64,000 bases of DNA from Lampropedia hyalina DSM 16112 (GTDB lineage: Bacteria > Pseudomonadota > Gammaproteobacteria > Burkholderiales > Burkholderiaceae_C), in NCBI RefSeq assembly GCF_900129055.1, contig NZ_FQUZ01000001.1, positions 62,001 through 126,000 on the forward strand. Reading direction: 5' to 3'. How positions within the stretch are numbered: the first letter of the stretch is position 1; each line of letters starts with the position of its first letter. Of the stretch, positions 1 through 64,000 are shown piece after piece. Under the pieces are notes generated by a model. The model was not told where the DNA came from and searched no databases. It was given only the letters and a program-made list of their open reading frames with translations. Made by a program: the position numbers and the translations under genes.

Positions 1-412
1 GCACACGCGTTGGCAACACCTGCAATGCCGTGTCGATCTCCTCCAGCAGCCTGCGCTGGGCGTATTGCTTGTCCGGGTCAGTGGCACAGTCCTGTTGTTG
101 CAGGGCTTGTTGTTCGCCCACGTATTCCTGCTGGAGTTTCTGGTGCCGCAGCCGGTCGATGGCCATATTGCGCGCCATGCGGAACAGGTAAGCCTGCGCA
201 CTCATGCCCTGTGGGGGCGATATGCCGGGGTTGTGCAGGCATTTGCTCCAAAGCTCCTGCAACAGGTCTTTGGCATCTTCCATGTTGAGCGTGTAGCGTC
301 GCAGCATGTGCAGCAGTTGGTGCTGATGCTGTTGCAGGCTTTCCTGCAATTGCTGGGGAAAAGTCTGTTCGGCGGTTTCCTGCGGGGCAAATGGACGGGT
401 TGGCAGAGGCAT
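1..412 (-). CDS. ECF sigma factor, FecI-like (3' end beyond window)
   Basis: This reading frame is open to the left edge, so the C-terminal part is missing. The 137 visible codons show sigma-70 region 2: a segment with [12 protein letters not shown] at about residues 44-55 and then [18 protein letters not shown], the usual core-binding and -10-recognition helix of ECF sigma factors. Region 4 lies outside. The start was taken at the ATG at 412, giving MPLPTRPF; an in-frame ATG at 445 is also possible and neither has a strong ribosome site. It is transcribed away from proA. A Fur-box-like sequence at 557-575 suggests an iron-responsive FecI-type sigma factor, but the partner anti-sigma and receptor genes are not visible. 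Sigma class is likely, iron role is inference. Confidence 0.85.
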
Positions 413-556
413 CTTGTGGCAATCGGGCAGATGGAGACAGCACATGCGGTGTCTTGCGACAGGCACGGGCTTGCTGCACTGCCAGAGCCAGCGGCGGGCA
501 AGACCCATGCCTGCATCGACAGCCGCATGGCAAGCCACTGCCCCGCACCATACAGC

Positions 557-575
557 ATGGTTGGTAAGCATTATC
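557..575 (-). promoter_or_regulatory. Possible Fur box upstream of the ECF sigma gene
   Basis: The 19-mer matches 12 of 19 positions of the classical Fur consensus GATAATGATAATCATTATC, with the right half (AAGCATTATC) nearly perfect. It lies about 145 nt upstream of the sigma start and about 115 nt upstream of proA on the other strand. Iron control of the sigma factor is the more natural reading. Confidence 0.35.
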
Positions 576-689
576 TTTTACTGCATGAAACTCTGGTGGC
601 TGGCATGGCTACGGCTGTTGTCAGTTCGGCATGGCAACATCCCATGCCCCCTTCAAACCCAACGGGTTCTGCGGCACAATCATTCCCCT

Positions 690-1982
690 ATGAACACCAC
701 CACCGACACCCCAGACACACCCGCCCGCATCATGCAACGCCTGGGCCAGCAGGCCAAGGCTGCGGCCAGCCGGATGGCGATTGCCAGCGTCAGCCAGAAG
801 GCCAGCGCACTGCGCACGCTGGCGCAACTGCTGCGCGAGCACACCGATGCCTTGCAGACCGACAACCAGCAAGACCTGGAACGCGCCGTGGCCAACGGCC
901 TGGCAGAGCCGATGGTCGATCGCCTGCGCCTCAAGCCTGCCGTGCTGGAGACTGCCGCCCAGGGCTGCGAACAACTGGCGGCCATGCCCGACATCATTGG
1001 CGAAATCAGCGGCCTGCGCCAGTTGCCCAGTGGCATCCGTGTCGGCCAGATGCGCGTGCCCATCGGCGTGTTCGGCATGATCTACGAAAGCCGCCCCAAC
1101 GTGACCATCGAAGCCGCCAGCCTCGCCATCAAGAGCGGCAACGCCTGCATTCTGCGCGGTGGCTCCGAGGCCATCGAATCCAACAAGGCCCTGGCCGCGC
1201 TGGTGCAGCAGGCCCTGCGCAGTGCCGGCCTGCCCGAGCATGGCGTGCAACTCGTGCCCACCACCGACCGCGAGGCCGTCGGCCACCTCATTGCCATGCC
1301 CGAGTACGTCGATGTCATCATCCCGCGCGGGGGCCGGGGGCTGATCGAGCGCATCAGCCGCGATGCCAAAGTGCCCGTCATCAAGCACCTCGATGGCATC
1401 TGCCACACCTACGTCGATGATCCCTGCGACGTGGACATGGCCGTCACCGTCACCGACAACGCCAAGACCCAGAAATACAGCCCCTGCAATGCCACCGAAA
1501 CCCTGCTGGTGGCACGCGGTGTGGCCGCCGCCTTCCTGCCGCGCATGGCCGCCGTGTTCGCGGCCAAGGGCGTGGAAATGCGCGTCAGCCCCGATGTCGA
1601 ACCCCTGGTGCAGGCTCCCGAAGCCCAGATTCGCCCCGTGGAAGAAGCCGACTGGAGCACCGAGTACCTCGCCCCGATCATCAGCATCAAGATCGTCGGG
1701 GGGCTGGACGAAGCAATTGAACACATCAACCGCTACGGCAGCCACCACACCGATGCCATCGTCACCAACGACCATCGCCACGCCCAGCGTTTTCTGCGCG
1801 AAGTCGATTCCGCCAGCGTCATGGTCAATGCCAGCACCCGCTTTGCCGACGGCTTCGAGTACGGCCTGGGTGCGGAAATCGGCATCAGCACCGACAAATT
1901 CCACGCCCGTGGCCCCGTCGGCGTGGAAGGCCTGACCTCGCTGAAATTCGTCGTGCTGGGCGAGGGCCAGGTGCGGGGCTGA
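690..1982 (+). CDS. proA: Gamma-glutamyl phosphate reductase
   Basis: ProA reduces L-glutamyl 5-phosphate to glutamate semialdehyde with NADPH, the second step of proline synthesis. The 430-residue protein matches the family length. The catalytic cysteine is C266 in the motif [10 protein letters not shown], and the substrate and cofactor segments ([34 protein letters not shown]) are intact. The start ATG at 690 gives [14 protein letters not shown]; the frame stays open upstream, but family alignment supports this start. proB is not adjacent. The gene stands alone between a divergent sigma factor gene and a membrane-protein gene. Confidence 0.97.
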
Positions 1983-2157
1983 TCGCCCGCGCCAGCACAA
2001 ACGCCCGCTGGCAGCCTGCGCAGTCCGTGCAAGGGCGCGGCATACAATGGCGGCCAGCGGTCATCGGCCGGGCGGGGATTGGGCACAGCCACAGTGGTTT
2101 TGCGCTCCCGGCCCGGCCATTTCCATGCCTTTTCTCCTTCTCTTGCCGAGTCGCCCC

Positions 2158-4752
2158 ATGTCCTTGCTCAGGCTTCGTGTGCTGGTTCCGATGCTGTGGC
2201 TGTCCCTGCTGCTGGCCTTGTCTGCCATTTCTGCCGTGCAGGCACAGGAAGCACCAGAGCCACAGGCAGATGCCGCCACAGCCACCGCCGATGCCCCTGC
2301 CACCGTGGTGCACGGCCAGGGCGTGCTGGAAAAAGCCATCCTCCAGAATGACAACGAATTGTGGCTGACCGGCTGGGTGGCATCAGCGCGCCCCCATGCC
2401 TTCATCTCCAGTGCCAAGGTCTGGCTGGGTGATGAACTCGTGTACCAGGGCCGTCTGGGCTATCTGCGGCAACGCCCCGATGTGGCAGAGGCCACCGGTC
2501 AGCCGCTGTGGCTGGCTTCCGGCTTTCATATCCAGATTGCCCTGCCACGGAGCCTTCCTGCCGGGCCTGCCCCCGTGCGCATGGAGGCCATGACGGGCGA
2601 CGGCCAGACCATCGCACTGCTCTCCCAACCCGAAGCGGCACAGGTGACACTGCCTGCCCATGCGCCTGTGCCGGACTGGCGGTTCCAGATTCTGCTGGCT
2701 CTGGCCGTGCTGTTGCCTGCTGGCAGTTTCGCCCTGGGGGTGCTGCGCCCGGCCCCCGCCCACTTGCCCGCATGGCGTTGGAGCGACTCGCGCCGCTTCG
2801 GCTTCACGCTGGTGCTGTCGTTTGCCCTGCTGGTACTGGGCGGCTGGAGTGGCACCTCGCTGGGCGCATTGCTGGATCGCGCCGCACCCGTGGTACAGCA
2901 CGACATGGCCCCGTGGCTGGGCGAGGCACAACCCGTACGCGGTGACGAATGGCAGGTGATTACGCCGATGGCCATCGCCCAGACCCAGCACCTCCCGGCC
3001 CTGCCCGCCCGCAACAGCCATTACGGCCTGAGTGGCCACGACATGGGCGTGGTGGGCATGACCGGTGTGCCGGTGGCCAGTGGGGCCGCACTGGCCAAAC
3101 CCGCCACCTGGGGGTTCTTCGCTTTCGAGCTGCGCCACGCCCTGGCCTGGTACTGGTGGCTGCCATTCTTCGCGGGTTTTGGCGCGCTGTGGCTGCTGCT
3201 GCGCCGCTGGTTCGGGCTGGACTGGCGGCTGGCAGCCTTGCTGTCGGTCTCGGTGGTGGCTTCGCCATACTCCGTGAGTTTTTCGGGCTGGCCTGCCTAC
3301 GCGCTGTTCTTTCCGGTGCTGGGCCTGCTGATGCTGGAGCAACTGGGGCGCACCACACGCTGGTCGGTCGCCCTGGCTGCCGGGACTGTGGCAGGCTGGG
3401 CCGGGGCGGGCTTCATGCTGGTGCTCTACCCTGGCTGGCAGGTCGCGCTGGCTTATCTGCTGCTGCCGCTGGGGCTGGTGCGTGGCTGGCAGTGCCGCCA
3501 CAGCCTGCATGCCGGATGGCGGCAACTGGGCGGGTTGCTGCTGGCCGTCGTCACGTTGCTGGCCCTGGCCACCAGTTGGTGGCTGGATGCGGGCGAGGCC
3601 GTCGAGCGCGTCCGCCACACCGTCTATCCTGGCCAGCGCATGCTGGAAACCGGCGGCTACATCGACCCCTGGCACCTGAGCAAGGGGCTGACGAATGCCA
3701 TCACCCTGTTCCGCAGTTCCGAATGGATGATTCCCAGCGACGCAGGCAGTTTCATCTTCCTGCTGCTGCCGCTGGCCGCCGCCGTGGGGCTGCGCTGGTG
3801 GCAACGCCGCGCAGTGGACGGCATGGCGGTGGTGCTGTGGCTGTATCTGGTGTTTGCACTCGGCTATATGTTTGTGGGCATTCCGGCGTGGGTATCGCAA
3901 CACCTGTTCTGGGGCATGGTGCCAGCCTACCGGCTGGACATTGCGCTGGGGCTGGCGCAAACCCTGCTGCTGGCATGGCTGGCGGGCCAGACCCGCACCG
4001 GCGCAACGGCCTCACCATCGCTGGCCGCACTCTCTGGCCGCCGCTGGCTGCTGGCGGCCCTGGTGGCCGGTGCCAGCGTCTGGCTGGCCGTGCGCGATTT
4101 CAGCCTCATGCCCGCCCCGGTGCAACACTGGCTGACCCCGGCACTGGTGCTGTGGATGTGCCTGCTGCTGGCCGTGCTGGCCGCCGCCCTGCTGCTGGAG
4201 CAATACCGCCACGCCATCGCCCTCTACACCGCCGTGACGCTGGGCATGGCCCTGCCATTCAACCCACTGGGACAAGCCCCCTCCCAACTGGAACCCGTGC
4301 CAGCACTGGCCAAACACCTGCTGGTGCATGCCTCCGAAGCCGATACGCCCCCCGTGCGGGTGGCCGTGATCGCCGAACAGGCCTGGGCGAATGCCCTGAC
4401 CGCAGCGGGCGTGGCCGTACTCAACGGCACGTTCTATGAACCCCCGGCAGACTTCTGGCAGCGCATCGATCCGACCGGAACGCAGGCACAGATTCACAAC
4501 CGCTACCAGCACCTGATTCTGCAACTGGAGTCCCTGCCCGACACCACCCCCGGCTGGCGCGTCGGCAGTCCACATCTGGATGGCGTGGTGCTGAGCCTGG
4601 ATCCGCAGCGTTTCGATTTCAGCCTGTTGGGCGTGCAGGCCTTGCTGGTGGAAAGTGGCCGGGCCACATGGCTGCATGACCATCCCCAGCTTGCCCTGCT
4701 GGAGAGTCAGGCAGACTGGCAGCTATACCAGATCGGGCCATCGATTCGATAG
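2158..4752 (+). CDS. Large GT-C-like polytopic membrane protein (DUF7657-type)
   Basis: This 864-residue inner-membrane protein starts with a signal-like segment (LWLSLLLALSAISAVQA) and a periplasmic part of about 150 residues. Some ten or more hydrophobic segments follow from about residue 180 to 730, and then a soluble C-terminal domain. The motif RGDEWQVITPMAIAQ after the first membrane segments resembles the conserved RSDEW...TP..LSQ signature of DUF7657 proteins, which have a GT-C glycosyltransferase-like fold. A lipid-linked sugar donor would fit such a fold, but no substrate can be read from the sequence. The start at 2158 was chosen because it places the hydrophobic signal at the N-terminus; ATG 2125 is an alternative. 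It stands alone. Confidence 0.75.
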   Translation: MSLLRLRVLVPMLWLSLLLALSAISAVQAQEAPEPQADAATATADAPATVVHGQGVLEKAILQNDNELWLTGWVASARPHAFISSAKVWLGDELVYQGRLGYLRQRPDVAEATGQPLWLASGFHIQIALPRSLPAGPAPVRMEAMTGDGQTIALLSQPEAAQVTLPAHAPVPDWRFQILLALAVLLPAGSFALGVLRPAPAHLPAWRWSDSRRFGFTLVLSFALLVLGGWSGTSLGALLDRAAPVVQHDMAPWLGEAQPVRGDEWQVITPMAIAQTQHLPALPARNSHYGLSGHDMGVVGMTGVPVASGAALAKPATWGFFAFELRHALAWYWWLPFFAGFGALWLLLRRWFGLDWRLAALLSVSVVASPYSVSFSGWPAYALFFPVLGLLMLEQLGRTTRWSVALAAGTVAGWAGAGFMLVLYPGWQVALAYLLLPLGLVRGWQCRHSLHAGWRQLGGLLLAVVTLLALATSWWLDAGEAVERVRHTVYPGQRMLETGGYIDPWHLSKGLTNAITLFRSSEWMIPSDAGSFIFLLLPLAAAVGLRWWQRRAVDGMAVVLWLYLVFALGYMFVGIPAWVSQHLFWGMVPAYRLDIALGLAQTLLLAWLAGQTRTGATASPSLAALSGRRWLLAALVAGASVWLAVRDFSLMPAPVQHWLTPALVLWMCLLLAVLAAALLLEQYRHAIALYTAVTLGMALPFNPLGQAPSQLEPVPALAKHLLVHASEADTPPVRVAVIAEQAWANALTAAGVAVLNGTFYEPPADFWQRIDPTGTQAQIHNRYQHLILQLESLPDTTPGWRVGSPHLDGVVLSLDPQRFDFSLLGVQALLVESGRATWLHDHPQLALLESQADWQLYQIGPSIR

Positions 4753-4920
4753 GGGTATCTTGGTAAGCTGAGGAAAAAAACCCCACCGCTCGACTGCCAG
4801 CCCTTGCGCAGGCTTGGCATCAGACCCGGCGGATAAGCTTGAAATAGCAGGTTTTTCCCGGCAATTCCATATGTTTTATAGATTTTAACGGAAATTCGAT
4901 TTCTGCTCCCATAGGATAAA

Positions 4921-4939
4921 GAGAGTTATTCCCATTATG
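4921..4939 (+). promoter_or_regulatory. Possible Fur box before fbpA
   Basis: This 19-mer matches 12 of 19 positions of the Fur consensus and lies 39 nt upstream of the fbpA start, within a 225-bp intergenic region that is more AT-rich than its surroundings. Iron-Fur repression of the downstream transporter is the expected logic. Confidence 0.4.
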
Positions 4940-4977
4940 GGTTTGGCCCACCATCCTCTCTTGTTCAGGAGCACGCA

Positions 4978-5973
4978 ATGAAAAAGAAACTCGGACTCAA
5001 TATCGCGGTAATGGCAGCTTCTGCCTTGTTCTCATGGGCGGCCTGTGCGGCTGAACTGACCGTGTATTCGGGGCGCGGCGAAGCCTTCGTCGCACCGGTA
5101 CTCAAAGGCTTCGAGGAAAGCACTGGCATCACGCTCAAGGTGCGCTATGGCGGCACGGCAGAACTTTCGGCCCTGTTGCAGGAAGAAAAGGGCAAAACGC
5201 CTGCCGATGTGTTCTGGGCACAGGACAGCGGTGCCCTGGGGGCGAACACCACCCTGTTCGCGCAACTGCCGCAAGCCATCTATGCCAACCAGCCCGAAGT
5301 CTTGCGCAATGCCGAAGGCAAATGGGTGGGTGTGAGTGCCAGGGCGCGAACCGTGGCGTACTCCCCCGAACGCGCCCCCAAGGAATCCCTGCCACCCACC
5401 GTGCAGGGCCTGACCGATGCCAAGTGGCAGGGCAAGGTCGGCTGGGCACCGGGGAACGCGGCATTCCAGGCATTCGTGACGGCATTCCGGGTGATTCACG
5501 GGGAAGATGCCGCCCGATCCTGGGTTCAGGACATGGCCAAGAACGGCACCAAGTCCTACCGCAACAACAGCGCGCTGGTGCAGGCCGTGGCCGATGGCGA
5601 GATTGACGTGGCACTGGTGAACAACTACTACCTGCCCCGCTTCAAGACCCAGGATGCGAAATTCCCGGTCGAGCAAGCCTTCTTCCAGCCAGGCGACATC
5701 GGCAACGTGGTCAATACCTCCGGCGTGGCGATTCTGCAAGCCAGCGATGCCAAGGACGATGCCCTGAAGCTGGTGCAGTACCTACTCTCGCCCGCCGTGC
5801 AGCAGTACCTGACCAGCGTGGGCCATGAATACCCGGTGGTCTCCGGCGTGATCGGCAACCAGAACCTGGAATCGGTGCGCAACGTGACCGAAGCCAGCCC
5901 GGTCGTGCCCACCGACAAGCTGACCGACCTCGAAGGCACACGCGCCATTCTGCGGGCCGCCGGGCTGATCTGA
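4978..5973 (+). CDS. fbpA: Periplasmic ferric-iron binding protein of an ABC transporter
   Basis: This is a 331-residue extracellular solute-binding protein with a cleavable signal peptide ending near residue 24 (SWAACA then AELTVYSGRG). The mature start is typical of FbpA/FutA proteins. The consecutive tyrosines in NNYYLPRF near residue 220 are the usual Fe(III)-coordinating residues. The protein captures ferric iron in the periplasm and delivers it to the permease encoded 20 bp downstream. A good ribosome site (AGGAGC) precedes the ATG. It is the first gene of a three-gene operon whose promoter region carries a Fur-like site. Confidence 0.92.
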   Translation: MKKKLGLNIAVMAASALFSWAACAAELTVYSGRGEAFVAPVLKGFEESTGITLKVRYGGTAELSALLQEEKGKTPADVFWAQDSGALGANTTLFAQLPQAIYANQPEVLRNAEGKWVGVSARARTVAYSPERAPKESLPPTVQGLTDAKWQGKVGWAPGNAAFQAFVTAFRVIHGEDAARSWVQDMAKNGTKSYRNNSALVQAVADGEIDVALVNNYYLPRFKTQDAKFPVEQAFFQPGDIGNVVNTSGVAILQASDAKDDALKLVQYLLSPAVQQYLTSVGHEYPVVSGVIGNQNLESVRNVTEASPVVPTDKLTDLEGTRAILRAAGLI

Positions 5974-5992
5974 ACGCACCCCTGCCACCCCC

Positions 5993-7582
5993 TTGCCTGT
6001 GCCGAACCCCGTAGCGAGCAGACGCTCTGCCCCCACTGCCCTGCGCCTGCTCTCCCTGCTGGTGGGCCTGTGCATGGCCCTGCCGCTGGGGTATCTGCTG
6101 CTGCGTGCCCTGCAGGGAGATGCGGCACAGGCAGTGGCACTGCTGTGGCGTGGCCGCACGCTGCAACTGCTGGGCAACACCGTGGCACTCACGGCCGGGG
6201 TACTGCTGCTGGCCACGCTGATCGCCTTTCCGCTGGCCTGGCTGGTGGTGCGCAGTGACCTGCCGGGACGCAGGCTGCTGCTGTGGCTCTCCATCCTGCC
6301 GCTGGCCGTGCCCGGCTATGTCATGGCCTACGCGCTGATTGGCCTGAGCGGCCACTACGGCTTCCTGAACCAGTTGCTGGGTCTGCGCATCGCCCGGCTG
6401 GAGGGGCTGGCAGGGGCCACGCTGGCCCTTGGCCTCTACACATTCCCGTATCTTTTTCTGAACCTGCGCAGTGCGTTGCTGGCGCAGGATGCTGCCCTGC
6501 TGCACAGTGCCCGCAGCCTGGGGCATGGCCCCTGGTCGTGTTTCTTCAGGGTGAGCCTGCCGGGGCTGCTGCCTGCCCTGGCGGCGGGCTGGCTGGTGAT
6601 TGCCCTCTACACGCTGGGGGACTTTGGCGCGGTCGCGCTGATGCGCCTGGATGTCTTCAGCTCTGCCATGTACAGCCAGTACCACAGCGGGTTTGAAGTC
6701 CGGCAGGCCGCCTGGCTGGCCCTGATGCTGCTGGGCATGACGGGGGCCACCATTGCCCTGTTCCGCCAGATTCCCACCCACCCCAGACCGGAACGCAGCG
6801 GCCTGGGCGTTGCCGCCCGACACCAGCCGGTGCGCCTGGGCCGCTGGCAGGCACTGGCATGGGTTTTCATCGTGCTGGTGGTGCTGGCCTCCGTCGGCCT
6901 GCCGCTGGCAGTGACGCTGTTCTGGCTGTCGCGGGCCACCACCGCACTGGATGCCCCGGCCCTGTGGAACAGCATCTGGCAAACCGCCTCGCTGGCACTG
7001 CCCACCGCCGCTGTGGCCACGCTGCTGGCCCTGCTGTGCGCCACACTGGCGGCCTGGTGGCCAGGGCGCAATGCCGACATGCAGGAGCGGGCCATCTACT
7101 TCGGCTACGCGATACCGGGGCTGCCGCTGGCCCTGGCAGTCGCCTTCTTCAGCCTGCACACCATCCCCGCCCTCTACCAGTCCCATGCCGTGCTGGTGCT
7201 GGCCTACTGCATCTCCTTCATGGCACTGGCCTACGGCCCAATCAAGAACAGCCTGATGCAGACGGGCCGAAAAATGCACGACTCCAGCCTGATGCTGGGC
7301 GTTTCGCCCGGCCGCTCGTTCTGCCGCATCACACTGCCGGTCATCCGCCCGGCGGTCTTCGGTGGCGGAGCACTGATCCTGCTCATGGTCATCAAGGAAC
7401 TGCCCATCACCTACCTGCTGGTTCCCATCGGCATCCGCACGCTGTCGATGGAGGTTTTCAGCCGCACCAATGAAGGCATGATGCTGCAAGCCGCGCACTA
7501 CGCCCTGCTGCTGATGGCGTTTTCCAGCCTGTTCATGGGCCTGCTGCTCTGGCAGCAGAATCAAAGGAGCCAGAGTGCCTGA
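5993..7582 (+). CDS. fbpB: Ferric-iron ABC transporter permease
   Basis: The 529-residue permease has two homologous halves, each with a binding-protein-dependent transport domain, and about twelve membrane segments in all. This is the fused arrangement usual for FbpB. EAA-like loops that contact the ATPase are visible near LHSARSLGHGPWSCFFRVSLP (first half) and MLGVSPGRSFCRITLP (second half). The first possible start codon is TTG at 5993; a GTG at 5999 is equally plausible and neither has a clear ribosome site. The 3' end overlaps the start of fbpC by 8 bp, so the two are probably translationally coupled. Confidence 0.9.
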   Translation: MPVPNPVASRRSAPTALRLLSLLVGLCMALPLGYLLLRALQGDAAQAVALLWRGRTLQLLGNTVALTAGVLLLATLIAFPLAWLVVRSDLPGRRLLLWLSILPLAVPGYVMAYALIGLSGHYGFLNQLLGLRIARLEGLAGATLALGLYTFPYLFLNLRSALLAQDAALLHSARSLGHGPWSCFFRVSLPGLLPALAAGWLVIALYTLGDFGAVALMRLDVFSSAMYSQYHSGFEVRQAAWLALMLLGMTGATIALFRQIPTHPRPERSGLGVAARHQPVRLGRWQALAWVFIVLVVLASVGLPLAVTLFWLSRATTALDAPALWNSIWQTASLALPTAAVATLLALLCATLAAWWPGRNADMQERAIYFGYAIPGLPLALAVAFFSLHTIPALYQSHAVLVLAYCISFMALAYGPIKNSLMQTGRKMHDSSLMLGVSPGRSFCRITLPVIRPAVFGGGALILLMVIKELPITYLLVPIGIRTLSMEVFSRTNEGMMLQAAHYALLLMAFSSLFMGLLLWQQNQRSQSA

Positions 7583-8627
7583 AACCCCCACCCCTGCCCT
7601 GCTGCACCTCATGAACGCCAGCAAATGCTACGGCAGCAACCGCGCGGCATGGAATGCCAGCCTGCGCGTGGCACGCGGTGAAATTCTGGTACTGCTGGGG
7701 CCATCGGGCAGTGGCAAGTCCACCATCCTGAAACTGATTGCCGGACTGGAAGACCTCGACGACGGGCAAGTCTGGCTCAACGGCCAGAACATCGGCCACC
7801 TTCCCCCGGAACAACGCGGAATCGGCATGGTGTTTCAGGACTACGCACTGTTTTCCCACATGACCGCCTTGCAGAACGTCATGTTTGCCCTGCACCGGCA
7901 GCCCCGGCCACGCCGCCCAAAAATGGCCCTGGAACATCTGGCCATGCTGGGCATGGCGGATTTTGCCCAGCGTTACCCCCACCAACTCTCCGGCGGCCAA
8001 CAGCAACGCGTCGCCGTGGCCCGCACCTTCGCCAGTGCCCCGCAACTGATCCTGCTCGACGAACCCTTCTCCAGCATCGACGAATCCATGCGCGCCCATG
8101 CCCGGCAGGAAATCCGCGCCATCCTGCGCCAGTCGGGCCTGGGGGTCGTCATGGTCACGCACGACTGCACCGAAGCCCTGTCCTTTGCCGACACCATCTG
8201 CGTCATGAACCAGGGAACGATCATCCAGACCGCCACCCCGCAAGACATTTACCTGCACCCTGCCAATGCGTTTGTCGCCAGCTTCATCGCCCCCACCAAC
8301 CTGTTGCCTGCCCACATCCACAACGGCCATGCCCATTGCATCCTGGGCACATACCCCGTGGCCGCACAGAACCGCGATACAGAACAGGCATGGCTCTCCA
8401 TCCGCCCCGAATCCCTGAGCATGGAAGCCGCCAGCAGCACACAGGCTGGCCCACAGGGCATTGTCGAAAGCACCGAATTCAGAGGCGACTGCCAATTCCA
8501 CACCGTGCGCATCGGCGCACAAACCTGCACCGTGCGCAGTGCCATCGGCCCCAGCTTCCAGCCAGGAGACCGGGTACAAGTGCGCCCATGCAGCCCCGAA
8601 TCACTGGTGGTACTGGCCCGCCAGTGA
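7575..8627 (+). CDS. fbpC: Ferric-iron ABC transporter ATPase
   Basis: This 350-residue ATPase has Walker A GPSGSGKST at residues 42-50, the signature LSGGQQQR at about 138-145 and Walker B LILLDEP at about 157-163. A C-terminal TOBE-type regulatory domain follows from about residue 240. It hydrolyses ATP to drive iron import through the FbpB permease. The GTG start at 7575 is supported by AAAGGAG seven bases upstream, inside the end of fbpB. Length and order match fbpABC operons; related ions or putrescine cannot be fully excluded, but the binding protein favours ferric iron. Confidence 0.92.
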   Translation: MPETPTPALLHLMNASKCYGSNRAAWNASLRVARGEILVLLGPSGSGKSTILKLIAGLEDLDDGQVWLNGQNIGHLPPEQRGIGMVFQDYALFSHMTALQNVMFALHRQPRPRRPKMALEHLAMLGMADFAQRYPHQLSGGQQQRVAVARTFASAPQLILLDEPFSSIDESMRAHARQEIRAILRQSGLGVVMVTHDCTEALSFADTICVMNQGTIIQTATPQDIYLHPANAFVASFIAPTNLLPAHIHNGHAHCILGTYPVAAQNRDTEQAWLSIRPESLSMEAASSTQAGPQGIVESTEFRGDCQFHTVRIGAQTCTVRSAIGPSFQPGDRVQVRPCSPESLVVLARQ

Positions 8628-8711
8628 AGGCCGGAACTGGTGAGCGGGTCACGGCGCAAGGCACGCGTAGAACGAAACCACGCCCACCATGCAGCCGCTG
8701 CATTCTGACAA

Positions 8712-8732
8712 TCAAACCGGCATCCGGTTTGA
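8712..8732. terminator. Palindrome between convergent fbpC and phosphatase genes
   Basis: A perfect 9-bp stem (TCAAACCGG / CCGGTTTGA) with a 3-base loop lies between two convergent genes, where a bidirectional terminator is expected. It lacks a T tract on either strand, so it is only a candidate. Confidence 0.35.
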
Positions 8733-8747
8733 ATGGTGAATCACGCC

Positions 8748-9230
8748 TTACTCAATACCCAGAATGGCACCCACCGACTGTTGAAGCAGCCCGACCAGTT
8801 CAGCATCCATGTACTTGTACTCATCGGGAATATCGAGCACATGCACCGGCTTGTTTTCAAGAACCCTTCGGTACTCGGCCAGCAGGCGAGACTTGTGTTT
8901 TTCTTCCATCACGAAAACAACATCAGACCATGAAAGATCAGCGACGGTGACAGAGTGCCGTGCGTTCGGGCTTGTGCCCGCAGACCTCACGGAAAGGGCA
9001 GGATGCCTGCGCCAGACTTGCTCGGCTGTCGGGCTACGCCATTGATTCCGGCTACAGACAAACAAGACATTGGTTCGGGCTGAATGCTCTTTGCTGGATT
9101 GAATATCTTGTACCCGCTGCGCCTCTGTCACTCGCGGGTATTCGATGCGCAACTGCTTTGAGCGAGCCAGCTTGTTCGACCTGAGGTACAGGTGCTCCCC
9201 GTTCTTCTCGCGCTTGAAAGCTTCGCACAT
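8748..9230 (-). CDS. Low-molecular-weight protein tyrosine phosphatase-like protein
   Basis: The core NVLFVCSRNQWRSPTAEQ holds the CX5R phosphatase P-loop (C-SRNQW-R) followed by S, and DIPDEYKYMD near the end supplies the general-acid aspartate region of the short LMW-PTP relatives of about 105-110 residues. The frame gives 160 residues with the ATG at 9230, leaving about 50 unusual residues before the core. No obvious start lies just before NVLFV. A GTG in RVTEAQR would give a shorter protein. The extension may be non-coding or a remnant of something else. Catalytic residues are present; the physiological substrate is unknown. It is convergent with fbpC. Confidence 0.7.
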   Translation of the reverse strand: MCEAFKREKNGEHLYLRSNKLARSKQLRIEYPRVTEAQRVQDIQSSKEHSARTNVLFVCSRNQWRSPTAEQVWRRHPALSVRSAGTSPNARHSVTVADLSWSDVVFVMEEKHKSRLLAEYRRVLENKPVHVLDIPDEYKYMDAELVGLLQQSVGAILGIE

Positions 9231-9287
9231 GAATAAAAACACCCAATATATGAGTCAGGCCGCATCACGAAGCGGCATCGGCTTGCA

Positions 9288-9611
9288 TCAATTTTTAGAG
9301 CCTGCTGCCGCAAGATGCCGCTCCCGCAGAAACAGGAAAAGCGGCAATGCCAATGAAGGCCCCACCACGAGACAAGACAACGGCAACCACAGCCGACGCA
9401 TGGCAAGTCTGCGACCTTCGGCCACCACGAACACCGCCACGACCACGCCAGAAACAAGAACATCTGCCCAGGCAAAGGCAGCAATGTTGCCTGATGTGGC
9501 CTGTTGCAAAAGAAGAGGCACATGGAGACCGTGCACAGCAAGCCACGGAACAAACTGCGAAAGCGGCAAGGCAGTGCCAGCGATGCAGAGAAGAATATAA
9601 ATAATCTGCAT
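9288..9611 (-). CDS. DUF2834 family small membrane protein
   Basis: A 107-residue protein with three or four hydrophobic segments. The pattern YILLCIAGTALPLSQFVPWL near the N-terminus, SGVVVAVFVVAEGRRL in the middle and GPSLALPLFLFLRER at the end is characteristic of DUF2834. No biochemical role is established for the family. The ATG at 9611 (MQIIYILL) was preferred over the upstream in-frame start because it begins at the conserved first helix. It lies alone in a region rich in short mobile repeats. Confidence 0.8.
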   Translation of the reverse strand: MQIIYILLCIAGTALPLSQFVPWLAVHGLHVPLLLQQATSGNIAAFAWADVLVSGVVVAVFVVAEGRRLAMRRLWLPLSCLVVGPSLALPLFLFLRERHLAAAGSKN

Positions 9612-9780
9612 ATTGTCTTTATTTACAAGCACTCGCCTGATTCATTTTTCAGTAGGAAAAAGAGGGGAAGAGAATGGCAATTATCACCGTACGCATCCAC
9701 GTGACATGCAAACCCAGGCTAACGAGTCAGCTCAGCCGATGGCGAATCCGTCTGCTGGAGCGAAGGATTAAAGCGTATTC

Positions 9781-10416
9781 TCATTTCCCTTGGACAATGT
9801 GGCTGACCACACCCTGTGGCGAGGCAAGTGCGCTACGAAGAAAGGCGGGATGGAGATTAAGGAAGGTCTGCAAAACCCATTGCGCCGCCCGCATCCCGCC
9901 ACTAGGCGCATCGCCGCGTTGGCTTTTGCGGTCAATAGCCCCGCTATTGACCGCAAAAGCCGCCTTGCGCTGCATCCCATTGGCGGGCGCGTGCTTACCG
10001 CAAGGGTTTTGCAGACCTTCCTTAACTCTCTCCAGTTCATCCAGTTGAAACCAGCGAAATTCAAGAGTTTTGTCGCTCTCGATGCCCTGGTGCGAGATGG
10101 TCTTGTTGCGCAGATGCGATTCGGGCCGAAGAGCTGAACGAAAGTACAGGCCGACTTCGTGTTGCAGCTTGCCGTTGTACTCAAAGAAATTCTCGACGAC
10201 GAAGAGAAGACCACCGCACTCAAGGTGTTCGCCAGTCTCTTCCAGCATTTCCCGCACAACGGTCGATGCGGCAGCCTCGCCTGGTTCGACTCGGCCACCA
10301 GGCAAAGCCCAGATTGGATCGCCCTCTAACCGGTGAAGCAGCGCATACCCGTTCTCGACGATCACTGCCGCCGCCCGAAGCTGGAATTTGTGATTGCCAA
10401 TGTCGAAACTGATCAT
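9781..10416 (-). CDS. NUDIX hydrolase carrying a 55-residue in-frame MITE insertion
   Basis: The Nudix box GGRVEPGEAAASTVVREMLEETGE-like segment is at about residues 40-63 (GX5EX7REUXEEXGU satisfied), so residues 1-131 form a normal NUDIX pyrophosphohydrolase domain. Residues 132-186 are translated entirely from family A repeat 9857-10025. The frame then resumes as NLHPAFLRSAL, the normal helix that closes such proteins. Removing the repeat and one TTAA copy restores DELERV-NLHPAFL without a frameshift. The insertion adds exactly 165 bp and no stop. Start ATG 10416 gives MISFDIGNHKF. Whether the enlarged protein folds is unknown; substrate specificity cannot be told. Confidence 0.85.
   Translation of the reverse strand: MISFDIGNHKFQLRAAAVIVENGYALLHRLEGDPIWALPGGRVEPGEAAASTVVREMLEETGEHLECGGLLFVVENFFEYNGKLQHEVGLYFRSALRPESHLRNKTISHQGIESDKTLEFRWFQLDELERVKEGLQNPCGKHAPANGMQRKAAFAVNSGAIDRKSQRGDAPSGGMRAAQWVLQTFLNLHPAFLRSALASPQGVVSHIVQGK
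9857..10025. repeat. MITE family A, copy 1 (inside NUDIX gene)
   Basis: A 169-bp element bounded by TTAAGGAAGGTCTGCAAAACC and its inverted complement, with TTAA at both ends as the likely target duplication. The centre is a perfect 19-bp hairpin (GGCTTTTGCGGTCAATAGC, 3-base loop). The outermost bases GGAAGGT resemble the terminal inverted repeat of IS5 (GGAAGGTGCGAA...), and TTAA fits the YTAR target of the IS5 subgroup. It encodes no transposase. It is inserted in frame in the NUDIX gene. Confidence 0.85.
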
Positions 10417-10537
10417 GAGCTTTAACGAACAAGGCAAGCCGCCCGCAGAATGCGATTCGGCTTGAGCACTGGATTAGACCCAGCGCACGAAAAAGAACAT
10501 GGCCGTACAGGCCACAAACTAAAAAAACAAAAACTGC

Positions 10538-10699
10538 CAGGGCGAATGCCGCTTACTTAACGCCGTCATTCCGGCGAAGGTCGGAATCCAGTGACGACGT
10601 TGAGAAAAAACACGTTCGTTTCTCTTGGCTTGCTTTGTCACTGGATTCCGGGTCAAGCCCGGAATGACGGGAAACAGGCTTAAGTAAGTGCCATTCCTG
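10538..10699. repeat. MITE family C
   Basis: The ends CAGGGCGAATGCCGCTTACT and CAGGAATGGCACTTACTTAA (read inward) form imperfect inverted repeats. The core from about 10562 to 10671 is a long inverted repeat of the GTCATTCC...GGAATGAC type, which also forms the centre of family B elements here. It thus looks like the same core carried by different ends. No coding capacity. Confidence 0.65.
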
Positions 10700-10868
10700 C
10701 TAGGGAAGGTCTGCAAAACTCTTGCGGTAAGCCCGCGCCCGCCAGTGGGATGCAGCGCAAGGCGGATTTTGCGGTCAATAGCGGAGCTATTGACCGCAAA
10801 AGCCAACGCGGCGATGCGCCCAGTGGCGGGATGCGGGCGGCGCAACGGGTTTTGCAGACCTTCCCTAG
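10700..10868. repeat. MITE family A, copy 2
   Basis: Same element as 9857-10025 in opposite orientation, with about 95% visible agreement. It is bounded by CTAGGGAAGGTCTGCAAAA and its complement, with CTAG at both ends as the apparent target duplication. The central hairpin around TTGCGGTCAATAGC is intact. Confidence 0.85.
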
Positions 10869-11026
10869 GGCGTGTCATCAATTCTGAACTGCTGCATCTC
10901 TTGATAGATTTGCATCTTTCTCTCGTGCATTGCTGTCATATCAGCCGTAAGCTCCATAAGCTTCTCATGGTCACTTCCACCGCCTTGCATATACGTAAGC
11001 AAGGTTTTGATCGGGAAGCGCGTCAA
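10865..11026 (-). pseudogene. Orphan coding-like fragment ending in the MITE
   Basis: A 53-codon open segment reads as plausible helical protein (MELTADMTAMHERKMQIYQE near the end) and stops at a TAG formed by the CCCTAG end of the family A repeat. The helix-rich tail is reminiscent of the C-terminal dimerisation coil of MerR-type regulators, but the similarity is weak. It has no convincing start codon, so it is probably the remnant of a gene truncated by the repeat. Confidence 0.3.
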
Positions 11027-11108
11027 AAGAGATTGGCAACCCGAATTTCAGACCACCTGAAATCTTACGGATGGAGCAACAGCGATAGCCATTCACCCCG
11101 TAGCACAC

Positions 11109-12071
11109 TCACACCCATTCCCGCCGCACCAGAAACCTTTCTGTCAATTCCGCTTCGGGGCTGCCGGGGGGCCATTCGCGCTGGTAGGCCCAGGTGGCGT
11201 GGGGGGGCATGGAGAGCAGGATGCTTTCGGTGCGGCCACCACTTTGCAGGCCAAAGTGGGTGCCCCGGTCGAATACGAGGTTGAATTCCACATAGCGGCC
11301 CCGGCGGTATTGCTGGAATTGCTGTTCGCGTTCACCCCAGGGGGTGGTTTGTCGGCGTTCAACGATGGGCAGATAGGCGTTGAGAAAATGCTCACCCACC
11401 GATTGGGTCAGGGCGAAGCCGCCGTCAAAACCCAGTTCGGAAAGGTCGTCGTAGAAAATGCCGCCGATGCCGCGCTGTTCGTTGCGGTGTTTCAGGAAGA
11501 AGTATTCGTCGCACCACTGTTTGAAGCGCGGGTATTTGTCGTCGCCAAAGGGCTGGACGCTGGCGCGGCAGATTTCGTGAAAATGCACGGCATCTTCTTC
11601 AAAGGCGTAATAGGGGGTCAAGTCCATGCCGCCACCAAACCAGACGACGGCGGGGCCGCTGACGGGCAGGGCCACGAACATGCGCACGTTCATGTGGACG
11701 GTGGGCACATAGGGGTTGCGGGGGTGGAACACCAGCGATACACCCAGGGCCTCGAAGGCAGCTCCCGCCAGTTCCGGGCGGTTCTGCGTGGCAGAGGGCG
11801 GCAGGGCCTGTCCGCGCACATGCGAGAAGCCGCATCCGGCACGCTCGAATACTGCGCCACCTTCGATGATGCAGGTGATGCCGTCGCCTTGCAGCGGGGA
11901 ATCCGGCTCCTTGTGCCATGCTTCGCGCACCGTGCTGGCCGCGAAGGTGGCTTCGGTCTGCGCGTCTTCCACGCTTTGCAGGGCCGCCATGATGCGCTGC
12001 TGCAAGCCTTGCAGGTAGGTGCGCACGGCCTGTACCTGGGGCGGGGTGACGGTCACGGCGGCGGCGGTCAT
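11109..12071 (-). CDS. hemF: Oxygen-dependent coproporphyrinogen III oxidase
   Basis: HemF converts coproporphyrinogen III to protoporphyrinogen IX with molecular oxygen in haem synthesis. The 320-residue protein has the family's signature segments: NVRMFV near residue 128, [12 protein letters not shown] near 144-155, [20 protein letters not shown], and [16 protein letters not shown] near the C-terminal third. It starts 5 bp after the purD stop and so is probably co-transcribed with purD, a pairing usual in related Burkholderiales. Confidence 0.96.
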
Positions 12072-12076
12072 GGCGT

Positions 12077-13375
12077 TTACCTTTCGTTCTGGATGGCGCG
12101 ATAGCCGATGTCCTTGCGGTACTGCGCACCGTCAAAGTGGATGGGGGCGACAGCGGCATAGGCTTTTTGCTGTGCCTGCGCGACGCTGTCGCCCAGTGCG
12201 GTGACGCACAGCACACGCCCACCGCTGGTGCGAATCTGGCCGTCTGCGTCCTGCACGGTGCCGGCGTGGAACACCATCACGTCGCCATCGGCGGCGGCAT
12301 CGGCTGGCAGGCCGTCGATGGCATCGCCCTTGCGCGGGGCTTCGGGGTAGCCGTGGGCGGCAATGACCACGCCGAGCGCGACGCGGGCATCCCATTGCAG
12401 TTGCACGCCATCGAGCCGTCCTTCGGTGGCGGCATCGAGCACGTCGAACAGGTCGCTTTGCAGCCGCATCAGGATGGGCTGGGTTTCGGGGTCGCCCATG
12501 CGGCAGTTGAATTCAAGGGTGCGGGGCTGGCCCTGGCTGTCGATCATCAGCCCCGCGTAAAGGAAGCCGGTGAATTCGATGCCGTCGCTTTCCATGCCGC
12601 GAATGGTGGGCAGGATGATGTCGCGCAGGGCTTTTTCGTGGATGTCGGGGGTGACGACGGGTGCGGGCGAGTACGCGCCCATGCCGCCAGTGTTGGGGCC
12701 TTGGTCGGCATCGAGCAGGCGTTTGTGATCCTGGCTGGTGGCCAGTGCCAACACGTTCTTGCCGTCCGAAAGGACGATGAAGCTGGCTTCCTCGCCCGCC
12801 AGAAATTCCTCAATGACGACCCGCGCTTCGCCCGCGTTGTGCACGGCTCCATAGCGGTTGTCCAGCAGCATGTCGTCCACGGCCTGGTAGGCTTGCTCCA
12901 CGGTTTCGGCAACAACCACGCCCTTGCCAGCAGCCAGCCCGTCGGCCTTGACGACGATGGGCGCGCCCAGCCGGTCGATGAAGGCCTTGGCGGCCACGGG
13001 GTCGGTGAAGGTCTCGAAGGCGGCGGTGGGAATGCCGTGCCGCTGCATGAAGGCCTTGGAGAAGGCCTTGGAGCTTTCCAGTTGCGCAGCTGCCTGGGTG
13101 GGGCCGAAGATTTTCAGGCCGTGGGCACGGAATTCGTCCACCACGCCAGCGGCCAGCGGGGCTTCGGGGCCGACGACGGTGAGGGCAATGCCCTGCTGCT
13201 GCGCCCATTGGCGCAACTCGCGCACGTCGGTGATGGGCACGTTGGTCAATTGTGGGTTGCGGGCCGTGCCACCGTTGCCGGGGGCCACAAACACCTGGGA
13301 GACCTTGGGGGACTGGGACAGCTTCCAGGCCAGCGCGTGTTCGCGGCCACCGCCGCCAATGACAAGGGTTTTCAT
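12077..13375 (-). CDS. purD: Phosphoribosylamine-glycine ligase
   Basis: PurD joins phosphoribosylamine and glycine with ATP, the second step of purine synthesis. The 432-residue ATP-grasp protein starts with [19 protein letters not shown]. It has the [10 protein letters not shown] loop near residue 145, the conserved [13 protein letters not shown] segment near 235-250 and [12 protein letters not shown] near 290, all intact. It lies between a YebC-family gene upstream and hemF downstream on the same strand. Confidence 0.97.
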
Positions 13376-13444
13376 AGCAAGAACAGAATATGGGTATCGG
13401 AAAAACGAAAAGGCAGACCTGCCGCCCAGCAGCTTACCAGCGGC

Positions 13445-14164
13445 TCACAGCTCGGCGTTGTGGAATACATCCTGCACGTCGTCGAGGTCTTCGATCACGT
13501 CCAGCAGCTTCTGCATTTTCTCGGCATCTTCGCCTTCGAGGGCGATGGTGTTGTCGGCGCGCATGGTGACTTCGGCCACTTCGGCGACCAGTCCGGCGGC
13601 CTGCAAGGCGGCTTGCACGACCTCGAATTCCGTCGGCTCGGTCAGCACCTCGATGGCCCCTTCGTCGTCGGTGATGACATCGTTCGCACCGGCTTCGAGG
13701 GCGACTTCCATCACCTTGTCTTCATCGGTGCCGGGGGCGAAAATGAACTGCCCCACGCGCTGGAACTGGAAGGCCACAGAGCCTTCCGTGCCCATGTTGC
13801 CGCCGTACTTGCTGAAGGCGTGGCGCACTTCGGCCACGGTGCGCTGGCGGTTGTCGGTCATGGTCTCAACAATGATGGCCGCGCCGCCGATGCCATAGCC
13901 TTCGTAGCGGATTTCCTCGTAGGTCACGCCTTCGAGGTTGCCGGTGGCCTTGTCGATGTTGCGCTTGATGTTGTCGGCAGGCATGTTGGCGGCCTTGGCC
14001 TTGTCGATGGCCAGGCGCAGGCGCGGATTGGCCGCCGGATCGCCGCCACCGGCGCGGGCAGCCACGATAATCTCACGGATGAGGCGTGTCCAGATGCGCC
14101 CTCTTTTCTCGTCCTGCCGCCCCTTGCGGTGCTGAATGTTTGCCCACTTGCTATGACCTGCCAT
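13445..14164 (-). CDS. YebC/PmpR family protein
   Basis: The 239-residue protein starts [22 protein letters not shown] and has the acidic middle domain typical of the family, with [16 protein letters not shown]. Members act as DNA-binding regulators, and some as ribosome-associated factors that relieve stalling at polyproline; which role applies here cannot be read from the sequence. The gene precedes purD by 69 bp and diverges from hsdM. Confidence 0.93.
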
Positions 14165-14296
14165 GATGCTGTCCAGTCCTTGAACCTGTGCGTTGATCGT
14201 TGAAACAAGCCTGTTATTTTATGGCAAGGCCGTACCTGCCCGAACACACGCCCTGGAACTGCTGCACCGATAAAGCCCGAACCCTCCCAACCTGGC

Positions 14297-16027
14297 ATGA
14301 AACCCATCACCCAACAATTCTTCACTGATCTGGAAAAAAAGCTCTGGACCGCCGCCGACAAACTGCGCTCCAACCTCGATGCCGCCGTGTACAAGCACAT
14401 CGTGCTCGGGCTGATTTTCCTCAAATATGTGTCCGATGCCTTCGAAGAACGGCAGCGCGAACTGCGCGAACAGTTCACCCACCCGGAACATGACTACACC
14501 ATGGACCCAGACCAATACGGCGGCGCGGGTACGCAGGAATACGAAGAAAACATTGCCGCCGAGCTGGAAGTGCGCGACTACTACACCGAGAAGAACGTGT
14601 TCTGGGTGCCTGTGGAAGCCCGTTGGCAGACCCTGCGCGATTGCGCGCAACTTCCGCCCAAAGCACCACTGCCCTGGAACAAGCCGGGCAAGGACGAGCC
14701 GGAGGAAATGCGCTCGGTCGGCTGGCTGATCGACAACGCCATGGAAGCCATCGAGCGCGAGAACGCCCGCCTGAAGAACGTGCTCAACAAAGACTTCGCC
14801 CGCGTGCAGCTCGACTCCAGCAAACTGGCTGGGCTGATTGGCCACTTCTCGGATACCGACTTCGCTTCCCGTGAATACAAGGGCCAGCCGCTGGACCTGA
14901 AATCCAAGGACATCCTCGGTCACGTTTACGAATACTTCCTTGGCCAGTTCGCCCTGGCCGAAGGCAAGAAGGGCGGCCAATACTACACGCCCAAAGCCAT
15001 CGTCACCCTGATCGTGGAAATGCTCCAGCCCTTCAAGGGCCGCGTATATGACCCGGCCATGGGCTCCGGCGGCTTCTTCGTGCAGAGCGAGGAATTCGTC
15101 GAACGCCATGCCGGGCAGATCAAGAACGGCAAAAACGGCAAGCGCGACATCAGCGTCTACGGGCAGGAGAGCAACCCCACCACCTGGCGGCTGGCCGCCA
15201 TGAACATGGCCATTCGCGGTATCGATTTCAACTTCGGCAGCGGCCACGCCGATACTTTGCTGAACGACCTGCACCCCGACTTGCGCGCCGACTTCGTCAT
15301 GGCCAACCCACCCTTCAACATGAAGGAATGGTGGAATGAAAAACTTAGCCAAGACCCGCGCTGGATTGTCGGCACGCCACCACAGGGCAATGCCAACTTT
15401 GCCTGGTTACAGCACATGTTGCACCACTTGGCCCCCACCGGCAGCATGGCACTGCTGCTGGCCAATGGTTCCATGAGTTCCAACACCAACAACGAAGGCG
15501 AAATCCGCAAACGGCTGGTGGAAGACGATTATGTGGAGTGCATGGTTGCACTACCCGGCCAGTTGTTCACCAACACCCAGATTCCCGCCTGCATCTGGTT
15601 CCTGACCCGCGACAAATGCAACGGCTTTGCGCTGAACAAGAAGAAACGCGACCGGCGCGGCGAGTTCCTGTTCATCGACGCGCGTCAGATGGGCTACATG
15701 AAAGATCGCGTGCTGCGCGATTTCACCGCCAACGACATCCAGAAAATCGCCGACACCTTCCATGCTTGGCAGCAGGGCGAGGGGTATGAGGATATACCCG
15801 GCTTCTGCCATTGCGCCAAGCTGGACGAAATCCGCAAGCATGAGCATGTACTCACACCGGGGCGTTATGTCGGCGCGGCGGAGCAGGAAGATGACGGCGA
15901 ACCCTTTTCAGAGAAAATGCAGCGGCTCACAAAGCAACTGGCCGATCAGTTCGCGCAGAGTGCCAAGCTGGAAGCGGAGATCAGAAAGAACCTTGTGGGG
16001 TTGGGGCATGAGGTGACATTGCCATGA
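14297..16027 (+). CDS. hsdM: Type I restriction-modification methyltransferase subunit
   Basis: The 576-residue protein has the HsdM N-terminal helical domain (about 1-150) and an N6-adenine methyltransferase domain. That domain holds motif [11 protein letters not shown] at about residues 252-261 and motif IV NPPFN at about 336-340. With HsdS it methylates adenines in the recognition sequence. The last 35 residues, beginning [11 protein letters not shown], recur as degraded copies at 17913 and 18801. The stop codon overlaps the next gene's start as ATGA. It is the first gene of an expanded hsd operon diverging from the YebC-family gene. Confidence 0.96.
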
Positions 16028-17916
16028 CTGCACTGGAACTGCTGGAACGCCTCAATCTGCTTGATGAAAACGAGCGCATCGAAGCCAAATCCGCCAGCGA
16101 GGTCGGTAAATCCCTGCTGGAAACGGTCTGTGCTTTCGCCAATGAACCTGGTCTGGGTGGCGGCTGGCTGCTGCTGGGCGTAGCACGCGAAGAGCTTTCC
16201 TTGTTCCCCGCCTATGAGGTGCAAGGCATCGAACAGCCCGACAAAATCAGTGCCGATCTGGCCAGCCAGGCTACCAGCGTGTTCAATCGCCCCCTGCGGC
16301 TGGAAATCCAGACCGAATCCCTCAACGATCAGGCCGTCATCGCAGTGTTTGTGCCTGAAGCTGCGCCACAGGACAAACCGATTTTTCTGAAAGCGCAAGG
16401 TCTGCCACGTGGAGCCTTCCGGCGCATTGGCAGCACCGACCAACGCTGCACCGAAGACGATTTGCTGTTGCTCTATCAAGGCCGACAGACGGAAAGTTTT
16501 GATGCGGGGCTGCTGCCCGATGGCACGCTGGATGATTTTTCACCGGAAGCCATCGAGGACTACCGCCAGTCCCGTCGCGAAGCCAACCCCGATGCCGAAG
16601 AACTGCGCTGGAACGATCATGATCTGTTACAGGCACTGGGTGCTATCCGTCTGAACGAAAAAGGCCAGTGGCAGCCCACCGTCGCGGGCCTGCTGCTGTT
16701 TGGCAAACCTGTCGCGCTGCGTCGCAGCTTTCCCATGACACGGGTGGACTACATCCGCGTGCCGGGCCGTGAATGGGTGCCAGACCCTGAGCGCCGCTTC
16801 GACAGCATCGAACTGCGCGACCCCTTGTTTCGCCTCATTCGCCGGGTGCAGGCCGCCATTCTGGACGACTTGCCCAAATCCTTCGGTCTGACAGAAGGAG
16901 ACTTGCAGCGACAGGACAGCCCGGTGGTGCCGCAGCGCGTCATCCGTGAAGCCGTGGTCAACGCCCTGATGCACCGCAGTTACCGCAGCCATGCGCCGGT
17001 ACAAATTATTCGCTACAGCAACCGGCTGGAAATACGCAATCCCGGCTTTTCTCTCAAATCCCCCGAGCACCTGGGCGAGCCTGGTTCCCTGCCGCGCAAC
17101 CCCAAGTTGGCCGCCGCTCTGTACGACACCCGCTTTGCCGAAACCAAGGGCAGCGGCGTGCGCGTCATGCGGGAAATGTGCGAACAGGCCGGGTTGGCCC
17201 CACCGCTGTTCGAGTCCGACCGCAGCAACGACAGCTTCGTCATTCGCCTCTTCTTCCACCACTTTCTGGGGGCGCAAGACTTGGCATGGCTGGGCCAGTT
17301 CAAAGCCCTGCAACTCACCGAAGCCGAAGCCCGTGCATTGGTGGTAGCGCGCGAAGCTGGCGCTCTCGACAACGCCACCTGGCGTGAAATCAACCGGGTG
17401 GACACCCTCACTGCCAGCCACGGCCTGAAAAAACTGCGCGATGCCGGCCTGCTCCAGCAAAACGGCAAAGGCTCCGCCACCTGGTATCAGCCCACCGCCC
17501 TGATGATGGGGCAGGACAGCAACCCCGACACCTTATCCAGTAACCCCGACACCTTATCCAGTAACCCCGACACCTTATCCAGTAACCCGCCGGGCTTATC
17601 CAGTAACCCGGATTCCGCCAGTGAATTGGCAAGGCGCGCGCTGCTCAATGAGTTACAAGGGGAGTTGGCGGCCCGGATTGGCAGCCTTGGAAAACGCGGC
17701 ACGCCCGAAGACATACAGGAAGTGGTGGTAGCCCTGTGCCGGTATCGAAGCTATCGGGCCGAGGAGCTGGCCCAACTGTTGGCCCGCAATATTGAAACCG
17801 TGCGCCAAAGCTACCTGCGGCCCCTGCTGCGCGATGGCCGCATCCGCATGACCCGGCCGGAAAAACCCAACGACCCGGAGCAGGCCTATCGGACGGTGCA
17901 AGGAGGGGAAGCATGA
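16024..17916 (+). CDS. AlbA_2 (Schlafen AAA_4)-type ATP-binding protein, R-M linked, no. 1
   Basis: The 630-residue protein has an N-terminal AlbA_2/divergent AAA_4 domain (about 10-130, with [10 protein letters not shown] and GGGWLLLGV). A GHKL-like ATPase segment follows, with N box [13 protein letters not shown] near 308-320, [10 protein letters not shown] near 335 and [10 protein letters not shown] near 375. A winged-helix region comes next, then a repeat linker of SSNPDTL units (about 500-530) and a further C-terminal helical domain. Such proteins are frequent R-linked ORFs in type I loci; their function is unsettled, with regulatory or defensive roles proposed. It overlaps hsdM and the mini-ORF at 17913 by 4 bp each, indicating coupling. 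Confidence 0.85.
17521..17604 (+). repeat. 21-bp tandem repeats inside the first AlbA_2 gene
   Basis: Three perfect copies of a 21-bp unit (AACCCCGACACCTTATCCAG plus T) are followed by one degenerate copy and a partial copy beginning at 17605. Each unit encodes NPDTLSS. The unit length is a multiple of three, so copy-number change would alter the linker between the ATPase and C-terminal domains without shifting the frame. Confidence 0.95.
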
Positions 17917-18035
17917 AGATTGCGATGAAACAGAAGCAGCGGCTCACAAAGCAACTGGCGGAACAGTTTACGGAAAGTGCCAAGCTGGAAACGGAAATCA
18001 AGAAGAATCTGGCGGGGTTGGGGTATGGGGTCTAA
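17913..18035 (+). CDS. Mini-ORF, duplicated hsdM 3' end (40 aa)
   Basis: The 40-codon frame contains [20 protein letters not shown] and IKKNLAGLGYG, which align almost residue for residue with the end of HsdM ([31 protein letters not shown]). At DNA level the first 23 bases are identical and the rest is about 80% alike. The ATG overlaps the preceding gene's stop as ATGA. The frame is followed by AAGGAG and the hepT start 17 bp later. It is most likely a remnant left by a recombination event at the hsdM 3' end; whether the peptide has a function is unknown. It may keep ribosomes flowing to downstream genes. Confidence 0.75.
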   Translation: MKIAMKQKQRLTKQLAEQFTESAKLETEIKKNLAGLGYGV

Positions 18036-18051
18036 TCAAGGAGTACGCACC

Positions 18052-18483
18052 ATGTCATTGAATGTTGAACATCTGCGGCGCACGGCTGACACCCTGCAAG
18101 AGGCCATTACCCGACTGGCTGCTGTGGCGTCCGAGCAAGATACGCTCTACGACCTGTTTCGCAATGCTGCCGTCAAGAGCTTTGAACTTTCGCTGGAAAC
18201 TACCGGGAAACTGTTGCGCAAGGCACTGAAACTCTACGGCGGCAGCCCGCGCGAAGTGGACAGACTGGTATTCAAGGACTTGTTTCGCCATGCCAGCAAA
18301 CATGGTTTGCTGGATGAAGCCGCCGTGGAACGCTGGTTTGCCTACCGCGCCAATCGCAACACGACGGCGCACGATTATGGCGTGGGCTTTGCCAATGAAA
18401 CGCTGAAAATTCTGCCAGCCTATTTGCAGGATGTGCGAGCACTGGCCGACGCGCTTCAGGAGCTGTTCGATGCACAGTCGTGA
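18052..18483 (+). CDS. hepT: HepT-like HEPN toxin of a HepT-MntA module
   Basis: The 143-residue all-helical protein belongs to the HI0074/HEPN family. The catalytic RNase motif RX4HXY is present as R102-NTTA-H107-D-Y109. In characterised systems HepT is an RNA-cleaving toxin neutralised by the adjacent nucleotidyltransferase, which AMPylates the motif tyrosine. AAGGAG lies about 8 bases upstream of the ATG. It overlaps mntA by 14 bp and lies inside the hsd operon between hsdM and hsdS, suggesting an addiction or alarm role linked to restriction; that link is inference. Confidence 0.88.
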   Translation: MSLNVEHLRRTADTLQEAITRLAAVASEQDTLYDLFRNAAVKSFELSLETTGKLLRKALKLYGGSPREVDRLVFKDLFRHASKHGLLDEAAVERWFAYRANRNTTAHDYGVGFANETLKILPAYLQDVRALADALQELFDAQS

Positions 18484-18808
18484 TATTGGCCGATTGCAGA
18501 TGAAGCCACGGCATCTGGCCATGCTGCAAGCCTTGCTGGCCCAGCAAGCCTCACAAGCACAAGTTTGGGCATATGGCAGCCGTGTCAGCGGCAACGCGCA
18601 TGAAGGCAGTGATTTGGACATCGTATTGCGTAACCCCTCCAACCTGAAAGCCGAAGTGCCGAACTGGATGGAGGTGCAAGAGGCCATTCAGGAAAGTGAC
18701 TTGCCCATGCTGGTGGATGTGCATGACTGGGCGCATTTGCCAAGCGATTTTCGGCGCAATATCGAGCGTAACTATGTAGAAATACAGGTGGGGGCAGTTG
18801 ATGAATAA
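18470..18808 (+). CDS. mntA: MntA-like minimal nucleotidyltransferase antitoxin
   Basis: The 112-residue protein has the nucleotidyltransferase signature GS(36-37)...SD(48)LD(50) within GSRVSGNAHEGSDLDIV. Both metal-binding aspartates are present, as in MNT antitoxins that AMPylate HepT. A third acidic residue in MLVDVHDW is also in the expected place. The start ATG 18470 lies within the end of hepT, typical of the coupled toxin-antitoxin pair. Its own 3' end overlaps the next mini-ORF start by 8 bp. Confidence 0.88.
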   Translation: MHSRDIGRLQMKPRHLAMLQALLAQQASQAQVWAYGSRVSGNAHEGSDLDIVLRNPSNLKAEVPNWMEVQEAIQESDLPMLVDVHDWAHLPSDFRRNIERNYVEIQVGAVDE

Positions 18809-18878
18809 GAAAATGGTGCTGGTGGAGCAGCTTGCAGCGATTAAGAAGAATTTGGTGAGGTTTGGATATGGCTTTTGA
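18801..18878 (+). CDS. Second mini-ORF resembling the hsdM 3' end (25 aa)
   Basis: The 25-codon frame ends in AAIKKNLVRFGYGF, matching the end of HsdM ([11 protein letters not shown]) and even more the first mini-ORF (IKKNLAGLGYG). Its start lies inside mntA and its last 11 bases overlap the start of hsdS, so it bridges the two genes in the way hsdM normally overlaps hsdS. It is probably a shorter, more degraded hsdM-tail remnant. A separate function is not shown. Confidence 0.65.
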   Translation: MNKKMVLVEQLAAIKKNLVRFGYGF

Positions 18879-20247
18879 ATGGAGCGAGTACGCATTTGGT
18901 GAGCTTTGCACTATTACAAGAGGAGCCTCGCCTCGTCCGATCAATGCGTTCCTGTCAAAGACTGGAATGCCGTGGATAAAAATCGCGGATGCGACTAGCT
19001 CAGATTCCAGATTTCTGGAAACAACCAATGAGTGCATAAAACTGGAAGGCGTTAAATCAAGTGTCCGGGTCTTTCCTGGGGATTTGATTCTTTCAAATAG
19101 TGCAACTCCAGGGTTACCTAAATTTGTGATGATTGAAGCTTGTATCCATGACGGGTGGATGTTGTTGAGAAAATTCAAAGGGCTTGATAAAAACTTTGCA
19201 TATTGGCTACTTATTAATGAAAGAAAAACCCTTATTGCGCAGGGAAATGGATCGGTTTTTACAAATCTCAAAACTGACATTCTAAAACTTCATCGCGTGA
19301 GAATTCCAGATTTAGCAACCCAATTCAAAATCGCACAAATCCTTGATCCAATTGCTGTAAAAATCGACCTCAACCGCCGCATCAACCAAACCCTCGAAGC
19401 CATGGCGCAAGCCATCTTCAAGTCCTGGTTTGTCGATTTCGATCCGGTTAAGGCCAGGATCTCTGCCATCAAGCAAGGCGAAGACCCACTGCGCGCCGCT
19501 ATGCGTGTCATCAGCGGCAAGACCGACGCAGAACTCGACCAGATGCCCCGCGAGCATCACGACCAACTCGCCGCCACCGCCGCGCTGTTTCCCGATGCAA
19601 TGGAAGAGTCGGAGTTGGGGGAGATTCCGAAGGGATGGAAAGTATCAACGATTGGTGAAACGGTGGAAATCGCCGGTGGAGCAACACCAGATACCAAGAA
19701 TGAGTCCTACTGGAACCCGCCAGAGCACTTCTGGACTTCCCCCAAAGACTTATCAGGGGTTCAATCTCCTGTTCTTCTGACTACGGAAAGAAAAGTCAGC
19801 ACCGCAGGCTTGTCGCGTATTGGTTCTGGACTGCTTCCAAAAGGAACGCTGCTGATTTCTTCGCGCGCTCCCATCGGGTACTTGGCAATCACTCAAGTGC
19901 CTGTTGCGATCAATCAGGGATACATTGCGATGTTGCCTGGTGGAAAATTGCCGCCTTTGTATTTGCTCATGTGGTGCCAACAGAATATGGAAGAAATCAA
20001 AGGGCAGGCAAACGGCTCTACCTTTATGGAGATCAGCAAAAAAGCATTTCGGCCCATGTTGATAATCAACCCTGGATCAATTTTGCTAGATAGGTTTTTG
20101 GGGGTCGTCGCCCCCTTGTTCGGAAAGCTCGTTGAAGGAGTCAAGGAATCTTCCCAATTGGCCGAACTCCGCGACACACTCCTTCCCAAACTCCTCTCCG
20201 GCGAGTTGTCAGTGGCCGATTTGGATAAAGAGGCGGCTTTGTCATGA
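18868..20247 (+). CDS. hsdS: Type I restriction-modification specificity subunit
   Basis: The 459-residue protein has two target-recognition domains (about 1-150 and 245-400), each followed by a conserved helical spacer. The spacer reads QFKIAQILDPIAVKIDLNRR after the first and QLAELRDTLLPKLLSGEL at the end. The first domain is encoded by visibly AT-richer DNA than the rest, a common sign of domain exchange between strains. The ATG at 18868 has GTGAGG upstream; a TTG at 18862 is possible. The bipartite target sequence cannot be predicted. The stop overlaps the next gene as ATGA. Confidence 0.95.
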   Translation: MAFEWSEYAFGELCTITRGASPRPINAFLSKTGMPWIKIADATSSDSRFLETTNECIKLEGVKSSVRVFPGDLILSNSATPGLPKFVMIEACIHDGWMLLRKFKGLDKNFAYWLLINERKTLIAQGNGSVFTNLKTDILKLHRVRIPDLATQFKIAQILDPIAVKIDLNRRINQTLEAMAQAIFKSWFVDFDPVKARISAIKQGEDPLRAAMRVISGKTDAELDQMPREHHDQLAATAALFPDAMEESELGEIPKGWKVSTIGETVEIAGGATPDTKNESYWNPPEHFWTSPKDLSGVQSPVLLTTERKVSTAGLSRIGSGLLPKGTLLISSRAPIGYLAITQVPVAINQGYIAMLPGGKLPPLYLLMWCQQNMEEIKGQANGSTFMEISKKAFRPMLIINPGSILLDRFLGVVAPLFGKLVEGVKESSQLAELRDTLLPKLLSGELSVADLDKEAALS

Positions 20248-21653
20248 CCATCACCGCCGACCAAATCGACCTCTGGCGCAGCAGCGCCTCGGAAACCCAG
20301 AATCTGGAATTCAAGGAAGCCAAAAACCAATACGACACCAAAAAGCTGTGCCGCTATTGCGTGGCGATTGCCAACGAAGGCGGCGGGCACTTGGTGCTGG
20401 GCATTGCGGACAAGCCACCCCGACCTGTGGTGGGTAGCGAGGCTTTTCCGGATACGCAGGACATTGCCGAAAAGCTGTTCCAGTGGCTGGGCTTTCGTGT
20501 AGATGTGGAAGCCGTCGCGCATCCCGACGGGCGGGTGGTGGTGTTCATCATTCCAGGGCGGCCCAAAGGCACGGCCTACCACTACGACGGTGCCTACCTG
20601 ATGCGCTCGGGCGAGGAACTGGTGCCGATGAGCGAGGATCAGTTGCGCCGCATTTTTGCTGAGGGACAGCCCGATTGGCTGGAGTTTCCGGCACTCAGGG
20701 ATGCATCGGCGCAGGACGTGGTGCAGTTGCTCGATACGCAGGCGTTCTTCGACTTGCTGCATCTGCCGTACCCCACCGATCAGGCCGGTGTGCTGGCCCG
20801 CTTGCTGGATGAGCGATTGATCGAGCGCAGTACGTCGGGCTTCCATATTCTGAACATTGGCGCAGTCTTGTTGGCCAAGAGCCTGCGCAGCTTCCCAGGC
20901 ATCAGCCGCAAGGCGGCTCGGGTGATTGTGTATGCGGGCGAGTCCAAGATGCAGACCGTGTCCGATCAGACAGGCGAAAAAGGCTATGCGGTGGGCTTCA
21001 CGGGGCTGGTGCAGTACGTGATGGGCAAGCTGCCGCAGAACGAGGTGATCGAAGATGCCATTCGCAAGGAGATCAAGCTGGTGCCGGAAGTGGTGATCCG
21101 CGAGCTGCTGGCCAATGCCCTGATCCATCAGGACTTCGAGATGGGCGGTGCATCGCCGACGGTCGAGGTGTTTTCCAATCGTGTGGAAATCGCCAACCCC
21201 GGCGAGCCGATCGTGCCGGTGGAGCGGTTCATCGACGGCTACCAGTCGCGCAATGAGCGGCTGGCCGATCTGATGCGCCGGTTCGGTATATGCGAGGAAA
21301 AAAGCAGCGGCATCGACCGTGTGATCGAGGCCGCCGAACTGATGCAGTTGCCTGCGCCGGAGTTTTTGACGGGCCACAAGCGCACCACCGTGGTGATCCA
21401 TGGGCCGCGCTCGTTCCGTGACATGAACGGAAGCGACCGCGTGCGGGCCTGCTACCAGCACTGCGTGTTGCAGTACGTGCTGCGCAGGCAGATGACCAAC
21501 CAGTCGCTGCGTGAGCGCTTCGGCCTGTCCGAAGGCAGCAGCAACACGGTGTCGCAGATCATCACTGCCACCATCGAGCAGGGCTTGGTCAAGAACGACC
21601 CCAACGCGCCGGACTCGCGGCGCTACGCCAGATACATCCCGGCATGGGCATGA
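20244..21653 (+). CDS. AlbA_2 (Schlafen AAA_4)-type ATP-binding protein, R-M linked, no. 2
   Basis: The 469-residue protein starts with an AlbA_2 domain (SETQNLEFKEAKNQYD and ANEGGGHLVLGI at about 15-55). A middle domain follows, then a GHKL-like ATPase segment with N box IRELLANALIHQDF near 288-301, NRVEIANPGEP near 315 and EEKSSGIDRVI near 355. A C-terminal helix-turn-helix region (SLRERFGLSEGSSNTVSQII) suggests DNA contact. It has the same architecture as the gene at 16024 but is clearly divergent, so it is a separate acquisition rather than a recent duplicate. It is translationally coupled to hsdS; 124 bp separate it from hsdR. Confidence 0.85.
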   Translation: MTITADQIDLWRSSASETQNLEFKEAKNQYDTKKLCRYCVAIANEGGGHLVLGIADKPPRPVVGSEAFPDTQDIAEKLFQWLGFRVDVEAVAHPDGRVVVFIIPGRPKGTAYHYDGAYLMRSGEELVPMSEDQLRRIFAEGQPDWLEFPALRDASAQDVVQLLDTQAFFDLLHLPYPTDQAGVLARLLDERLIERSTSGFHILNIGAVLLAKSLRSFPGISRKAARVIVYAGESKMQTVSDQTGEKGYAVGFTGLVQYVMGKLPQNEVIEDAIRKEIKLVPEVVIRELLANALIHQDFEMGGASPTVEVFSNRVEIANPGEPIVPVERFIDGYQSRNERLADLMRRFGICEEKSSGIDRVIEAAELMQLPAPEFLTGHKRTTVVIHGPRSFRDMNGSDRVRACYQHCVLQYVLRRQMTNQSLRERFGLSEGSSNTVSQIITATIEQGLVKNDPNAPDSRRYARYIPAWA

Positions 21654-21777
21654 GTCATTTCATTACAAACCGGGCTGGGTCAGCGCGGCACGTACAACAC
21701 ATTGATTTGCATGGAATTTTCATTTCATTGCAAACCGAAGATGGCCGCAGCGGGGCCCGATCAGGGGGACAATATTT
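21654..21777 (+). promoter_or_regulatory. hsdR leader with paired 17-bp direct repeats
   Basis: The gap before hsdR contains CATTTCATTACAAACCG at 21656 and CATTTCATTGCAAACCG at 21720, differing at one base. This is the only non-overlapping junction between hsdM and hsdR besides the hepT leader. A separate control point for the endonuclease would fit the need to delay restriction after methylation, but no promoter was confirmed. Confidence 0.35.
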
Positions 21778-24700
21778 GTGAGCATCACCGAACAACAACT
21801 TGAAGGCACCACCATCGGCTGGTTCCAGCAGTTGGGCTGGCAGTACGCCAACGGCTCCGAGATTGCACCCGACGGCGATCAGCCTGCCCGTACCGACTAT
21901 CGGCAAGTGGTACTGCGCGAGCATCTGCTGGCCGCATTGGTACGGATCAATCCACAGATTCCAGCCGCTGCGCTGGAGCAAGCTGCGCACGAACTGCTGA
22001 CGGTAAATGAGCCGCTGCTGATCGCCCGCAACCGCCATGTGCATCGGTTGTTGCTGTCCGGCATTCCGGTCGAGTTTTCCGTGGGCGACGAGAAACGCAC
22101 CGACCTGGTCAACCTGATCGACTTTGCCGAACCGCGCAACAACGACTTCCTGCTGGTCAGCCAGTTCACGGTGACCGGCACCAGGCAGCCGCGCCGTCCC
22201 GATCTGGTGGCCTTCGTCAACGGCCTGCCGCTGGCGGTGATCGAGTTGAAGAACCCGGCCAACGAGCAGACCGACATCTGGGATGCCTTCAACCAGATCC
22301 AGACCTACAAGGATGAGATCAGCGACCTGTTCAACACCAACGTGGCGGTGGTGGTCAGCGACGGCTTCACGGCGCGGTTGGGGTCGCTGACGGCCAATCA
22401 GGAGCGCATGCAGCCCTGGCGGGCGATTGCCAATGAGGACGACCGGCCGCTGCTGGAATTCGAGCTGGAAACGCTGGTGCGCGGTTTCTTTGCGCCTGAG
22501 CTGTTTCTCGATTACGCGCGCCACTTCGTGCTGTTCGAACAAGATGCCGACCACATCGTCAAGAAGATCGCCGGCTACCACCAGTTCCATGCGGTGCGCG
22601 AGGCGGTGAAGGCGACGGTGATTGCTGCCCGCAATCTGGACAAGGGCGTGCTGGAAGTGCAGGAGCCGCGTGCCACCTATGGCAAAGAGGTGCAGCCCGG
22701 CAGCCGCAAGGCGGGCGTGGTGTGGCACACGCAAGGCTCGGGCAAGAGCATCACCATGGCCTGCTATGCGGGCAAGCTGTTGCAGCAGCCGCAGATGAAG
22801 AACCCCACGCTGGTGGTGGTGACCGACCGCACCGATCTGGACGGGCAGTTGTTCGGCACGTTCTGCGCTGCCGAAGATTTGCTGAAGCAGACGCCAGTGC
22901 AGGTGGGCAGCCGTGAGAAACTGCGCGAGTTGCTGGCTTCGCGCGAGGCGGGTGGCATCATCTTCACCACGGTGCAGAAGTTTGCTCTGCTGGATGACGA
23001 GGAGCGACACCCGTTGCTGTCGGATCGCAGCAATATCGTGGTGATTTCCGACGAGGCGCACCGCAGCCAGTACGGCATGAAGGGGCGGCTGGACACCAAG
23101 ACGGGAAAGTATGTGTTCGGCTACGCCAAGCACCTGCGCGACGCGCTGGCCAATGCCACTTTCATCGGCTTCACCGGCACGCCCATCGCGCTGGAAGACA
23201 AGGACACGCGGGCGGTGTTCGGCGATTACGTCAGCATCTACGACATTCAGGATGCAGTGGAGGACAAGGCCACGGTGCCGATCTTCTACGAAAGCCGTCT
23301 CGCCAGACTGGACGTGAATCAGGCCGAGATCGACGCGCTGAATGCTCAGGTGGATGAGGTCATCGAGGACGAGGAAGACCTCACCGCCCGCGAGAAGACC
23401 AAGAGCGACTGGGCGCAACTCGCCAAGCTGGTGGGCGCACAGCCACGGCTGGAACAGGTGGCAGCGGATTTGGTGCAGCACTTCGAGACGCGCACGGCCA
23501 CGCTGGAAGGCAAGGCGATGATCGTGTGCATGAGCCGCGACATCTGCGCCGAGCTGTACAACGCCATTGTTGCCTTGCGCCCGGACTGGCACGATGCCGA
23601 CCCGGAGAAGGGCGCGATCAAGGTGGTGATGACCGGCTCAGCGGCGGACAAGGCATTGCTGCAACCGCACCTGACCAGCCAGCAGGTGAAGAAACACCTG
23701 GAAAAACGCTTCAAAGACCCGGCAGACCCTTTGCAGTTGGTGATCGTGCGCGATATGTGGCTGACGGGCTTCGACGCACCCTGCTGCCACACCATGTATG
23801 TGGACAAGCCCATGAAGGGCCACAACCTGATGCAGGCCATTGCCCGCGTCAATCGGGTGTTCCGCAACAAGCCCGGTGGTTTGGTGGTGGACTACATCGG
23901 GATTGCCAACGAACTGAAAGCGGCACTCAAGACCTACACAGAGGCCAAGGGCAAGGGCGATCCGGCGCATGATGCGCGTGAAGCCCTGGCGGTGCTGCTG
24001 GCCGAGCTGGATGCTGTGCGCGGGCTGATGCACGGCTTCGACTATCAACGCTTCGAGACCGACGCGCTGCAACTGCTGGTTCCGGTAGCCAACCACATCC
24101 TTGGCCTGAAGGACGGCAAGCAACGGTTTCTGGACATGATGCTGCGCGTCAGCAAGGCGTTTTCGTTGTGCAGCACGCTGGATGAGGCCGCCGCACTGCG
24201 CAAGGAGATTGCCTTCTTCGCTGCCGTGAAGGCCGCCATCGTCAAGTTCACTACGGTGAACAGCAAGCTTGCCGATGCCGACAAGAACAGCATGCTCAAG
24301 CAGATTCTGGACAATGCCATCGTGGCCGATGGGGTGGCAGATATCTTTGCGCTGGCGGGCCTGGACAAGCCCAACATTGGCCTGCTGTCGGAAGAGTTTC
24401 TGGAAGACGTGCGCAATATGCCCAGCCGCAACCTGGCGGTGGAGCTGCTGGAAAAGCTGTTGCGCGACGAGATCAAGGCACGAGCGCGCAACAACGTGGT
24501 GCAGGAGAAGAAATACGGCGACCGCCTGCTGGAAACCTTGCGCAAGTACCACAACCGGGCGGTGGAGACGGCGCAGGTCATCGAGGAGCTGATCCAGATG
24601 GCCAAGGACTTGCAGGCAGCACTGGAGCGCGAAGCCGCGCTGGGGCTGACCCCGGATGAGATCGCCTTCTACGACGCGCTGGCAAACAACGAAAGCGCGG

Positions 24701-24930
24701 TGCGCGAGCTGGGCGACGACACCCTGAAAAAGATCACTGTCGAGATTACCGAGAAACTGCGCAGCAGCACCACGGTGGATTGGCAGGTGCGCGAGAGTGT
24801 GCGGGCGAAGCTGCGGATTCTGGTGCGACGCACACTGAAGAAGTGGAAGTACCCGCCGGTGGGTGAGGATGCCGCAATCGAACTGGTGCTGAAGCAGGCG
24901 CAGTCGCTTTCAGACCACTGGTCGCGCTGA
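21778..24930 (+). CDS. hsdR: Type I restriction endonuclease subunit
   Basis: The 1050-residue subunit has the PD-(D/E)XK nuclease segment [20 protein letters not shown] near residues 140-160. A superfamily 2 translocase follows, with Walker A HTQGSGKS near 317-325, [11 protein letters not shown] near 424-434 and GFTGTP near 463. A long C-terminal helical part binds the HsdM2S core. It translocates DNA with ATP and cuts unmethylated targets at a distance. The start is GTG at 21778. The stop TGA lies directly against a family B repeat end at 24929-24950. Confidence 0.96.
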
Positions 24931-24960
24931 GATCGTGAACAGGTTCTTAGGGAAGGCCAT
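24929..24960. repeat. Solitary family B end followed by a family A-like end
   Basis: GAGATCGTGAACAGGTTCTT matches the right end of the family B elements (for example GATCGTAAACACGTTCTAAG at 50711). It is directly followed by TTAGGGAAGG, like the outer end of family A. No complete element follows, so this is a remnant at the end of the hsd operon. Confidence 0.6.
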
Positions 24961-25020
24961 CGGCCCGGCGCGGCTACACTTGAACAGTATCGTTTCTGTT
25001 TTTTCCAGCTGAAAGCCACC

Positions 25021-26538
25021 ATGCCTGCTCCTTTGTCGATTGCCCAGAATGACCATACCCGGTGCCTGCTGTTGCCGGGGTTTGCCAACCGCCACGGTCT
25101 GATTGCCGGGGCCACCGGAACCGGCAAGACCGTGACCTTGCAGAGTCTGGCCGAGCAGTTCTCGCGTCTGGGGGTGCCGGTGTTCATGGCAGATGTGAAG
25201 GGCGATCTGGCGGGCATCAGCCAGCCCGGCAGCATGGGTTCCAAACTGGCGCAGGTGCTGGCGCAGCGCGGCATGGAACCGCCCGCACCCTTTGCCGCGC
25301 CGGTAACGCTGTGGGATATTTTCGGGCAGCAGGGGCATCCGGTGCGGGCGACGGTGTCCGATCTGGGGCCGCTGCTGCTGGCGCGGATGCTCAACCTCAA
25401 CGATACGCAGGCGGGCATTCTGAACATTGTGTTCGAGGTGGCCGATGACGATGGCCTGCTGCTGCTCGATCTGAAGGATTTGCGTGCCATGTTGCAGCAC
25501 GTTGCCGACAAGGCCAGCGAGTACCGCACCACCTACGGCAACATCAGTGCCGCCAGTGTGGGGGCGATTCAGCGCGCGCTGCTGCAACTGGAGCAACAGG
25601 GAGCCGACCAGTTCTTCGGCGAACCCATGCTGGACATTGCCGACTTTCTGCAAACCGATGGGCAGGGGCATGGCGTGGTGAACATTCTCGCGGCCGACCA
25701 GCTCATGAACGCGCCGCGTCTGTACGCGACCTTTCTGCTGTGGCTGCTGTCGGAGCTGTTCGAGCACCTGCCCGAGGCGGGCGATCTGGACAAGCCCCGG
25801 CTGGTGTTCTTTTTCGACGAGGCGCACCTGCTGTTCAACGACGCGCCCAAGGTGCTGCTGGAGCGCATCGAGCTGGTGGTGCGGCTGATTCGCTCCAAGG
25901 GCGTGGGCGTGTATTTCGTCACGCAAACGCCCAGCGATATTCCCGACAGCGTGCTGGCGCAACTGGGCAACCGGGTGCAGCACGCGCTGCGTGCCTTCAC
26001 GCCACGCGACCAGAAGGCGGTGAAAGCGACGGCGCAAACCATGCGGCCCAATCCCGGTGCGCACCTGGACATTGAACGCGCCATCACCGAGCTGGCCGTG
26101 GGCGAGGCCCTGGTGAGTTTGCTGGACGAGAAGGGCAGTCCCAGCCCCACCGAACGCGCCTTCGTCATTCCGCCCGGCAGTCAGATCGGCCCCATCACGA
26201 CCGCGCAACGCCAGCAGCTGCGGGCGCAATCGCTGGTGGCGGGCGTGTATGAAGCCAGCGTGGACCGGGAATCGGCCTACGAGATTTTGCAGGCCCGCTC
26301 TGCCAAGGCCTTGCAGGAAGCCGAAACCGCCCGCCAGCAGGACGAACAAGGCGGTGGCGTGGGGGGCATGGTGAGCGATTTCCTGTTCGGCAGCACCGGC
26401 CCGCGTGGCGGCAAGCGCGATGGGCTGGTGCAATCGGTCATCAAGTCCACCGTGCGCACCCAGGCGAACCGGCTGGGGCGGCAGTTGCTGCGCGGCGCGC
26501 TGGGCAATCTGCTGGGCGGGGGCAAGAGCCGCCGCTGA
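25021..26538 (+). CDS. YjgR-like HerA-type ATPase (DUF853)
   Basis: The 505-residue protein has Walker A GATGTGKT near residues 29-36 and Walker [13 protein letters not shown] near 260-272, with the DUF853 pattern [15 protein letters not shown] after the first strand. The family resembles HerA/FtsK-type hexameric ATPases, but its cellular role is not established. The C-terminus is basic and glycine-rich. The gene starts 90 bp after hsdR, behind a repeat remnant. It is common outside restriction loci, so association with the R-M operon is probably incidental. Confidence 0.88.
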
Positions 26539-26591
26539 GCCTGGCCGTTGGCCCCATTTGCTCCCATTTCTGAAACTCCCCGACCTGCCGC

Positions 26592-28433
26592 ATGACTTCT
26601 CCCCACCGCCCCCTCTCCAGCCAGCCCCCGGCCTTGCCTGCCACCACCCGCACGGCCCATCCGCCCTTCCAGGGTCTGTTGGACTGGCAGCATGTGGTGC
26701 AGTGGCTCAAGGAGGATGGCCTGCTGTCTGCCGATGAGGCACGGCGCACGGTGGCGCGTTTTTCGCAGGCCGACAGTGCGCAGAATCCGCTGGTGCGTCT
26801 GGCCAGCATCAATCTGCTGGATGTGAATGGACAACCGCTGGGGCTGGACGACCTGACCGCCTATATGGCGCGGCGCGCGGGCATCGACCATGTGCGCATC
26901 GACCCGCTGAAGGCCGACATTGGCCGCATTCAGGATGTGATGAGTGCCGCCTACGCCGGGCGTTACGGCGTGCTGCCGCTGTATGTGCAGCCGCAGGAGA
27001 TGGTGATTGCCACCAGCGAACCCTATGCCACCGACTGGGTGGCCGAAGTGGAACGGCAGGTGAAACGCCCGGTGCGGCTGGTGATGGCCAACCCGCAGGA
27101 GCTTAAACGCTACATCGGCGAGTTCTACAGCCTGGCCAGCTCGGTGATGTCGGCGCAAAAATCCAGCGGCTCTGCCAGCGGCAGCAGTTTGGCGAGTTTT
27201 GAGCAGTTGGTGGAACTGGGCAAGGCCAACCGCCAGCTCGATGCCAACGACCAGGGCGTGGTGCGCGTGGTGGAATGGCTGTGGCAGTACGCATTCGACC
27301 AGCGTGCCAGCGACATCCATCTGGAGCCGCGCCGCGAACAGGGCGTGATCCGCTTTCGCATCGACGGTGTGCTGCACACCGTGTACCGGATGCCAATGGG
27401 CGTGCTCAATGCCATGATTGCCCGCATCAAGCTGCTGGGGCGCATCGACGTGGTGGAAAAACGCCGCCCGCAGGATGGCCGCATCAAGACCCGCAACCCA
27501 CGCGGCGAGGAGGTGGAAATGCGCCTCTCCACGCTGCCCACCGCCTTCGGCGAAAAAATGGTGATGCGTATTTTTGACCCCGACAGCACCATCAAGGCAC
27601 TGCCCGCGCTGGGCTTTACCTCGCACGACGCACGCCGCTGGGAGAGCCTGATTCAAAAGCCGCACGGCATCATTCTGGTGACGGGGCCGACCGGCTCGGG
27701 CAAGACCACCACGCTGTATTCCACCCTCAAGCGGGTGGCGACCGAGCAGGTGAACGTCAGCACCGTGGAAGACCCGATCGAGATGATCGAGGCCAGCTTC
27801 AACCAGACCCAGGTGCAGCCGCAGATCGATTTCAGCTTTGCCGATGGACTGCGCGCGCTGATGCGGCAAGACCCGGACATCATCATGGTGGGGGAAATCC
27901 GCGATCTCGAAACCGCCGAAATGGCGGTGCAGGCCGCGCTCACCGGGCATCTGGTGTTCTCCACGCTGCACACCAACGATGCGCCATCGGCCATCACCCG
28001 GCTGATGGAACTGGGCGTGCCCGCCTATCTGCTCAACGCCACCCTGCTGGGCGTGCTGGCACAGCGGCTGGTGCGCACGCTCTGCCCGGCCTGCAAACAG
28101 CCCGACCCGGACTTTGACCCCCAGACTCTCAACGATGCCATCAAACCCTGGAACATGGGCACCCAGAACCACAGGTTCACGCCCTATCGCCCGGTGGGCT
28201 GTCTGCAATGCCGCATGAGCGGCTACCGGGGGCGCGTGGGCCTGTACGAACTGCTCACGGTGGACGAAGCCGTGCGCGAGCAAATCACCGCCGATCTGTC
28301 ACTGGCGCGTCTGCGCAAGACGGCGGTGCAGGCGGGTATGCGCCCCCTGCGCCTGGGCGGCGCACACCGCATTGCCGACGGCTCCACCACACTCGATGAG
28401 GTGCTGGTATCCACGCCGATGCCGTGGATGTAG
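26592..28433 (+). CDS. GspE/PulE/PilB-type secretion or pilus ATPase
   Basis: The 613-residue protein has an N-terminal MshEN-like domain (about 30-200) and an arginine-rich N2 region (RASDIHLEPRREQGVIRFRI). It then has Walker A GPTGSGKTT near 366-374, Asp box, Walker B IMVGEIRDLETAEMA near 430-445 and His box. Four cysteines (CPACKQP and CLQCRMSGYRGR) form the zinc site typical of GspE/PilB. No other type II secretion or pilin gene is adjacent, so it acts with partners encoded elsewhere. It begins 53 bp after the YjgR-like gene and converges on the next gene. Confidence 0.9.
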   Translation: MTSPHRPLSSQPPALPATTRTAHPPFQGLLDWQHVVQWLKEDGLLSADEARRTVARFSQADSAQNPLVRLASINLLDVNGQPLGLDDLTAYMARRAGIDHVRIDPLKADIGRIQDVMSAAYAGRYGVLPLYVQPQEMVIATSEPYATDWVAEVERQVKRPVRLVMANPQELKRYIGEFYSLASSVMSAQKSSGSASGSSLASFEQLVELGKANRQLDANDQGVVRVVEWLWQYAFDQRASDIHLEPRREQGVIRFRIDGVLHTVYRMPMGVLNAMIARIKLLGRIDVVEKRRPQDGRIKTRNPRGEEVEMRLSTLPTAFGEKMVMRIFDPDSTIKALPALGFTSHDARRWESLIQKPHGIILVTGPTGSGKTTTLYSTLKRVATEQVNVSTVEDPIEMIEASFNQTQVQPQIDFSFADGLRALMRQDPDIIMVGEIRDLETAEMAVQAALTGHLVFSTLHTNDAPSAITRLMELGVPAYLLNATLLGVLAQRLVRTLCPACKQPDPDFDPQTLNDAIKPWNMGTQNHRFTPYRPVGCLQCRMSGYRGRVGLYELLTVDEAVREQITADLSLARLRKTAVQAGMRPLRLGGAHRIADGSTTLDEVLVSTPMPWM

Positions 28434-28465
28434 CAGCCTGTGCGCATTCAACGCATTCAACGCAT

Positions 28466-29464
28466 TCAACGCGCCATCGGCAGCTTGCTGCCCGCAATGG
28501 CGCGTTCCTGCAACACCCCGGCGCGGAAGCGAAACAGCTTGGCCGGTCGGCCTGCCTTGCCGACGGCCATGTCGCCGGTCTCTTCCACCAGTTGCTGCTG
28601 CTCGATCAGGCGGCGGAAATTCTGCTTGTGCAGCCAGCAGCCGGACAGGGCTTCCACCGTCTGCTGGAGTTGCAACAGCGTGAAGGCGGGCGGCATCAGC
28701 TCGAACATCACCGGGCGATACTTGAGCTTGGCACGCAGACGGGCAATGCCGGTGGCAAGAATGCGGCGGTGATCGTGCAGCATGTCCAGCCCCGGAAGCG
28801 ACGCGCCATGCACGCCAGCGGCCTGCGCCACCGCCGCACTGGCGCGCGCGCGCCGCGCCTCCGGCACCAGCGTGGCCTCGTACAGCAGTTCGTAGCGTTG
28901 CAGCACCAGGTCTTCGTTCCAGCGGCTGTCGTGCAGGCCATAGTTGTAGGCCACGCGCTGCTGGCGACGCTGGCGGACGCTGGCATCGGGCGTGTCGGCA
29001 ATCCAGCGTTGCAATGCGGGCACGATGCGCTGCTCCACCAGCTCCACGCTGGCCGGGTTGCGCCGGTCTTCCCACGGGAAGTAGTGGTACCAGTTGCGCC
29101 AGCCCGCATGGGGCACGCTGTCGCGCAGCGGTGCGCTGGCCTCGCGCGTCAGTCCCAGGTAGGTGATGGAGATGAAGCGGCGGCTGTCCTGCTGGGAGCG
29201 ATCCTTATCGGCGAACGTGTAGAGCTGCTCGATGTAGCCGATGGGGTGGTGGGTTTCGCTCTCGATCCAGGCCCGCATGCCCGCCTGCATGGAGCGGTGC
29301 GCCGACTGGAACGGGCCGCTGGGCAGGGTCTGGCCGTGGGCGGTGGTGAGAATGCGCGGCTCGCCATCGGTGACGGCCGCCAGCACCGCCACCAGTTCGG
29401 CGGTAATGGCAAGGGATGGTTCGGTGGCGAGGTTCAAACGGGCATTCAGGTAGTGCAGACGCAC
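28466..29464 (-). CDS. NrtR-like NUDIX-domain transcriptional regulator (NAD regulator type)
   Basis: The 332-residue protein has an N-terminal NUDIX-like fold (GYIEQLYTFADKDR, ITYLGLTRE) without a catalytic Nudix box. Its C-terminal winged helix reads FTLLQLQQTVEALSG and LHKQNFRRLIEQQQLVEETG. This is the arrangement of NrtR-type regulators that sense NAD-related metabolites and control NAD metabolism. The start is GTG at 29464. A degenerate family B end lies at 29471-29491, right at its 5' side. Target genes are not adjacent, so the regulated pathway is inferred from the family only. Confidence 0.82.
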   Translation of the reverse strand: MRLHYLNARLNLATEPSLAITAELVAVLAAVTDGEPRILTTAHGQTLPSGPFQSAHRSMQAGMRAWIESETHHPIGYIEQLYTFADKDRSQQDSRRFISITYLGLTREASAPLRDSVPHAGWRNWYHYFPWEDRRNPASVELVEQRIVPALQRWIADTPDASVRQRRQQRVAYNYGLHDSRWNEDLVLQRYELLYEATLVPEARRARASAAVAQAAGVHGASLPGLDMLHDHRRILATGIARLRAKLKYRPVMFELMPPAFTLLQLQQTVEALSGCWLHKQNFRRLIEQQQLVEETGDMAVGKAGRPAKLFRFRAGVLQERAIAGSKLPMAR

Positions 29465-29470
29465 CCGATT

Positions 29471-29491
29471 CTAGGGCCTGTTCATCATCTC
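29471..29491. repeat. Degenerate solitary family B end
   Basis: CTAGGGCCTGTTCATCATCT closely follows the complement of the family B end at 24929-24950 (CTAAGAACCTGTTCACGATC), with a few changes. It is 7 bp upstream of the NrtR-like start codon. No second end is visible nearby. Confidence 0.4.
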
Positions 29492-29561
29492 CAGAAAACC
29501 GGAAACGTCATTCAAGCGCATAGAATCATTGCACATCATTGATTACGAAAGGCCCATTGCC

Positions 29562-30221
29562 ATGACCTCCCCCCTTGTCGAAGGCATTCTGAACCAACTG
29601 CGCGGTGGTTCCCTCCAGCAGATTTCCAGCCAACTGGGAGCCAGCCCCCAGCAGGCCGAAAACGCCATCGGCGCGGCCCTGCCCTTGTTGCTGGGCGCAC
29701 TGGGGCACAACGCCCAGCAGCCCGGTGGTGCGCAGGCCCTGTTCGGCGCATTGTTGCGCGACCACGGCGGCGCGGCTGCACCGGCATCCGCAGGCTCCAG
29801 TGCCAGTGCAGGCGGGCTGGACATTGGCGGCTTGCTGGGTTCGCTGCTGGGTGGCGGGTCTGCGGCAGGCGCAGCTCGGCAGCTCAATGGCGAAGGCATC
29901 TTGCAGCACATTTTTGGCAACCGGCTGCCGCAGGCCGAGAACCAGTTGGGACAGGCCAGCGGCCTGGATGCGGCAGGCATCCACAAGCTGCTGGTGCTGC
30001 TCGCCCCCATCGTGCTGGGCTATCTAGGGCGGCAGGTGGCACAGGGCCAGGCCAGCAGTGCCGATGGCCTGGGTTCGCTGCTGGGTCAGGAACGCCGCCA
30101 GATTGAGCAACAGGGAGGTGCAGGCGGTCTGCTGGCCGCCGTGCTGGATCAGGATGGCGATGGCAAGCTGGGCGTGGGCGATCTGCTGAAGCTGGGCGCG
30201 GGGTTTCTGAACCGGCGTTGA
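29562..30221 (+). CDS. DUF937 family protein
   Basis: The 219-residue protein begins MTSPLVEGILNQLRGGSLQQ, and its first 80 residues form the DUF937 pattern (ISSQLGASPQQAENAIGAALPLLLGAL). Glycine- and alanine-rich low-complexity segments follow. A C-terminal EF-hand-like stretch, LDQDGDGKLGVGDLL near residue 200, could bind calcium. The family has no established function. The ribosome site GAAAGG precedes the ATG. It stands alone, followed by a family B repeat. Confidence 0.82.
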   Translation: MTSPLVEGILNQLRGGSLQQISSQLGASPQQAENAIGAALPLLLGALGHNAQQPGGAQALFGALLRDHGGAAAPASAGSSASAGGLDIGGLLGSLLGGGSAAGAARQLNGEGILQHIFGNRLPQAENQLGQASGLDAAGIHKLLVLLAPIVLGYLGRQVAQGQASSADGLGSLLGQERRQIEQQGGAGGLLAAVLDQDGDGKLGVGDLLKLGAGFLNRR

Positions 30222-30234
30222 GCGGCAAACCCTG

Positions 30235-30434
30235 AGAACGTATTTGCGATTTCAGGACAATACTGTTCAATCAAGAAAAGCACCCGTCATTCCCGCGAAA
30301 GCGGGAATCCAGCAGCAAGGTATCCCATTGAGAACCCAGGTGTTCTTTTGATACGTCCTCACTGGATTCCGGGTCAAGCCCGGAATGACGGTGCTGTTGG
30401 TACGGCATCGCCATGAAATCGTGAACACCTTCTA
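30235..30434. repeat. MITE family B, copy 1
   Basis: A 200-bp element with imperfect terminal inverted repeats (AGAACGTATTTGCGATTTC inward, and GATTTC/GTGAACACCTTCTAA at the right). Its core is the GTCATTCCCGCGAAAGCGGG hairpin and CCGGGTCAAGCCCGG hairpin. The right end contributes the TAG stop codon of hyi on the minus strand. No open frame is supported inside. Confidence 0.8.
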
Positions 30435-31256
30435 AACCACTCGCTCCTGCCACGCCCGCAGCCAGCCCAGTCCGGCGCGGGTGTGGGTGGCGGGCTGGTA
30501 TTCACAGCCGACCCAGCCGGGCCATTGGGCATCGTCGAGTTGCTGGAACAGTGCCTGCCACGGCAGGCTGCCGCAATCGGGTTCATGCCGACCCGGTACG
30601 CCCGCGATCTGGATGTGGCCCACGCGCCCGGTGGGCAGTGCCTGTTGCAGCGCGGCCAGTGCGTCGCCTTCGGTGCGCTGGCAGTGGTAAAGGTCGAGTT
30701 GCAGGCCCAGTTGCGGGTGGCCAATGGTTTGCAGGGCGGCGTGTGCCTGCTGCTGGGTGTGCAGGTAGTAGCCGGGCATGTCGTGGTGGTTGATGGGTTC
30801 GATGAGCACACGGCAACCCACCGCCGCAGCCTGTTCTGCCGCCCAGGTCAGGCGGTGCAGCCAGCGGGTGGTGGTACTGGCCTCACGCGCCTGCACGGCA
30901 TCGAGCAGGCCGGACATGAGGTGAATCTGCCCGCAGTCCAGTGCCTGGGCGTATTCCAGGGCCAGTGCCACGCCATAGCGAAACACTGCTTCCTGCCATT
31001 CCAGCGCAGCCGTGCCGCGCAGCCCTTGTTGCCATGCCTGTGCCACCTGCTGGCGATTGCCGCCACCGGCCGGGGCATTGAACAGCACCTGACGCAGACC
31101 GTGCGCACGCAGCAGCTGCTGCAACTGGTGGGCCGGCCAGTCGTAGGGGAACAGGTATTCCACCGCAGTGAATCCGTCTTCGGCCGCAGCGGCGAACCGC
31201 TCCAGGAAGGGGTGCTCGGTGTAGAGAAAGCTGAGGTTGGCGGCGAACTGGGGCAT
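30432..31256 (-). CDS. hyi: Hydroxypyruvate isomerase family protein
   Basis: The 274-residue TIM-barrel protein starts MPQFAANLSFLYTEHPFLER. It contains the metal-binding segments LIEPINHHDMPGYYL near residues 140-155 and QLDLYHCQ near 180, and a C-terminal GCEYQP segment, as in Hyi/OtnI isomerases. These interconvert hydroxypyruvate and tartronate semialdehyde or related 2-keto acids. The stop TAG lies in the end of a family B repeat, so the original C-terminus may have been slightly different. It follows metW by 34 bp and may be co-transcribed with metX-metW. Confidence 0.88.
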   Translation of the reverse strand: MPQFAANLSFLYTEHPFLERFAAAAEDGFTAVEYLFPYDWPAHQLQQLLRAHGLRQVLFNAPAGGGNRQQVAQAWQQGLRGTAALEWQEAVFRYGVALALEYAQALDCGQIHLMSGLLDAVQAREASTTTRWLHRLTWAAEQAAAVGCRVLIEPINHHDMPGYYLHTQQQAHAALQTIGHPQLGLQLDLYHCQRTEGDALAALQQALPTGRVGHIQIAGVPGRHEPDCGSLPWQALFQQLDDAQWPGWVGCEYQPATHTRAGLGWLRAWQERVV

Positions 31257-31290
31257 GGCAGACGGATGGCGAACGGATGGCGCAGGGGCA

Positions 31291-31875
31291 TCAGCCCTTC
31301 TCGAAGTGGAACACCGCAGTGGTGGCGCGCAGATTGGGCAGCCAGCCGATCTGGCGGCCTTCGTGCAGGCCGAAGGACTGGAGGATGCGCAGACGGTTCT
31401 TGCGGGCGAGGATTTCAAAGTCGCGGTAGGTTCCGACGCGGATGTTGGGTGTGTCGTACCACTGGTAGGGCAGGCGGCGCGTGACGGGCATGCGCCCGCG
31501 CAGGATGGAGAAGCGGTTGGGCCAGTGGGCAAAGTTCGGGAAGGCGACGATGCCCGCACGGCCAATGCGCACGGTTTCCTGCAACATGGTTTCGGTGTTG
31601 CGCAGGTGCTGGAAGGTATCGACTTGCAGCACGACATCGAAGGCGTTGTCGTCGAAGACGCTCAGCCCTTCGTCCAGATTCAGTTGCAGCACGTTCACGC
31701 CCCGGCGGGCGCAGGCCAGCACGTTGGCATCGTTGATTTCCACGCCGTAGCCGGTGCAGCCGTGCTGTTTTTGCAGGTATTCGAGCAATGCGCCGTCGCC
31801 ACAGCCCAGATCGAGCACGCGCGATCCGTCGGGTACGAGGCGCGCAATGGCCTGCATGGTGGTGAGTTCGCTCAT
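31291..31875 (-). CDS. metW: Methionine biosynthesis protein MetW
   Basis: The 194-residue protein has a class I methyltransferase fold with the SAM-binding motif [15 protein letters not shown] near residues 22-36. It also has the family-specific [21 protein letters not shown]-like segment. MetW acts with MetX in homoserine acylation for methionine synthesis in many proteobacteria. Its ATG overlaps the metX stop as ATGA, so the pair is translationally coupled. Confidence 0.94.
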
Positions 31876-33002
31876 ACGCCAAGCTCCTGGGCAATGCGGT
31901 CGAAGTAGGATGCCACCAGGGCATGGTAGCGCGGGTCGGTGAGCAGGAAGGCATCGTGGCCATGCGGGGCATCGATTTCCGCATAGCTCACGTCGCGCCG
32001 GTGGTCGAGCAGGGCCTTGACGATCTCGCGGCTGCGTGCGGGAGAAAACCGCCAGTCGGTGGTGAAGCTCACCAGCAGGAATTTCGCCAGCACATGGGCG
32101 ACGGCCTGGCTGAGGTTGCCGCCGTGGCGGCGTGCCGGGTCGAAGTAGTCGAGGGCGCGGGTGATGAGCAGGTAGGTGTTGGCATCGAAGTATTCGCTGA
32201 ACTTGTCGCCCTGGTAGCGCAGATAGCTTTCGATCTGGAATTCGATGTCCTGGGTGCTGTAGTGCGGCTCCAGCCCCTCGCGGAACTGGCGGCCAAACTT
32301 CTGGTTCATCACATCGTCCGAGAGGTAGGTGATGTGGCCAATCATGCGGGCAATGCGCAGTCCGCGCTTGGGCACGGTGCCATGTTCGTAGAAGTGCCCG
32401 CCATGAAAATCCGGGTCGGTGACGATGGCACGGCGTGCCACTTCGTTGAAGGCAATGTTCTCGGCACTGAGGTTGGGGGCACTGGCAATGACAACAGCGT
32501 GGCGCAACCGCTGGGGGTATTGCAGTGCCCACGAGAAGGCCTGCATGCCACCCAGGCTGCCGCCCATGACGGCGGCGAGTTGCTCGATGCCCAGCACATC
32601 CAGCAGCCGCGCCTGCGCATTCACCCAGTCTTCCACGGTAACGACCGGAAAATCCGCGCCGTAGATGCGCCCGGTGTCCGGGTTGGTGTGCATGGGGCCG
32701 GTGGAGCCGAAACAGGAACCCAGGTTGTTGATGCCGATGACAAAGAAGCGGTTGGTATCGACGGCCTTGCCCGGCCCGATCATGTTGTTCCACCAGCCCT
32801 CGCTCTTGGGTTGCCCGGCATAGACACCGGCCACATGGTGCGAGGCGTTGAGGGCATGGCACACCAGCACGGCATTGTCGCGCCGGGCGTTGAGGCTGCC
32901 GTAGGTTTCATAGGCAAGCACATAGTCACGGATGCTGGCTCCGCTTTGCAATGCCAGCGGATCGGCAAAGTGCAGGGTCTGGGGCTGGACGATGAAGGAC
33001 AT
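31872..33002 (-). CDS. metX: Homoserine O-acyltransferase (MetX)
   Basis: The 376-residue alpha/beta-hydrolase-fold enzyme transfers an acyl group from acyl-CoA to homoserine, the first committed step of methionine synthesis. The nucleophile serine lies in [10 protein letters not shown] near residues 147-156. The N-terminal [11 protein letters not shown], the [12 protein letters not shown] segment and the C-terminal APHGHDAFL histidine region are intact. Acetyl versus succinyl specificity is not resolved. The ATG at 33002 is preferred over a TTG at 33008. A probable SAM-II riboswitch and a terminator hairpin lie upstream. Confidence 0.95.
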
Positions 33003-33038
33003 GGGCAAAAAGAACAGTGACTGCTCAACAGTACAAAA

Positions 33039-33075
33039 ACAAAAACCGGCCTCGCCAAAAACGGAGCCGGTTTGC
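33039..33075 (-). terminator. Intrinsic terminator in the metX leader
   Basis: Read on the minus strand, AAACCGGC pairs with GCCGGTTT around a G-rich loop, followed by TTGTTTTTG. It lies after the proposed SAM-II aptamer and before metX, so it can serve as the expression platform as well as ending tctBA transcripts. Confidence 0.65.
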
Positions 33076-33097
33076 AGAATGTGGGAGCAGATCGGGT

Positions 33098-33152
33098 TCG
33101 GTCTTTAGCGGAATTTATAACGCGCCCGCAAGCGATGCAAATCGGCGCATGG
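33098..33152 (-). ncRNA. Probable SAM-II riboswitch (metX leader)
   Basis: On the minus strand the sequence GCGCC-GATTTGCATCGCTTGC-GGGCGC forms the P1 stem. Its loop carries the GATTTG and CTTGC segments conserved in SAM-II aptamers, followed by an A/T linker and GCTAAAG, which supplies the pseudoknot. It lies about 100 nt upstream of metX, with a -10-like TATAGT just before it and an intrinsic terminator after it. SAM binding should reduce metX-metW expression. The call rests on motif recognition, not on a covariance search. Confidence 0.7.
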
Positions 33153-33156
33153 GGCA

Positions 33157-33162
33157 ACTATA
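33157..33162 (-). promoter_or_regulatory. Possible -10 element of the metX leader
   Basis: TATAGT on the minus strand lies about 6 bases upstream of the first base of the proposed riboswitch, where a transcription start is expected. No clear -35 hexamer was found at 16-18 bp, so support is moderate. Confidence 0.4.
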
Positions 33163-33179
33163 GCAGACCTTGGCTGGAT

Positions 33180-34694
33180 TCACTCTTGCACAAACGCCTG
33201 TTCGCGCGTGCGGCGCAGGGTGGGCAACAGCACCATCAGCAGCAACAGCAGCGCGGCCATCAGCAGCCCGGCGGAAATCTTGCGCTCCAGCAGCACCATC
33301 CAGTCGCCCCGCGCCAGCAGCAGGGCACGGCGCAGATTCTCCTCCATCATCGGCCCCAGAATGAAGCCCAGCAGCAGCGGCGCAGGCTCCATGTCGAGCT
33401 TGTGGAACAGATAGCCCACCAGCCCGAACAGGCCGACCATCCAGATGTCGAACACATTGTTGTTGGTGGTATAGACCCCGACGGCACAGAACAGCACGAT
33501 GGACGGGAACAGCCAGCGGTAGGGCACGGTGAGCAGGCGAATCCAGATGCCGATCAGCGGCAGGTTCAGCACGATCAGCATGGCATTGCCAATCCACATC
33601 GAGGCGATCAGCCCCCAGAACAGTTGCGGATTGGTGTTCATCACCTCCGGGCCGGGCTGGATGTTGTGGATGGTCATGGCTCCCACCATCAGGGCCATCA
33701 CGGCATTGGGAGGAATGCCCAGCGTCAGCAACGGGATGAAAGAGGTTTGCGAGCTGGCATTGTTGGCCGCCTCGGGCGCGGCCACGCCCCGGATATTGCC
33801 CTGGCCGAAGGGCACTTCCCCGGCCTGCAAGCGCGTCTTCTTCTCCAGCGTGTAAGCAGCGAAGGACGACAGCAGCGCGCCGCCACCGGGCAGAATGCCC
33901 AGCACCGAGCCGATCACACTGCCGCGCAGAATGGCCGGGGTCATGCGCCGCGCATCCTCGCGGGTGGGCAGCAAATCCTTGGGCCGGGCCGTCACAATCT
34001 GGCGCGTATCGGCGGGCTTGCCCAGGTTGGCGACGATCTCGGCATAGCCGAACACGCCCATGGCGATCACCACAAAGCCCAGTCCATCCATCAGCTCCGG
34101 CACCCCGAAGGCAAAACGCACCACACCGGAATGGATGTCCGTGCCCACCATGCCCAGCAGCAGCCCCAGCACCGTCATGGCAAATGCCTTGAGCAAGGAG
34201 CCGGAAGCCAGCACCACCGCGCCCACCAGCCCCAGCACCATCAACGAAAAGTATTCTGCCGGGCCGAACAGGAACGCCACTTCCGCCAGCGGCACGGCAA
34301 AGGCCGCCAGCACCAGCGTGCCCAGGCACCCGGCCACGAACGAGCCAATGCCCGCCGCCGCCAGGGCAGGCCCTGCACGCCCCCGACGTGCCATCTGGTG
34401 GCCGTCGATCACCGTCACCACCGACGAAGACTCTCCCGGCAGGTTCACCAGAATCGCCGTGGTGGAGCCGCCATACTGTGCGCCGTAAAAAATCCCGGCC
34501 AGCATGATGAGGGCCGACACCGGCTCCAGCCCATAGGTAATCGGCAGCAGCATGGCAATCGTCGGCACCGGCCCCAGCCCCGGCAACACACCAATCAAAG
34601 TGCCCAGCAAACAGCCCACCAGGGCATACAACAGGTTCTGGTAGCTGAACGCCACGCCGAACCCCATCGCCAGATGCTCGAACATCTCCGTCAT
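33180..34694 (-). CDS. tctA: Tripartite tricarboxylate transporter large membrane subunit
   Basis: The 504-residue protein has about 10-12 membrane segments and the TctA hallmarks: GVLPGLGPVPTIAMLLP near residues 30-46, GIFYGAQYGGSTTAILVNLPGE near 65-85 and GILPGGGALLSSFAAY in the second half. It forms the channel of a TTT-family secondary importer for carboxylates. The ATG at 34694 follows tctB by 19 bp. No tctC (binding protein) gene is adjacent, so an unlinked TctC must supply substrate; the substrate is not predictable. Confidence 0.93.
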   Translation of the reverse strand: MTEMFEHLAMGFGVAFSYQNLLYALVGCLLGTLIGVLPGLGPVPTIAMLLPITYGLEPVSALIMLAGIFYGAQYGGSTTAILVNLPGESSSVVTVIDGHQMARRGRAGPALAAAGIGSFVAGCLGTLVLAAFAVPLAEVAFLFGPAEYFSLMVLGLVGAVVLASGSLLKAFAMTVLGLLLGMVGTDIHSGVVRFAFGVPELMDGLGFVVIAMGVFGYAEIVANLGKPADTRQIVTARPKDLLPTREDARRMTPAILRGSVIGSVLGILPGGGALLSSFAAYTLEKKTRLQAGEVPFGQGNIRGVAAPEAANNASSQTSFIPLLTLGIPPNAVMALMVGAMTIHNIQPGPEVMNTNPQLFWGLIASMWIGNAMLIVLNLPLIGIWIRLLTVPYRWLFPSIVLFCAVGVYTTNNNVFDIWMVGLFGLVGYLFHKLDMEPAPLLLGFILGPMMEENLRRALLLARGDWMVLLERKISAGLLMAALLLLLMVLLPTLRRTREQAFVQE

Positions 34695-34713
34695 GCCCGC
34701 TCCCTCCCGTGTC

Positions 34714-35208
34714 TCATGAATGCAGCCCCTGCGGCCAGACCGGCAGCACCAGTCCCAGCCCGCGAATGAACACCAGATAACTGCCCACTGCCAGCACCGT
34801 GGCCAGCCCCAGCGTCTCGCCCCAGCGCACCGGACGCGTCGCCAGACTGGCCAACAGCACCAGCGCGTAAATCGCCACCACCAGCCCCATCGAGGGAATG
34901 CCCAGCCCCGGCAGCCCCACCAGCAGCACCCCAAAGGCAAAGTTGGCCGACAGCACCATCAGCAAGGGCCGCCAGGCCCACGGCCCGATGGCCCCATCGG
35001 ATGCGGCATCGCCCCGGCGCAGCACCGCCTTCAGCGCAATGGCCACCCCCAGCACCGCCAGCAACACCCCCAGCAGCATCGGAAAATACCCCGGCCCCAT
35101 GCGCGCAGCCGTGCCCACCGGGTAATGGCGTGCGCCCAGTGCAAACGCCACCCCCACCACCGTGAACAACAGCCCGGCGACAAAATCTTTTTGATTGCCC
35201 ACTCGCAC
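34714..35208 (-). CDS. tctB: Tripartite tricarboxylate transporter small membrane subunit
   Basis: A protein of about 164 residues with four membrane segments and the TctB pattern GARHYPVGTAARMGPGYFPML near residues 25-46. Together with TctA it makes up the membrane part of a TTT carboxylate importer. Several consecutive GTG codons (35214, 35208, 35202) could start it; AAAGG directly upstream best suits 35208 or 35202. Confidence 0.9.
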   Translation of the reverse strand: MRVGNQKDFVAGLLFTVVGVAFALGARHYPVGTAARMGPGYFPMLLGVLLAVLGVAIALKAVLRRGDAASDGAIGPWAWRPLLMVLSANFAFGVLLVGLPGLGIPSMGLVVAIYALVLLASLATRPVRWGETLGLATVLAVGSYLVFIRGLGLVLPVWPQGLHS

Positions 35209-35247
35209 ACACACCTTTCTGTCTTGTCTGGCTCGGAACAGCCCTGT

Positions 35248-36195
35248 TCACGGCCGGGAGGCAGGCACCTTCAGGCTCCAGCGGGAAAACAGCAGAATGC
35301 CCGCCATTACCAGCGCAGTTCCCAGCACCAGCACCCAGGAGAAATGCTCATCCAGAATCCAGATGCCCAATCCGATGGTGGAAAGCGGGCCAATCATGCC
35401 CACCTGCGCCGCCATGCCGGAGCCGATGCGCTCGATGGCCATCATCACCAGCAAAATGGGAATCACCGTGCAGAAAATCGCGTTGAACACCGACAGCCAC
35501 CACACCGGAGCCGTCACCAGCCACACGCTGTCGAGCGGGCGACTCAGCACAAACTGCCCGATGCACAACACACTGGCCACCACGCTGGCCAGCCCCACCA
35601 GACGCAAGGCCCCCAGCTTCTGCACCAACTGGCCGCTGTAAACCAGATAAAACGCATACGAGATGGCACTGCCCAGCACCAGCGTACTGCCCCAGACCAC
35701 ATGGCTGCCCTGCAAGCTCGCCTCCATGCCAAACACCAGCAGCACCCCGGCATAGCTGATGAGCATGGCCAGCACCTGCCACGGATGCACCCGCTTGCGG
35801 TACAGCAGCCAGTTCAGGGCCACCACCAGCGTGGGGTTCAGATACAGGATCAGCCGCTCCAGCCCGGCGGAAATATAGACCAGCCCGGCAAAATCCAGAA
35901 AACTCGCCGCGTAATAGCCGGTGAACCCCAGCCAGGCAATCCCCAGCCAGTCCCGCCTGCTCAGGGCAGGCTTGCCCCACCCGGCCACCCAGGCCAGCAC
36001 CAGGAAAAACGGCAAGGCCAGCAGCATGCGCAGCATCAGCAAGGTCACGGCATCCACGCCATGCTGATAGGCCAGCTTGACCACAATCGCCTTGCCGCTG
36101 AAGGCAATCGCCCCGATGGCAGCCATGGCCATGCCCGCACGACGGCCCTGCAAAAGGGCGGCAGACAATCCGTGAAATGGAGGAGAAGCAGACAT
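35248..36195 (-). CDS. EamA/DMT-family transporter
   Basis: The 315-residue protein has ten hydrophobic segments and two EamA repeats. The first carries FTGYYAASFLDFAGLVYISAGLERLI-type sequence near residues 95-120 and the second WWLSVFNAIFCTVIPILLV near 215-235. Such proteins usually export or import small metabolites such as amino acids; the substrate is unknown. The ATG at 36195 was preferred over upstream in-frame starts. It lies 34-40 bp upstream of tctB on the same strand. Confidence 0.88.
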   Translation of the reverse strand: MSASPPFHGLSAALLQGRRAGMAMAAIGAIAFSGKAIVVKLAYQHGVDAVTLLMLRMLLALPFFLVLAWVAGWGKPALSRRDWLGIAWLGFTGYYAASFLDFAGLVYISAGLERLILYLNPTLVVALNWLLYRKRVHPWQVLAMLISYAGVLLVFGMEASLQGSHVVWGSTLVLGSAISYAFYLVYSGQLVQKLGALRLVGLASVVASVLCIGQFVLSRPLDSVWLVTAPVWWLSVFNAIFCTVIPILLVMMAIERIGSGMAAQVGMIGPLSTIGLGIWILDEHFSWVLVLGTALVMAGILLFSRWSLKVPASRP

Positions 36196-36749
36196 GGAAA
36201 AAGCATGGCCCACCAGCCATGCCACAGAAAGAACAGATGGCGGATGATACGCGCCCGCCAAAAACCCGCAACCTGTCGGGCCGTGGCATCAGGGCGATCG
36301 CGCTATGGTGACATAGTGTTTCTCTTGCACAATTTGCGTGATGGTGAAACTCACTCACCGCGTCATGCCGGGGTAAGTGGGGTTTGTGTTTGGCAAAAGT
36401 GGGTGCGTATCGGATGCTTTTGACATAGCGCGATCGCCCTGGCCGTGGCATCCGCCAGCGGCTGTGGCGCAGGCCCTATGCTACAATGCGCGGGTTTTGC
36501 CAAACGCCGCTGACTCCTGATACCTGACACAGAAAGCAGCGGCATTGCCATTGGTGCCGTGCATCCTTGCCCATGCGCCAATCTTGATAAGGCATCTGTC
36601 ACAGGCACTGCACAAACTGCGTGTAGAAACCCCTGTGGCGTGGCAAAACAATAGCAAACCGGTCTTGTCCAGGTGTTGTCCCTGCCCCTTCCCTGATGGG
36701 CACACAATCTTGAGACCGGTTTTGGAAATCAACCTCTGGAGAAATCACA
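36196..36749. other. Intergenic region with MITE D and rpsB leader
   Basis: This 554-bp gap holds a family D element (36291-36440) and, after it, the leader of rpsB. A -10-like TACAAT lies at 36482-36487 within TATGCTACAAT, implying a 5' leader of about 250 nt. Long leaders before rpsB often mediate S2 autoregulation, but the structure was not worked out here. The piece 36196-36278 shows nothing further. Confidence 0.5.
36279..36452. repeat. MITE family D with 12-bp flanking direct repeats
   Basis: A 150-bp element (36291-36440) begins AGGGCGATCGCGCTATG and ends with its perfect 17-bp inverted complement. It is flanked on both sides by GGCCGTGGCATC (36279-36290 and 36441-36452), as expected for a target duplication. 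No coding frame of note is inside. No second copy was seen in the window. Confidence 0.8.
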
Positions 36750-37514
36750 ATGTCCGTAAGCATGCGCGAAATGCTGGAAGCCGGTGTCCACTTTGGCCAC
36801 CAGACCCGCTTCTGGAACCCCAAGATGGCCCCCTACATCTTCGGCCACCGCAACAAGATTCACATCATCAACCTGGAAGCCACGCTGCCCAAGTTCCAGG
36901 AAGCCGAGAAGTTCGCACGCCAGATCGCTGCCAACGGCGGCACCGTGCTGTTCGTCGGCACCAAGCGTCAATCGCGTGACATCGTCTCCCAGGAAGCCCG
37001 CCGCGCTGGCGTGCCCTACGTCGATCAACGCTGGCTCGGCGGCATGCTGACCAACTTCAAGACCGTCAAGACCTCCATCAAGCGTCTGAAGGACCTGAAG
37101 GCCCAGCAGGAAGCCGGTCTGGAAGGCCTGAGCAAGAAGGAACAACTGACCTTCTCGCGCGAAATCGACAAGCTCGAACGCGACATCGGCGGCATTCAGG
37201 ACCTGACTGCACTGCCCGATGCCATCTTCGTGATCGATGTCGGCTTCCACAAGATCGCCATCTCCGAAGCCCACAAGCTGAACATCCCGCTGATCGGCGT
37301 GGTCGATACCAACCACAACCCCGAAGGCATTGACTACGTCATCCCCGGCAACGACGACTCCGCCAAGGCCGTGGCCCTGTACGCGCGCGGCATTGCCGAT
37401 GCCGTCATCGAAGGCCGCAACAACGCCCTGACCGACCTGGCCAAGGCTGCCTCTGCCACCGGCGAGACAGGCGAAGACGAATTCGTTGAAGTGCAGGACG
37501 AGGCTGCCCAATAA
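36750..37514 (+). CDS. rpsB: 30S ribosomal protein S2
   Basis: The 254-residue protein starts [20 protein letters not shown] and contains the S2 signatures ([60 protein letters not shown] in pieces). An acidic C-terminal tail is typical of betaproteobacteria. It assembles late into the small subunit. The ribosome site CTGGAGAA lies before the ATG. First gene of the long translation and envelope gene string. Confidence 0.98.
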
Positions 37515-37555
37515 GCCCTTGCCAATGTGCGCTTGACGCGGATTCTCCGCGATGA

Positions 37556-37589
37556 AAAAGGGCGTCCACACCATGAACGCCCTTTTTTT
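37556..37589 (+). terminator. Intrinsic terminator between rpsB and tsf
   Basis: AAGGGCGT pairs with AACGCCCTT across an 11-base loop, followed by seven T residues. It lies 40 bp after rpsB and can attenuate read-through into tsf, as is common in this operon. Confidence 0.85.
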
Positions 37590-37648
37590 CGCACCGGAGC
37601 CTGCGACAGGCCAAAATCAATCGTGACACCCAAGTACGGAGTATGAAA

Positions 37649-38545
37649 ATGGTTGCAATTACCGCCCAACTGGTCAAAGAACTGCGCGAAAAAACCGACG
37701 CCCCCATGATGGAAGCCAAGAAGGCCCTGGTGGAGGCCGACGGCGATCTGGTCAAGGCCGAAGAGCTGCTGCGCATCAAACTGGGCACCAAGGCCGGCAA
37801 GGCCGCCTCGCGCGTCACCGCCGAAGGCGTGGTCGCTGCCTACATCGACGGCAACAGCGGCGCACTGCTCGAAGTCAATTGTGAAACCGACTTCGTCAGC
37901 AAGAACGACAGCTTCCTGGCTCTGGCCAATGCTGCGGCCGAACTGGTGGCCAAGCACAACCCCGCCGATGTCGATGCCCTGGGCGCACTGCCCTACGAAC
38001 AGGACGGCTTCGGCCCCACGCTGGAAGAAGTGCGCAAGGGCCTGATCGGCAAGATCGGCGAAAACATGAGCTTCCGCCGCTTCCAACGCTTCGAAGGCGA
38101 TGCCAGGCTGGCCCACTACCTGCACGGCACCCGCATCGGCGTGGTCGTGGAATTCGACGGTGACGAAACCACCGCCCGCGACGTTGCCATGCACGTCGCC
38201 GCCATGAAGCCCGTGGCCCTGACCGGTGCCGACGTGCCCGCCGAGCTGATCGAAAAAGAACGCGCCGTTGCCGCCGGCAAGGCCGCCGAATCGGGCAAGC
38301 CCGCCGACATCGTCGCCAAGATGGTGGAAGGCTCCGTGCAGAAGTACCTCAAGGAAGTGTCGCTGGCCGACCAGGTCTTCGTGAAGGCAGCTGACGGCAA
38401 GCAAACCGTGGGCCAGTTGCTCAAGGCCCAGGGCACTGCCGTCAAGGGCTTCACCCTGTACGTGGTGGGCGAAGGCATCGAGAAGAAAGTGGACGACTTC
38501 GCTGCCGAAGTGGCTGCCCAGGTCGCCGCTGCCCAGAACGCCTGA
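37649..38545 (+). CDS. tsf: Elongation factor Ts
   Basis: The 298-residue guanine-nucleotide exchange factor for EF-Tu starts [20 protein letters not shown]. The N-terminal UBA-like domain, the TDF motif ([13 protein letters not shown] at about 78-90) and the core domain with [11 protein letters not shown] are intact. GGAG lies seven bases before the ATG at 37649, which decides it over an ATG six bases upstream. Confidence 0.97.
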
Positions 38546-38565
38546 TCGGCCATCCACACGCAACC

Positions 38566-38645
38566 TTAGGGAAAGTCTGCAAAACCCGTTGCGCCGCCCG
38601 CATCCCGCCACTGGGCGCATCGCAAGAGTTTTGCAGACCCTCCCT
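38566..38645. repeat. MITE family A, copy 3 (internally deleted)
   Basis: An 80-bp derivative of family A. Both ends (TTAGGGAAAGTCTGCAAAAC and GTTTTGCAGACCCTCCCT) remain, with the inner segment CGTTGCGCCGCCCGCATCCC shared with copies 1 and 2, but the central hairpin is deleted. It lies between tsf and pyrH. Confidence 0.8.
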
Positions 38646-38781
38646 CGCAGCCCCTTTGCCATTTCGCAAAGAGGACTGTCGTCTTGCGTGACGGGGCATG
38701 GGAGGCCAGCGCATCCCGTCCCCGTTTTTTTCTGTCCCCATTTCATTTCCCAACCATCCTTTCTATTCAGGAGTTCCGCCC

Positions 38782-39507
38782 ATGAGTGCGTCCGCCAAGC
38801 CTGCCTACCAGCGAATCTTGCTCAAACTCTCCGGTGAGGCCCTGATGGGAGACGATGCGTTCGGCATCAACCGCACCACCATCGAGCGCATGGTGGACGA
38901 AATCATCGCTGTCACCGAACTGGGGGTGGAGCTGGCCATTGTCATCGGTGGCGGCAACATCTTCCGGGGCGTGGCCGGTGGCTCCGACGGCATGGACCGC
39001 GCCACTGCCGACTACATGGGCATGCTGGCCACGGTGATGAACGCACTGGCCCTGGCCGATGCCATCGAGCGCAAGCATGTGACGGCACGCGTGATGTCCG
39101 CCATCTCCATCGACCAGGTCGTGGAGCCTTATGTGCGCCCCAAGGCCTTGCAGTATCTGGAAGAAGGCAAGGTTGTGGTATTCGCGGCCGGCACCGGCAA
39201 CCCATTCTTCACCACCGACACCGCTGCGGCCCTGCGCGGTGCCGAAATCGGCGCGGAACTGGTGCTCAAGGCCACCAAGGTCGATGGCGTGTACACCGCC
39301 GATCCCTTCAAAGACCCCACTGCCACACGCTACAGCCGCCTGACTTTCGATGAGGCCATGGTGAAAAACCTGGGCATCATGGATGCCACCGCGTTTGCCC
39401 TGTGCCGCGACCAGAAGCTGCCGATCAAGGTCTTCTCCATCGTCAAGCCCGGCGCATTGCAGCGCGTCATTCTGGGCGAGGACGAAGGCACGCTGGTGTA
39501 CGCCTGA
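38782..39507 (+). CDS. pyrH: Uridylate kinase
   Basis: The 241-residue hexameric UMP kinase phosphorylates UMP to UDP. It starts [20 protein letters not shown] and has the conserved [10 protein letters not shown] near residues 54-63, [19 protein letters not shown] near 69-87 and [16 protein letters not shown] near 136-151. CAGGAG precedes the ATG at 38782. Standard position between tsf and frr. Confidence 0.97.
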
Positions 39508-39672
39508 TTCTCCCGGTTGCCAGGGCTGCGGCATCCCGCCGCGCCTTGTCGGCCTTTCCATGCGTCGGCACGGACTGCCCCGACGCTGAATCCCCCTGTT
39601 CTGGGGACTTTTCACCCGGCCATGCCACTGTCACATTAAACTGACGGGTGCGCATGCCACGAGGAACCCGAA

Positions 39673-40233
39673 ATGTCCATTGCAGATATCAAGAAAAACA
39701 CCCAGGCCAAGATGGATCAGTCCATTGCCGCCTTCAAGAACAACCTGTCCAAAATCCGTACCGGCCGCGCCAGTCCGGCCCTGCTCGACACCATCCATGT
39801 CGAGTATTACGGCAATATGGTGCCCCTGAGCCAGGTGGCGAACGTGGCATTGATCGATGCGCGCACCATCAGCGTACAGCCCTGGGAGCGCAGCATGGCC
39901 GCCAAGGTGGAAAAGGCCATCCGCGAAAGCGATCTGGGCCTGAACCCCGCCAGCATGGGCGACCTGATTCGCGTGCCCATGCCCCCGATGAGCGAGGAAC
40001 GCCGCAAGGAAATGACCAAGATCGTGCGCAGCGAAGGCGAAAATGCCAAGATCGCCGTGCGCAACCTGCGCCGCGATGCCAACGAAGCCGTGAAAAAACT
40101 GGTCAAGGACAAGGAAGCCTCCGAAGACGACCAGAAACGCTCCGAAGCCGACATCCAGAAGCTGACCGACAAGCACATTGCCGAAATCGATGCCCTGGTC
40201 AGCAGCAAGGAACAGGAAGTCATGGCCGTCTGA
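39673..40233 (+). CDS. frr: Ribosome recycling factor
   Basis: The 186-residue factor separates ribosomal subunits after termination together with EF-G. The sequence has the RRF hallmark [13 protein letters not shown] near residues 27-39, [20 protein letters not shown] near 86-105 and [13 protein letters not shown] near 130-142. The start is preceded by GAGGAA. Confidence 0.97.
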
Positions 40234-40336
40234 ACTGGCCAGCGTTCGCATCATTTCCCACCGAATACGCCCGCCCCTGCTGCCGGTTCTTCCGGCCCGG
40301 CGGGCGGTGTCTTTCGGGCCTTGCCTGCCCCGTGCC

Positions 40337-41110
40337 ATGTCCCCTGCCCATCTGCATCCCTGTCCTGCCTCTGCCGTTCCCCACCACATTGCCATCGTCA
40401 TGGACGGCAATGGCCGCTGGGCGCAGAAACGCCTGCTGCCCCGGCTGGCCGGACACAAGAAAGGGGTGGATGCGTTGCGCCTGTGCGTCAGCCAATGTGC
40501 CGAACGCGGGGTGCGCATCCTCACTGTCTTTGCCTTCTCGTCCGAAAACTGGAAACGCCCGCAGGATGAAGTGCGCGGGCTGATGGGGCTGATGGCCACC
40601 GCACTGAACCGCGAAGCCGCAGCCTTGCAGAAAAACGGTGTGCGCCTGCACTGCATCGGCCAGCGCGAACAGCTCGATGCCAAGATTCAGCACAGCCTGA
40701 TGCAGGCAGAAGCCCTGACCGCGCAGAACGACCGGCTCATCCTGAACGTCTGCTTCAACTACGGGGGTCGCTGGGACATTGCCCAGGCCGCCGAACAACT
40801 GCGCCTGCAAGGCACGCCCATCACCGAAGCCAGCCTGAACCGGCACATGGCCCTGCACCATGTGCCCGACCCAGACCTGCTCATCCGCACCGGCGGCGAA
40901 ATGCGCCTGAGCAACTTCCTGCTCTGGCAGGCTGCCTATGCCGAACTGTATTTCTCGCCCACCCTCTGGCCGGACTACGACGGCAGCGACCTGGATGCGG
41001 CCATTGCCGCCTACTCGCAGCGTCAGCGTCGCTATGGCAAGACCGCAGAGCAGGTGGTGCATGGCTCCCCCGCCACGCCAGTGCCTGGCGGTGATTCCGA
41101 ACTGCCCTGA
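40337..41110 (+). CDS. uppS: Undecaprenyl diphosphate synthase
   Basis: The 257-residue cis-prenyltransferase builds the C55 carrier lipid for cell-wall synthesis. The catalytic MDGNGRWAQKR near residues 23-33, FAFSSENWKRP near 68-78 and the C-terminal RTGGEMRLSNFLLWQAAYAEL-type segment are intact. The ATG at 40337 is the only start consistent with the family N-terminus; the frame is open upstream. Confidence 0.96.
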   Translation: MSPAHLHPCPASAVPHHIAIVMDGNGRWAQKRLLPRLAGHKKGVDALRLCVSQCAERGVRILTVFAFSSENWKRPQDEVRGLMGLMATALNREAAALQKNGVRLHCIGQREQLDAKIQHSLMQAEALTAQNDRLILNVCFNYGGRWDIAQAAEQLRLQGTPITEASLNRHMALHHVPDPDLLIRTGGEMRLSNFLLWQAAYAELYFSPTLWPDYDGSDLDAAIAAYSQRQRRYGKTAEQVVHGSPATPVPGGDSELP

Positions 41111-41158
41111 CGGGGCGGCCTTTCCAGCACCTGCTCAACGTCCAAAGGTATCGGTACT

Positions 41159-42022
41159 GTGCTCAAGCAACGCGTCATCACCGCTCTGGTCCTGATGGCC
41201 ATCGTCCTCCCGTGCATTCTGGCTCCCGTGCGCTGGCCGTTCGAGGTGCTGGTGTGTGTGGCACTGAGTCTGGCCGCCTGGGAATGGGCACGCCTGCAAG
41301 GCTTTGCCCGCGCATGGGTCGCCGTGGCCACCGGCGGGGCATTTGCTGTGCTGTCGCTGTGGGCCAGCCTGCGGCAATGGCATCTGCACCCCTATCCCGA
41401 TGCCATCTGGACGGCCATCACGCTGGCATGGTTCGTGGCCGCCAGCCTGGCACTGCGTGCAGGCGTACAAGGCTGGCAACCCATTGCCCGCCCCCTGCGG
41501 TTCGGCATGGGCCTGTGGGTGCTGGCCACCACCTGGCTGGCAGTGCTGACCGCCTACCACTGGGGACTGAATTTTCTGCTCTCCACCCTGGCCCTGGTGT
41601 GGGCAGCCGATATTGGTGCGTATTTTGTCGGGCGCAAGCTGGGCCAGAAGATCGTGCCACGCAAGCTCGCCCCCACCATCAGCCCCGGCAAGAGCTGGGA
41701 AGGCGTGGCCGGTGGCGTGCTGGCCGTGCTGCTGCTGGCCTGGGGCTGGATGGCGGCAGACCGGCATTTCGCACAGGCATCCGACCCCAGCCTCTACACC
41801 CTGCTGCACCACCACAGCACCGGCATGCTGCTGCTGGGCTGCCTGGTGCTCACTGCCCTGAGCGTGATGGGCGATCTGCTGGAATCGCTGGTCAAGCGCA
41901 GTGCCGGCATCAAGGACAGCAGCCAGATTCTGCCCGGCCACGGCGGCATGCTGGACCGCATCGACAGCCTGCTGCCCACCGTGGCGGCGGCCATCATGCT
42001 GGTATCGTGGACGAAGGGTTGA
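41159..42022 (+). CDS. cdsA: Phosphatidate cytidylyltransferase
   Basis: The 287-residue membrane protein with about eight hydrophobic segments makes CDP-diacylglycerol from phosphatidate and CTP. The CdsA signature is present near the C-terminus as LVKRSAGIKDSSQILPGHGG followed by MLDRIDSL. The start is GTG at 41159. The next gene in most relatives would be dxr, which is absent here. Confidence 0.95.
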   Translation: MLKQRVITALVLMAIVLPCILAPVRWPFEVLVCVALSLAAWEWARLQGFARAWVAVATGGAFAVLSLWASLRQWHLHPYPDAIWTAITLAWFVAASLALRAGVQGWQPIARPLRFGMGLWVLATTWLAVLTAYHWGLNFLLSTLALVWAADIGAYFVGRKLGQKIVPRKLAPTISPGKSWEGVAGGVLAVLLLAWGWMAADRHFAQASDPSLYTLLHHHSTGMLLLGCLVLTALSVMGDLLESLVKRSAGIKDSSQILPGHGGMLDRIDSLLPTVAAAIMLVSWTKG

Positions 42023-42120
42023 ACCATGCGGTGCCGATTGGCTCCATCTGCCCGGCATGTGCGCGCAAGCCGTGACCATGCCGATGAGCATCACGCCCCC
42101 ACCTCCCGGAGAACCTCCCC

Positions 42121-43485
42121 ATGCTGACCCTGCTGGCCTTCATCGTCACCCTCGGACTGCTGGTCACCGTCCACGAGTACGGCCACTACAAGGTGGCCAA
42201 GCTGTGTGGGGTGAAGGTGCTGCGCTTCTCCATCGGCATGGGCAAGCCGCTGCTGCGCTGGCAACGCCCCGGCAACGAAACCGAATTCGTCATCGCCGCC
42301 CTGCCCCTGGGCGGCTATGTGAGCATGGCCGATGAAACCCAGGCCCCGGTGGACGAAGCCGACCGGCCGCGCGCCTTCAACAACCAGCCACTGCGCCACC
42401 GCGCCGCCATCGTGCTGGCCGGGCCACTGGCCAACCTGTTGCTGGCCATCCTGTTCTTTGCCGCCATCAACTGGTGGGGCAGCCAGCAGCCTGTGGCCGT
42501 GGTGGGCGAACCGCCGGCCCAGTCCCTGGCGGCACAGGCGGGTTTGCAGGCGGGCGATCGCATCACCGCCATCCAGCCCACCGGCAAGTCCAGCCGGACA
42601 CTGGCTTCTTTCGACGAATTGCACTGGGCACTCACCCACGCTGCCCTGAACCATCAGGACGTGGTGTTGCAGGTGCAGCGCGGGGATCGCTCCGCCAGCC
42701 TCGACCTGCCGCTGTCCCGACTGGCCGCCAATGACCTGGAGCACGACACCTTCGAGCGCATCGGCGTACGCATGGCCGACATGCCTGCCGTCATTCGCAA
42801 GGTCCACCCCGGCGGAGCCGCCGCCCAGGCCGGATTGCAGGCGGGCGACGCCGTACACCGCATCGATGACCGCCCGATGGCGAACGCCCGCCAGTTGATC
42901 GACACCATCGCCCGAACCGGCCAATCCGCCCAGCCAGAAGCACGCACCCAGCTCTGGCAGATCGAGCGCGACGGCCAACCCCTGAGCCTGTACATCACCC
43001 CCCAGCCCACCGAGCGCGACGGCCAGACGGTGGGATTCATCAACGCCCAGATCGGTCAGGCGGCCTTCGAGACCGTGCGGGTGCGCTATGGGCCGGTGGA
43101 AGGACTTTGGCGCGGCATCACACGCACCTGGGACATGTCGGTGCTGACCCTGCAAATGTTTGGCCGGATGCTCATCGGCGAAGCCTCGCTGAAAAACATC
43201 AGCGGCCCCGTCTCCATTGCCCAGTATGCGGGCCAGTCTGCCAGCATGGGCGTGGAGCCGTTCCTGAACTTCCTCGCCATTGTCAGTCTAAGCCTGGCCG
43301 TGCTGAATTTATTGCCGCTGCCGGTGCTCGACGGAGGCCACCTGATGTATTATCTTTGGGAAGCGGTGACCGGCAAACCCGTCTCTGGTGCATGGCTGGA
43401 AAAACTCCAGCGTGCCGGAATCGTCATCCTGCTGATGCTCATGTCACTGGCCGTTTTCAACGACATTACACGCCTGCTGGGCTGA
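42121..43485 (+). CDS. rseP: Site-2 zinc metalloprotease of the sigma-E pathway
   Basis: The 454-residue inner-membrane protease has the active-site HEYGH at residues 18-22, two PDZ domains (about 115-210 and 215-305) and the third zinc ligand region NLLPLPVLDGGHL near 400. It cleaves anti-sigma factors and remnant signal peptides within the membrane. GGAG lies 9 bases before the ATG. It lies 98 bp after cdsA and just before bamA. Confidence 0.95.
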   Translation: MLTLLAFIVTLGLLVTVHEYGHYKVAKLCGVKVLRFSIGMGKPLLRWQRPGNETEFVIAALPLGGYVSMADETQAPVDEADRPRAFNNQPLRHRAAIVLAGPLANLLLAILFFAAINWWGSQQPVAVVGEPPAQSLAAQAGLQAGDRITAIQPTGKSSRTLASFDELHWALTHAALNHQDVVLQVQRGDRSASLDLPLSRLAANDLEHDTFERIGVRMADMPAVIRKVHPGGAAAQAGLQAGDAVHRIDDRPMANARQLIDTIARTGQSAQPEARTQLWQIERDGQPLSLYITPQPTERDGQTVGFINAQIGQAAFETVRVRYGPVEGLWRGITRTWDMSVLTLQMFGRMLIGEASLKNISGPVSIAQYAGQSASMGVEPFLNFLAIVSLSLAVLNLLPLPVLDGGHLMYYLWEAVTGKPVSGAWLEKLQRAGIVILLMLMSLAVFNDITRLLG

Positions 43486-43543
43486 TGGTATGTACACTCG
43501 TTCTGCCCACGCCACTCCACCCTCCACAGGCCAACGATCTTCC

Positions 43544-45838
43544 ATGAATCACTTTCTCAAACGTCTGATGACCCGCTCGGGCATCCTCGCTGCCAGCATG
43601 GTGCTGACGGCACAAGCCTGGGCCATCGAGCCATTCACCGTGCGCGACATCCGCGTCGAGGGCCTGCAACGCGTGGAAGCGGGCACCGTGTTTGCCTCCC
43701 TGCCGCTGCGGGTGGGCGAGCAGTACAGCAACGACAAGGCCGCCGCCTCCATCCGTTCGCTGTTCGCGCTGGGTCTGTTCAACGACGTGCGCATCGAGGC
43801 CGATGGCGACGTGCTGGTGGTCGTGGTACAGGAACGCCCGGTGATTGCCAACGTGGAATTCGTCGGCACCAAGGAATTCGACAAGGCCGCCCTCACCAAC
43901 GCCATGCGCGACATCGGCCTGGCCGAAGGCCGCCCATTCGATCGCTCGCTGGCCGACCGCGCCGAGCAGGAACTGGCCCGCCAGTACCTGGGCCGCAGCT
44001 ACTACGGCTCCACGGTCGTCACCACCGTCACGCCCATCGAGCGCAACCGTGTCAATCTCACCTTCACCGTGGTGGAAGGCGACCTGGCCAAGATCGGGGA
44101 AATCCGCTTCACCGGCAACCACGCCTTCAGCGAATCCACCCTGCGGGGCCTGCTGGAGCAGGACACTGGCGGCTGGCTGAGCTGGTACACCAAGTCCAAC
44201 CGCTACTCCCGCGCCAAGCTCAATGCCGATCTGGAAACCATCCGTTCCTACTACCTGGAACGCGGCTACCTCGACTTCAAGATCGACTCCACGCAAGTCG
44301 CCATCTCGCCGGACAAGCAAAGCATCTCCATCACCGTCAATGTCAGTGAGGGAGCGCAACTGGCGGTCTCCGCCATCCGGCTCGAAGGCAACTATCTGGA
44401 CCGCGACGACGAATTCAAGTCGCTGGTGCGCATCCGCCCCGGCCAACCCTACACCGAATCGCAGGTCACCGAGACCACCCAGGCATTCAGCGAGCATTTC
44501 GGCAACTACGGCTATGCGTTTGCACGCGTGGAAGCCGTGCCTCGCATCAACCACCAGAACAACACCGTGGAGATCGTGCTGCGCGCCGAGCCGCAACGGC
44601 GTGTCTATGTGCGCCGCATCAACGTCACCGGCAATGCCAAGACCCGCGACGAAGTCATCCGCCGCGAATTCCGCCAGTTTGAAGCCGCCTGGTACGACGG
44701 CGAGAAAATCCGCCTCTCACGCGACCGCGTGGACCGCCTGGGCTACTTCACCAATGTGGAAGTGGAAATCCTGGACATTCCCGGCGCACCCGACCAGGTC
44801 GATCTGAGCATCGCCGTAGCCGAGAAGCCCACCGGCTCGCTGCAACTGGGCGCAGGCTACTCCAGTGCCGAGAAGCTCTCGTTCTCCTTCGGCATCCAGC
44901 AGGAAAACTTCATGGGAACCGGCCACTACCTCGGGCTGGACCTCAACACCAGCGAATACCGCCGCACCCTGGTGTTCAGCACCACCGATCCGTACTTCAC
45001 CCAGTCCGGTGTCTCGCGCACGCTGGACGTGTACTACCGCACCGACAAGCCCTACGACAACATGCGCAGCAACTACTCGCTGATCACGGCCGGTGGCAGC
45101 GTACGGTTCGGAGTTCCGTTCAGTGAAATCGACACCGTGTACTTTGGCATGGGCGCAGAAAGCAACCGCATCAAGCCCGGCACCAGCATTCCCGCGTCCT
45201 ACCTGCACTACGCCGATACCTACGGCTACCGCAGCAACTCCTTCCCGCTGACCATCGGCTGGGGCCGCGACAGCCGCGACAGCGCGCTGGCCCCGAATTC
45301 CGGACGCTACCAGCGTTTCAACTCCGAATGGTCGTTCACCGGCGATACCCGCTACATCAAGGCCAACTACCAGATTCAGCAGTATGTGCCGCTGACCAAG
45401 AAATACACACTGGCCTTCAACACCGAACTGGGCTGGGGCAAGGGCTTTGGCGACCGCCCATTCCCGGTCTTCAAGAACTTCTACTCCGGTGGTCTGGGTT
45501 CCGTGCGCGGCTTCGACCAGGGCACGCTGGGGCCACGCGACCTGATCGGCTCTTCGCTGGGCGGTACCAAGAAAATCACCCTCAACGCCGAATTCATCAC
45601 CCCATTCCCCGGTGCGGGCAACGACCGCACCCTGCGCCTGTTCGCCTTCGTCGATGCTGGTAACGTATTTGGCGAGCACGAGGAAGTGCGCGCCTCCGAC
45701 CTGCGCGCCTCCACCGGCCTGGGCTTGAGCTGGATTTCCCCCATGGGACCGCTGAGATTGGCCTACGCACACCCGATTCGCAAGCAGGCAGGAGATAGAA
45801 TCGAAGAATTGCAATTCCAGATCGGCACCTCATTCTGA
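43544..45838 (+). CDS. bamA: Outer membrane protein assembly factor BamA
   Basis: The 764-residue protein has a signal peptide ending near AQAWA (residue 26), five POTRA domains (about 28-425) and a C-terminal 16-strand barrel. The barrel includes the conserved VRGFDQGTLGPRD loop and ends in F. It inserts beta-barrel proteins into the outer membrane. The ATG at 43544 places the signal peptide at the N-terminus; an upstream in-frame ATG at 43490 does not. Confidence 0.97.
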   Translation: MNHFLKRLMTRSGILAASMVLTAQAWAIEPFTVRDIRVEGLQRVEAGTVFASLPLRVGEQYSNDKAAASIRSLFALGLFNDVRIEADGDVLVVVVQERPVIANVEFVGTKEFDKAALTNAMRDIGLAEGRPFDRSLADRAEQELARQYLGRSYYGSTVVTTVTPIERNRVNLTFTVVEGDLAKIGEIRFTGNHAFSESTLRGLLEQDTGGWLSWYTKSNRYSRAKLNADLETIRSYYLERGYLDFKIDSTQVAISPDKQSISITVNVSEGAQLAVSAIRLEGNYLDRDDEFKSLVRIRPGQPYTESQVTETTQAFSEHFGNYGYAFARVEAVPRINHQNNTVEIVLRAEPQRRVYVRRINVTGNAKTRDEVIRREFRQFEAAWYDGEKIRLSRDRVDRLGYFTNVEVEILDIPGAPDQVDLSIAVAEKPTGSLQLGAGYSSAEKLSFSFGIQQENFMGTGHYLGLDLNTSEYRRTLVFSTTDPYFTQSGVSRTLDVYYRTDKPYDNMRSNYSLITAGGSVRFGVPFSEIDTVYFGMGAESNRIKPGTSIPASYLHYADTYGYRSNSFPLTIGWGRDSRDSALAPNSGRYQRFNSEWSFTGDTRYIKANYQIQQYVPLTKKYTLAFNTELGWGKGFGDRPFPVFKNFYSGGLGSVRGFDQGTLGPRDLIGSSLGGTKKITLNAEFITPFPGAGNDRTLRLFAFVDAGNVFGEHEEVRASDLRASTGLGLSWISPMGPLRLAYAHPIRKQAGDRIEELQFQIGTSF

Positions 45839-45849
45839 ATTTGAAAGCC

Positions 45850-46362
45850 ATGAAAAACACATCCCTGAAAATCACCTCTGCTCTCCTTCTTGCCAGCGCA
45901 CTGGCTTGGGTTCCCGCCCATGCCCAGCAGTTCAAGGCCGGATTCGTGAACACCGACCGCATCCTGCGCGACTCCAACATGGCCAAGTCGGCCCAGACTC
46001 GCCTTGAGCAGGAGTTCTCGCGCAAGGAAAAGGAAATCACCACGCTGGCCAACAGCCTGCAAACGGCTTCCGAGCGTTTCGAGCGTGAAGCGACCACCCT
46101 GTCCGAGAGCCAGCGCACCCAACGCCAGCGCACCCTGCTGGAGCAGGATCGCGAACTGCAACGCAAACGCCGTGAGTTCCAGGAAGACCTGAACGCCCGC
46201 AAGACCGAGGAACTGTCGCTGGTGCTCGAACGTGCCAACGCCGTCGTGCAGCAAGTGGCCGAGCGCGAAAAATACGACGTCATCCTCCAGGAAGCCGTCT
46301 ATGTGAACCCCGTTCACGACATCACCGACAAGGTCATCAACGCCCTGAACGCCAGCCGCTGA
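45850..46362 (+). CDS. skp: OmpH/Skp family periplasmic chaperone
   Basis: The 170-residue protein has a signal peptide ending at PAHAQ (about residue 26) and a long charged coiled coil (about 50-140), the tentacle of the Skp trimer. It holds unfolded outer-membrane proteins on their way to BamA. The ATG at 45850 (MKNTSLK) was preferred to a TTG at 45841. Confidence 0.93.
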
Positions 46363-46381
46363 TTCCCCGGAAGGAACGCGT

Positions 46382-47377
46382 GTGAGCACCACGACACTGG
46401 CAGACATTGTCGCGGCACTGGGGGGCGATCTGCACGGTGATGGGACGGCCATCATCGGGCATCTGGCGGCACTGGAAGATGCCGACCCCACTGCCATTGC
46501 CTTTCTGAGCAATCCCAGGTACACCTCGCAACTGGCGCAAAGCCAGGCGGGGTGTGTCATCGTCGCGCCTGCCGTCGAGGCAGCCGCCCGCGAGCGCGGG
46601 GCCTGCATCGTCACGCCCAACCCGTATCTGTACTTTGCCCGGCTGACCCAGTGGTGGCGGCAACGCCACCCGGTGCGAGGCACACCGGGCATCCATCCCA
46701 GTGCCGTGGTCGATGCCACGGCGCAAGTGCACCCCACCGCCAGCATCGGCCCGCTGTGCGTGGTCGAGGCCGGGGCACGCATCGGTGCCGACACCGTGCT
46801 AACCTCCCGCATCACCATCGGCTACGGCTGCACGGTGGGCGAGCGTTGCATCATCCACCCCGGTGCAGTCATCGGAGCCGATGGCTTTGGCTTTGCACAG
46901 GAGCAGGGGAAGTGGGTCAAGATCGAGCAGCTGGGCAACGTGCGCATCGGCAACGATGTCGAAATCGGGGCCAATACCTGCATCGACCGGGGCGCACTCA
47001 ACGACACCGTGCTGGAAGACGGCGTGAAGCTGGACAACCTCATCCAGATTGCCCACAACGTACAGGTGGGCGCGCACACCGCCATGGCCGCCTTCGTCGG
47101 GGTATCGGGCAGCAGCACCATCGGTGCCCACTGCACGCTGGCAGGCGGTGCGGGCGTGAGCGGCCACCTGAACATCGTCGATGGTGTACACGTTTCGGCG
47201 CACACCGTCATCTCGCGCTCCGTCACCAAAAAAGGGCAGTACACCGGCCTGTACCCCTTTGAAGAGCACCGCGAATGGGAACGCAATGCCGCCTCGCTGC
47301 GGCAGCTCAACACCCTGCGCACCCGCATCAAGACGCTGGAGAAGGAACTGGCCGCGCTGTCATCGCAACTGCCATAA
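46382..47377 (+). CDS. lpxD: UDP-3-O-acylglucosamine N-acyltransferase
   Basis: The 331-residue left-handed beta-helix acyltransferase performs the third step of lipid A synthesis. An N-terminal uridine-binding domain (about 1-100) is followed by hexapeptide repeats; the catalytic histidine is in [17 protein letters not shown] near residues 220-236. A C-terminal helix follows. The GTG start at 46382 has AAGGAA upstream. Confidence 0.96.
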
Positions 47378-47382
47378 TAAAA

Positions 47383-47829
47383 ATGATGAACATCCATAAA
47401 ATCCTGAAACTGTTGCCACACCGCTATCCTTTTTTGCTGGTGGACCGAGTTACCGAACTGGTGCTGGGTGAGCGCATCCGTGCCTATAAGAACGTCACCA
47501 TCAACGAGCCATTTTTTACCGGGCACTTTCCCGGCAAGCCCGTGATGCCCGGCGTTCTGGTGCTGGAAGCACTGGCACAGGCCGCCGGCCTGCTCTCGTT
47601 CGAGACCATGGGCGAGGCTCCCGGCGACGACAAGGTGTTCTACTTCGTGGGCATCGACAATGCCCGCTTCAAGAAACCCGTGGTTCCCGGTGACCAACTG
47701 GTGCTGGAAGTGTCCATCGACCGCATTCGCGGGGGCATCCACAAGTTCAAGGGCGTGGCCAAGGTGGACGATCAGGTGGTCTGCGAGGCCGAGCTGATGT
47801 GCACCATGCGCCCCTTCGACACCGAGTAA
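47383..47829 (+). CDS. fabZ: (3R)-hydroxyacyl-ACP dehydratase
   Basis: The 148-residue hot-dog-fold enzyme dehydrates 3-hydroxyacyl-ACP in fatty acid elongation. The catalytic histidine is in [16 protein letters not shown] near residues 44-59 and the glutamate in [11 protein letters not shown] near 59-69. Two ATGs, 47383 and 47386, are adjacent; neither has a strong ribosome site. Confidence 0.96.
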
Positions 47830-47854
47830 CCCCCTTCGCATCGAGTACCGGCCA

Positions 47855-48649
47855 GTGACCTCCATTCACCCGACCGCCATTGTCCATCCCGCTGCCACCC
47901 TGCACCCTTCGGTCAGTGTCGGCCCCTATGCCGTGATCGGCGAGCATGTGCGCATCGGCGCGAACTCGCGCGTCGATGCACACAGCGTCATCGAAGGCCA
48001 TACCCACATCGGCGAAAACAACCACATCTTCCACCACGCGGCCATCGGCAATGTGCCGCAGGACAAGAAGTACGCGGGCGAGCCGACCGAGCTGCACATA
48101 GGCAATGGCAACACCATCCGCGAGTTCTGCACGCTGAATATCGGCACGGCGCAGGGCGGTGGCATCACCCGCGTGGGCGATGACAACTGGATCATGGCCT
48201 ACGTCCACATTGCGCATGATTGCCAGGTGGGCAACCACACCGTCATGGCCAACAGCGTGGCACTGGCCGGGCATGTGCTGGTGGGCGACTGGGCGATCAT
48301 CGGCGGACTGACGGGCGTGCACCAGTTCACCCGCATCGGGGCACATGCCATGATCGGCTTCTCCAGCCACGTCTCGCAGGACATCCCGCCTTTCGTGCTG
48401 GCCGGTGGCAACCCGTTGAGTGTGCGCGGCCTGAACGTGGAAGGACTGCGCCGACGCGGCTTCAGCAGCAACCAGATGGCCGCCATCAAGGCCGCCTACC
48501 GCGTCCTCTACCGCGAGGGCCTGAGCCTGGAAGCCGCCTGTGCCCAGTTGCAGGAAATGCAGGCCCAACTGGTACAGGGCGACGGCTGGGAAGACGTGCT
48601 GGCCATGCTGATGTTCCTCCAGCAGGCCGAGCGCGGCATTGCCCGCTGA
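47855..48649 (+). CDS. lpxA: UDP-N-acetylglucosamine acyltransferase
   Basis: The 264-residue left-handed beta-helix enzyme performs the first acylation of lipid A synthesis. Hexapeptide repeats cover about residues 5-190. The catalytic histidine region is MAYVHIAHDCQVGNHTVMAN near 113-132, and GLNVEGLRRRGF introduces the C-terminal helical domain. The start is GTG at 47855. Confidence 0.96.
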   Translation: MTSIHPTAIVHPAATLHPSVSVGPYAVIGEHVRIGANSRVDAHSVIEGHTHIGENNHIFHHAAIGNVPQDKKYAGEPTELHIGNGNTIREFCTLNIGTAQGGGITRVGDDNWIMAYVHIAHDCQVGNHTVMANSVALAGHVLVGDWAIIGGLTGVHQFTRIGAHAMIGFSSHVSQDIPPFVLAGGNPLSVRGLNVEGLRRRGFSSNQMAAIKAAYRVLYREGLSLEAACAQLQEMQAQLVQGDGWEDVLAMLMFLQQAERGIAR

Positions 48650-48692
48650 ATCGGCGGCCGCCCCTTCTTTCCCCCTTTTCACAACAGGCAGA

Positions 48693-49919
48693 ATGGATAT
48701 GGCGCAGGCTGGCGCAAATGCAGTGCCCCCCTCCCCGCTTTCGCCACGTTCCTCGCTGGACATGGCCATGGTGGCGGGGGAAGCCTCCAGCGACCTGCTT
48801 GCCAGCCTGCTGCTGCAAGGAGTGCGGCAACACTGGCCGCAGACGGCCATCCACGCCCACGGCATTGGCGGCACCCACATGCAGGCACAGGGCTTCAAGG
48901 CGCAATGGCCCAGTGAACGGCTGGCCGTGCATGGCTACAACTGGGAAGTGTTCAAGCGCGTGGCCGGGCTGCTGCGCATCCGCCGCACATTGGGCAACCA
49001 ACTGCTGCACCAGCGACCCGATGTGTTCATCGGCGTGGATGCCCCCGACTTCAACCTGGGGCTGGAACAGCGTCTGCGCCAACACGGCATCAAGACCGTG
49101 CATTTCGTCTGCCCATCCATCTGGGCCTGGCGACCCGAACGCGTCCACGCCATCCGCCAGGCCGCCAGCCATGTGCTGTGCCTGTTTCCCTTTGAGCCAG
49201 CCCTGCTGGCAGAACATGGCATTGCCGCCACCTTCGTCGGCCATCCACTCGCCAACGTCATCCCGCTCCAGCCCAATGCCGCAGCGGCACGGCGGCAACT
49301 GCAATTGCGCGAAGATGCCCCGGTGCTGGCCGTACTGCCCGGCAGTCGCAGCAGTGAAGTGCAATACCTGTTGCCGCGTTTTCTGCATGCCGTGCAATGG
49401 CTGCTGAAAAAAATTCCCGAACTGCAAATCGTGCTGCCTGCCGTGCCTGCGCGGGAGGCCAGCATTCGCCAGCAGTTGCAGGCCAGCGGGCTGACAGGGC
49501 GCGTTCACCTGCTGCAAGGCCAGTCGCACCTGGCCCTGCAAGCCTGTGATGTCACGCTGATTGCCAGCGGCACCGCCACACTGGAAGCCGCCCTGTTCAA
49601 GCGACCGATGGTCATCAGCTACGCCATGCACCCGGCCAGCGCGTGGTGGATGCGGCGCAAGCAGATGCAGCCCTGGATCGGTCTGCCCAACATCCTGTTC
49701 CGCGACTTCGTCGTGCCCGAACTGTTGCAGAATGCCGCCACCCCCGAGGCCCTGGGACAGGCCGTGCTGGACTGGCTGGGCGAGGATGGCACCGCCCAGC
49801 AACGGCGCAGCACATTGCAGCGGCAATTCATCGAACTGCACCAGAGCCTGCAAGCCGATACCGCCCATGCAGCGGCACAGGCCATCGAGAAAGTGTTGAG
49901 CCATGACGCGCCCCTCTGA
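48693..49919 (+). CDS. lpxB: Lipid-A-disaccharide synthase
   Basis: The 408-residue GT-B glycosyltransferase (GT19) condenses UDP-2,3-diacylglucosamine with lipid [17 protein letters not shown] is near residues 25-40, [14 protein letters not shown] near 140-153 and [13 protein letters not shown] near 215-227, with [11 protein letters not shown] in the donor site. The ATG at 48693 gives a short N-terminal extension. Its end overlaps rnhB by 17 bp. Confidence 0.95.
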
Positions 49920-50529
49920 ACAGCAGTGCTTCAAATGGCACGACCCGGCCTGCGCGCTGCTGGTCGCCGGAGTGGACGAAGCCGGGCGCGGCCCGCTGGC
50001 AGGCCCGGTGGTGGCTGCCGCCGTGATCCTGGACGACCTGCACCCGATTGCCGGACTGAACGACTCCAAGAAACTCACCGCCCGACGGCGCGAGCTGCTG
50101 AATGCCGAAATCCGCTCCAAGGCATTGGCCTTCTGCGTGGCCGAAGCCAGCGTGGAAGAAATCGACCGGCTCAACATCCTGCACGCCACCATGCTGGCCA
50201 TGCAGCGCGCCGTGGCAGGGCTGCGCCTGAAACCGCGCCTGGTGCTGGTCGATGGCAACCGCCTGCCCGTGCTGCCCGTGCGTGCCGAAGCCATTGTGGG
50301 CGGCGATGCGAAGGTGGCAGCCATCTCTGCGGCCTCCATCCTCGCCAAAGTCCACCGCGACCACTGGTGCGAGCGCGTCGATGCCGAGTTTCCGCAATAT
50401 GGCTTTGCCATCCACAAAGGCTACGGCACCGCCGTCCACTTGCAGGCACTGCAAACGCACGGAGCCTGCCCCTACCACCGCGCCAGCTTTGCCCCGGTGC
50501 GGCAGGCACTGGCCCGGGAGCCGGGTTAA
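49903..50529 (+). CDS. rnhB: Ribonuclease HII
   Basis: The 208-residue enzyme removes ribonucleotides from DNA-RNA hybrids. The active site D-E of [20 protein letters not shown] is near residues 23-42. A further acidic residue is in [10 protein letters not shown], and the C-terminal [13 protein letters not shown] is conserved. The stop TAA is formed by the left end of a family B repeat, so the last residues (REPG) may differ from the ancestral end. It is the last gene of the envelope string. Confidence 0.95.
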
Positions 50530-50729
50530 GAACGTGGTTACGATCTCGGGGCCATGCTGTTCAGTCCAGAAAAGCACCCGTCATTCCCGCGAAAGCGGGA
50601 ATCCAGCAGCAAGGCATCCCATTGAGAAGCAAGCTGTTCTTTTGATACGTCGTCACTGGATTCCGGGTCAAGCCCGGAATGACGGTGCTACTGGTGCCGC
50701 ATTGCCCTTAGATCGTAAACACGTTCTAA
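50527..50729. repeat. MITE family B, copy 2
   Basis: A 203-bp element with terminal inverted repeats TTAAGAACGTGGTTACGATC and GATCGTAAACACGTTCTAAG. The core carries the GTCATTCCCGCGAAAGCGGG and CCGGGTCAAGCCCGGAATGA hairpins. Its left end provides the rnhB stop codon. Immediately to the right, AAGGAAGGCCCACAAAACCC looks like a family A end. Confidence 0.85.
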
Positions 50730-50864
50730 GGAAGGCCCACAAAACCCGTCGGCATACCGGGTGCAACGCGGGTATTCCCTGATCGGCCCATGCTGGGCAG
50801 GAGCGGCACACCGCCGGTTCTCGGCTATGCTGGTGCGGCTCTGTTGTGCTTTTCCCCTACTGCC
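50730..50864. other. Leader of the MFS gene
   Basis: After the family A-like end at about 50727-50748, nothing else is recognised before the MFS gene. No clear promoter hexamers were found; a repeat-borne promoter cannot be excluded. Confidence 0.4.
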
Positions 50865-52133
50865 ATGCCCACCTCCACTCCTCCCCCATCTTCTGCTTCA
50901 CTGCGTTCGACCCAAGCCATGCTGGTCGCGCTGGTCAGTGGCTTTGCGCTGAGTCAGGCCTACCGCACGGTGGCGGGGCTGCTGTCGGTCCCTTTGCAAG
51001 CCGACTTCGCGCTGTCGGCGAACGCGCTGGGGGTGATTTTTGGCGCGTTCCATTTTGCGTTCGGTGGCATGCAGCTTCTGATGGGGCTGTGCATCGACCT
51101 GTTCGGTATCCGCCGCACGATTCTGATGGCATTCCCGCTGACCGTAGTGGGGGCCATTCTGTCCGGGCTGGCACAGTCACCGACCGGGCTGACCGTGGGG
51201 CAGGCCTTGATTGGCATTGGCTGTTCGCCCGCGTTCATTGTCTGCACGGTGTTCATTGCCCGCCATTTCCCACAGGAACGGTTTGCGGCCATGTCGGGCT
51301 TTGCCATGGGTCTGGGCGGTCTGGGGCTGATCTTCACCGGAACCCCGCTGGCATGGCTGGTGGAAGTGCTGAACTGGCGATGGGGATTCTTCAGCCTGGC
51401 ACTGCTGAGCGCGCTGGCATGGCTGCTGATTTTCTGGCGGGTGTTCGAGCCAACACCCGCCACCACGGCAGGCGACAGCGCGCCACCAGCCAGCAAGCCC
51501 TCGGTAGGTCAGGCCCTGCTGGGCTATGTGGACTTGCTCAGGATGCGCCAGACCGCCGGGATTCTCGCCCTGGTATTCGTGGTGTATGCGTCCTTCATCA
51601 CGTTGCGGGGGCTGTGGCTGGGGCCGTTTCTGGTGGAGCGGTTCGGGCAGTCGCTGGTGTTCAGCGGCAATGTCGCGCTGGTGCTGTCGGTCATTTCGAT
51701 GTTCAGCCCTTCGCTGTTTGGCCGCTTCGATCCCGGCAATGCCCGTCGCCGCCGCTGGCTGCCGGTGATTCCGGGGTGCATGGTGCTGTGTTTTCTGGGG
51801 CTGGCCTTTTCGCAGCATCTGGGGATGAGCATCGCGCTCATCATGGCCGTGGCGATTTTCATGGGCAGTACCATCTGGCAGTATGCGAATGTGCGCCATG
51901 CCTACCCGGTGGAGATGGCCGGGCGGGCAATGGCCCTGTTCACCATGTTCATGTTTCTGGGCGTGGCCTTCATGCAGTTTCTGACCGGGCAAACCGGCGC
52001 GTTACTGCCAACGGGCGACCGCTACACCACGGTGTTCTGTGTGATGGCCGTCATGGTGGGCATGGGCACGCTGGCCTATATGCTGCTGCCCCAGACCACA
52101 GCCCCGACGGCCCCAACGCCTGCGGCACAGTGA
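50865..52133 (+). CDS. Major facilitator superfamily transporter
   Basis: The 422-residue protein has about twelve membrane segments in two halves with a central loop near residue 200. The motif GLCIDLFGIRRTIL near 83-96 is the loop 2-3 signature (GxLaDrxGrrr-like) and ALIGIGCSPAFIVC near 120-133 is typical of MFS. The substrate is unknown. It converges on the ABC-F gene uup with a 15-bp gap. The ATG at 50865 lacks a strong ribosome site. Confidence 0.88.
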   Translation: MPTSTPPPSSASLRSTQAMLVALVSGFALSQAYRTVAGLLSVPLQADFALSANALGVIFGAFHFAFGGMQLLMGLCIDLFGIRRTILMAFPLTVVGAILSGLAQSPTGLTVGQALIGIGCSPAFIVCTVFIARHFPQERFAAMSGFAMGLGGLGLIFTGTPLAWLVEVLNWRWGFFSLALLSALAWLLIFWRVFEPTPATTAGDSAPPASKPSVGQALLGYVDLLRMRQTAGILALVFVVYASFITLRGLWLGPFLVERFGQSLVFSGNVALVLSVISMFSPSLFGRFDPGNARRRRWLPVIPGCMVLCFLGLAFSQHLGMSIALIMAVAIFMGSTIWQYANVRHAYPVEMAGRAMALFTMFMFLGVAFMQFLTGQTGALLPTGDRYTTVFCVMAVMVGMGTLAYMLLPQTTAPTAPTPAAQ

Positions 52134-52148
52134 TGACGGCAGAGGTCA

Positions 52149-54047
52149 TCAGCCTTCCAACGCCGACCACCGCTCCAGTGCGTGCAGCAGGGCCTCCTCG
52201 ATATCCTCGGCACGCTGTGCCAGTGCGGTGGCACGCTGCACGTCGCGGCTGTAGAGGCTGCCATCGGCCAGTTGGGCATGGATTTGCTGCTGTTCCTGCT
52301 CCAGTGCGTCGATGCGGGCCGGCAGTTCTTCCAGTTCGCGCTGTTCCTTGTAGCTGAGTTTGCGCTTGCGGTTTTCAGGGGCGGATGTGGCGGTGCTGGC
52401 AAGGGCTGCTGCCGGTGCTGACTTGACAGAGCGGGCGGCCTTGTCCTGTTGTGCCTGCTGGGCCTGTTGAGTGGCCTGGGTACGTTGCGATTGCAGCAGC
52501 CAGTCCTGCACGCTGCCATCGTACTCGCGCCACAGGCCCTGCCCTTCGGCGGCAATGATCTGGGTGACGACGTTATCGACGAAGGCACGATCGTGGCTGA
52601 CCAGAAACACCGTGCCATCGTAGGTTTGCAGCAGTTCTTCCAACAGCTCCAGCGTTTCCATGTCGAGGTCGTTGGTGGGTTCGTCCAGCACCAGCACATT
52701 GGCCGGACTGGCGAACAACCGCGCCAGCAGCAGGCGGTTGCGCTCCCCGCCAGAGAGCGATTTGACGGGCGACAGGGCGCGGCGCGGCGAGAACAGAAAA
52801 TCTCCCAGATAGCTCTTGACGTGCTTGCGCTGGTTGCCGATCTCGATCCACTCGCTGCCGGGGCTGATGAAGTCTTCCAGCGTGGCCTCGGGGTCGATGG
52901 CTTCGCGCATCTGGTCGAAATACGCCACTTGCAGATTGGTGCCGCGCCGCACCGTGCCGCTGTCCGGCTCCAGTTCGCCCAGAATCAGCTTGAGCAAGGT
53001 GGTCTTGCCCGCGCCATTCGGCCCCAGCAGGCCAATCTTGTCGCCACGCAGAATGGTGGTGCTGAGATCGCGGATCAGCACCTTCTCGCCAAAGGACAGG
53101 CTGACGTTCTGCAATTCGGCCACGATCTTGCCGCTGCTGGCTCCGCTGGCAATTTCCATGCGCACATTGCCCACGGCATTGCGCCGCTGGGCGCGTTGCG
53201 TGCGCAGTTGCTCCAGCCGTGCAATGCGGCTCTGGCTGCGCGTGCGCCGCGCTTCCACGCCCTTGCGAATCCACACCTCTTCCTGCGCCAGCAACTTGTC
53301 GGCCTTGGCGTTTTCCACCAGCTCCTGCGCCAGTTGCTGCTCTTTGTGCTGGCGGTACTGGCTGTAGTTGCCGGGGTAGCTGCGCAAGATGCCGCGATCG
53401 AGTTCCACCACGCGGGTGGCAATGCTGTCGAGAAAGGCGCGGTCGTGGGTAATGACGACGATGCTGCCCGCAAACTCGCGCAGAATGCCTTCCAGCCAGG
53501 CAATCGAATCCAGGTCCAGATGGTTGGTGGGTTCGTCCAGCAGCAACAGGTCTGGCTGTGTCACCAGGGCCTGAGCCAGGGCCACGCGCTTCTTGTTGCC
53601 GCCCGACAGCGTGCCCACCGTGGCAGCGCGCTCCAGGTGCAGGCGTTGCAGGGTTTCTTCCACGCGCTGCTCCCAGTTCCAGCCGTCCACGGCCTCGATG
53701 CGGGTTTGCAGCGCGTCCAGATCGGTGCCTTCGTGCGCGTTCAGATAGGCTTCGCGCAGTTGCATGACTTCCTGCAAGCCCGCCGCCACCGCATCGAAGA
53801 TGCTGGCATCGGGGTCGAGGTCTGGCTCCTGCGGCACATAGGCCATGCGCACGCCATTCTGGAGGTGCACGGTGCCATCGTCGGCGTATTGCAGCCCCGC
53901 CATGATTTTCAGCAGGGAACTCTTGCCCGCGCCGTTGCGGCCAATCAGGGCAATGCGTTCGTTGGCCTCGACGGAGAAATCCGCGTGGTCGAGCAGGGCA
54001 GCATCGCCAAAGGCAAGCTGCATATTGAGCAGGGTAATCAGAGCCAT
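52149..54047 (-). CDS. uup: ABC-F family ATPase (Uup-like)
   Basis: The 632-residue soluble protein has two ABC cassettes. Walker A is GRNGAGKSS near residue 34 and GPNGAGKTT near 346; signatures are TLSGGNKKR and SLSGGERNR. A linker between the cassettes and a C-terminal coiled-coil DNA-binding domain (RKRKLSYKEQRELEELPARI onward) identify Uup rather than EttA. Roles in ribosome function and in tolerance of DNA branch intermediates are known for the family. The ATG at 54047 gives MALITLLNMQLAFGD. Confidence 0.92.
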   Translation of the reverse strand: MALITLLNMQLAFGDAALLDHADFSVEANERIALIGRNGAGKSSLLKIMAGLQYADDGTVHLQNGVRMAYVPQEPDLDPDASIFDAVAAGLQEVMQLREAYLNAHEGTDLDALQTRIEAVDGWNWEQRVEETLQRLHLERAATVGTLSGGNKKRVALAQALVTQPDLLLLDEPTNHLDLDSIAWLEGILREFAGSIVVITHDRAFLDSIATRVVELDRGILRSYPGNYSQYRQHKEQQLAQELVENAKADKLLAQEEVWIRKGVEARRTRSQSRIARLEQLRTQRAQRRNAVGNVRMEIASGASSGKIVAELQNVSLSFGEKVLIRDLSTTILRGDKIGLLGPNGAGKTTLLKLILGELEPDSGTVRRGTNLQVAYFDQMREAIDPEATLEDFISPGSEWIEIGNQRKHVKSYLGDFLFSPRRALSPVKSLSGGERNRLLLARLFASPANVLVLDEPTNDLDMETLELLEELLQTYDGTVFLVSHDRAFVDNVVTQIIAAEGQGLWREYDGSVQDWLLQSQRTQATQQAQQAQQDKAARSVKSAPAAALASTATSAPENRKRKLSYKEQRELEELPARIDALEQEQQQIHAQLADGSLYSRDVQRATALAQRAEDIEEALLHALERWSALEG

Positions 54048-54302
54048 GCCCGCGATTATGCGCATTTGCCACTGCCATGCGGCTTTGGCGAGCAACCATC
54101 CATGGCGGTCATCCCCTGTTTTTTTGCAAAACCTATGGAAAACCCCTAGATAAAAACCCTAATGGTTTTCAGGCACTGCTGCTACCATTTCACCCGCACA
54201 AAAAAGTGAAACAGGGTGTTGCCTTGCCACCCGCTTCGGCGGTCGGCATGGATGCGTCCTGATTTCCCAGTATCCAAGGACGACAATCAAAAGGACGACT
54301 CC

Positions 54303-55820
54303 ATGCCCACCTTCGACCGCATCCAGTACCCTGGCTTCCAGGACAAGATCATGACGGCAGAACAGGCCGCCGCACTCATCCCCGAACACGCCAACGTCGG
54401 CATGAGTGGCTTCACCGGCTCCGGCGCGCCCAAGGAAGTGCCGCTGGCACTGGCCAAACGCATCGAAGAGCTGCACGCACAGGGCAAGGAATTCAAGATC
54501 GGCCTGTGGACGGGCGCATCCACCGCCCCGGAAATCGATGGCGCGCTGGCCAAGGTCAATGGCATAAACATGCGCATGCCCTACCAGTCCGACCCGATTG
54601 CCCGCCAGCGCATCAACGAAGGCAGCATGCAGTATTGCGACATCCACCTGTCGCACGTCGCACAGTTCGTCTGGTTTGGCTTCTACGGCAAGCTGAACGT
54701 GGCCGTGGTGGAAGTGACCGGTGTCCTGCCCGATGGCCGCCTCATCCCCTCGACCTCGGTGGGCAACAACAAGACCTGGCTGGAGCAGGCCGACATGATT
54801 ATTCTGGAAGTCAATGACCGCCAGAGCATGGGTCTGGCCGGCATGCACGACATCTACTACGGCACCGACCTGCCCCCCAGACGCAAACCCATCCCGATGG
54901 TCAAGCCCAGCGACCGCATCGGCGAACCCTACCTGCGCTGCGACCCGAACAAGGTGATTGCCGTCGTGCCCACGCACAAGTCCGACCGCAACTCCCCGTT
55001 CAAGCCAGCCGATGCCGAATTCGTGCAGATCGCCGGACACCTGATCGAATTCTTCGAGCACGAGGTGAAAAAAGGCCGCCTGCCCGCCAACCTGCTGCCG
55101 CTGCAATCGGGCGTGGGCAACATTGCCAACGCCGTGCTGGCCGGTCTGAACAAGGGGCCATTCGAGAACCTCACCGCCTACACCGAAGTGTTGCAGGACG
55201 GCATGCTGGAGATGCTGCGCACCGGCAAGCTGGCCAGCGCATCGGCCACCGCCTTCTCGCTCAGCCCCGAGGCGGAAAAGGAATTCACCGAAAACATCGA
55301 CTTCTACCGCGACAAGGTCGTGCTGCGCCCGCAGGAAATCAGCAACCACCCGGAACTCATCCGCCGCCTGGGGCTGATCGCCATGAACGCCATGATCGAG
55401 GCCGACATCTACGGCAACGTCAATTCCACCCACGTCATGGGTTCGTCCATCATGAACGGCATCGGCGGCTCGGGTGACTTTGCGCGCAACGCCTACCTGT
55501 CGATCTTCATGGCCAAGTCCAGTGCCAAGAAAGGCGACATCTCCTGCATCGTGCCGATGGTCTCGCACACCGACCACACCGAACACGACGTGCAGATTCT
55601 GGTGACGGAACAGGGCCTGGCCGACCTGCGTGGCCTCTCGCCCAAGCAGCGCGCCAAGGTCGTCATCGAAAACTGCGCCCACCCCGACTACCGCCCCATG
55701 CTCAAGGACTACTACGAGCGCGCCCTGAAGACCGCTCCCGGCAAGCACACCCCGATGCTGCTGGACGAAGCCCTGTCGTGGCACCAACGCTTCAACGACA
55801 CCGGCAGCATGAAGCCCTGA
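54303..55820 (+). CDS. Acetyl-CoA hydrolase/transferase, probable succinyl-CoA:acetate CoA-transferase
   Basis: The 505-residue class I CoA-transferase has GMSGFTGSGAPKEVPLALA near residues 36-54, the glycine-rich QSGVGNIANAVLAGL near 275-290 and the C-terminal EQGLADLRGLSPKQRA, all typical of the SCACT/ScpC type. It likely exchanges CoA between succinyl-CoA or propionyl-CoA and acetate. It is monocistronic, divergent from uup across 255 bp, and followed by a strong terminator. Acceptor specificity is inferred. Confidence 0.88.
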   Translation: MPTFDRIQYPGFQDKIMTAEQAAALIPEHANVGMSGFTGSGAPKEVPLALAKRIEELHAQGKEFKIGLWTGASTAPEIDGALAKVNGINMRMPYQSDPIARQRINEGSMQYCDIHLSHVAQFVWFGFYGKLNVAVVEVTGVLPDGRLIPSTSVGNNKTWLEQADMIILEVNDRQSMGLAGMHDIYYGTDLPPRRKPIPMVKPSDRIGEPYLRCDPNKVIAVVPTHKSDRNSPFKPADAEFVQIAGHLIEFFEHEVKKGRLPANLLPLQSGVGNIANAVLAGLNKGPFENLTAYTEVLQDGMLEMLRTGKLASASATAFSLSPEAEKEFTENIDFYRDKVVLRPQEISNHPELIRRLGLIAMNAMIEADIYGNVNSTHVMGSSIMNGIGGSGDFARNAYLSIFMAKSSAKKGDISCIVPMVSHTDHTEHDVQILVTEQGLADLRGLSPKQRAKVVIENCAHPDYRPMLKDYYERALKTAPGKHTPMLLDEALSWHQRFNDTGSMKP

Positions 55821-55854
55821 ACGGGCGGCAAGATGCCTGCATCGCTTGATTGAG

Positions 55855-55889
55855 AAAAAGCCACCTGCGTTACCACAGGTGGCTTTTTT
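55855..55889. terminator. Bidirectional intrinsic terminator
   Basis: AAAAAGCCACCTG pairs with CAGGTGGCTTTTTT around an 8-base loop. It has T runs on both strands, suiting the convergent CoA-transferase gene and beta-propeller lipoprotein gene. Confidence 0.9.
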
Positions 55890-55892
55890 GCA

Positions 55893-56966
55893 TCATCTCA
55901 AGACGATTCTGGCGATGCTTTCTTTTTCATCCTCACGATAGCCCCGGCTTCCCTGGGCAGGCATTTTCAGCGAAACAAAAAGCAAGTTGCCATCGGGACT
56001 GATGTCCAGGCTGTTGGGGATGCCACCGAGTGGAACCTCTTTTTTCAACGTGTAATCGTTTCCATCGAAAATGGACACCGTGCCGGATGATCGATTGCTG
56101 GTATAGATTTCATTGCGCAATGGGTTATAGGCCACATCCAGGGTATTCTTGCCGGAAGGCACGACTTTCAGCAACTGACCCGTTTCAGTGCTGAAGACCA
56201 GCAAATCGCCGTATTTGTAATCGGCGGCAAAAAGCCTTTGCCCCTTGCTGTCCACCGCCAGATTGATGAGGAATCGCTCGGACTTATCCTTGATATGGAA
56301 TCGGTCGATCCATTTCCCTTTAGAGGCATCAATCACATTCCATGCACCGTTGCCACCCGTGTAGACGCGCTTCTTTTCTGCGTCGTACGCCAACCCGATG
56401 CTGTTGCGCACATGAATGACATCCCGAATGGCAAGTGTCTTGCCATCAATCGCCCAAACAATTCCGCTGGGCGACACCCCGCCGACATAAACAGTATTGG
56501 TGTCCTCTGCCACCACGATCTGCCTTGGACGCACCAGACCACCGCGCTCATCCTCACGCACCAGTTGCACGCTGCCCTGTATCTGACCCGTGTGCGTATC
56601 GAATGCGCTGATCATGTTATCCACCGTGTGGCCGATGTAAACGATGCCGGTTTTGCGGTTGATGGCCAGCCCAAAGGCCTGCTTGGGGGTGGCAATGGGC
56701 TGGGTCTGCTGCAACCGGATGGGATCTATCTCCAGAAGCTTGCCAGCGTCGTCGCGCTCCTTGCCTGCTGCACTGACGTAGATAGGGCCACGGTAGGTGG
56801 AGACGATTTCATACAGCCCGGCTTCCAGCACGGTTTCAATGACTGTGGGCAAAGCCTCGGTTGATTCAGGGCTTGCTGACGGCTGGGCATGGTGAAAATC
56901 GCCTGCACATCCGACCAGCCATGCCGACAGAATGCCAAAAGCCATAAAGTGTTTGATGGTGTTCAT
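55893..56966 (-). CDS. YncE-like beta-propeller lipoprotein
   Basis: The 357-residue protein has a lipoprotein signal (FGILSAWLVGC, lipobox cysteine near residue 20) followed by repeated blades such as KQAFGLAINRKTGIVYIGHT, GLAYDAEKKRVYTGG and LDVAYNPLRNEIYTSN. This is the 7-blade YVTN/YncE pattern. It starts 23 bp after the TonB-dependent receptor gene on the same strand. E. coli yncE is a neighbour of the TonB receptor gene yncD, so an accessory role in handling the imported iron complex is reasonable but inferred. It ends at a terminator. Confidence 0.85.
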   Translation of the reverse strand: MNTIKHFMAFGILSAWLVGCAGDFHHAQPSASPESTEALPTVIETVLEAGLYEIVSTYRGPIYVSAAGKERDDAGKLLEIDPIRLQQTQPIATPKQAFGLAINRKTGIVYIGHTVDNMISAFDTHTGQIQGSVQLVREDERGGLVRPRQIVVAEDTNTVYVGGVSPSGIVWAIDGKTLAIRDVIHVRNSIGLAYDAEKKRVYTGGNGAWNVIDASKGKWIDRFHIKDKSERFLINLAVDSKGQRLFAADYKYGDLLVFSTETGQLLKVVPSGKNTLDVAYNPLRNEIYTSNRSSGTVSIFDGNDYTLKKEVPLGGIPNSLDISPDGNLLFVSLKMPAQGSRGYREDEKESIARIVLR

Positions 56967-56989
56967 GATTTTTCCTTGATCTTGTATAT

Positions 56990-59677
56990 TCAATGGAATA
57001 CTCCACGCAGGGAGAACCGGACATTGCGCGGCTCGCCATAGACATTGCCGTAGCTGACGGAACCGACAGATGTGAAATACTGTTTGTCAAACAGGTTGTC
57101 GATGTTCAGTGCCGCAGTCCATTGCTTGTTGATGCGGTATTCGACGAATGAACTCCAGACGGCACGCCCGGGCTCCATGAACTGGTAAGGCACGGTCGGG
57201 CCATCGAAACCACCCTTGCCATCTTCCCCACCCGTGGGATTCCAGGTATTGACGGAACCACTGCGGTAGAAGCTGCTTTGCAGCCGGACACCACCGCCCA
57301 GCGTCCATCGGGACAGGGTGGATGGCAACTGGTATTTCGTCCACCCGGTCAGAATGTGACGTGGGGTGTAGCTGGAGAAAATCTCACCGTTGTCATCACC
57401 GAATTCAACCTGGTTGCTGTTGTAGGTGTAGCCCAGGTTGATGTGCCAATTGCGGGTCAGTTGGCCAGCCACATCGAATTCGACTCCCTTGGACTGGTAC
57501 TTGCCCGATTCGTTGTAGCAGCATTCCTTGCCGGGCACATAGTAGCCCCAGTCGTATCCGGTTCTGACGGCATCGTTGTCGCGTGTCGTATGGAAGAAGG
57601 TGATATTGGTGTTGAGCCTCCTGTCCAGCCATTCGCCCTTGACCCCCAGCTCAAAACTCTGTCCCGTGCTGGGATCCAGCTCCCGGAAGCTCGACGACGC
57701 AACGTAGTTGCTCTGGTCCACATAGCTGTCGGCCATCGTGTAGTAGGCCGTCCAGCGGTCCGAAATGTCGTACATCAACGCCCAGTATGGCGTGAAGATG
57801 CTGCGGTTCCTGTTGGGGGTGATCGGGTCGCTCTGGTTTCGATTGGTGTAGCGGTTATCGCGTTCGGACTCGTAGCTGGCATACCGTCCCCCCAACGCAA
57901 TCTTGAATGGGCCATAGACCTGGAACCGCCCGTAGGCGTACAGGCCATATTGAGTGGTAGAGCCATCGTAGATGAACCAAGGCTCATAAATTTGCGTCAG
58001 CGGATAATCGTCGGGGTTGAAGGCCCGCCAGTCCGTGATGTTGGGAGCGTTGCTGTCGGTCGCATAAACCTGCCCGTCATGCTCCGTCTTCAGGTAATCG
58101 GCTCCAGCGACGATGCGATGCTCCCTGTCCAACAAGCGGAAATTTCCCTGGAGATTGAGATCCAGCGCACTGGCCTGGATTTCCTGGTCAAAACCAGTGC
58201 CGGAATCCAGTGTGACGCGGGCTTCCTCCCAGGGCGTGGCCGCATAGCTCACATACCAAGGGTGAATGCCATGCGACTCGGACTCTGTCCTGGAAACGGA
58301 AAGTTTGGCCTTCCAGTCCACATCGAACTGGTGTTCGAGGGTCGAGAAATAGTTTTTCGATTGGTGGTTGTTGTAGGCATACGAAGGCAGGCCCATGCTG
58401 GTGGGAATGGGCAGCGGCGCGCCATTGAATTCGCGTGGGAAACCGGGTGCCCAGCCGGCACCGGCACCATTCGTCCAGTCGCGGCTGAAGCCCGCTGTCA
58501 GAAGGGTAGCTGGCCCAAGATTGGCATCAATCACGCCATACAGCATGGACTTTTTCTGATGCGCGTTATCCCAGAACTTCTCGGTATCGTTGCGCGATGC
58601 CACCAAACGCCCACGGATAGTCTGGCTCTGGTTGAGTGGAGTGCTGATATCCACCTCCGCCAGATGGTTGCTCCATGAACCTGTGGAAAGATTCGTCTTG
58701 AGCTGGAAGTCCTGCAACGGCTTCTTGCGCACCAGATTGACCGTACCGGAAGGTTCGCCACTGCCGGCAAACAGCCCATCCGGCCCCCTGAGAAGCTGGA
58801 TATTGTCGTATTTCGACATACTGGTGTTGGTCGATTGGTCATACTGGTTCCGATCCTTGGCCAGATTGCCATCGACCAGAATATTGCTCAGCCGGTGCCC
58901 GCGCAAATAGTAAGAATCGGCCAATTCACTCTGCCCCGGCACACTGGTGATACCTGGGAGCATCAGCAGGGCATCGTTGAAATGCAATATCTGCTGGTCG
59001 TCGAGCTGTTGGCGGGTCAGCACGGAAATCGACCGGGCCACATCGCGCAAAGGCTGTTCGATCTTCGATCCAACCGAAACAGCCTGCACCGTGTAGCTGC
59101 CACTGTTCTCGGTTCGCGGGTTCGCGAGAGGGCTTGCCGTCACCCATACTTCCGGCAAGGCACTGGCCACAGCGGCGGCAGGGCTTGTCGGGCTGGCGAT
59201 CACGCTCACTTCCGGCAACGCCTGCCGTCTGTGCAGCAGATAGCTGCCATCCAACTGCCGCACGGCTTCCAGCCCGGTGCCTGCCAGCGCAGCATCGAGT
59301 GCGCTGGCAATACTGTGGCGACCTTGCACACCCAGGCTCTGGGTATCTTGCGCTTCGGCGGATGCACCTGCCAGACGAATGCCCGTTTCCACCGACAGAC
59401 GGGTCAGCACCGCACTCAACGGCCCGGCGGGTATCTGGTATAGACGGCGGCTCTGCACACTGCCGTCGCTGTGGGACGGCTCCGATATACCTTGTGCCGT
59501 GGCATGTGGCATCCAGGCAGTCATACCTGCAACGCCGGCCACGACAAGCATGTGCGAGACCGCGGCAAGATACCGCTTTCGGGCAGTGGCAGGAACAGCC
59601 GCACAGACCCTCTGGCGGGCCAAGGTCAGGGTGGGTGGATGAAGCGGCAGGCACTTCAGACGATGGAGAAATGGCAT
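56990..59677 (-). CDS. TonB-dependent siderophore receptor with STN signalling domain
   Basis: The 895-residue protein has a long N-terminal signal region (about 1-62), an STN secretin/TonB N-terminal domain (about 79-150, YQIPAGPLSAVLTRLSVETG), a plug (about 200-330, with ISVLTRQQLDDQQILHFNDAL and LLRGPDGLFAGSGEPSGTVN) and a 22-strand barrel. A GKECCYNES pair of cysteines in a loop recalls FpvA-type receptors. The STN domain allows it to signal through FecR to FecI when its ligand binds. Two TonB-box-like segments LPEVxVxAS occur at about 154 and 174. The siderophore is not predictable. Confidence 0.93.
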   Translation of the reverse strand: MPFLHRLKCLPLHPPTLTLARQRVCAAVPATARKRYLAAVSHMLVVAGVAGMTAWMPHATAQGISEPSHSDGSVQSRRLYQIPAGPLSAVLTRLSVETGIRLAGASAEAQDTQSLGVQGRHSIASALDAALAGTGLEAVRQLDGSYLLHRRQALPEVSVIASPTSPAAAVASALPEVWVTASPLANPRTENSGSYTVQAVSVGSKIEQPLRDVARSISVLTRQQLDDQQILHFNDALLMLPGITSVPGQSELADSYYLRGHRLSNILVDGNLAKDRNQYDQSTNTSMSKYDNIQLLRGPDGLFAGSGEPSGTVNLVRKKPLQDFQLKTNLSTGSWSNHLAEVDISTPLNQSQTIRGRLVASRNDTEKFWDNAHQKKSMLYGVIDANLGPATLLTAGFSRDWTNGAGAGWAPGFPREFNGAPLPIPTSMGLPSYAYNNHQSKNYFSTLEHQFDVDWKAKLSVSRTESESHGIHPWYVSYAATPWEEARVTLDSGTGFDQEIQASALDLNLQGNFRLLDREHRIVAGADYLKTEHDGQVYATDSNAPNITDWRAFNPDDYPLTQIYEPWFIYDGSTTQYGLYAYGRFQVYGPFKIALGGRYASYESERDNRYTNRNQSDPITPNRNRSIFTPYWALMYDISDRWTAYYTMADSYVDQSNYVASSSFRELDPSTGQSFELGVKGEWLDRRLNTNITFFHTTRDNDAVRTGYDWGYYVPGKECCYNESGKYQSKGVEFDVAGQLTRNWHINLGYTYNSNQVEFGDDNGEIFSSYTPRHILTGWTKYQLPSTLSRWTLGGGVRLQSSFYRSGSVNTWNPTGGEDGKGGFDGPTVPYQFMEPGRAVWSSFVEYRINKQWTAALNIDNLFDKQYFTSVGSVSYGNVYGEPRNVRFSLRGVFH

Positions 59678-59873
59678 GGTCGGGATTCCTTCTGTGGCAA
59701 TCAAAAGCAAACAAACCGGGGCCAGAAAACAGCCCCCTCACCATCAGAAACAGCCTGGCCATGCCAACCCGGCAATGGTTTTCTCAGAAAGATGCGGAAA
59801 ATAGCTTAAAAATCATTTAAACCAATTGATTTTCAACATTAAAAATAAATGTAAAAAATACTTCTTCCAATGT
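59678..59873. other. AT-rich leader of the receptor gene
   Basis: This 196-bp gap between fecR and the receptor gene has a strongly AT-rich part (59803-59872). It probably contains the promoter recognised by the FecI-type sigma factor, but no exact -35/-10 pair could be named. Confidence 0.4.
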
Positions 59874-60893
59874 TCAGCTTGGTTCCACACTGACACGCCA
59901 AGGCAAGCGGCGACGCAGGTGCAACTTCAGCACCTGGGCAATCATGGCAAGAGCGCGGTCGGTATCGTCCAATGGGAAACTGCCATAAACCCGCAATGTC
60001 TCCAACCCTGGGGCCAGCACGATCTGGCCGTGGCGATAGCGGCGCAGTTCGGCAATGACCTCGCCCAATGGCATATCGTGTGCCACCAGTACACCTTGCG
60101 TCCATGCCTGGGCACTGGCATCGGTGGTCTGCGTCGCCTCGATGCGTTCGGCGGTAAAGCGCGTGTACTGGCCTGCTCCCAGCATGGCCGTCTGGTGGCC
60201 AACCGTATGAATGGCCACGCGGCCATCCAACACGGTCAGTTCGGTGGCTCGCTCATGCAGATGCACACCAAAGCGGGTACCAACGGCCCGCAAGCGGCCA
60301 TGCGGACTGTCAATCACAAAAGGACGGTTCTGTGCATCGGCAGCGGTTTCCACCAGAATTTCCCCCCGGTACAACACGATGCGCCGCAGCCCGGCACGGT
60401 AATCCACATCGATGGCAGTATCGGTGTTCAACCACAGAGTACCTCCGTCGGCAAGGGTAATGCTGCGTCGTTCGCCAATGCCCGTACGCTGCTCCGCCTG
60501 CCATGCCATGACGACGGCTGGCACGCGCTCATCCCCCCACACGACCCAGCCCACAGAGCCGACTCCCACCACCGTGGCCATGCCCAGCAACAGGCGGCGG
60601 CGCGTGATGGCACGGATACGCTGGCTGGTGGTCTCCAGTTGCTCGGCAGTGTTTTCGGCATTGGGCAGTTGGCGAATCGGCATGAAGCTGCCGGAAATGG
60701 CTTGCACCTGTTGCCACGCATGGCGGTGCTGGGGCTGGGCCTGCAACCACTCCTGCCAACGCTGCTGCTGCTGGGCACTGGCGCGGCCATCGCGCAGTTG
60801 CGCATACCAGTTTGCGGCCTCAGCCAGTACCGCATCAGTGGAAGCCTCTGCCGATGTGGCAGGGGGCGGAATCGTGCGCCGGGAGCGAATCAT
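59874..60893 (-). CDS. FecR-type anti-sigma regulator
   Basis: The 339-residue protein has an N-terminal cytoplasmic domain with the DUF4880-like WYAQLRDG...QRWQEWLQAQPQHRHAW pattern (about 30-60). One membrane segment follows near 100-120 and then the periplasmic FecR domain (RSITLADGGTLWLNTDTAI). A C-terminal STN-contacting region comes last (YGSFPLDDTDRALAMIAQVL). It transmits the receptor signal across the inner membrane to the sigma factor encoded just upstream. The ATG at 60893 is preferred over a TTG at 60902. Confidence 0.9.
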   Translation of the reverse strand: MIRSRRTIPPPATSAEASTDAVLAEAANWYAQLRDGRASAQQQQRWQEWLQAQPQHRHAWQQVQAISGSFMPIRQLPNAENTAEQLETTSQRIRAITRRRLLLGMATVVGVGSVGWVVWGDERVPAVVMAWQAEQRTGIGERRSITLADGGTLWLNTDTAIDVDYRAGLRRIVLYRGEILVETAADAQNRPFVIDSPHGRLRAVGTRFGVHLHERATELTVLDGRVAIHTVGHQTAMLGAGQYTRFTAERIEATQTTDASAQAWTQGVLVAHDMPLGEVIAELRRYRHGQIVLAPGLETLRVYGSFPLDDTDRALAMIAQVLKLHLRRRLPWRVSVEPS

Positions 60894-60908
60894 GCGAACC
60901 AACGCCCT

Positions 60909-61451
60909 TCAGGTCGGCATACGTGAGAGTTGCTGCACAGTATCGCGTGCTTGCAGCTTCAGGCATGCCAGCATGGCTTGCGCAACATAGTTGCGCACGG
61001 TGCGTTCCGAGATTTTCAACCGGGCCGCCACTTCCGCGTCGGTCATCTGGCTGACTTCAGCCAGCAGAAAAGCCTTGGCTACTCTGGGCGGCAAGGAGCG
61101 CAACATGGCAGCGACTTCTTCCAATGCCTGAAGGATGATGGCCTGCCGCTCCGCAGACGGGTAATGGTCTGGCGGCAGAGCAGCCAGCGTCTCCTGCCAG
61201 GAGCGTTCGACCTCCTGCCGCTGCCACAGATTGATGCACAGACGGCTGGCCGTGGTGCGCAAATAGGCCCGAGCCTCGCCGGTGCTGTGAAAAACCGGCA
61301 TCGTGTGCACTTTGAGCAGGCGCAGAAAAGTATCATGTGCGAGGTCGGCAGCATCGCACTCATTGTCCAGCCGCCGCAGCAACCACGCATGGAGCCAACG
61401 ATGGTGGTCACGGTACAGACTGGCAATCGGAGCGTGGGCAGCAGTGGTCAT
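60909..61451 (-). CDS. FecI-type ECF sigma factor
   Basis: The 180-residue sigma factor has region 2 (LYRDHHRWLHAWLLRRLDNE and AADLAHDTFLRLL at about 12-46) and region 4 helix-turn-helix (MTDAEVAARLKISERTVRNY near 136-155). With FecR and the receptor it forms a cell-surface signalling system that switches on iron-complex uptake. It begins the fecI-fecR-receptor-lipoprotein gene set, and a Fur-like site lies 31 bp upstream. Confidence 0.92.
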   Translation of the reverse strand: MTTAAHAPIASLYRDHHRWLHAWLLRRLDNECDAADLAHDTFLRLLKVHTMPVFHSTGEARAYLRTTASRLCINLWQRQEVERSWQETLAALPPDHYPSAERQAIILQALEEVAAMLRSLPPRVAKAFLLAEVSQMTDAEVAARLKISERTVRNYVAQAMLACLKLQARDTVQQLSRMPT

Positions 61452-61481
61452 GAAGAAGTGTGATTACGCACCACATCAAAT

Positions 61482-61500
61482 ACAAATAATTTTCATTTTA
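61482..61500 (-). promoter_or_regulatory. Probable Fur box before the FecI-type sigma gene
   Basis: Read on the minus strand, TAAAATGAAAATTATTTGT matches 12 of 19 positions of the Fur consensus, including the central ATGAxAATxATT. It lies 31-49 nt upstream of the sigma start, as expected for iron repression of fecI genes. Confidence 0.55.
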
Positions 61501-61702
61501 TATAAAACCCTGCATACCGGCAGCAAAACACCGCCTCGGCCTCATCGCCAGCCCAGAGGCACACTGGCGCACACAGACTGTCCCAGATACCGCGCGAAAA
61601 CCCTGACTGCATTGCGGCACAATGACTGCGTACCCGGTCGTTTCCGCATCCCTCGCCCACAATGACCGTTTTTCGCTTTCACCTGAACCAAGGACTGTCA
61701 CC

Positions 61703-62302
61703 ATGAGCAACGCCGCTATCGCCTCCCTGACCCGCCGCCGCACCCAGTATGCCCTGGGCAAGAACCTGCCGATTTCCGAAACCGAAGTGGAAAAACTGGT
61801 GCACGAAGCCGTGCGCCTGGCCCCTTCCTCTTTCAACTCGCAGACCTCCCGCGCCGTGATTCTGTTCGGTGCCGCCAGCGAGAAACTCTGGAACATCGCC
61901 CGCGAAACCCTGCGCGCCATCGTGCCCGCCGAGAGCTTCGCTTCCACCGATGCAAAAATGGATTCCTTTGCCGCCGGTGCCGGAACCGTGCTGTTCTTTG
62001 AAGACCAGCAGGCCGTGGCCGATCTGCAACAGCAATTCCCGCTGTACGCCGACAACTTCCCGATCTTCTCCGAACAATCGGGCGGCATGGCACAACTGGC
62101 TGTCTGGACGGTGCTGGCAGACGCTGGCATCGGTGCCAGTCTGCAACACTACAACCCGCTGATCGATGCAGAAGTCGCCAAGACCTGGGAACTGCCCGAA
62201 AGCTGGAAGCTGCGCGCACAACTGCCCTTCGGCTCCAACGAGCAGCCTTTCGGCGAGAAGACTTACATCGACGACGCTGTGCGCTTCAAGACCTTCCGTT
62301 GA
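61703..62302 (+). CDS. Nitroreductase-family oxidoreductase
   Basis: The 199-residue protein has the short nitroreductase fold seen in HBN1-like proteins. It begins SNAAIASLTRRRTQYAL, has APSSFNSQTSRAVILFG near residues 40-56 for FMN phosphate binding, FPIFSEQSGGMAQLAVWTVL in the middle and LPFGSNEQPFGEKTY near the end. It probably uses FMN and NAD(P)H; the natural substrate is unknown. AAGGA lies upstream of the ATG at 61703. Single gene with its own terminator. Confidence 0.88.
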   Translation: MSNAAIASLTRRRTQYALGKNLPISETEVEKLVHEAVRLAPSSFNSQTSRAVILFGAASEKLWNIARETLRAIVPAESFASTDAKMDSFAAGAGTVLFFEDQQAVADLQQQFPLYADNFPIFSEQSGGMAQLAVWTVLADAGIGASLQHYNPLIDAEVAKTWELPESWKLRAQLPFGSNEQPFGEKTYIDDAVRFKTFR

Positions 62303-62357
62303 AGCAAGCATTCGCTGTCACCTGCCTGAGCACCAATCGGGTGGCAGCTCCCACAAG

Positions 62358-62404
62358 GCACTGCCCCGCTCCATACATTCATGGAAGCGGGGCAGTGCTT
62401 TTTT
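62358..62404 (+). terminator. Intrinsic terminator after the nitroreductase gene
   Basis: GCACTGCCCCGCT pairs perfectly with AGCGGGGCAGTGC around a loop of about 15 bases and is followed by six T residues. Confidence 0.92.
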
Positions 62405-62458
62405 GCACCTGCGGTTTCTCAGCCGGGCTATATTCACAGGCCCGGCTGGTCAGTCCAT

Positions 62459-62662
62459 TTAAGAAAGTGTTTCCGATTTCAGGACAATACTGTTCAATAC
62501 AGAAAATCCCCCGTCATTCCCGCGAAAGCGGGAATCCAGTAGCAAGGTATCCCATTGAGAAGCAAGGTGTTCTTTGGATACGTCGCCACTGGATTCCGGG
62601 TCAAGCCCGGAATGACGGTGCGGCTTGTACGGCATCGCCATAAAATCGTAAACACGTTCTAA
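62459..62662. repeat. MITE family B, copy 3
   Basis: A 204-bp element with ends TTAAGAAAGTGTTTCCGATT and AATCGTAAACACGTTCTAAG and the same paired-hairpin core as copies at 30235 and 50527. It fills most of the gap between the nitroreductase gene and the unknown membrane-protein gene. No genes inside. Confidence 0.85.
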
Positions 62663-62699
62663 GCCCATCCCCCAGTCACGCCCACTGCGTTTTGTTGCC

Positions 62700-63293
62700 A
62701 TGAAACGTTTTCGATCGAGTCGAAAGAAAGCCAATGGAATGGCCCTTGATGGCCAGGCGATTGCCTTCCATAGCCATGTGTCGGGTTGGCTTCGATGGCT
62801 GGTTGCCGGGTGGTTCGGCCTCATCTCCGGGGTGTTTGTGACGGTGTTTATCGTGCAGTGGCAGCAAATCGATTGGACGAATCGACCCCATTTTCATGAG
62901 CTGCTGCTTGCTATCTTGTTCTTTCTCATTTTCCCGCTATCGATTGGGATGCTGGCTCTTTACTACGCGCTGTTTGCGAAGTCCATCGAGTTGCGGCTGG
63001 ATCCAGGCACGGGAGAGGCCGTTCTGAAACGCAAGGGCCTCAATGGCGAGCAGACAACGCACTATCCACTGGGCGCGGTCGAGATTGCCACGATTCGATT
63101 GAAGGCGGAAAACCCTGCCTACGATGAACCGGAAGTCGCACTGCAAATGCCGGATGGCATCAAGGTGGAACTGATCTGTTTCGCAGACGATGGGCAGGCC
63201 AAGGCATGGATCGCCCGGATTCGCCGGGTCATCTCGGCACAGGCCGACAACCCGGACGGAAGTTCTCTATCCGCCCGAAGACCCCACCCCTGA
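62700..63293 (+). CDS. Unknown protein with two membrane segments
   Basis: The 197-residue protein is not recognised. It starts with a basic segment (MKRFRSSRKK), has two hydrophobic helices (about 30-53 and 68-92) and then a soluble beta-rich C-terminal part with ELRLDPGTGEAVLKRKGL and a terminal helix (AKAWIARIRRVI). This arrangement resembles membrane-anchored PH-like domains, but the match is only structural intuition. It converges on chorismate mutase with no gap. Confidence 0.7.
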   Translation: MKRFRSSRKKANGMALDGQAIAFHSHVSGWLRWLVAGWFGLISGVFVTVFIVQWQQIDWTNRPHFHELLLAILFFLIFPLSIGMLALYYALFAKSIELRLDPGTGEAVLKRKGLNGEQTTHYPLGAVEIATIRLKAENPAYDEPEVALQMPDGIKVELICFADDGQAKAWIARIRRVISAQADNPDGSSLSARRPHP

Positions 63294-63632
63294 TTATTCC
63301 CCCTGCTGGCGCAGGCGGGCGTACTCCTGGTGTTCGAAGGCGATATAGGCTTCCATCATGCTGCGGTAGATGGCTTCGATGACATCGGGGTTGCCGCCTT
63401 CGGCCTGGGCGCGTTCGCGCACGCGGGCGACGATGAATTCGATGCGGTCTTCGTCGCGCACCTGGTGTTCGCTGTCCTTGATGCGGGCGGCCTGGGTCAT
63501 GTAGCCGCCGCGCTCGACCAGCAGTGGCACGAGGATGTCGTCCAGCGCGTCGATGTGGCGGCGCACGTCTGCCATGCTGGCGCAGTGGGCGGTTTTTTCA
63601 ATGGCGGGGCGTTGTTCGTTCGTTTGGCTCAT
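63294..63632 (-). CDS. Chorismate mutase, AroQ type
   Basis: The 112-residue helical protein fits monofunctional AroQ/PchB-like chorismate mutases: [25 protein letters not shown] near 20-44, AARIKDSE and [13 protein letters not shown] near 60-72, and [13 protein letters not shown] near 91-103. It converts chorismate to prephenate (or splits isochorismate in PchB relatives; chorismate mutase is more likely here). Its ATG overlaps the trpE stop as ATGA, so the two competing chorismate enzymes are coupled. Confidence 0.88.
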
Positions 63633-64000
63633 TCCAGTCCCTCCTCGACCAGTTCGGCGGCACGCAGTACCGCGCGTGCCTTGTGTTCGGTTTCGCGCCA
63701 TTCCATTTCCGGCACGGAATCGGCCACCACTCCGGCAGCGGCCTGCACATACAGGGTCTGGTTCTTGATGACCCCGGTGCGGATGGCAATGGCCACGTCC
63801 ATGCCACCTGTATAGCTCAGGTAGCCACAGGCTCCACCGTAGATGCCGCGCTTGACCGGCTCCAGTTGGTCGATCAGTTCCATCGCATGCACCTTGGGCG
63901 CGCCCGTGAGCGTGCCCGCCGGAAAGGTGGCCTTGAGCACGTCCATGCTGCTCATGCCCGGCAGCAGCGTGCCTTCCACGTTGCTGACAATGTGCATGAC
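63629..64000 (-). CDS. trpE: Anthranilate synthase component I (5' part beyond window)
   Basis: Only the C-terminal 123 residues are present. They contain [12 protein letters not shown], the chorismate-binding [19 protein letters not shown] and the [24 protein letters not shown]-type segment, then [20 protein letters not shown], all diagnostic for TrpE. The enzyme makes anthranilate from chorismate with TrpG. The start lies to the right of the window. Confidence 0.95.

Follow-up and report, generated by a model that had tools for sequence, protein, structure and literature searches.

The window analysed here is a stretch of 64,000 nucleotides from Lampropedia hyalina DSM 16112. It carries a type I restriction-modification (R-M) operon in which hsdM, hsdS and hsdR occur together with their reading frames intact (Pfam and PADLOC matches). 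The features of the operon are as follows.

14297..16027, + strand: hsdM, 576 aa (Pfam N6_Mtase 1.5e-110 and HsdM_N)
15919..16014, + strand: T1, the 3'-terminal stretch of hsdM that recurs downstream (81/96 nt identical to T2; 0/2000 shuffles)
16024..17916, + strand: AlbA1, cargo gene with SLFN_AlbA_2 and HATPase_c_4 domains (Pfam), in ATGA overlap with the hsdM stop
17913..18035, + strand: T2, mini-ORF of 40 codons, putative hsdM-tail relic (ORF and alignment); its ATG overlaps the AlbA1 stop (ATGA)
18052..18483, + strand: hepT-like toxin gene (Pfam NTase_sub_bind 1.2e-17) with an RX4HXY motif (RNTTAHDY), as defined in the available text of PMC7641770
18470..18808, + strand: mntA-like antitoxin gene (Pfam Polbeta/NTP_transf_2) with a GSX10DXD motif, as defined in the same text
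18801..18878, + strand: T3, mini-ORF of 25 codons, putative decayed hsdM-tail relic (26/32 nt to T2; BLOSUM score against shuffles)
18868..20247, + strand: hsdS, 459 aa (Pfam Methylase_S 2.7e-32)
20244..21653, + strand: AlbA2, second cargo gene with SLFN_AlbA_2 and HATPase_c_4 domains (Pfam), between hsdS and hsdR
21778..24930, + strand: hsdR, 1050 aa (Pfam HSDR_N, SWI2_SNF2 and T1RH-like_C)

Overlaps of stop and start codons join several genes of the operon, and a scan of 14150-25050 for promoter-like sites returned 0 on the + strand and 1 on the - strand (shuffle mean 3.5). The two mini-ORFs match no Pfam family. A dedicated integrase or transposase that would move the cargo was considered and rejected: Pfam searches of the nine gene products of 14297-24930 found neither.

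An earlier note on this DNA had reported that the end of hsdM recurs after the first AlbA_2 gene, and this is borne out. T1 (15919-16014) and T2 (17936-18031) align without gaps at 81/96 nucleotides (84%), with all of the 24 opening bases identical; the local score is 117, compared with 32 for the best of 2000 Markov shuffles. In a tiled scan of the window (best 12 tiles per strand), scores above 28 on the + strand are confined to tiles over T1 or T2, and the top score on the reverse strand is 25. Clearly, T2 resembles hsdM far beyond chance (0/2000 shuffles), and its source can be neither coincidence nor a repeat of other origin. The two stretches have diverged with dN 0.12 and dS 0.43 (dN/dS about 0.28). 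The best hsdM match of T2 by DNA scores 72, while its own hsdM scores 66 (third of 138) and ranks 16th by protein. This rank by DNA, together with the identity of the 24 leading bases, leaves room for in-situ duplication or later conversion.

The second, shorter recurrence claimed after hepT-mntA holds as well, but more weakly. T3 matches T2 at 26/32 nt (reached by 1/2000 shuffles), but its direct DNA comparison with T1 is at chance level (score 16, reached by 832/2000 shuffles). The similarity of T3 to the tail of the resident HsdM has p 0.01 by protein (200 shuffles; p 0.05 by DNA), and the raw BLOSUM score of T3 against 84 non-redundant HsdM tails is 44, compared with a maximum of 42 in 40 shuffles. 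Its ORF (18801-18878) overlaps the mntA stop (18808) and holds the hsdS ATG (18868), in the same register relative to the hsdS start as that found at other loci. These comparisons suggest a similarity to the HsdM C-terminus above chance, strong for T2 and modest for T3, in register with the start of the next gene.

A genome search for such pieces between hsdM and hsdS, as proposed in the earlier note, showed that the pattern is not unique to the window. Of 28 type I loci with an hsdM-hsdS gap of at least 100 nt, 11 have a tail piece where hsdS begins. Six of these 28 loci were fetched through tail or hepT matches; in the set fetched with hsdM only, 5/21 have a piece. At 40 shuffles for each locus, chance alone would let through about 0.7 of the 28, and T3 is the positive closest to the limit. 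The set was reduced from 29 to 28 loci by removal of L028, where the supposed 'tail' is the terminal part of a broken hsdM, while L170 was retained despite a disrupted hsdM frame. Neither L077 nor L060, in which other sequence interrupts a tail fragment at the end of the cargo, was scored as positive, and L171 (G269), with a tail piece before hsdS and no hsdM on its contig end, is outside the counts. No tail piece was detectable in 17/28 gapped loci, so cargo can also occupy this site without one, and closure of every insert by an hsdM-tail copy is not a rule. L163, for example, has the hepT-mntA pair in the hsdM-hsdS gap with no detectable piece, and L038 has it upstream of hsdM with no tail copy. 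Thus, the same genes without tail copies, which the earlier note said would refute its reading, do occur in part, at some loci.

The cargo beside the tail pieces is varied (AlbA_2, HepT-MntA, YhcG nuclease and Abi_2). The left ends of the pieces vary, giving lengths of 14 to 56 codons, and the right ends coincide. Where a piece was read at single-base level, its last codons contain the hsdS ATG; the exceptions are L039, where the piece is joined in frame to HsdS, and L170, where it is joined to the end of the cargo frame. The cargo gene reads across the piece in another frame in L165 and L174, and the L174 piece has no stop at the usual place. When type I stretches were scanned with the tail, six pieces scored 75-125 and L008 only 46. 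Nothing above 40 was found on the reverse strand of these stretches; scattered matches of 38-50 away from hsdS were found on the + strand (for example, 50 in L110 within hsdR).

Paired tail matches, at most 5 kb apart, are rare in the sampled genomes: among 200 family genomes only G000 has a pair (34 have any match, E <= 0.001), among 369 class genomes only G000, G251 and G284 do (42 have any match, E <= 0.01), and among 378 phylum genomes again only G000 (38 have any match). These counts are underestimates, since decayed pieces fall outside the limits; examples are T3 and the pieces of G167 (L165) and G191 (L174), both members of the family sample. A short-frame match in G684 is an orphan tail-hepT-mntA arrangement (L185). 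Other candidates were rejected: an out-of-frame hsdM end (G719), a weak match with no hsd gene nearby (G761), an hsdM split in two frames and followed by a weak HepT-like ORF near the contig end (G693), and, in G528 (L172) and G555 (L175), no more than a short hsdM-like ORF and broken hsd frames, which were not used as pieces. A similar search with the hsdS tail was discarded, as most of what it retrieved was each operon's own hsdS, which the search pattern had missed.

The earlier description of the tail as duplicated is open to doubt. Of the 11 compared pieces that have a resident hsdM, only two (L106 and L168) match that gene better by DNA than any other hsdM. The L165 piece is closer to the hsdM of another lineage than to the resident gene, and those of L169 and L055 match other hsdM lineages far better than their own hsdM. 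Because of these last two, duplication of the resident hsdM is probably not how the pieces arose. Two loci carry compound scars. In L055 (order hsdM, AlbA_2, hsdS head, hsdM tail, hsdS), a 33-codon hsdS N-terminus is followed by up to 19 codons of hsdM tail; the 33-residue head matched two plasmid records, both annotated as subunit S. In L034, about 72 residues of hsdR head precede an 18-nt stretch, and AlbA2 comes next. This stretch is identical at 16/18 positions to the 3' end of the window's hsdS, and by protein it matched only itself. Pieces of hsdR head were found in 4/91 loci, and none on the reverse strand.

The cargo genes themselves do not travel as a set. Strong relatives of AlbA1 (E <= 1e-60) are rare, occurring in 2/369 class genomes (G000 itself and G271), and searches of viral contigs and of plasmids (E <= 1e-40) yielded nothing useful. 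Among 119 hsdM loci, AlbA1-like genes (>300 bits) occur in two (the window and L055), AlbA2-like genes (>300 bits) in seven and HepT matches in five, the window being included in each case. AlbA2 and HepT are also found apart, and AlbA1 occurs with HepT in the window only. The window's adjacent HEPN and MNT genes score 19.8 and 32.0 bits with NCBIfam HepT_toxin and MntA_antitoxin, below the 60-bit equivalog cut-off of each, and on these scores the pair is a relative rather than an equivalog. It is found with three different hsdM backgrounds. Compared with the window, hepT is 85.3% and hsdM 59.4% identical in L163, and 67.8% and 85.4%, respectively, in L039; the histories of the two genes thus appear to disagree. 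As a separate observation, three relatives (L037, L098 and L102) have HsdS fused to an MntA antitoxin domain.

We consider it somewhat more probable than not (probability about 0.58) that a resident type I operon had its front part exchanged, through one-sided recombination, for incoming DNA with its own hsdM and cargo, and that the old hsdM tail was left as a relic. T2 and T3 would then be the 3' ends of earlier hsdM genes. The left side of the exchange would be homologous recombination and the right side an illegitimate join, which can be read in L055 and less surely in L034, and which we infer for the window. A join inside the resident hsdM tail would keep only the last 14-56 codons or so of the old gene. 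This tail would survive because the start codon of the next gene sits inside it; the overlap is visible in the sequence, and selection would presumably act to hold that gene in translation-coupled register. In the window, an older event would have left hepT-mntA and T3 before hsdS, and a later one would have brought the present hsdM with AlbA1, leaving T2 before hepT. The same estimate covers, jointly, the view that the locus is a type I R-M operon with separate, exchangeable anti-phage or addiction modules and not one new machine. The varied cargo in the 11/28 loci with a piece, the coinciding right ends of the pieces, the scars of L055 and L034, the hsdR-head pieces, the foreign-lineage pieces and the disagreement between hepT and hsdM argue for replacement. 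The high rank of the own hsdM for T2 with its identical leading bases, the own-hsdM matches of L106 and L168, the 17/28 gapped loci without a piece and the reliance of the hsdS-tail part of L034 on 18 nt count against it. An exact precursor of the window (hsdM, hepT-mntA, T3, hsdS) at high DNA identity was absent from the fetched loci. Entry of cargo at the hsdM 3' end on more than one occasion, as the earlier note proposed, is supported both here and at other loci with different cargo.

Instead, in line with the docking point of the earlier note, an insertion at the hsdM 3' end could copy the tail in situ, by unequal crossing-over or by Campbell-type integration of a circle of cargo and tail, the copy then providing homology for the next module. 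The 84% identity of T1 and T2 with its 24 identical bases, the two own-hsdM matches, and L185, where a tail piece lies directly before hepT-mntA with no hsdM in the 11 kb fetched, as if the two travelled together, are in keeping with this. However, L185 can equally be read as a decayed operon, pieces from other hsdM lineages (L169 and L055) do not fit, and tail copying would not be expected to yield an hsdS head (L055) or an hsdR head (L034); we therefore regard such copying as unlikely. The weakness of T3 alone and the scattered + strand matches of 38-50 could point to coincidental similarity, or to a repeat with no relation to hsdM, but either is scarcely credible given the T1/T2 shuffles and a reverse strand with nothing above 40 where six pieces score 75-125.

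Alternatively, the peptide that the mini-ORFs encode might be what is retained, acting as a separate C-terminal helix of HsdM that attaches to HsdS or modulates assembly. T2 is open and near the common HsdM tail, its dN/dS against T1 is about 0.28, the L039 piece is fused to HsdS, and the HsdM C-terminus lies near the HsdS N-terminus in the EcoKI model (available text of PMC3510504). However, simple inheritance from hsdM could account for the coding pattern, and the other-frame read-through (L165 and L174), the missing stop (L174), the fusion to the cargo frame (L170), the broken fragment (L060) and the decay of T3 make such a role quite improbable. We give similarly little credence to the idea, raised in the earlier note, that the whole locus works as a single composite defence system with parts acting jointly. 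The stop/start overlaps, the lack of a promoter-like site on the + strand of 14150-25050 and the MntA-HsdS fusions would suit it, but this idea finds no support in the distribution of the genes: AlbA1 and HepT meet in one of 119 loci, and hepT-mntA occurs with three hsdM backgrounds and, in L038, upstream of hsdM.

More generally, though at somewhat less than even odds, type I operons may keep a record of their growth: scars of displaced core-gene 3' ends, sometimes with incoming 5' ends of the next gene, from which the order and number of acquisitions could be read. The hsdM 3' end would be the preferred joint because the start codon of the next gene sits inside it, and this would apply to at least three hsdM lineages and unrelated cargo families. 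The acquisition history of each operon would then be readable from its sequence, and tail relics would let genome scans find embedded cargo without relying on known families. In homology-facilitated illegitimate recombination, shown by transformation experiments, one side is homologous and the other an illegitimate join; our case is alike in its one-sided homology, which we infer from the joints.

Embedded type I cargo is already known, and our literature searches found no description of such hsdM-tail relics. The rlo and mlo genes of Campylobacter jejuni type I loci are ORFs between hsdR-hsdS and hsdS-hsdM (Miller et al. 2005, as cited in PMC5183652). They are alike in being extra ORFs among hsd genes, but the available text of PMC5183652 describes no hsdM-tail relics or joint scars. 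TgvAB is a type IV restriction system, similar to GmrSD, that sits within a type I R-M operon; it protects alone, although 10- to 100-fold less than the whole cluster against several phages (available text of PMC11411939). It too is a further defence module housed by an active type I operon, but the cargo differs and that text mentions no tail relics. In EcoKI, hsdS starts before the 3' end of hsdM is reached, with translational coupling, and in type IB the HsdM tail is proposed to have been captured by HsdS (available text of PMC3510504). The overlap and the tail transfer (compare the L039 fusion) are alike; the type IB proposal, however, concerns subunit evolution and not cargo entry, whereas here the tail pieces stand alone after cargo. 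Finally, the window's toxin-antitoxin pair shares the RX4HXY and GSX10DXD motifs of HepT/MntA as given in the available text of PMC7641770, but differs in its scores below the NCBIfam cut-offs, its place inside a type I operon and the fusion of the antitoxin to HsdS in relatives. These fusions suggest a possible tie between the pair and the presence of the specificity subunit.

The features of the window operon are listed below. Every named gene is backed by a Pfam match in a profile search of the window products.

14297-24930, + strand: type I R-M operon, in the order hsdM - AlbA1 - T2 - hepT - mntA - T3 - hsdS - AlbA2 - hsdR
+ strand: hsdM (N6_Mtase, HsdM_N)
+ strand: AlbA1 and AlbA2 (SLFN_AlbA_2 with HATPase_c_4 in both)
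+ strand: hepT-like gene (NTase_sub_bind)
+ strand: mntA-like gene (Polbeta/NTP_transf_2)
+ strand: hsdS (Methylase_S)
+ strand: hsdR (HsdR domains)

Judged by family, the whole locus would be a type I R-M system, in which the HepT/MntA pair and the two AlbA_2 ATPase-like genes are probably independent modules. Stop and start codons of adjoining genes overlap at several joints. A 21-bp tandem repeat (4.4 copies, 17517-17609) lies within AlbA1 and encodes a repeated NPDTLSS linker. The genes on either side are, judging from protein appearance, yebC and one for a HerA-like ATPase; purD is named on the same basis. The HerA-like gene is present in 10/10 genus genomes searched, and the stretch beside it was retrieved from eight of the other nine. 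In one of these (L177, genome G666) it adjoins yebC and purD, an empty site where the window has the operon; in the remaining seven (L180 only 1.4 kb long) the HerA-like gene alone was recognised. The HepT/MntA pair carries motifs that PMC7641770 describes for a toxin with RNase activity and for an antitoxin that transfers AMP.

The earlier note had the end of hsdM recurring after the first AlbA_2 gene, and this is borne out. The hsdM 3' end (T1, 15919-16014) and positions 17936-18031 of the mini-ORF after AlbA1 (T2, 17913-18035) are identical, ungapped, at 81/96 nt (24/24 in the first bases, 57/72 in the remainder); none of 2000 Markov shuffles came near. Mismatches at codon positions 1, 2 and 3 number 4, 3 and 8 (dN 0.12, dS 0.43). 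The recurrence claimed after hepT-mntA is weaker: the mini-ORF there (T3, 18801-18878) matches T2 (26/32 nt) and, modestly, HsdM tails (p 0.01 against the resident tail at the protein level; 44 against 84 tails, where the highest of 40 shuffles reached 42). Direct DNA comparison with T1 gave no match. T2 starts on the AlbA1 stop and T3 on the mntA stop, with the hsdS ATG inside T3.

Loci with hsdM relatives were taken from genome contigs (79, from a list of the best 80 of at least 587 candidates) and viral contigs (41). With the window, this set gave 119 loci with hsdM and 106 with hsdM and hsdS; in 22 of the 106 (21 and the window) a gap of 100 nt or more separates hsdM from hsdS. Addition of loci from whole-genome searches gave 127 loci with both genes, of which 98 lack such a gap and 29 have one; L028, whose hsdM is broken, was removed, leaving 28. 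A tail piece beating all 40 shuffles of its region was found in 11/28 (L039, L049, L055, L106, L109, L165, L168, L169, L170, L174 and the window). This is above chance, under which about 0.7 of 28 would pass; T3 is the positive closest to the limit. Since six of the 28 had been chosen by tail or hepT matches (L163, L165, L168, L169, L170 and L174, five of them positive), the fair rate is that of loci found by hsdM only, 5/21. When each operon was scanned with its own tail, pieces scored 75-125 (46 in L008); no score exceeded 40 on the reverse strand, and scattered scores of 38-50 elsewhere on the + strand were read as background. A tail copy does not close every hsdM-hsdS insert: in the other 17 loci no piece was detected.

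The pieces vary at their left ends and hold the start codon of the gene that follows. In 96/98 ungapped loci the frame of hsdS begins no later than the final base of the hsdM stop (in the other two, 1 and 49 nt past it). Of the 16 hsdM-found gapped loci without a piece, 13 show an upstream stop overlapping the hsdS start; in L067 and L058 the two are separated by 2 and 22 nt, and L076 has no overlap either. Overlaps are possibly overcounted, since hsdS was taken to start at the earliest start codon in its frame. The sequence preceding hsdS, whatever its kind, therefore tends to reach into the hsdS start. In EcoKI, translation is coupled across the hsdM-hsdS overlap, according to the accessible text of PMC3510504. 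In L076, from an Eikenella MAG, the hsdM-hsdS interval contains frames that recur and a run of unknown residues, N in the DNA.

The pieces had been regarded as duplicates of the resident hsdM tail, which is doubtful. Twelve were each compared with a set of 138 HsdM tails that includes a few loci retrieved twice; L170 was left out, and L171, lacking hsdM, has no own-tail rank. The own-operon tail ranked as follows (protein/DNA), with noise from the shortness of the pieces and T2 near a tie: T2 16/3, T3 54/90, L039 10/7, L049 8/7, L055 101/96, L106 1/1, L109 18/4, L165 9/31, L168 2/1, L169 10/37 and L174 2/4. The pieces of L106 and L168 favour the resident hsdM, their best match by DNA. Some pieces are foreign: those of L169 (own 20, best 46) and L055 (own 10, best 38) are clearly so with respect to the resident hsdM, and that of L165 (17 and 33) points the same way. 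Against the best tail of another locus, 11 pieces show 46, 47 and 91 mismatches at codon positions 1, 2 and 3, a pattern that marks divergence as coding DNA, as expected of hsdM ends.

One-sided replacement is the favoured explanation of such pieces. An incoming hsdM with its cargo would displace the operon front, by homologous crossing-over on the left and an illegitimate join on the right; the block would end within its own next gene and join inside the resident preceding gene, and selection would keep the overlap with the gene that follows. The T3 event would have preceded that of T2, T3 being taken as older because it is more decayed. One-sided replacement predicts scars in which the head of the next gene precedes the tail of the previous one. 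Compound scars, one clear and one probable, occur in L055 and L034. In L055, hsdM is followed by an AlbA1 relative, an hsdS N-terminal piece of 33 codons, at most 19 codons of hsdM tail, and hsdS; the hsdS head has one hsdS match in the local set (E 0.006) and matched two plasmid records (E <= 0.1), both annotated restriction subunit S. Between hsdS and hsdR, L034 carries a long ORF (P-loop-like, we presume from its appearance), some 72 residues of an hsdR head, a stretch of 18 nt and AlbA2. The stretch is identical at 16/18 positions to the window hsdS 3' end, one base off its register; the hsdS portion of this scar is suggestive only. HsdR-head pieces occur in 4/91 loci (L034, L124, L125 and, weakly, L140; L124 and L125 are near-identical), with none on the reverse strand of the 91. 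A further join of this kind is the L170 fusion (about 8440-8620), where a cargo frame ends in an in-frame fusion to the hsdM tail, and this tail contains the hsdS ATG. Related features are:

L124:6062-6244 and L125:5984-6166 (viral-collection contigs): hsdR N-terminal fragment upstream of full hsdR, another ORF between
L039:12472-13950: HsdS with an in-frame fusion to an hsdM-tail piece

The L039 fusion resembles the capture of the tail that has been suggested for type IB systems; PMC3510504, as far as its available text goes, already proposes that the tail passed from HsdM to HsdS. Extra ORFs in type I loci (rlo/mlo; cited in the consulted part of PMC5183652) and an embedded defence pair, TgvAB (PMC11411939, in excerpt), are also known, and the truncated hsdM in the available portion of PMC6805111 is a different matter. 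HsdM-tail relics after cargo were not described among the literature matches listed (title or abstract start, few subscription papers covered), which is not proof of novelty.

The cargo between hsdM and hsdS is exchangeable. It includes AlbA_2 genes, HepT-MntA, a YhcG/DUF1016 nuclease (L038, L049), an Abi_2-like gene (L174), an HTH-Peptidase_M78 gene (L083) and, presumably, from sequence appearance, a YhcG-like gene (L163, L168), a DUF4258/YgiT-like pair (L169) and an ORF6N-like piece (L106). The window and L163 share 85.3% identity in hepT but only 59.4% in hsdM; the window and L039 share 85.4% in hsdM but only 67.8% in hepT. L038 has hepT-mntA in front of hsdM, and YhcG between hsdM and hsdS. 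AlbA1 and HepT occur together in the window only, among 119 hsdM loci, which speaks against the suggestion of a composite defence unit. In L185 (reverse strand, about 6000-7100) an hsdM-tail piece directly precedes hepT-mntA, and no hsdM was found within the 11 kb examined; the gene upstream is, we assume from its appearance, transketolase-like. By eye, short, similar direct repeats seem to flank this unit.

In three loci an MntA-type nucleotidyltransferase domain is fused to the HsdS N-terminus:

L037:12180-13883
L098:12178-13773
L102:12107-13822

No such fusion was described among the literature matches listed, judged by title or abstract start. The GSX10DXD motif is readable in 3/3. A HepT-like ORF lies upstream, recognised by search in L037 and L102 and, we take it, from appearance in L098. 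If the fusion is active, the antitoxin would disappear along with HsdS, and the pair would be a possible guard of the type I R-M system.
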